Positions 1 to 22,564 of a DNA stretch of 22,564 nucleotides are shown piece by piece. The stretch comes from a virus, in IMG/VR virus record IMGVR_UViG_3300046367_000201, positions 1 to 22,564 of that record. One strand, written 5' to 3'. The notes beneath the pieces were generated by a model. It was given only the letters and a program-made list of their open reading frames with translations. It searched no databases and had not been told where the DNA came from. A program made the position numbers and the translations under genes. Positions within the stretch are counted from its first letter, which is position 1. Every line of letters starts with the position of its first letter.

Positions 1-30
1 CATTTTTCATTTAATATAGGACAAAAATGA
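1..30 (+). CDS. Possible 3' end of an upstream gene (partial)
   Basis: The first frame is open from the window edge for nine codons and stops at a TGA that overlaps the ATG of the next gene (ATGA at 27-30). The other two forward frames close earlier. ATGA junctions are common in this window, so this may be the tail of a translationally coupled gene. Nine codons are too few to identify anything, and chance openness cannot be excluded. Confidence 0.25.
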   Translation, partial: HFSFNIGQK

Positions 31-488
31 GTTTTTTACTACACTTGGAAGAAGATAAACTTGACAAGATCGTCGATGTTCTTATTAGATATGAGAACAC
101 GATTGAAAAAGCTGAACCGATTTTCAAATTAGAAAACCGCCGCATTGAGGAAATTGCGAGAACTTTACCCCATTACCAATCTTCATTTGATCAACAGTAC
201 CAAGAATTAAAAGGTCTTGAGGAATGGTTGAATAATGTCAAGGAAAAACGGGTTTCAAAGCTTTGGAAGAAATACAACGAGGGATATTCAAAATCTTTAT
301 CTACTCGCGATATTCAGGCATATATTGGGGGAGAGAAAGATATTGTCGAATTGAATCAAATCATTATTGAAGTTACCCTATTAAAAAGCAAAATGCTTTC
401 AATTGTTGAGGCGCTGAAACAGCTTGGGTGGATGTTAGCAAACATTACCAAACTTCGAATTGCAGAGATGCAGGATGCAATATTATGA
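27..488 (+). CDS. uvsY: UvsY-like recombination mediator protein
   Basis: 153 residues, mostly helical and rich in Lys and Glu, close in size to T4 UvsY (137 residues). The C-terminal half resembles T4 UvsY as I remember it: a stretch around residues 78-125 with Tyr-Ser-Lys-Ser, then Gly-Glu-Lys-Asp-Ile (about 102-106), then a long amphipathic helix ending in Lys-Leu-Arg-Ile-Ala-Glu-Met. UvsY loads the UvsX recombinase onto single-stranded DNA coated with gp32 and so supports recombination-dependent replication and repair in the infected cell. No UvsX gene is in the window. The ATG follows an AGGA ribosome site. The stop overlaps the next start (ATGA), and uvsW lies one gene downstream, which supports the assignment. 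The match rests on remembered family sequence, not a search. Confidence 0.75.
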   Translation: MSFLLHLEEDKLDKIVDVLIRYENTIEKAEPIFKLENRRIEEIARTLPHYQSSFDQQYQELKGLEEWLNNVKEKRVSKLWKKYNEGYSKSLSTRDIQAYIGGEKDIVELNQIIIEVTLLKSKMLSIVEALKQLGWMLANITKLRIAEMQDAIL

Positions 489-712
489 ATATCGAAGAAC
501 TTAAAACCCACTTAGCCGAAAATGGCTTCACCGTATTTAGGGACGCTGTTGGTCCTGTTGATGTTGTTGACGGCCGCACGGTTTCAATGTCAACTGTAAA
601 AGTAAAAACCAAAGACGAATTTGTGAACATGCTTCATCAGCGGCAGTTTAAAAATATTTCACTTTATAGTATCCCCTCAGAAGGAACAATTAGATTTGCG
701 GGGTGGATGTAA
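485..712 (+). CDS. Small conserved-looking protein of unknown function
   Basis: 75 residues, beginning Met-Asn-Ile-Glu-Glu-Leu-Lys and ending Phe-Ala-Gly-Trp-Met. An in-frame ATG exists at 428, but 485 is preferred because it forms an ATGA overlap with uvsY and avoids a 60-base overlap. It is a small alpha/beta protein with no cysteine, no membrane segment and no motif I recognise. It is coupled to uvsY upstream and touches uvsW downstream (stop 710-712, next ATG 713). It is therefore probably co-transcribed with the recombination genes, like the small uvs-linked genes of T4, but I cannot claim homology with any of them. Confidence 0.75.
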   Translation: MNIEELKTHLAENGFTVFRDAVGPVDVVDGRTVSMSTVKVKTKDEFVNMLHQRQFKNISLYSIPSEGTIRFAGWM

Positions 713-2176
713 ATGAAATGCTTTTTGACTATTAGAGACGAAGTATGGTGCAATTTAACCGGGCTCTCACCCGAACATAATGAAGCACTAGTAAAAGAAT
801 TTTCCGTATTTGTCGACGGATACTTTTTTATGCCGGCATACAAAAAGGGTTCGTGGAACGGCAAAATACAATTCTTTGATAAAACCGGCAAAACTTATGT
901 CCGATTACTTGAGCGGATTTTTGTGTTCCTTGACAAATGGGGGTATGACATTGAGCTTACTGATAACAGAAAAGCTTTTAAACAGCCTAAAGTCGGCGGA
1001 AAGATTACTAAAGTTGATGAGGCAGGTTTAGCCTTAGAGGCTGAAGGATTGGATGTCATGGGCGATGTCATTTTGCCAAATGGTCAAAAGTTTTTACTTC
1101 GGCCTTATCAACTACAGTGTCTCAAGGCGTTGGTTGATTCTGGATCAGGCCTATGTATTGCCGGTACGGGCGCAGGGAAAACTTCAATCACGGCTGCGCT
1201 ATCTTTCGTGTATTCGAATGCTGGATATAATGTGATCACCGTAGTTCCATCTACCGATTTAGTAGAGCAAACTGCCACTTGGTACAGAGCGTTAAGTTTA
1301 CAAACTGGGGTTTATTGCGGAAATGAAAAAGATATTGAGAAGCCCAATGTGGTAGCCACATGGCAATCTTTGCAAAATAATCCTGGGGTGCTCCAAAGGT
1401 TCAATGCCATTATATGGGACGAGTGCCACGGTGCAAAATCGGCAGTAGCTGCAAAATTGCTAAATGATTTCGGGAAACACATCGCCTTTCGTTTTGGTGT
1501 TACTGGAACAGTTCCTAAACCCCTAGCTGACCAAATGTCTTTGACTAGTTCAGTTGGAGAAAAATTAATTGAAGTTCCAGCAGCATGGCTGATTGAGCAC
1601 GATTATCTGTCAAAGATCGAGATTCAGCCGATTGAATTAAATGAAACTTTTGTTGATGAGAATTTCCCCGACTATACAAGTGAAAAAGCTTTCTTGTCTA
1701 AGTCTCCAGCACGTATGGAAATGATTGCCGATTTAATTATCTCTAAGTGCGCAGAACACGGAAACACTTTAGTTCTTACGCATTCGATTAAATTCGGCGA
1801 AAAACTTGCTTCCCTTATTAAAGATGCAGTCTTCTTATATGGTGATTCGCCTTCTGACCTTCGCAAGGAACATTACGACCTGTTTGCGACTCGTAATGAT
1901 TTGATTGTTATTGCGTCTTCTGGGATTGCTAGCACGGGAATTTCAATTGATCGCGTTTTTTGCCTCATGCTCGTAGATGCTGGCAAATCTTATATTAAAG
2001 CAATTCAATCTTTAGGCCGAGGGTTAAGAAAGGGGCATGACAAAAATTACGTCTATGTTGTTGACGTTCACTCAAAGCAAAAGTGGGCAAAGAAACATTA
2101 TAAAGAGCGAGAAACTTTTTACAAAGAAGCGCAATATCCCCTACTAAAGAAACAGGTGCTTAAAGTTAACCAGTGA
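713..2176 (+). CDS. uvsW: UvsW-like superfamily 2 DNA/RNA helicase
   Basis: 487 residues, slightly shorter than T4 UvsW. Helicase motifs appear in the right order: Walker A AGTGAGKT (150-157), motif Ia-like VVPSTDLVEQ (177-186), DECH box (236-239), motif III-like TGT (264-266), motif IV-V area with SSGIASTGI (402-410) and motif VI QSLGRGLRKG (432-441). Residues 30-75, with SWNGKIQFFD, resemble the small N-terminal DNA-binding domain of UvsW. UvsW unwinds branched DNA and R-loops and drives branch migration, switching T4 from origin-dependent to recombination-dependent replication. A GGGGTGGA ribosome site overlaps the end of the preceding gene. No motif is missing, so the enzyme should be active. 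Confidence 0.9.
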   Translation: MKCFLTIRDEVWCNLTGLSPEHNEALVKEFSVFVDGYFFMPAYKKGSWNGKIQFFDKTGKTYVRLLERIFVFLDKWGYDIELTDNRKAFKQPKVGGKITKVDEAGLALEAEGLDVMGDVILPNGQKFLLRPYQLQCLKALVDSGSGLCIAGTGAGKTSITAALSFVYSNAGYNVITVVPSTDLVEQTATWYRALSLQTGVYCGNEKDIEKPNVVATWQSLQNNPGVLQRFNAIIWDECHGAKSAVAAKLLNDFGKHIAFRFGVTGTVPKPLADQMSLTSSVGEKLIEVPAAWLIEHDYLSKIEIQPIELNETFVDENFPDYTSEKAFLSKSPARMEMIADLIISKCAEHGNTLVLTHSIKFGEKLASLIKDAVFLYGDSPSDLRKEHYDLFATRNDLIVIASSGIASTGISIDRVFCLMLVDAGKSYIKAIQSLGRGLRKGHDKNYVYVVDVHSKQKWAKKHYKERETFYKEAQYPLLKKQVLKVNQ

Positions 2177-2222
2177 TTCTTTTCTATGGTAAAATTAACA
2201 TATCATAACAACTATACAACCT

Positions 2223-2735
2223 ATGAAAATTTTAACAGACTTTGGCAGACCATATACCATAGGTTCTTTAACTACTCCTCTTGCGGTAAAATACAATTGG
2301 GTGTTTAATGGTCCTGCATGCGACTTCATGTTGCAGCAAATTACGTATCTAGAAGAAACTACTGGCCCCGCGATTAAGCTGCAAATTAATGGAACCGATT
2401 TATGGGTTCCTTCATCATGGAACATTCTTGTTACCGATAGGGAAACTTATCAACTAGACACAGTCCCAGTAAAATCATGCTCAGGCGTAAAACATATTGC
2501 ATTTGGTTTTTCACCTGATGAAATGAAATTAAGAACGCTGGACATCAACGTGATTGATTTTGCAGATGAAATGTCAATTGTCCACCCGATGGTTTCTAAA
2601 GGAACTGCGCTCGTGAGTCCGGTTGGTCAGGCAGCAAAGAATATTAATCAGCAAATTGAAACTTGCGTAGCTATTGGCCCGTTTGATTTGGTAAAACACC
2701 TAGCAACAAAAGTAGTTGGAGATATTTTCTCGTAA
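2223..2735 (+). CDS. Conserved-looking phage protein of unknown function
   Basis: 170 residues with no membrane segment or signal peptide. It looks mainly beta, with a central stretch LWVPSSWNILVTDRETYQLD (60-79) and a C-terminal stretch VAIGPFDLVKH near 149-159. The wording around 'DRETYQLDTVPVKSC' and 'HP.VSKG' feels like a conserved phage family, but I cannot name it. It sits 46 bases after uvsW and just upstream of a late promoter, so it probably belongs to the recombination block rather than to the lysin. The ATG at 2223 has only a weak ribosome site. No function is assigned. Confidence 0.8.
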   Translation: MKILTDFGRPYTIGSLTTPLAVKYNWVFNGPACDFMLQQITYLEETTGPAIKLQINGTDLWVPSSWNILVTDRETYQLDTVPVKSCSGVKHIAFGFSPDEMKLRTLDINVIDFADEMSIVHPMVSKGTALVSPVGQAAKNINQQIETCVAIGPFDLVKHLATKVVGDIFS

Positions 2736-2748
2736 GGCAAAAACAAGT

Positions 2749-2756
2749 TATAAATA
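2749..2756 (+). promoter_or_regulatory. T4-type late promoter (TATAAATA)
   Basis: An exact TATAAATA octamer lies 32 bases before the endolysin ATG, in the gap after the preceding stop. In T4 this box is read by gp55-directed RNA polymerase with gp33 and the sliding clamp. Between box and ATG is a strong AAGGAGA ribosome site. The position fits late expression of a lysis gene. Confidence 0.8.
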
Positions 2757-2780
2757 GTTTTACTATCAAGGAGAACTATT

Positions 2781-3356
2781 ATGACAACAGACTTTTTTGC
2801 AGCTGCGTTTCATCATGCGATGAAATATGAAGTAGGAAATTTTTGGAATCCAAATGACCCTGATGTGATTGCAGGTCTATTTGAAACCAGGGACCAACGC
2901 AGAAAAGTCGGTTATGTTAATATACCCCAAGATAGAGGCGGAGAAACGAAATACGGTATTGCCCAAAAAGCAAATACTGAAGTAAACATTCGTGGATTGA
3001 CACTTGCACAGGCAATGGAAATCTACCGCCGAAAATATTGGATCGCCGGTTCTTGTCAGTTGTTGTCATACCCGTTGGCGATAATCCATTTTGATGGATG
3101 CGTTAATCACGGAGTCGGTCGAGCAAATAGATTTCTACAGCGAGCTGTCGGTGCTATTGAAGATGGCGCAATCGGTCCACAAACCTTAAGCGCAATAAAT
3201 TCTGCAAATCAAGGCGCTGTAATCCAGTCGCTGTCAAATACTCGAACGAATTTCTATCAACAAATAGCCAATCGAGATGCATCTCAGAAAATGTTTTTAA
3301 CCGGCTGGATGCGCCGTATCAATGAAGTCACCGCTTACTCGCTAAGTAAACTTTAA
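2781..3356 (+). CDS. Endolysin, glycoside hydrolase 108-type N-acetylmuramidase with C-terminal peptidoglycan-binding domain
   Basis: 191 residues. The GH108 hallmarks are a Glu in KYEVG (Glu17, probable catalytic acid), the GGETKYGI motif (53-60), the helix IYRRKYWIAG (81-90) and the FDGCVNHG motif (104-111). Residues 116-139 (NRFLQRAVGAIEDGAIGPQT) match a peptidoglycan-binding type 3 domain. The protein should cleave cell-wall glycan to release progeny. There is no signal peptide or membrane anchor, so it would need a holin, and none is visible here. Between Glu17 and GGETKYGI there are about 35 residues, more than the roughly 10-15 usual in the family as I recall it; the extra part holds FETRDQRRK. 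The start is fixed by AAGGAGA and the late promoter. Confidence 0.88.
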   Translation: MTTDFFAAAFHHAMKYEVGNFWNPNDPDVIAGLFETRDQRRKVGYVNIPQDRGGETKYGIAQKANTEVNIRGLTLAQAMEIYRRKYWIAGSCQLLSYPLAIIHFDGCVNHGVGRANRFLQRAVGAIEDGAIGPQTLSAINSANQGAVIQSLSNTRTNFYQQIANRDASQKMFLTGWMRRINEVTAYSLSKL

Positions 3357-3382
3357 AACCAACCCACAATTTAAAATAAAAC

Positions 3383-3401
3383 TGGCCGAAACCTTCGGCC
3401 A
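3383..3401 (+). other. Stem-loop between endolysin and nrdA
   Basis: TGGCCGAA and TTCGGCCA form a perfect 8-bp stem around a 3-base loop (ACC), 27 bases after the endolysin stop. No T-run follows, so it is not a canonical intrinsic terminator. It could be a transcript 3' end, a stabilising hairpin or a processing site separating the late lysin transcript from nrdA. Confidence 0.6.
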
Positions 3402-3433
3402 TGGCCCGATTCATCTTTGGAGAAAAACCGTAA

Positions 3434-6181
3434 ATGTCAAAAGAAATTTATGTCACTAAGCGCAACGGGAAAAAAGAACCGTTTCAACTACAGAAATGGC
3501 AAGCGCAAATTGCTAAAGTATGTGAGGGAGTAGCAGACGTTTCGCCGTCAATGATTGAAATAGCTTCTAGCCCGCATTTTTATAGTGGTATGACTACAGT
3601 TGAACTCGATCAAATTGCTCTTCGCGCTATGGTCGGCTTAATTGATGAAGAGTCAAATCCGCTTGGCAATGTTAATTACCAATATGTTGCTGGTAAACAA
3701 CGTGTCAGCATGCTTCGAAAGGATGTTTACGGGGATTATAATCCCCCGCACCTTTTTGAAACCGTCAAAAAGAATATTGAACTTGGCCTATATACACCTG
3801 ATTTAATGAAGTGGTATAGCTCCGAAGATTGGGATTATCTTAATAAGCAGTTAGATCATGGTAAAGACGAACTAATGACCTACGCTGCAGTTGAGCAACT
3901 CGTAGATAAGTATCTAGTTCGCAATCGTGCTACTGGAAATATTGTCGAATCTCCACAAATTCGCTACATGATTGCTGCAGCAACTGCATTCCATTCAGAA
4001 GAAAAAGATCGTTTGAAATGGGTAAAGGATTTCTATCACGCAGCTTCAGATGGAATTTTTACACTTGCGACTCCAGTGCTTGCTGGGCTTGGGACAAAGA
4101 CTAAACAATTTAGTTCTTGCGTTCTTTTGCGAACTGATGATACGCTGAAATCTATTTTTGCAACCGGACAAATTATGGCAGACTACGCCTCAAAGCGCGC
4201 TGGTATCGGTTTAGAAATTGGACGTATGCGTCCACTTGGGTCTTCTATTAGAGGCGGCGAAGTAATGCATACTGGCATTTTGCCATTCCTTAAGAAATGG
4301 TATGGCGATTTGCGGTCTTGTTGTGTCACCCCAGATACGTGGGTCGAAGTTGATAGCGGGCGCATTCAAATTAAAGACCTTCAAATCGGAATGAAGATTA
4401 AAACCCTTGATTCAAATAAGCAAATTGTTTATAAGACAGTTAGTGATAAGTTCGATACGCAAGTAGCAAAACAAAGTCAGATACAGTTAACTTTTGAAAA
4501 TGGTTCCATTATCAACTGTTCAACCAATCACCCGATCATGATTTGGAATAACGGCAAAATAGAACAGCGGTTGCCAGAACAACTTACTGAAAGTGATCGT
4601 ATTCTAACTGAAGATGGGTTTACCAGGTTGTTGACAATTGATGTTGGACAGGATAACCCCGAAAATTATATCGACATTACGGTAGAAGATACGCATACTT
4701 TCTTTGCTTCTGCTAGCAATGACGGACCAATGGTTTTAACTCATAATTCCCAAGGTGGCATCAGAAACGCGTCAGCAACAATAAACATGCCAATTTGGCA
4801 TTATCAATTTGACGATTACATCGTGCTAAAAAATAATAAAGGCACCGAAGAAAACCGCATTCGCCAGCTGGATTACTGCGTAGTATTGAATTCATTCTTT
4901 TGGCGCAGGTTTAAAGAGCAAAAGAATATCACGTTCTTTGATCCAAATCAAGTGCCAGATCTGTATGAAGCTTTTTATGCCGACTCTGCAAAATTTGAAA
5001 AAATGTATGAAGAATACGAACAGCGCAAAGATATTTCCAAAAAAGTAGAGTCTGCTGAAGTGGTGTTTAAAGAATGGTTAATCGCTGAGCGTATGGAAAC
5101 AGGTCGCATCTATATTTTAAACATCGATAACGTTTCTAATCAAGGCCCATTTGATACGAATGTACATCCCATTTATCAAACCAATCTTTGTTGTGAAGTG
5201 ATGTTGAGTACTAAATCTTTTCAAACCATAGATGACCCAGATGGGAGAATTGCGTTATGCACCTTGGGCTCAAACAACTGGGGAACATTCCGCCACCCAG
5301 AAGATATGCGCAGGCCCCTGCGTCTACTTCATAGGTTCCTACATAACATTCTTCAATACCAAGACTTTCTGTCTATTCATTCGTTCATGCATAATAAAGA
5401 GTTTGAGCCGCTTGGCGTTGGCGTCACCAATCTCGCTTATTGGCATGCAAAACGAAAACTTAAATATGGCGATCCTGAAGCTTTGTCAGAAGTTAAGCGA
5501 TGGATGGAACACCAAGCTTTCTATCTGACGGAAATGAATGTGGACCTTGCCAAAGAAAAAGGCAAATGTTTGGAATCAGATAATACTTGGTATGGGAGAG
5601 GTGTTTTCCCATGGGAGCGAAGAGCTGAAGGTGTAAATGAATTGGCAGATTTTACTCCCTCAGAAGACTTAGATTGGGAAGGTCTTCGCGAAAAAATGAA
5701 GACTTACGGCGTTCGCAATGCAACCACTGGTGCAATTGCTCCTGTTGAAAGTTCTAGCGTCTGTATCAATTCGACCAACGGCATCAATTTGGTTAAAGAG
5801 ATGATTGTCACAAAACGTTCAAAAGGCGGTGACATCATCCAAGTGGTCCCAGAATACAAGCGGCTGAAGAATCATTATCAGCTATTATGGGCGCAGAAAG
5901 ATTGCCTGGGCTATCTCAAAACGTCTGCAGTATTGCAGGTTTATATAGATCAAGGAATTTCTACAGATATGCCGTTTACCCCAAGGAATTATCCGAACGG
6001 GAAAATTGACATCAATGACGTTATTAAAGCACACATGCTATTTCATAAATGGGGAGGAAAATCTCTCTATTACGCCATTATTGAAAAACAGGCGGCCATG
6101 GAATCAGTAAAAGATGAAGTAAAAAGTTTGCCTGTTCAAGAAGATGATGGTGAACAATATTGCGAGTCTTGCGTATTGTGA
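3434..6181 (+). CDS. nrdA: Class Ia ribonucleotide reductase large subunit with in-frame mini-intein
   Basis: 915 residues, of which about 773 are NrdA (E. coli 761). It reduces ribonucleotides to deoxyribonucleotides with NrdB. It aligns well with E. coli NrdA as I recall it: N-terminal ATP-cone (about 4-95); FSSCV with Cys229 (E. coli Cys225); NLCCE with Asn584, Cys586 and Glu588 (Asn437, Cys439, Glu441); ALCTL with Cys609 (Cys462); SLYY with Tyr879-Tyr880 (the radical-transfer pair); and C-terminal Cys910 and Cys913, re-reduced by a glutaredoxin or thioredoxin. All catalytic residues are present. An intein spans residues 297-438, so the active enzyme needs protein splicing. The start follows GGAG (3419-3422). 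nrdB and a glutaredoxin gene follow, forming a dNTP-synthesis cluster. Confidence 0.97.
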   Translation: MSKEIYVTKRNGKKEPFQLQKWQAQIAKVCEGVADVSPSMIEIASSPHFYSGMTTVELDQIALRAMVGLIDEESNPLGNVNYQYVAGKQRVSMLRKDVYGDYNPPHLFETVKKNIELGLYTPDLMKWYSSEDWDYLNKQLDHGKDELMTYAAVEQLVDKYLVRNRATGNIVESPQIRYMIAAATAFHSEEKDRLKWVKDFYHAASDGIFTLATPVLAGLGTKTKQFSSCVLLRTDDTLKSIFATGQIMADYASKRAGIGLEIGRMRPLGSSIRGGEVMHTGILPFLKKWYGDLRSCCVTPDTWVEVDSGRIQIKDLQIGMKIKTLDSNKQIVYKTVSDKFDTQVAKQSQIQLTFENGSIINCSTNHPIMIWNNGKIEQRLPEQLTESDRILTEDGFTRLLTIDVGQDNPENYIDITVEDTHTFFASASNDGPMVLTHNSQGGIRNASATINMPIWHYQFDDYIVLKNNKGTEENRIRQLDYCVVLNSFFWRRFKEQKNITFFDPNQVPDLYEAFYADSAKFEKMYEEYEQRKDISKKVESAEVVFKEWLIAERMETGRIYILNIDNVSNQGPFDTNVHPIYQTNLCCEVMLSTKSFQTIDDPDGRIALCTLGSNNWGTFRHPEDMRRPLRLLHRFLHNILQYQDFLSIHSFMHNKEFEPLGVGVTNLAYWHAKRKLKYGDPEALSEVKRWMEHQAFYLTEMNVDLAKEKGKCLESDNTWYGRGVFPWERRAEGVNELADFTPSEDLDWEGLREKMKTYGVRNATTGAIAPVESSSVCINSTNGINLVKEMIVTKRSKGGDIIQVVPEYKRLKNHYQLLWAQKDCLGYLKTSAVLQVYIDQGISTDMPFTPRNYPNGKIDINDVIKAHMLFHKWGGKSLYYAIIEKQAAMESVKDEVKSLPVQEDDGEQYCESCVL
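4322..4747 (+). mobile_element. Mini-intein (142 residues) inside NrdA
   Basis: The reading frame departs from NrdA homology at Cys297 and resumes at Ser439, joining RSC to SQGGIRNASAT. Splicing blocks are visible: block A begins CVTPDTWVEV (297-306); block B is GSIINCSTNHPIM (357-369), with His366 and a Ser (363) where Thr is usual; block F is YIDITVEDTHTFF (412-424); block G is MVLTHN (433-438), with penultimate His437, terminal Asn438 and +1 Ser439. The length leaves no room for a LAGLIDADG or HNH homing endonuclease, so it is a mini-intein. Every residue needed for the standard class 1 mechanism is present, so splicing is expected. The insertion follows Cys296, the equivalent of E. coli Cys292 in specificity loop 2. 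Confidence 0.95.
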
Positions 6182-6202
6182 AATAAGCCGGTTACCACTA
6201 TG

Positions 6203-6236
6203 ACGCTTCATGGGGGCTTCGGTCTTCATGAAGCGT
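6203..6236 (+). terminator. Long hairpin with cUUCGg tetraloop between nrdA and nrdB
   Basis: ACGCTTCATG (6203-6212) pairs with CATGAAGCGT (6227-6236). The inner GGGGC/GTCTT continues the stem with G-C and G-U pairs to a TTCG loop closed by C-G, giving a continuous 15-bp stem. C(UUCG)G hairpins are a known feature between T4 genes, where they cap or stabilise transcripts. No T-run follows, so a role as intrinsic terminator is uncertain; mRNA stabilisation or processing is equally possible. Confidence 0.65.
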
Positions 6237-6245
6237 ATCAGTTTA

Positions 6246-6271
6246 AACGAGTCGACTCGTTCGTGTCGACT
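6246..6271. repeat. Perfect 16-bp palindrome with overlapping alternative stem
   Basis: AACGAGTCGACTCGTT (6246-6261) equals its own reverse complement. AGTCGAC (6250-6256) can instead pair with GTCGACT (6265-6271) around an 8-base loop. The two folds are mutually exclusive. The site lies 29 bases before the nrdB start and 9 bases after the tetraloop hairpin, so a protein-binding site or an RNA switch are both possible. Nothing in the sequence chooses between them. Confidence 0.6.
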
Positions 6272-6299
6272 TTAGATTAACATTTTAAGGACCTTACAG

Positions 6300-7385
6300 A
6301 TGACATTAGACTTTTCAAAATCGACAAATTACGGCCAGCGAAAAATGTTTCTAGATCCGGCGGGGTCAGTAACTATTCAACGCTATGATGATTATGCATA
6401 TCCGAAACTTGCGCAGTTTACTAAAACGCAGCGGGGCAATTTTTGGATTCCCGATGAAGTTTCTTTGACTAAAGATAAGATTGATTTCTCAAAAGCAAAT
6501 GATGCAACCAAGTTTATTTTTACGTCAAATTTGCTTCGGCAAACTGCGCTGGATTCGATTCAGGGTCGAGCACCAGTTCAGATTTTTACTCCAGTTTGTT
6601 CTGTCCCCGAAGCAGAAGCTTGGGTGCAATGGTGGTCAGCATTTGAACAGATTCACAGCGAGTCGTATTCACATATCATTCGTAACATCTATCAGATGCC
6701 AAGTGACCAATTTAATCAGATTCATGATACATCAGAAATCGTGAACATGTTAAGTGGCATTGACAAATACTATACCGATCTTCACCACTTAAACAGTTTG
6801 GTTCAAACAGGTGTTGAAGTCAGCGAAGCTAAAATGGTAAAAGCTGTCTATATGGCGCTGATTGCTTCCTACGGGCTGGAGGCGATTCGTTTCATGGTGT
6901 CTTTCTGTACCTCATTAGGTATGGTAGAAAATCGAATCTTCGTCGGCAATGGTAATATTATTAGTTTGATTTTGGCCGATGAGTTGCTGCATACAGATGC
7001 GACAGCTTGGATGATCAATCAAAACGTGAAAGACGACTATCGCTTCAAGGAAATTGCGTCTGAATGTGCTAAAGAGGCAAAGGACATGCTCGAGAGCGTT
7101 GTTGCTGAAGAAAAAGCTTGGGCGCATTATCAGTTTCAAAAAGGCACAGTTCTCGGGATGAATGAAAAGATTATGTGCAGCCAAGTTGACTACACTGCTC
7201 AGGAACGTTTTAAAGCCGTTGGCGTCAAGTATGATGCGGGCATTAAAAGCGCTCCTCTTCCCTGGATGAGCAAGCATTTGAATACAAATAAAATTCAAAC
7301 GGCTTTACAAGAAAATGAAAGTACAAGCTACGTACTTTCATCGATGAGCAACAAAATCGATTATGAATCTCTTCCAAGCATCTAA
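6300..7385 (+). CDS. nrdB: Class Ia ribonucleotide reductase small (radical) subunit
   Basis: 361 residues (E. coli NrdB 375). It houses the diiron-tyrosyl radical that starts catalysis in NrdA. The ligand set is intact: Asp85 in LDSIQGR, Glu116 and His119 in FEQIHSESYSH, radical Tyr123, Glu194 in YGLEAIRF, and Glu228 and His231 in ADELLH; a further Glu expected in the family is Glu194 or Glu228 by alignment. The C-terminal tail (NKIDYESLPSI) would dock on NrdA. The ribosome site is AAGGA, 11 bases upstream. Unlike T4 nrdB, which carries a group I intron, this copy is uninterrupted. The same frame continues after the stop into the small broken frame at 7404-7535. Confidence 0.96.
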   Translation: MTLDFSKSTNYGQRKMFLDPAGSVTIQRYDDYAYPKLAQFTKTQRGNFWIPDEVSLTKDKIDFSKANDATKFIFTSNLLRQTALDSIQGRAPVQIFTPVCSVPEAEAWVQWWSAFEQIHSESYSHIIRNIYQMPSDQFNQIHDTSEIVNMLSGIDKYYTDLHHLNSLVQTGVEVSEAKMVKAVYMALIASYGLEAIRFMVSFCTSLGMVENRIFVGNGNIISLILADELLHTDATAWMINQNVKDDYRFKEIASECAKEAKDMLESVVAEEKAWAHYQFQKGTVLGMNEKIMCSQVDYTAQERFKAVGVKYDAGIKSAPLPWMSKHLNTNKIQTALQENESTSYVLSSMSNKIDYESLPSI

Positions 7386-7403
7386 ATCGGCAAGAGCGAA
7401 AGA

Positions 7404-7535
7404 ATGCTTCGAATCTTTGAAGCTCTACCGTTGAATGTAATTTCAGCGCCATAAACTTTTGATGTTTCCAAACTTACAGAAACACAGATTATGTTGGCAC
7501 GCGGATATGATAAAATTGAGATTGCGGAACGCTGA
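7404..7535 (+). pseudogene. Small reading frame broken by one in-frame TAA
   Basis: Between nrdB and the glutaredoxin gene, one frame reads MLRIFEALPLNVISAP, stop (7452-7454), TFDVSKLTETQIMLARGYDK, IEIAER, stop (7533-7535). Both halves look like plausible protein, and the second is an amphipathic helix-like stretch. Removing the single TAA would give a 43-residue protein. The ATG has only a weak purine-rich ribosome site (GAGCGAAAG). It may be a decayed small gene, or the second half alone may be expressed from an internal ATG at 7491. Chance is not excluded at this length. Confidence 0.35.
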
Positions 7536-7565
7536 AATTTATTCTTAACACTTAAGGAGAACCAT

Positions 7566-7811
7566 TTGTATCAAATCTATTCAAAACCTAATTGCACTTA
7601 TTGTGACCAAGCTAAACTGCTACTCGGGGCAAATAACCTACAGTTCGAAGAACTTATAATTGATGTAGGACAGGATAAAGACCCAACTAAAACTTATGTT
7701 CAGGTCAGTCAACTTAAGGAACTGGTCCCAAATGCAAAATCAGTTCCACAGATCTTTAAAGATGGTATCTTAATTGGCGGGTTTACCGAGCTAAAAGAGT
7801 CATTACGATAA
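7566..7811 (+). CDS. nrdC: Glutaredoxin (NrdC-like electron donor for ribonucleotide reductase)
   Basis: 81 residues with the glutaredoxin fold signature: redox motif CTYC (Cys10, Cys13), SVPQIF with the conserved cis-Pro61, and a GG turn (71-72) before the last helix. It would reduce the C-terminal cysteines of NrdA after each turnover. The start is TTG: an AAGGAGA site lies just upstream, there is no in-frame ATG that keeps the active site, and the protein begins directly with the first beta strand (YQIYSK). It is placed after nrdA and nrdB and closed by an intrinsic terminator, consistent with one dNTP-synthesis transcription unit. T4 NrdC is a functional analogue; orthology is inferred. 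Confidence 0.92.
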   Translation: MYQIYSKPNCTYCDQAKLLLGANNLQFEELIIDVGQDKDPTKTYVQVSQLKELVPNAKSVPQIFKDGILIGGFTELKESLR

Positions 7812-7830
7812 CTGGTTTAGCTCTTCACTA

Positions 7831-7860
7831 AAAAGGCACCTAAGGTGCCTTTTGTTTTAT
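7831..7860 (+). terminator. Rho-independent terminator after the glutaredoxin gene
   Basis: AAAAGGCACC, loop TAA, GGTGCCTTTT forms a perfect 10-bp stem with a 3-base loop, followed by a T-rich tract (TGTTTTATGTTTTTT). It lies 19 bases after the stop. The A-rich left flank would also allow termination from the opposite strand. It separates the nucleotide-metabolism genes from the late virion block. Confidence 0.93.
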
Positions 7861-7941
7861 GTTTTTTGGTCAAGCAATAAATAAACCGAATTTGCGCCAT
7901 CTGTCCTAGCATACAGTTTAATTGATGATGGGCTAAACCAC

Positions 7942-7949
7942 TATAAATA
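7942..7949 (+). promoter_or_regulatory. T4-type late promoter (TATAAATA)
   Basis: An exact TATAAATA lies 33 bases before the ATG at 7975, followed by ATAGGAGA as ribosome site. The arrangement (box, ATC-containing spacer, AGGAGA) closely matches the late promoter before the endolysin. It is well placed to drive the run of virion genes downstream of the terminator. Confidence 0.85.
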
Positions 7950-7974
7950 AGAGTATCATAGGAGATTATTTGCA

Positions 7975-8217
7975 ATGGACGCACCAATACCATCAACTGT
8001 CTGGTTCCCAGGCTTAACAGATGATCAGCTCTCGGATGATCCCGTGCCTGTGACCACAAACGCACAATTCGTCTCCGATCAATGTAGTCATACCTATGAA
8101 TATCTCGACGGGCTATTAATATCTGATACTGCTTCTGATGGAGTTTCCAGTTGGAAAAAGACTTATACTTATTTTCAGGGGAATCTGATATCAGAATCTA
8201 AATGGGTGCAACAATGA
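7975..8217 (+). CDS. Small virion-type protein with a YD-like beta-hairpin module
   Basis: 80 residues. The N-terminal part (PIPSTVWFPGL) is Pro-rich. From about residue 40 it contains two paired strands, TYEYLDGLLISD and KKTYTYFQGNLISESKW, like a single YD/Rhs-type repeat. The same module, in the same C-terminal position, occurs in the protein at 9063-9419 (KVLSYTGDQLSQID and RKTFAYSGGVLSSITE). It is the first gene after the late promoter and overlaps the next by ATGA. A minor structural or fibre-associated role is inferred from context only. Confidence 0.75.
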   Translation: MDAPIPSTVWFPGLTDDQLSDDPVPVTTNAQFVSDQCSHTYEYLDGLLISDTASDGVSSWKKTYTYFQGNLISESKWVQQ

Positions 8218-8459
8218 GCGGATTGAGCCTATCTCAGCTAATAGCACATGGTTTTGCCAAGTTGAGCCCGCAGCAACGGGTTGCCGGAGCATTTGGGCCG
8301 CTAACTGTTAGATCAGATGGCGTTCTAATAAAGCCAGATGGTTCACAGATACAACTAGCATCAAATAGCATAAGCCAAGATCCAGGTAATTCAATACAGA
8401 TTGGCCAAGATGGTGGATTACTTGCAACAACAACTTGGGCAGATTCGCCCGAATGGTAA
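8214..8459 (+). CDS. Small virion-type protein
   Basis: 81 residues from the ATG at 8214, chosen over the in-frame ATG at 8202 because it gives an ATGA overlap with the preceding gene. The stretch ISQDPGNSIQIGQDGGLLAT (57-76) matches a motif that recurs in phage tail and baseplate-associated proteins (S-x-D-x-GN-x-ahx-hG-x-DGGL). It ends in SPEW; the next protein ends in TAAW, so both close on Trp. It is probably a minor structural protein translated with its neighbours; the exact role is unknown. Confidence 0.75.
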   Translation: MSGLSLSQLIAHGFAKLSPQQRVAGAFGPLTVRSDGVLIKPDGSQIQLASNSISQDPGNSIQIGQDGGLLATTTWADSPEW

Positions 8460-8488
8460 ATTTCTTAAACCTTAAAGGAAACTAAAAA

Positions 8489-9055
8489 ATGTCAACAACT
8501 GTTCTCCAACAATTTAAAGTCTCTGCTCTTCCTGGCACTCTAGTTGCCAATGCAGTCTATTATGTCTCAGTAGCAGGCAATCCATCATTGGTAGAGGTAT
8601 TTGTCGTTGACAATGCCGGTGTTGCTGCAAAGCACATCATCAACTCCACCGATGTGTCAGCAATGATCGCTGCTGCATTAGGCGCATCAAATCAGTTGTC
8701 AATTGTTGCTGATATTGCTGCTCGTGATGCTCTGGCCCCATCTGTTGCTACCTGGGCATATGTCATTAATGCAACCGGTGATACTTCTGTCGCCTCTGGT
8801 GGCGCGACCTACCTGTACAACCCAGCAAATACAACCTGGATTAAGTCCTCTGAAGCTGAATCCCTGGATGTAGTTTTGAACTGGGCCTCACTGCAAAACA
8901 AGCCAACCTCAAGCGTTGCTGATATTGATGATGCTGTTACCAAGCGTCATACTCATGCAAACAAAGCAGCTCTAGACCTGATCACTGAATCTGGTGGCAA
9001 CATGCTGTACAACGGCGCATTGCCTGTTGCTCGCTGGGAAACTGCTGCCTGGTAA
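8489..9055 (+). CDS. Virion structural / fibre-type protein
   Basis: 188 residues in three recognisable parts. Residues 9-50 carry an ALPGTLVANAVYYV module also found in the next gene. About 70-125 (VADIAARDAL, VINATGDTSVASGGATYLYN, TTWIKSSEAE) is a module common in phage fibres. About 130-170 (NWASLQNKPTSSVADIDDAV, then RHTHANKAALDLI) is a classic tail-fibre motif with an H-x-H pair. It ends in ALPVARWETAAW. It has a good AAAGGAAA ribosome site. Use of CTG for Leu is more frequent than in the neighbouring large genes, which hints at high expression. Probably a short fibre or decoration protein; its place in the virion is unknown. Confidence 0.82.
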   Translation: MSTTVLQQFKVSALPGTLVANAVYYVSVAGNPSLVEVFVVDNAGVAAKHIINSTDVSAMIAAALGASNQLSIVADIAARDALAPSVATWAYVINATGDTSVASGGATYLYNPANTTWIKSSEAESLDVVLNWASLQNKPTSSVADIDDAVTKRHTHANKAALDLITESGGNMLYNGALPVARWETAAW

Positions 9056-9062
9056 ATAACTA

Positions 9063-9419
9063 ATGAGCAATATCGCCCTTTACGCCAGGAAAGAAGTTGC
9101 AGCTTTGCCTGCAACTCTAATCGCTAACACCATTTATGCTGTTCGGCGTGGTACTGGCTTTGATCTGTATATTACAGATTCAAGTGGCCTTATTGCTCAT
9201 AAACTAAATAACAGTGATGATCCGTTAAAGTCGCCAGTTTTCACATATGTGAGTGGAAAAATAACTGGCATTTCATATGAAGACGGATCAACAAAAGTCT
9301 TATCATACACGGGGGATCAGTTATCACAGATTGATCTCCTTCGTAATGGTCTAACAACACGCAAAACGTTCGCCTATTCTGGCGGCGTTTTATCAAGTAT
9401 AACGGAGACTGTGCTTTGA
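9063..9419 (+). CDS. Small virion-type protein combining two shared modules
   Basis: 118 residues. The N-terminal module (VAALPATLIANTIYAV, then FDLYITDSSGLIAHKLN, residues about 12-50) repeats that of the preceding protein. The C-terminal module (about 70-118, with VLSYTGDQLSQID and RKTFAYSGGVLSS) repeats that of the protein at 7975-8217. The gene is thus a fusion of pieces seen in its neighbours. It starts seven bases after the previous stop with little ribosome site of its own, so translational coupling is likely. It overlaps the next gene by TTGA. Confidence 0.78.
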   Translation: MSNIALYARKEVAALPATLIANTIYAVRRGTGFDLYITDSSGLIAHKLNNSDDPLKSPVFTYVSGKITGISYEDGSTKVLSYTGDQLSQIDLLRNGLTTRKTFAYSGGVLSSITETVL

Positions 9420-9607
9420 CTACATTGAATGAACAGCTTGAATGTGCTTTTGAAGGCATTGGTGCTCAAGTGGGAAATTTAATTCGATGTTTGGTGAAAC
9501 AAGAAGTTGAATCACATTTGGCAAGAATCCAGCAATTACAGAGCATCCTTGACGGGAATGTTTGTACAACAACTATCAGTAATGATGGGGAGAATCCAAC
9601 TACCTAA
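9416..9607 (+). CDS. Small protein sharing its N-terminus with the next gene; TTG start
   Basis: 63 residues. The N-terminus TTLNEQLECAFEGIGAQVGN closely matches the start of the following protein (TTLNQTLECLIEGIGQQTGE), and the DNA is almost identical over the first codons. That match supports the TTG start at 9416, where the paralogue has ATG; the TTGA overlap and an upstream GGAGA fit too. After about residue 30 the proteins diverge: this one continues as a short helix with Cys50 and an acidic tail. It may be a truncated paralogue or a small partner of the long coiled-coil protein. Confidence 0.72.
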   Translation: MTTLNEQLECAFEGIGAQVGNLIRCLVKQEVESHLARIQQLQSILDGNVCTTTISNDGENPTT

Positions 9608-9636
9608 GTGTTGGAGTTTTTTAAGAAAGAAGAAAC

Positions 9637-10467
9637 ATGACTACATTGAATCAAACCCTTGAATGTCTGATCGAAGGTATTGGCCAGCAAACTGGCGAAG
9701 CTATCCGTACCGAGATTAATAACCTGTTGGGCATGCCCAATATTGACCTGACCGCACTGCAACAAGCTGTTGCTGCTATTCAAAGTCTTCTGGACAGCGA
9801 TCCTTCAACCGAAGGTTTCCAAACTGGCCAGAACATCATCACCCAGTTGGTTGCCCTTGGCAATCGCTTGGATGCTCTGGAAAATAGCACCGTTGTTGCC
9901 CAACTTCAAGTTCTAGTAAACAGCATTAACGTTGCTCTTGCTGCTGAAGTTACTGCTCGCCAAGAAGGCGATGCAGCCCTGCAAGCTGCTCTAGATGCAC
10001 TTTCTGCCCAGTATGACACACTGAGCCAGCAAGTTACCACCATCGTAAATGGTACTGGTGACGGCTGTGATTGCGTTGCAATCGCTGCTTCCATCAGCGC
10101 TCTGGAAAGCCAGATTGCTAACCTGACCGGTACTGATGCTGCTCAAGCTGCTCAGATCACCGCTCTGCAAGGCCAAGTTGCTACCCTGTCCGGCCAAGTT
10201 GCTGCTGCTGTAGCAGCCGCCGCTGCTGCTGAGGCAGCCGCTGCCGCCGCTCTTACTGTCGCTAATGGCGCTGCTGCTGGTGTTGCTACCCTGCAAACCG
10301 CTGTTGCCGCTTTGGACACTCGTGAAAATGAGCGTCACAATGGCCATGGTAACCGTCTGAATGGCCTCGAGTCATTCAAAGCCGGTATCGAAGCCATCGA
10401 TTGTACCGCCCTCCTAGCCAAGCACAGCATCGGTCTGTCTGCTGGCTTGGTTGGTTCTGGCTATTGA
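9637..10467 (+). CDS. Alanine-rich coiled-coil fibre protein
   Basis: 276 residues. After an N-terminal module shared with the previous gene (1-30), the protein is mostly heptad-like helix: about 37-55, 66-135 (with EVTARQEGDAALQAALDAL, a common phage fibre coiled-coil pattern) and 150-228. A CDC pair (144, 146) interrupts the coil. Residues 189-205 are almost all Ala. The C-terminus (236-276) is Gly-rich and non-helical, possibly a foldon or attachment tip. A trimeric rod such as a whisker or thin fibre is likely; similarity to T4 fibritin is architectural only. The DNA is visibly richer in G and C and in CTG Leu codons than the flanks. Confidence 0.82.
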   Translation: MTTLNQTLECLIEGIGQQTGEAIRTEINNLLGMPNIDLTALQQAVAAIQSLLDSDPSTEGFQTGQNIITQLVALGNRLDALENSTVVAQLQVLVNSINVALAAEVTARQEGDAALQAALDALSAQYDTLSQQVTTIVNGTGDGCDCVAIAASISALESQIANLTGTDAAQAAQITALQGQVATLSGQVAAAVAAAAAAEAAAAAALTVANGAAAGVATLQTAVAALDTRENERHNGHGNRLNGLESFKAGIEAIDCTALLAKHSIGLSAGLVGSGY

Positions 10468-10480
10468 TAGGTAAACGATA

Positions 10481-10663
10481 ATGATCGGTCCTATCTACTT
10501 GCCTAACACTGATGCTTACAAAGCACGGGTGATTATTTGTACTCAATGCGAGCACAGAAAAGAAAAGCAAGCGTTAGGACTGGTCATTCCGGTTTGCGGA
10601 CTCTGCAATTGCCCCATTAAAACTAAATGCGTTTCAGGGCCTTGCCCAAAGGCAAAATGGTAA
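10481..10663 (+). CDS. Cysteine-rich, zinc-ribbon-like small protein
   Basis: 60 residues with seven Cys: CTQC (20, 23), CGLCNC (39, 42, 44), Cys50 and Cys55, ending GPCPKAKW. The two CxxC knuckles suggest one bound zinc, with CPKxKW closing the fold. I recall similar small proteins beside fibre genes in other T4-type phages, but no function is known to me. It starts with AGGTAA upstream, 13 bases after the coiled-coil gene. Its stop overlaps the next start. Confidence 0.78.
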   Translation: MIGPIYLPNTDAYKARVIICTQCEHRKEKQALGLVIPVCGLCNCPIKTKCVSGPCPKAKW

Positions 10664-11265
10664 GTAAATTACAGATCCACGTTTTACAAAGTCGCCCAGA
10701 TGTCATGTCTGGTGCGACTTCTGTTATTGATCGCGCAGAAAGCGCTGGTTATTCGTATAAGATTATAGACAACACTGGCAAGTCTATTCTAAATGGTCGA
10801 AGAGTCGGGTATTTAGAATGTCAATCCGAATTTGTTTCATTTGTAGATGACGATGATGAAACTTTGTTAAGCAGTAAGAACGTCGAAGACATGATTGCTC
10901 TAAATAGTAATGCAGTGTTCACTAATAGCATTACTAAAACAGCTTTATCAGAAAGCATTCAAATTTCTACTGCATTCTCTGAGTGGAATTTAATGCTTGA
11001 AAAACGGGGTTATATTCGCCCGCATCAAACGATAGTTTATCAAACTGCATTTGCAGTTGAATTGTTTTTGCAAGCAGAAAAGTTGATTGTTAAGAATGGG
11101 TGGCATCCTAATAGCGTAGACCACGTTATGCGGTTATTGGTTTCAGCAACAGTAGGTTGGAAGTATTTTCCAGACCTGACTTATAAATGGAATAGGCATG
11201 CTGAAGGTGAACACGCAAAGCGGCTTAAACAAAACACCGAAATCAGACAGTTTTTTCTGAGGTAA
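10657..11265 (+). CDS. Glycosyltransferase-like protein (GT-A fold)
   Basis: 202 residues from the ATG at 10657. An in-frame ATG at 10627 is possible but lies deeper in the previous gene and lacks a ribosome site, whereas 10657 has AAAGG upstream. The N-terminus (QIHVLQSRPDVMSG) and especially FVSFVDDDDE (59-68) fit a GT-A nucleotide-sugar-binding domain with a metal-binding Asp cluster. The protein is shorter than most GT2 enzymes (about 250-300 residues), so it may be a minimal or specialised version. Sitting among fibre genes, it could glycosylate a virion protein or a host receptor; the substrate is not known. Confidence 0.72.
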   Translation: MVSKLQIHVLQSRPDVMSGATSVIDRAESAGYSYKIIDNTGKSILNGRRVGYLECQSEFVSFVDDDDETLLSSKNVEDMIALNSNAVFTNSITKTALSESIQISTAFSEWNLMLEKRGYIRPHQTIVYQTAFAVELFLQAEKLIVKNGWHPNSVDHVMRLLVSATVGWKYFPDLTYKWNRHAEGEHAKRLKQNTEIRQFFLR

Positions 11266-11269
11266 CTCT

Positions 11270-14200
11270 ATGGCAACTTTTACGATCACTACCCCAACCC
11301 TAATCACCGCGCTAACCGGTAAAACCGGTGGAGACACTTATAATATTCAAGGCGGTGGAGTCACAATTGACTGTGATAGTCGCTATGCACCGAATGCGAC
11401 CGCTTCAACTGGCCCGATAAACAACTTGACAGTAGATTCCGCCCTCGGCGGAAACTTCACAATAACAACAGAATTTACTAAGATCGTAGAATTCAACAAC
11501 GCGACTGGGACAGTCCCAGCTTATGGTTCGACAATTTCTCAGGGCACAGCATCTGGAGTTCTGCTCTGTATCATGCAGACTCGAATGGGCGGTGCAGTTT
11601 ATATTGCTGGTGATGCAATGCCAGCAACGGGATTTATGAAGTTACGAGTCACTTCTCCTGGATTTTCTACCGGTGCACTTACTGGTATTTCTGCTAGTGC
11701 TGTGAGCCCGGAAGTTCAAGGTTGGATTGTAGTCGTCGGCCAAGAAATCGGAGTTCACAACCACCCGAGACTTGGCACGATGCAAATGCGCGGGGATTGG
11801 ATTAATGTTGGGCAAACTAATGGAGTCGTTGGTCAATCAATTCAGTTACCACACTTCACGGCAGACGGTACGACTTATTATCCCGGCGTAGATGTAGAAA
11901 CTTCCCCAGGATCTGGGGAATATCAATTCTTCCCAAACGCAGGTTTACGTCATACCTCTGCAAACTGCTCAACTGATACCCGTTCAAGCTTTGTGTTTAT
12001 TAGCACTTCGGGCACTGCATTTTTTGGTACAGGTTCAGATTTGTCTGTCTGTGGCTATGTTCCGCCGGCAGGTTGCAACGTTCGTGTCCCGTCAATTAAT
12101 TTACAAAGTTGCACATCTGCAAACCGATCAGTGAACGTGGAGCCTTCTAGGAGTATTGGCAACCGTTACGAGTCGACTTTCACTAACGGCGGGCTAATGA
12201 ATGTATCTAAAGTTACAGGCGCTTGGTATTGGAACGTGGTTCAGCCTTATTCTGTTTATATTCGCGACTTACATACTTGCGATCAAATTGTCCTTGGTGA
12301 AGCTGCAACAGCGATGGACATTGATAATTTGCATATAGGTCTATCAACTGGAGCAACCACAAACTATGACGGCAACTCAATAGTTATTCAGCAGAGTTAT
12401 ACTGGTGGCACAGTTGGAACAATATCTTGGCTTCGGGCACAATCAACTGCAACCAGTGGTTACGCCGCTATTTTCGTGAACTGTTATGGTGGATGGACAT
12501 TTAATAAATTGCGAGGCGGTCATGTTGGTGCTGCTACCGCATTAAGTGGCGCAATTTATTTGAACACTAACGGGCCTACAACTGTTAATGAGCTGTGGAC
12601 CTTTACCAAGCGGGTTCTAATTCAGGCCGCAGATAATTGCAAAATAATTAAGCATGTTTACGCAGATAATTGCGTTGGTACCACTCCTACTACTTCTCAG
12701 TCTAGAGCGATAGAAACAGTCGGGCAGTGTAAAGTCGTTGATATAACTGATGTTCAGAATTGGCCAGGTGTTGCAAATTGCCATCCTTATTTGGCAATCA
12801 TGTTTTGCAACACTACGCAAAAAGCAACCTTGAGAAATTGCGGAACACCTAGTTCCCCATTTAGCGCCGGAACTGTAAACGTTATGGGATATATCTGGGA
12901 TGACGGTGGCAACAATGACATCATCAAGATTCAGCGCAATTGGGTTACAGCGTTGCGACTAGGTCTACATGGTGGCACTAACACGACCAAACGGTTTACA
13001 TCTGTCAACAATTATCAAGTAGATGCTTCAAAAACAATTGGGCCGCAACAGCTTGAATCCGTAGTCCATGGCAACCGGTTTAACTCAGGAGGTGTACCAA
13101 ACAGCTTCGCAGCAGTTTATGGAAATTGCATGTGGGACGGGTTTACTGGCGACACTACGACTAGGGCTGCACTCATATTAGTAGAGAAAACGTCTGCGAA
13201 CCCTGATGCTTATCAAATTACTAGCGGGACCCCAAAATTTAACGGTGCTGGCCGCTGCGTTTTTCAAAGCATTGGGGATCAAATTGAATGGACTTGGCCT
13301 TGGAAAATCCTTGGTTGGACTGGACTTACTTCTTTTGCTTCATCTGGTGCAAATACCGCAAACCACAGCTATGACTATGCATTAGATAAAGGTACTGGTT
13401 TTGGCGCATGGAAAACCATGTCTAATGCAAACTTAGCAGCAGAAACCGGTATTGACCCTGTTATTGGCTTAGGGCTAAAAATGCGAATTACTTGCACAAT
13501 TGCAAACGTAGGTAATAGAATTGATTCGCTTCGCATTGACGGTACAACCACATTGGCATTACAAAATGCAGCTTTATACCCACTTGATGTAGCATCCCTT
13601 ACATTGACTGGCTTAATCGCGGGTTCTTCTGTTGCAGTGTTTAGTGAAACACCAACACCGGGACAAGAACCATTGGTCACGTTGTTTAATTCTGGAACTT
13701 CTGCAACTTTGTCATATGTGTATGACAGCGCATTTGCTAACTGCACAGTTCGCATTCGTAAACCAGGATACGCAGTGATCGACTTGACTTATTCAAACAA
13801 TATTGAAACAACTATCCCGATTGCGCAGCAGCAAGTAGTTGACGGTTTTGGTGATGCAATTTATGGCAGAGGTTCAGGCGCATCATCTGGGTTTATTACC
13901 TTAGATGGACCAGCACTTCGGGTTGATGTCGGAAATTCACTCTGTGCTGCAGAAGACGTTTATACCGTAGTTGCTGATTGGCAAGCAAGTGCAATAGGTA
14001 TGTTGTATCCAGAAGCAATGAGATTTGACGGGCGTGATATGCTCCTAATGGGCTCATGGAGACTTAGACGTGCATTAGCTGCCTATACTAATGCGGGTAT
14101 TGATGCAGCAGTCGTGGTAAACGGTATTGTTACAGCGAGTCCCGATGATGAAGTCAATGGCTCTGTAGACATTCGTGCCAAAGCGGTTAGAACTTTCAAC

Positions 14201-14338
14201 ACTTCCGGGGGCAATTTGACACTTGCCGGAGTAGCTGCAGCTGTATGGGGATTTACACTTAGTACTGGAAACCCTGCAGAATCTGAATTGCTTGCAGCAA
14301 AGGCTGCAGCTAGCAATGCATTCGCTGTTAGCGCATAA
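11270..14338 (+). CDS. Large virion structural protein (fibre or spike type)
   Basis: 1022 residues, rich in Thr, Ser, Gly and Asn with few charges, typical of beta-structured virion proteins. Residues 151-225 (GWIVVVGQEIGVHNHPRLGT, MRGDWINVGQTNG, YYPGVDVETSPGSGEYQFFP) match a module I recall from structural proteins of large phages. The middle (about 250-620) has short irregular strand repeats suggesting a parallel beta-helix. About 795-860 looks like a beta-sandwich (FNSGTSATLSYVYD, VRIRKPGYAVIDL). The C-terminus is helical and Ala-rich (SELLAAKAAASNA). It starts after GAGG, four bases past the glycosyltransferase-like gene. No enzymatic motif seen. It is likely an external tail or host-contact component. 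Confidence 0.82.
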   Translation: MATFTITTPTLITALTGKTGGDTYNIQGGGVTIDCDSRYAPNATASTGPINNLTVDSALGGNFTITTEFTKIVEFNNATGTVPAYGSTISQGTASGVLLCIMQTRMGGAVYIAGDAMPATGFMKLRVTSPGFSTGALTGISASAVSPEVQGWIVVVGQEIGVHNHPRLGTMQMRGDWINVGQTNGVVGQSIQLPHFTADGTTYYPGVDVETSPGSGEYQFFPNAGLRHTSANCSTDTRSSFVFISTSGTAFFGTGSDLSVCGYVPPAGCNVRVPSINLQSCTSANRSVNVEPSRSIGNRYESTFTNGGLMNVSKVTGAWYWNVVQPYSVYIRDLHTCDQIVLGEAATAMDIDNLHIGLSTGATTNYDGNSIVIQQSYTGGTVGTISWLRAQSTATSGYAAIFVNCYGGWTFNKLRGGHVGAATALSGAIYLNTNGPTTVNELWTFTKRVLIQAADNCKIIKHVYADNCVGTTPTTSQSRAIETVGQCKVVDITDVQNWPGVANCHPYLAIMFCNTTQKATLRNCGTPSSPFSAGTVNVMGYIWDDGGNNDIIKIQRNWVTALRLGLHGGTNTTKRFTSVNNYQVDASKTIGPQQLESVVHGNRFNSGGVPNSFAAVYGNCMWDGFTGDTTTRAALILVEKTSANPDAYQITSGTPKFNGAGRCVFQSIGDQIEWTWPWKILGWTGLTSFASSGANTANHSYDYALDKGTGFGAWKTMSNANLAAETGIDPVIGLGLKMRITCTIANVGNRIDSLRIDGTTTLALQNAALYPLDVASLTLTGLIAGSSVAVFSETPTPGQEPLVTLFNSGTSATLSYVYDSAFANCTVRIRKPGYAVIDLTYSNNIETTIPIAQQQVVDGFGDAIYGRGSGASSGFITLDGPALRVDVGNSLCAAEDVYTVVADWQASAIGMLYPEAMRFDGRDMLLMGSWRLRRALAAYTNAGIDAAVVVNGIVTASPDDEVNGSVDIRAKAVRTFNTSGGNLTLAGVAAAVWGFTLSTGNPAESELLAAKAAASNAFAVSA

Positions 14339-14353
14339 TTAGGGCCGAAACTT

Positions 14354-14602
14354 ATGTTACCAATAAATGTTTTGATTAGGTGCATGAGTTTTGGCCAGCC
14401 GCTGGCTGAAGCATTTCCATTTGTATCGGTCGGAAGCACGCAATCTTATAACGCAGTGCAGATGGGGCCTACCGTCACAACTGATAATGATTTGGCTCCT
14501 TGGCCCGTCGTTCAGTTTGGGCCTACTGTAACTACAGACGACATTTTGGCTCCTTGGCCAATCATTTATTTTAATAACTGCGTAATGCAAGAAGGAGCAT
14601 AA
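14354..14602 (+). CDS. Small protein with an 18-residue tandem repeat
   Basis: 82 residues. After a hydrophobic N-terminus (MLPINVLIRCMSFG) it holds two copies of an 18-residue unit: GPTVTTDNDLAPWPVVQF (38-55) and GPTVTTDDILAPWPIIYF (56-73), 13 of 18 identical. Each unit would give two beta strands with a Pro-Trp-Pro turn, so a small beta-solenoid or fibre cap is plausible. The start has only a weak site (GGGCCG). It sits between a large spike-type gene and a structural gene. The broken locus at 21289-21392 has a similar MLP-x-N start, size and setting. Function unknown. Confidence 0.7.
   Translation: MLPINVLIRCMSFGQPLAEAFPFVSVGSTQSYNAVQMGPTVTTDNDLAPWPVVQFGPTVTTDDILAPWPIIYFNNCVMQEGA
14465..14572 (+). 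repeat. 54-base tandem direct repeat inside the 82-residue gene
   Basis: Two units, 14465-14518 and 14519-14572, each coding GPTVTTD-x-x-LAPWP-x-x-x-F. The nucleotide copies share long identical blocks such as TTGGCTCCTTGGCC and differ mostly at third positions, so this is an old in-frame duplication held by selection. Confidence 0.9.
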
Positions 14603-14604
14603 TC

Positions 14605-15498
14605 ATGGGAGCAACATTTAATACAGGTTTAGCCGGGGGAGCCATAGTTACAGCGTTAACTTCTACCGCACCCGGCCAGGGTTCTGGCATTTATTATGCG
14701 CAAATTTTTGCAGGTACAAGACCAGGGGACCCAACGATTACTTCTGGAATAACGGCCTTGAGCGCAGTAAAATCTCTACCTTCAGGAACGTGGCTTTCCA
14801 GTTCAAACGGGGTTTCCGCTTTAGCAGGTTCCGTAGGTTTCACTGCAACTGCCAGTGGCACGGTTTCTTTTATAAGGTTTTATTTCGGCAATGGAAACAG
14901 CCCTTTTCTTGATGTCGACGTTGGATTAGTTTCCTCGGGTGCAAAAGCTATCGTGAGCACACTTACCGCGGTCAATGGACAAACGGTCAATTTAACTGAT
15001 ATGCGATTTCGTGTAGCGGCGTTTGGGGATACCTGCGTTTCCCCGAGCGTTGCGAACGAAATTGTCAATATCTGGGCTGGTAATACCGCGGGGACGTTAG
15101 GAAACAGTTACGGTCATATGGCAGCGTTTTCAAAAATAAGCATTGTCTCAGGAGTATACGACCGAGCCGTGACAGTTGAGGCTTGGGACGGAGCAATTCC
15201 ATCTAATAGTAGCGCAACCCCCACGGGAGTTAAACTCTGGAGCAAAGCAATTACCAGTAATGAGCTTTTTGCGGTTTCTGGGTTATCTGCATCCATCATA
15301 TCAAACCAAACTGCAAACGCAATTGCCAGTGGAACTCCCACGTTCATTCGCGTTACTAAAGCTGCATATGATGTAATACCGGCTACATCCCTGCAAGCTC
15401 CCGTTTCAGCGCAGAATGGTGCGCTGTTTGCAAACACCACAATGGTTTCTGGGCAGTCAAATACTTTGACTAATTTGACTCTGTCATTCCAGGCGTAA
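14605..15498 (+). CDS. Virion structural protein
   Basis: 297 residues, almost free of charged residues and rich in Ser, Ala, Thr and Gly. Two similar beta domains can be seen: about 28-90 (YYAQIFAGTRPGDPTITSG ... GTVSFIRFYF) and about 195-297 (VEAWDGAIPSNSSATPTGVK ... GTPTFIRVTK ... NTLTNLTLSFQA). Each carries a GT-x-x-FIR core strand, suggesting an internal duplication. A strong GAAGGAG ribosome site precedes the ATG, two bases after the 82-residue gene. No catalytic motif. Similar domain pairs occur in phage tail-surface proteins as I recall, so a fibre or baseplate-surface role is likely. Confidence 0.75.
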   Translation: MGATFNTGLAGGAIVTALTSTAPGQGSGIYYAQIFAGTRPGDPTITSGITALSAVKSLPSGTWLSSSNGVSALAGSVGFTATASGTVSFIRFYFGNGNSPFLDVDVGLVSSGAKAIVSTLTAVNGQTVNLTDMRFRVAAFGDTCVSPSVANEIVNIWAGNTAGTLGNSYGHMAAFSKISIVSGVYDRAVTVEAWDGAIPSNSSATPTGVKLWSKAITSNELFAVSGLSASIISNQTANAIASGTPTFIRVTKAAYDVIPATSLQAPVSAQNGALFANTTMVSGQSNTLTNLTLSFQA

Positions 15499-15528
15499 AA
15501 TGTCGCAAACTATTAGGGGTAACGCCAA

Positions 15529-15951
15529 GTGAAATTATTTGAAATCCTATCCAGTAAAGTCCCATACACTATAGTCCATAATGGTGAAAAGTCTTTTATG
15601 GCCAAAGCAGAAATCAATGGACTAACTATTATTTTTGATGCCGTTCGTAAACCCCTAAATGCGGCTAGAAAACATAATGCCTGGGATGTGAGCTTCGGTA
15701 ATGAGGAAGAAAATGGCAACATAGGCTACAAGTTGACTAAAGCGGGTAATCCAGAAAAAGTCTTCTCCTTTGTAAAGCAAATGATGGAACTGCTTATTCA
15801 AAAGGGCGCAGGTGAATTTACTATGATTGCTGAAGGCGGTAATCGAATAAAGCTGTATATCCATATGTTTAAAAGATGGTTGCCAAATTGGCAGGTTTCT
15901 TTGAAAGGAACTGATAGTGAAAAGCAGATTTTTATCAAGGGCGCAAGGTGA
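15529..15951 (+). CDS. Conserved-looking phage protein of unknown function; GTG start
   Basis: 140 residues, alpha/beta and charged, quite unlike the flanking structural proteins. Its pattern (MKLFEIL at the start, KINGLTIIFDA-like strand, VFSFVKQMMELLI helix about 78-90, then IAEGGNRIKLYIHMFKRWLP about 97-117) resembles a family of small phage proteins with the order strand, VFSFV helix and R-x-x-L-Y-x-x-hh-K/N-R-F/W helix that I remember but cannot name. The start is GTG at 15529 with AGGGG upstream; there is no earlier in-frame ATG. Being non-structural in a fibre cluster, it may be a moron-type insertion or a regulator. Confidence 0.75.
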   Translation: MKLFEILSSKVPYTIVHNGEKSFMAKAEINGLTIIFDAVRKPLNAARKHNAWDVSFGNEEENGNIGYKLTKAGNPEKVFSFVKQMMELLIQKGAGEFTMIAEGGNRIKLYIHMFKRWLPNWQVSLKGTDSEKQIFIKGAR

Positions 15952-16016
15952 TAAATTGAAAACATCTATAGTAGTGAGAACACGTTTAAAATTGCGACTC
16001 AACATGTAAGGCCGAA

Positions 16017-18233
16017 ATGTTTATTAATTCATATTTTTTTAAAAACCTGCAATCGCTTCAGTGGGATTATTGGCAACAAGGAACCCTACCAAGCGCAAAG
16101 ACTGTTACTGCTGCGGTATATGGCACCGACTTTATTGCGCTTACTGAAGAGGGTTATGCGCTAAAATCTTCAGACGGGCTTTCTTGGACAGAACATCAAC
16201 TGCCTTCGATACAGGCGCCGCAGCGATGGTGGTCAATTGCATACGGTAACGGAAAATACATTGCATTGACGATGCCATCTAATAATTTGGCATACAGCAC
16301 GAATGGTGAGATATGGTTCGAAACTGTTATGCCTTTGGCTCCTGTCAGTTTAAATCCTATTAGCAGGTGGTATGCACTCACTTTTGCAGATGGAAAATTC
16401 ATAGCGATCGGTAAAGAACAAGGCGGAGCTGAACGTCATATCTCTGCTGTGTCCACTGATGGTTTCAGCTGGTCGGTAGGGGTTCTGCCAGTTACGCCAC
16501 AAGCGGCTTTTGGTGATGTCAGCGATATTGCTTTTGGCAATGGTAAATTTGTGGCCATAACCACTGTAATTCAGGGGCCTGCAACCGCAGATGTTCCGGG
16601 AATTTCATTCAGCTCTACTGATGGAATAAATTGGGCCCAAAGCGTTATGCCGAAAGGCGACCCTGATTGGTTTAACGAGTATCAAACATGGGCATCTGTA
16701 ACATTTGGCGATGGCAAGTTTGTAGCAGTCACGGCTAATTACCGTCCTGGCGCGGTATCAACTGATGGCGTAAACTGGACTCTGTCTAATATGCCCGCTG
16801 ATGCAGACTGGGCAAATATCGAGTACAGTAATGGAAAATACTTCTCGACGCTAACTGATACAAACTTTGCGGCATCTTCTGCTAATGGAACAAATTGGCA
16901 AGCTGAATTATTCCCCGGAAATCCTGTGCCATATGGTGGAGTTGTAGTTGCAAGCCAAAACAAATTTATTATTTTTGCAACCACTAAGAGTGATTTGGCT
17001 TCTGACTACACGTTCATTCCTTCCTCCTCTGCTAGCAGCGATAGCTTTTTAATTTCAACGTATTCAGCACAAGCTCCGCAAAAATTTGATTTCAAACAGC
17101 AGCTAGACTTCCAAATTACGGGGGCTAACACGTATTTCAGTTCACCTGTCATTTCAGCAGATTCTTCAGTCATTGTTGCAGCTGGAAGAGGAACTACAGT
17201 CGGGGGAGTTGGCGGCGCTGGTGCAGCTTTCGTTTTTATGAAAACGGGAAGCTCTTGGGAAAGAACGCAGATGTTAACCCCAGATACTTCTCAGGTAAAT
17301 GGATACTTTGGCTCATCAGTTTCAATGTCAAGCGACTCGTCGGTTATTGCTATTGGGTACCCAAATTTTACAGATGCTGGCTTTTTAAACTCTGGAGCAG
17401 TCACCCTTTTCGATCGTGTTGGTGCAAACTACGTTAAAAATGTTACCTTAACTTCGCAGACCCCTGCTAATTCTAAAAGATTCGGTTTTTCACATTCCTT
17501 ATCAGCAGATGGAAGAACACTCGTGGTAACTTCTTTAGGTACTGCTGCAGAAGTTTTTGTCAAAACTGGTTCAGTCTGGTCTAAGCAAGCCGATTTGGTT
17601 CCTCCGAACTTCGCAACAAATCAACGTTATGGTGATACTGCTAAAATTTCTGCAGACGGAAGTACCATAGCGGTTTCTTCGCCATTTAGGTCGGTTGGAG
17701 TGGCCAGCAATGCAGGCCGAGTTCAAATATTTTCCTGGGACGGAACCTCTTGGACCCATCAAGCAGAATTAAATACTACGCTGTACAGTTCCAACGCTTG
17801 GTTCGGGAGAAATAATTTAGACTTATCAGCTGATGGCAACACTTTAGTTGCTGCTGAGGCGCCTAAAGGACTTGCATACGTTTTTGCACGAACCGGAACA
17901 TCATGGATGCAACAAGCAGTACTTTCTTCTGGCCTTGGGCCATCTGATTACTTCGGGTATGGATTAGCTATTTCTCCGGATGGACAAACGGTTGCAACTT
18001 CATCATCATGGGCAGTATTTGATCGGCCATGGGCAGGTGCGGTGTTTATCTTCAAGAAAAATGTAAACGGATGGTCATGCACACAAAGATTTGCTTCTTC
18101 TACGGTCGGAGAACTTAATGAATTTGGCTACAGAATGTCTTTGAACGCTAATAATATTGCTATATCCTCTGAATATCTTCAAAACCCTATTGGCATATGG
18201 ACTGGAGCAGTAGAAGTTTTTAAACATAATTAA
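16017..18233 (+). CDS. Double beta-propeller virion protein, candidate receptor-binding protein
   Basis: 738 residues in two repeat halves. Residues about 20-325 carry six Asp-box-like motifs: SSDGLSW (51-57), STNGEIW (94-100), STDGFSW (146-152), STDGINW (200-206), STDGVNW (248-254) and SANGTNW (288-294), each preceded by a strand such as AYGNGKYIAL or TFGDGKFVAV. Residues about 355-738 carry seven FG-GAP-like blades, with cores near 372, 429, 488, 537, 595, 645 and 702 (for example YFGSSVSMSSDSSVIAIG and YFGYGLAISPDGQTVATS) and following GAVxVF strands. A six-bladed and a seven-bladed propeller joined by a Ser-rich linker (335-350) is the natural reading. Such folds bind glycans or proteins. 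There is no signal peptide or trimerisation motif. The start follows AAGG. Confidence 0.8.
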   Translation: MFINSYFFKNLQSLQWDYWQQGTLPSAKTVTAAVYGTDFIALTEEGYALKSSDGLSWTEHQLPSIQAPQRWWSIAYGNGKYIALTMPSNNLAYSTNGEIWFETVMPLAPVSLNPISRWYALTFADGKFIAIGKEQGGAERHISAVSTDGFSWSVGVLPVTPQAAFGDVSDIAFGNGKFVAITTVIQGPATADVPGISFSSTDGINWAQSVMPKGDPDWFNEYQTWASVTFGDGKFVAVTANYRPGAVSTDGVNWTLSNMPADADWANIEYSNGKYFSTLTDTNFAASSANGTNWQAELFPGNPVPYGGVVVASQNKFIIFATTKSDLASDYTFIPSSSASSDSFLISTYSAQAPQKFDFKQQLDFQITGANTYFSSPVISADSSVIVAAGRGTTVGGVGGAGAAFVFMKTGSSWERTQMLTPDTSQVNGYFGSSVSMSSDSSVIAIGYPNFTDAGFLNSGAVTLFDRVGANYVKNVTLTSQTPANSKRFGFSHSLSADGRTLVVTSLGTAAEVFVKTGSVWSKQADLVPPNFATNQRYGDTAKISADGSTIAVSSPFRSVGVASNAGRVQIFSWDGTSWTHQAELNTTLYSSNAWFGRNNLDLSADGNTLVAAEAPKGLAYVFARTGTSWMQQAVLSSGLGPSDYFGYGLAISPDGQTVATSSSWAVFDRPWAGAVFIFKKNVNGWSCTQRFASSTVGELNEFGYRMSLNANNIAISSEYLQNPIGIWTGAVEVFKHN

Positions 18234-18241
18234 ACATCATG

Positions 18242-18249
18242 CATAAATA
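18242..18249 (+). promoter_or_regulatory. Possible variant late promoter (CATAAATA)
   Basis: CATAAATA differs from the late box at the first base and lies 40 bases before the fibre gene ATG at 18282, in a short gap after the propeller gene. An AGGGG ribosome site follows. Its position resembles the two exact boxes, but one mismatch in an AT-rich gap can occur by chance. Confidence 0.45.
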
Positions 18250-18281
18250 CGCAAAGCTTTTCAACCTATTAGGGGATAAAA

Positions 18282-21200
18282 ATGGACATTAGATTCAGAC
18301 AAGGTGTAGTTGCTCTTCCAACGAATTCACTTCAGAAAAATGATTTAGGCGGGGTTGATATAGTCATTAACGGTGCGTCAATTCTTGCAACGATTGCCAG
18401 TGGAACTGCTAACTATACAATTAGTGAAACGCGTTCAGTTGTTAATGCTTGGGGTCCATTTTCTGGAACTAGCACGGTTTACCTTTATTGGCAAATAGAT
18501 TCAAGAACTGGAGACTTGGTAAGAAAATCTACTTTGCGGACTCCCGTGACATCAGCAGTTGAGCCAACCCAGCTTATTGATACCCTATGGTTTGATGTCA
18601 CGGCGAATAAAACAAAAAGATGGAATGGCTCTGTTTGGGAAGCAGTCCTAGTCGTATTTGCTGGCACTCTAAATTCAGGTTCTATTTTAATTCCTTCAGC
18701 TATAGGAACACAAGTCGGAATCAATGCTGTCGGTTCTGACGTCGGGTTCTCATCTGGTTATGTTTTACGAGATGGCTTAGGAAACGCGTTACGAACATCT
18801 AATGCAGGCGAATTTTTAACAAGCGAAACCCCGATTTTAAGCGTAGACACCGGTTCTCTAGTTAAGTTCGAAGGTTCACAATTGGTTGCAACCGCTGCAA
18901 CTCCATTGGCAGCCTTTGATATCGTCTACTTGTCAGGTTCATCTCTTGTTAGTAAGGCTTCAGGTCTAAACCTGTCAAATGATAACACCCGTGCACCAAT
19001 AGGCATGGTTACTGCAAGCGCGGTTGCTAATACGCAAGTCGCCCTAGTAACAGCGGGAAAGAAAGTTGTAAATGAATCATGGAACTGGCCAGTAAATCAA
19101 ATCGGCCGTTCAATTTACTGTGATGCTAGCGGACAAGCAACCACGCAAAAGCCTGCTGGCTATAAGCATGTTCGCGTTGGCGTAATTTGCGCGACTAATA
19201 GTATTATGCTCACATTTGATTGGGAAACTGATGTAGTTGCCCCAATTGTTTCAGATAGCGGCGGTGGATCTAGTTTCACTTTGAATTCTGAAGTTCCGCT
19301 TCAGATTACTGGGACTGCGATCAAAACCATTTCAATGCCACGAGCCACCATTGGTGAAGATGGTTATATGCATGCAGCTGATATGCTTAGAATTTCTTCA
19401 CTTGAAGGTTCTTTAGCAAGTAAAGCTGATGTTACACATGTCCATGCAATCACAAACGTTTCTGGGCTATCTACTGCGTTAGCCGGTAAAGCAGACATGG
19501 CTCATTCCCATGTTATCACTGATGTTGCAGGGTTGACAACTGTAGTGGGCAATGTAACGGCGCTCCAAACAGAAATAACTGCCAAAGCGGATAGTGCAAC
19601 AGTCACTGCTTCCTTAGCAACGAAATCTGATGTCGGTCATGGTCACGTTATTACCGATGTTGCTGGTTTATCTACCGCCTTAGTCGGTAAGGCAGATGTA
19701 GCACACGTGCATGCCATCTCTGGTGTCACTGGTTTAACTGACGCCTTGGCAGATAAGGCCGATGTCGTCCATGCACATGCAATCTCTGAAGTGACAGGCT
19801 TAACCGCTGCACTTGCAGATAAAGCCAGCACAGCTGATGTAGTGACAGCTTTAGCTACCAAAGCAGATGTGGTTCATGCCCATGCTATCTCTGAGGTCAC
19901 CGGTTTGACTACTGCACTTGCAGATAAAGCGGATATTGTCCATGCACATGCAATCTCTGGCGTCACTGGTTTAGTAGACGCCCTAGCTGACAAGGCAGAT
20001 GCAGTTCATGTGCATACTATAGCTGGAGTAACAGGGCTAACAGATGCCCTTGCAGATAAAGCAGATGTGGTCCATGTGCATGCAATCTCTGAAGTCACTG
20101 GTTTGACCACTGCACTTGCTGACAAAGCTGATTCTGCAACTGTAACGACAGCGCTAGCTGCCAAAGCGGATGCTGTTCATGCGCACGCGATTTCTGAAGT
20201 GACCGGCTTAAGCGCAGCGTTGGCAGCACTTGGTTCTGCAGGTGGCGCATTGGTTGTTCCTATCATTGTTGCTGGTTCAGATGAAACTACGCCAATCGCT
20301 GCAATAGGTGAACGTGTTAATTTCAGAATGCCTCGAGCTGGAGTGCTACAAGAAGTTCAAATTAACATTGCAACTTCTTCAGCACTCACAGCAGATGCGA
20401 CCATTGGCATCACTGTTAACGGATCCAACTTATTTGTCGGCGGAGTTCCGGCAACTATAGTATCAGGAACTTTTTCAGCTAAGAAACTTTCTGCCGATCT
20501 TCAGATTTCTTCATTACAGCCAGATGACCTGATCGTTATCTCGGTTTTGAATATTGGCGCTGGGAACCTAATCGGTCTTAAAGCTACATTTCTGGTTCAA
20601 TTCGGCTCAGTCTCATCTACAGAGGCTTTAGCATCCGATACGCTTCCCCTGCAAGATGGAACCGCTTTACCGGGTGTTGGGGTTACTTGGGCTAGAGGCG
20701 ATCACGTCCACCCGACTGATACTACTCGCGCAAGTCAAGCTACTACTGATGCAGCATTTATTTCAATGCAGAGTCAAATTGACACGCGATTTACTGCTGT
20801 GAATACTTTAGTTGCAACAACTCAAGCAAGTTTGCAATTAGCTGATGCAAATACCATTACGTATGTTGATGATACTCGTGACCTTATCGTAGATGATCTT
20901 ACTGCGCTCACGACACGTGTTGGGGTAGTAGAAGGTTCTGCCGCGATTGCTTCAGCTGACATTATTACTATCAATGACAGGCTTGACAATTTACCAGTGA
21001 CAAACGTTACTTTGGTTTCGGTGCCAAGAGCTTTGACCGCAGCTGATGATGGCGACATTCTTGAAATCACTGCGGATGGCGTAGTCTTGACGGTACCAGA
21101 AGCCTTACCTGCCCAATTTGGTTGCGCTGTCATGGTGACAGCAGGAACTACTTCTGTTGCGGTTGCTGGTTCAGTCACCTTGAACGGTGCGACTACGACC

Positions 21201-21287
21201 CTGACTCGCGCTTCTACAACCAACCCGATGTTTGCTATAGTGCGAAGAACAAGTACAGCTTTTGGGTATACCGTAACCGGGAGCTAA
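18282..21287 (+). CDS. Long tail fibre protein with HxH repeats
   Basis: 1001 residues. The N-terminus (about 4-125: FRQGVVALPTN, VVNAWGPFSGTSTVYLYWQI, LWFDV, TKRWNGSVWEAV, LVVFAGT) is the attachment module I recall from many myovirus fibres. Residues 185-320 form a beta domain. About 380-645 is a repeat shaft with ten HxH motifs (HAISEVTGLTTALADKADVV type), likely a trimer with metal ions held by paired histidines, as in the T4 gp37 tip. About 655-775 is a beta-sandwich. LPLQDGTALPGVGVTWARGD followed by HVHPTD (788-812) is another fibre motif. A coiled coil (about 818-905) leads to a C-terminal domain (910-1001). No intramolecular chaperone motif is seen. Probably a host-range determinant. 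Confidence 0.9.
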   Translation: MDIRFRQGVVALPTNSLQKNDLGGVDIVINGASILATIASGTANYTISETRSVVNAWGPFSGTSTVYLYWQIDSRTGDLVRKSTLRTPVTSAVEPTQLIDTLWFDVTANKTKRWNGSVWEAVLVVFAGTLNSGSILIPSAIGTQVGINAVGSDVGFSSGYVLRDGLGNALRTSNAGEFLTSETPILSVDTGSLVKFEGSQLVATAATPLAAFDIVYLSGSSLVSKASGLNLSNDNTRAPIGMVTASAVANTQVALVTAGKKVVNESWNWPVNQIGRSIYCDASGQATTQKPAGYKHVRVGVICATNSIMLTFDWETDVVAPIVSDSGGGSSFTLNSEVPLQITGTAIKTISMPRATIGEDGYMHAADMLRISSLEGSLASKADVTHVHAITNVSGLSTALAGKADMAHSHVITDVAGLTTVVGNVTALQTEITAKADSATVTASLATKSDVGHGHVITDVAGLSTALVGKADVAHVHAISGVTGLTDALADKADVVHAHAISEVTGLTAALADKASTADVVTALATKADVVHAHAISEVTGLTTALADKADIVHAHAISGVTGLVDALADKADAVHVHTIAGVTGLTDALADKADVVHVHAISEVTGLTTALADKADSATVTTALAAKADAVHAHAISEVTGLSAALAALGSAGGALVVPIIVAGSDETTPIAAIGERVNFRMPRAGVLQEVQINIATSSALTADATIGITVNGSNLFVGGVPATIVSGTFSAKKLSADLQISSLQPDDLIVISVLNIGAGNLIGLKATFLVQFGSVSSTEALASDTLPLQDGTALPGVGVTWARGDHVHPTDTTRASQATTDAAFISMQSQIDTRFTAVNTLVATTQASLQLADANTITYVDDTRDLIVDDLTALTTRVGVVEGSAAIASADIITINDRLDNLPVTNVTLVSVPRALTAADDGDILEITADGVVLTVPEALPAQFGCAVMVTAGTTSVAVAGSVTLNGATTTLTRASTTNPMFAIVRRTSTAFGYTVTGS
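19422..20216 (+). repeat. HxH repeat array inside the fibre gene
   Basis: Ten HxH motifs at residues 386, 408, 453, 475, 497, 532, 554, 576, 598 and 633. Most are 22 residues (66 bases) apart; three gaps are longer (45, 35, 35) because extra segments of about 13 residues or more (DSATVTxxLAxKAD type) are inserted. The DNA copies are similar but not identical, with blocks such as CATGCAATCTCTG recurring, so the array has diverged while keeping the protein pattern. Confidence 0.92.
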
Positions 21288-21288
21288 A

Positions 21289-21392
21289 ATGTTACCGCTT
21301 AACAGCCTGCGCCACTTTCAGGAAATGAACTTGTCTTCGAACAACTGGCTTCATTAACAACCACAGACCTCGTCTTTGAAAATCAAATCTAA
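21289..21392 (+). pseudogene. Frameshifted small gene between two structural genes
   Basis: The ATG at 21289 begins MLPLN but its frame ends at 21355-21357 after 22 residues (SLRHFQEMNLSSNNWLH). The overlapping frame from 21303 has no start codon but reads QPAPLSGNELVFEQLASLTT then TDLVFENQI to a TAA at 21390-21392. That stretch has an internal repeat (ELVFEQ, DLVFEN, 13 residues apart) and looks like true protein. A single missing base between 21302 and 21354 would join the two. Size, MLP-x-N start and position before a structural gene resemble the gene at 14354-14602. It could be a mutation, a sequencing error, or programmed frameshifting, though no standard slippery heptamer is visible. 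Confidence 0.5.
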
Positions 21393-21400
21393 GGAAACCT

Positions 21401-22564
21401 ATGCTAACTACCGCTTCTCCTAATTATTTCCACAATCTTCAGGCCGGATCTCCAGTTCTAACTGGTTTAGCTGGAAGCCTCATCTCGGTTCTTGACGGCT
21501 GTCTTGTTGACGGTTGGGGTTCACAAACCGCCACCATCACAGTTGCTTCAGGCATTGCGACGGTCACAACCCCTCTGGCACATGTGTTTGACCTGAGCCA
21601 GATCGTTCTTGTGGATGGCGCAACGCCTGTCGGTCTGAATGGTCGTAAACGTGTTTTGACTCGTTCAGCAACGACCGTAACCTTCCTTGCCACCGGGGTT
21701 GCAGACGGTGCAGCAACGGGTTCGATCACCGTGAAACTTGCACCATCAGGTTGGGCTAAAACATTCACGGGAACCAACAAAGCTGTTTATCGTGCACCTG
21801 TTACTTCCGGTGGCACTCGAATGTTTTTGCGAGTTGATGATAGCGTAGGCGTTGATGCTCGGGTTGTTGGCTATGAAGTTATGGGCGACGTTGATACAGG
21901 TACTGGCGTGTTCCCCGATGCATCACAAATCTCCGGTGGCGGTTTCTGGCCAAAGAGTAACGCTGCGACTTCGGCAGCTAAATCATGGACAGTAATTGCC
22001 GATGATAGGACCGTTTATTTCAATACCGGTACAGCAAATGCAAACAGTCTTGCCGGTAGCATTTGGGGATTTGGGGATTTTTCAAGTTATAAAACTGCTG
22101 ATGCTTATGGCGCCTTTTTAAATTGTCCCATATCAACTGATGCTGCTGCAACGACCACGAACAACGCATCTTTGGAATATTGCGCAGCTGGAACGGGGTC
22201 CAGAAGTTATTTCCCCCGCTCTTTCACCGGAATAGGTGGACCGATTGCTGGGTTTCACTCGCCAGAAACCTATGTAGTCAATGCAAACATCGCATCAGGA
22301 GGCGGATATGGTACAGTAACCACTTACCCAAATGGTCCAAACAATGGTTTGATGCTTTCAAGAAAAAATGTCGGCGAAATCAATATTTGTTATCGCGGGA
22401 CGACAAGAGGAATGTATGTAACGCCACAAAACTGTCATGCATCTTTTACAAGAAACAACATAATTGAAGGATCTGGAGACTTAGCTGGCCGTCAATTGTT
22501 GGCCGTAAAATGCGGCGGATCTGCGCAAACAGTATCTGCAGGTGTAGTATTCTTTGATATAACC
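21401..22564 (+). CDS. Virion structural protein, cut by the window end
   Basis: 388 codons are open from the ATG at 21401 to the window edge with no stop. An AAGGAAA ribosome site lies 8 bases upstream. The N-terminal part (about 1-130) has LISVLDGCLVDGWGSQTATI, a repeated-strand domain, and GWAKTFTGTNKAVYRAP (about 118-134), then RMFLRVDDSVGVDARVVGYE (about 140-160). I recall this combination in structural proteins of large myoviruses. The rest (ISGGGFWPKSNAATSA, WTVIADDRTVYF, GFHSPETY) is beta-rich and continues the style. The first 430 bases look richer in G and C than the later part, so the N-terminal module may have a different history. The C-terminal half is not in view. Confidence 0.85.
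   Translation, partial: MLTTASPNYFHNLQAGSPVLTGLAGSLISVLDGCLVDGWGSQTATITVASGIATVTTPLAHVFDLSQIVLVDGATPVGLNGRKRVLTRSATTVTFLATGVADGAATGSITVKLAPSGWAKTFTGTNKAVYRAPVTSGGTRMFLRVDDSVGVDARVVGYEVMGDVDTGTGVFPDASQISGGGFWPKSNAATSAAKSWTVIADDRTVYFNTGTANANSLAGSIWGFGDFSSYKTADAYGAFLNCPISTDAAATTTNNASLEYCAAGTGSRSYFPRSFTGIGGPIAGFHSPETYVVNANIASGGGYGTVTTYPNGPNNGLMLSRKNVGEINICYRGTTRGMYVTPQNCHASFTRNNIIEGSGDLAGRQLLAVKCGGSAQTVSAGVVFFDIT

What the first reader, a model, noticed from the sequence alone, without database searches (positions are those of the whole stretch)
4322..4747. Endonuclease-free mini-intein placed in the allosteric specificity loop of NrdA
The intein interrupts NrdA between Cys296 and Ser439 (E. coli Cys292/Ser293), the start of loop 2, which reads the bound effector and selects the substrate. 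It is only 142 residues, with complete splicing blocks A, B, F and G, and a Ser instead of Thr in the block B TxxH motif. Unspliced NrdA should be inactive, so splicing rate could set when dNTP synthesis starts. T4-type nrd genes are known targets of mobile elements (the T4 nrdB intron, the Aeh1 nrdA split); an endonuclease-less intein at this exact site would be a settled relic or a post-translational switch.
Basis: partly seen in the sequence, partly recalled or inferred. Interest (0 to 1): 0.7.

Follow-up and report, generated by a model that had tools for sequence, protein, structure and literature searches.

The report
Contiguous mini-intein in phage ribonucleotide reductase
A phage enzyme that makes DNA building blocks carries a small self-removing protein insert; it is an ordinary-looking member of an unusual family in which most close relatives have the insert cut in two by a homing-endonuclease gene, and some relatives show that gene being deleted and the two halves rejoined.

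Summary
Window 4322-4747 encodes a 142-residue class 1 mini-intein in a phage NrdA, between residues equivalent to E. coli Cys292 and Ser293, at the start of allosteric loop 2. It has a confident HINT-fold model, intact blocks A/B/F/G and no endonuclease. The exact uninterrupted site (LRSC|SQGGIRNAS) occurs in 76 of the 80 nearest NrdA loci.

The interpretation needs changing. The same-site intein is widespread in phages. Among 42 distinct inteins, 29 are naturally split after only 12-25 residues, usually with a stand-alone endonuclease gene (GIY-YIG-like, HNH or DUF7487-type) between the halves. Thirteen, including the window's, are contiguous. Relatives preserve intermediates: near-identical alleles with and without the endonuclease, split inteins keeping only its 3' end, and contiguous inteins retaining the C-half's start codon. 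The cis/split state changes at least 11 times on the tree. Intein and extein phylogenies disagree, so the intein moves horizontally; a sister phage with 92% identical NrdA carries only a 49% identical intein at the same site.

Most likely the window's intein splices constitutively and is an endonuclease-free allele of a mobile element. Whether it was re-fused or never split is unresolved. Nothing supports a regulatory switch.

The parts
3434..4321 (+). NrdA N-extein (residues 1-296, ends GDLRSC; Cys296 = E. coli Cys292)
4322..4747 (+). contiguous class 1 mini-intein, 142 aa (residues 297-438)
   Evidence: exact empty site in relatives
4322..4351 (+). block A, CVTPDTWVEV; equals the short N-fragment (IntN) of split relatives
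4352..4363 (+). linker DSGR, at the point where split relatives have a stop codon and usually an endonuclease gene
4364..4747 (+). IQIKDL...VLTHN; equals the C-fragment (IntC) of split relatives
4502..4540 (+). block B GSIINCSTNHPIM; Ser67 in the Thr position, His70 catalytic position
   Evidence: Ser and His invariant in the family
4664..4711 (+). block F NYIDITVEDTHTFFAS (Asp118, His125)
4730..4750 (+). block G MVLTHN plus +1 Ser439
4748..6181 (+). NrdA C-extein with stop codon; equivalents of catalytic Cys439, Glu441, Cys462, Tyr730/731 and the C-terminal Cys pair are present
6300..7385 (+). nrdB (class Ia small subunit), context
7566..7811 (+). glutaredoxin/thioredoxin-like, context

Best explanation
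This is a functional class 1 cis-splicing mini-intein that excises itself soon after translation: Cys1 acyl shift, transesterification to Ser439, Asn142 cyclisation. It restores an intact loop 2 (RSC-SQGG) and an active class Ia NrdA. It is the endonuclease-free, contiguous allele of a phage-borne intein family that homes into this conserved NrdA site. In most relatives the allele is fractured: a 12-25-residue IntN fused to N-NrdA, then a stand-alone homing endonuclease gene, then IntC fused to C-NrdA, reassembling by trans-splicing. Deletion of the endonuclease gene, sometimes followed by re-fusion of the halves, produces contiguous alleles. Shown by sequence: the intein's identity, its site, the split, endonuclease-deleted and fused forms in relatives, and horizontal exchange in the family. 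Inferred: splicing itself, trans-splicing of relatives, homing by the endonucleases, and absence of regulation. Not settled: whether the window's own copy was once split.
For: HINT profile and fold matches. Exact empty sites. NrdA catalytic residues kept. Split relatives with an ORF between IntN and IntC. The ORFs match phage homing endonuclease families, or for the commonest type align first to I-TevI and UvrC GIY-YIG domains at modest Z 5.7-5.3. L133 is 100% and 97.7% identical to L132 on the two sides of a clean 985-base deletion of the endonuclease. Endonuclease 3' remnants remain in L014, L129, L152 and L040. The IntC start Met is retained in contiguous L011, L077 and L128. Cis/split needs 11 changes on the tree. 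L128 and L143 inteins are sisters (98/87; 85.5% identity) although their exteins are only 71% identical and group elsewhere. Purifying selection on inteins in both states: dN/dS 0.05-0.11 in five of six pairs.
Against: No splicing experiment exists. Selection could not be tested on the window's own copy, because its only close match (L010) is identical and all others are 65% identical or less. The window's DSGR linker keeps no endonuclease remnant or internal Met, so a split past is not shown for it. Some metagenomic deletions could be assembly errors, though several independent loci show them.
Confidence: 0.85

Rival explanations
1. The window's intein is a re-fused former split intein: an ancestor carried IntN, an endonuclease gene and IntC, the endonuclease was lost and the halves fused.
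For: Fusion is documented in relatives: L077, L011 and L128 keep the IntC start Met, and L012 keeps the acidic IntN tail. The nearest intein to the window's is a split one, L126 (65%). 29 of 42 distinct family members are split.
Against: The DSGR linker has no Met or endonuclease remnant. Distant contiguous members (Thanatos, L171, L173 with SGRIQIKDL) look similar and could be primitively contiguous. The window's place in the tree is unsupported.
Confidence: 0.45
2. The window's intein is primitively contiguous and was never split; endonuclease invasion happened only in other lineages.
For: Contiguous alleles occur in distant branches (L001, L003, L173, L178). The linker is compact.
Against: The state flips too often on the tree to infer an ancestor (11 changes against a shuffled mean of 11.4).
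Confidence: 0.45
3. Conditional switch: splicing is held back, for example by a disulfide between N-extein Cys296 (-1) and Cys297 (1), and released in the reduced cell, so that splicing times dNTP synthesis.
For: Cys at -1 and 1 are adjacent in the window and most relatives. A Cys1/N-extein disulfide trap is described for the MoaA intein of Pyrococcus abyssi (PMC10663303).
Against: Cys296 is there because host Cys292 reads the allosteric effector (PMC4728125) and it is present in empty sites too. Thanatos, KARL-1 and L179 lack the pair. Vicinal disulfides are strained (general knowledge). Near relatives do without any intein.
Confidence: 0.05
4. The intein is splicing-defective and the gene makes no working NrdA.
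For: Ser replaces the usual block B Thr.
Against: That Ser is invariant in the whole family, which is under purifying selection. All other catalytic positions and NrdA active-site residues are intact.
Confidence: 0.04
5. The window and L171 inteins share vertical descent and simply diverged fast; no allele replacement occurred in this lineage.
For: The AU test does not reject window and L171 inteins as one clade (p 0.555).
Against: Exteins dN 0.055 versus intein dN 0.48, 49% intein identity at 92% extein identity, and each intein is closer to those of other phages. Other pairs in the family show clear topological conflict.
Confidence: 0.2

Closest known systems
Same-site inteins in Shewanella phages Thanatos-1/-2, Vibrio phages SUMAE/VPALA and Acinetobacter phage KARL-1 NrdA
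   Same: Homologous intein (43-45% identity) at the same NrdA loop 2 site
   Different: Thanatos and KARL-1 inteins sit one residue upstream (+1 Cys instead of +1 Ser). KARL-1 is split after 12 residues with an endonuclease-like gene between the parts. None of the viewed record annotations names an intein.
'Fractured genes' with split inteins and stand-alone endonucleases (Dassa et al. 2009; paper not held, known here through PMC3653736 and PMC10448857)
   Same: Relatives of the window have nrdA fractured by a split intein with an endonuclease gene between the halves
   Different: The window copy is contiguous. In relatives the break lies 12-25 residues from the intein N-terminus, whereas canonical split inteins break at 100-120 residues (PMC13014065). 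Whether Dassa's NrdA examples break at this point could not be checked.
Atypically split inteins VidaL and PolB16 OarG (IntN 16 and 15 aa, S1 split site)
   Same: Family members break at an equivalent early position; the VidaL structure matches the window model (6vgv, Z 16.8)
   Different: Window copy not split; different host gene. KARL-1 (12 aa), L039 and L043 (13 aa) would have shorter IntN than the 15 aa called shortest characterised (PMC10189870).
Aeh1 mobE-split nrdA (Friedrich et al. 2007, cited in PMC10448857)
   Same: Endonuclease insertion breaks a phage nrdA into two genes
   Different: By the summaries seen, Aeh1 NrdA works as two pieces; here an intein rejoins them
gp41-1, NpuDnaB and NrdJ-1 inteins (solved structures)
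   Same: HINT fold; about 20-26% identity over 123-129 aligned residues
   Different: Different host proteins and insertion sites

Membership tests
Class 1 intein | HINT fold | tested here: met
   AF2 pLDDT 96.4; PDB HINT matches, Z up to 19.6
Class 1 intein | Nucleophilic Cys/Ser/Thr at position 1 in a block A context | tested here: met
   CVTPDTWVEV; intein_Nterm above cut-off
Class 1 intein | Block B histidine (usually TxxH) | tested here: met
   His70 invariant; the Thr is Ser67 throughout this family
Class 1 intein | C-terminal His-Asn followed by Cys/Ser/Thr +1 | tested here: met
   THN|S; intein_Cterm above cut-off
Class 1 intein | Excision restores an uninterrupted host sequence | tested here: met
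   LRSC|SQGGIRNAS found empty in 76 of 80 relatives
Class 1 intein | Protein splicing occurs | not testable with these tools
   needs expression
Mini-intein | No homing endonuclease domain | tested here: met
   142 aa, all in the HINT domain; no endonuclease family hit
Naturally split intein / fractured gene | Intein halves on separate polypeptides with a gene between | tested here: not met
   Window ORF is open from 3434 to 6181. In relatives: 29 of 42 distinct family inteins are split, most with an ORF between
Catalogued RIR1/NrdA insertion allele (InBase) | Same insertion site as a catalogued allele | not testable with these tools
   InBase not available; same site found directly in public phage records
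Conditional (switchable) intein | Splicing rate depends on a physiological signal | not testable with these tools
   only adjacent Cys296-Cys297 as a possible basis

The most novel reading that the evidence does not exclude
Splitting of this intein is reversible. A homing endonuclease gene breaks a contiguous intein near its N-terminus, spreads with it, is then deleted, and the halves re-fuse; the window's intein is such a re-fused allele, which also protects its nrdA from being cut again because it fills the target site.
Probability: 0.35. Interest if true: 0.65.

Novelty: new variant of a known kind. Interest (0 to 1): 0.45.

Why it matters
How split inteins arise, and whether they can revert, is usually argued from isolated examples. 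Here one insertion site in phage nrdA holds empty, contiguous, split-with-endonuclease, split-with-remnant and re-fused states in close relatives, so the order of events can be tested by sequence and by splicing assays. The short N-fragments (12-25 aa) are also candidates for protein-labelling tools. For the window's own intein the regulatory-switch idea should not be carried forward without an experiment.

Tried and rejected
Relatives in bacterial and archaeal genomes: a scan of genome contigs with the IntC alignment found none. An endonuclease of the common type in the 92.8-kb contig holding an identical copy (L010): no match. Proof by tree that the window and L171 inteins are not sisters: the AU test gave p 0.555, so this was not claimed. 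Extein/intein comparisons that included C-extein for L147, L150 and L040 were discarded, because a second intein sits 8 residues downstream there; N-extein alone was used. Foldseek on the common endonuclease model found nothing significant; VIA-align put GIY-YIG domains first at Z 5.2-5.7 on a model of pLDDT 71, so the GIY-YIG label is tentative. Pfam and PHROGs had no hit for that ORF. Dassa 2009 could not be read. No paper in the library mentions Thanatos together with Shewanella and an intein.

Full report
WHAT IS THERE. The window carries a phage class Ia ribonucleotide reductase region: a UvsY-like gene (27-488), a DNA helicase (713-2176), an endolysin (2781-3356), nrdA (3434-6181), nrdB (6300-7385) and a thioredoxin-like gene (7566-7811). 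nrdA is one open frame of 915 codons. Codons 297-438 (4322-4747) do not belong to the reductase: profile searches find Hint, intein_Nterm and intein_Cterm there and reductase on both sides. The predicted structure of the 142 residues is confident (pLDDT 96.4, pTM 0.89; the other four models averaged 65-72) and matches solved inteins, a bacterial intein-like domain and Hedgehog.

THE SITE. Aligning the N-extein to E. coli K-12 NrdA puts window Cys296 on E. coli residue 292. Loop 2 is residues 292-301, and Cys292, Ser293 and Gln294 read the effector base (PMC4728125). Of the 80 nearest NrdA loci in IMG/VR, 76 have the uninterrupted sequence LRSC|SQGG; one more (L074) ends two codons past an uninterrupted site, one is contiguous-intein (L077) and two are split-intein (L079, L088). 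Splicing at the inferred junctions would therefore give the normal protein. The reductase's catalytic residues are kept.

THE SAME INTEIN ELSEWHERE. Homologues at this site are in cultured phages Thanatos-1/-2, SUMAE, VPALA and KARL-1, and a search of IMG/VR with the intein and then with an alignment found about 60 loci. None was found in bacterial or archaeal species genomes. The Ser in block B is shared by all, so it is a family trait.

MOST RELATIVES ARE SPLIT. In 29 of 42 distinct inteins the frame stops 12-25 residues into the intein, and the remainder starts as a new gene (typically MVKTKKIQIKDL) fused to the C-extein. The N-fragments are acidic, with net charge -1 to -8, while the C-fragments begin with Lys-rich sequence. 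Between the two lies, in most, a stand-alone ORF: a common 364-380-residue type whose N-terminus is GIY-YIG-like by motif and by modest structural match; an HNH type (L013); or proteins of PHROG homing-endonuclease families with DUF7487 (L027, L032, KARL-1). In the common type the 3' end of the ORF overlaps the start codon of the C-fragment gene.

STATES IN BETWEEN. L133 equals L132 (98.6% extein and 100% intein identity) except for a clean deletion of 985 bases of the endonuclease. L014, L129, L152 and L040 are still split but keep only the 3' end of an endonuclease gene. L077 (CVTPDTWVEVLKMVKTKKIQIKDL), L011 and L128 are contiguous and keep the former start codon of the C-fragment as an internal Met. 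Endonuclease loss followed by re-fusion is therefore the simplest reading in these relatives. On the intein tree cis and split need 11 changes (bootstrap range 9-12), no fewer than shuffled labels (mean 11.4).

MOBILITY. L128 and L143 inteins are sisters (98/87; 85.5% identity), while their N-exteins are 71% identical and group with L132 (91.4%) and L163 (90.7%) respectively; the L128-L132 and L143-L163 inteins are only 74.8% and 53.1% identical. The window's sister L171 is syntenic and has 92% identical NrdA but a 49% identical intein, and nucleotide matches break at the intein. Replacement of one allele is likely, but the tree does not exclude fast divergence (AU p 0.555).

HOW IT MOST LIKELY WORKS. 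By established class 1 intein chemistry the insert removes itself and NrdA becomes active; no regulation need be invoked. Purifying selection on related inteins in both states (dN/dS 0.05-0.11 in five pairs; a sixth, very close pair gave 0.39 on few changes) fits a requirement for splicing. The adjacent Cys296-Cys297 could in principle form a redox trap as in MoaA (PMC10663303), but Cys296 is a host residue present in empty sites, so this is a weak lead.

WHAT IS NOT SETTLED. Whether the window's own copy was once split: its DSGR linker has no remnant, and its nearest intein (L126, 65%) is split, but its place in the tree is unsupported. Prior art on split NrdA inteins (Dassa 2009) could not be read; it is cited as reporting intein-interrupted nrdA genes in ocean metagenomes (PMC3653736). 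The early break point and reversibility may therefore be partly known.

VERDICT. The finding is real. The window's intein on its own is a new member of a known kind; the family around it, with its apparently reversible splitting, is a new variant and carries most of the interest.

Noticed in passing
L005 (Acinetobacter phage KARL-1, NC_049441.1) 2210-5929: nrdA is a natural split intein with a 12-residue N-fragment (CLTPDTKVEILV), shorter than the 15 residues called the shortest characterised (PMC10189870); gp59 between the parts matches homing endonuclease families. The record names the parts as reductase and hypothetical protein.
   Followed up: partly
L040-L042, L079, L147, L149-L151, L153: A second intein lies about 8 residues downstream of the first, inside loop 2, so two inteins flank an eight-residue extein piece.
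   Followed up: no
L015, L024, L027, L034, L171 (C-extein about residue 150): Many relatives have another insertion at NLC|C, the Cys439 radical site; in L171 the frame is interrupted there. The window is empty at that site.
   Followed up: no
L001, L002, L005, L179, L180 versus the window and most others: The insertion point differs by one codon: KS|C...THN|CSQGG (+1 Cys) versus KSC|C...THN|SQGG (+1 Ser). The tree suggests the shift happened more than once.
   Followed up: partly
L133 versus L132: Two alleles with 100% identical IntC differ by a clean 985-base deletion of the endonuclease gene, with about 9 bases shared at the break.
   Followed up: partly
L015 2917-4011 and homologues: The commonest endonuclease-like ORF between the intein halves matches no Pfam or PHROGs family; only a modest structural match to GIY-YIG domains.
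   Followed up: partly
L008 (Acinetobacter phage nACB2): Its NrdA-like protein has an intein at the NLC|C site, not at loop 2.
   Followed up: no
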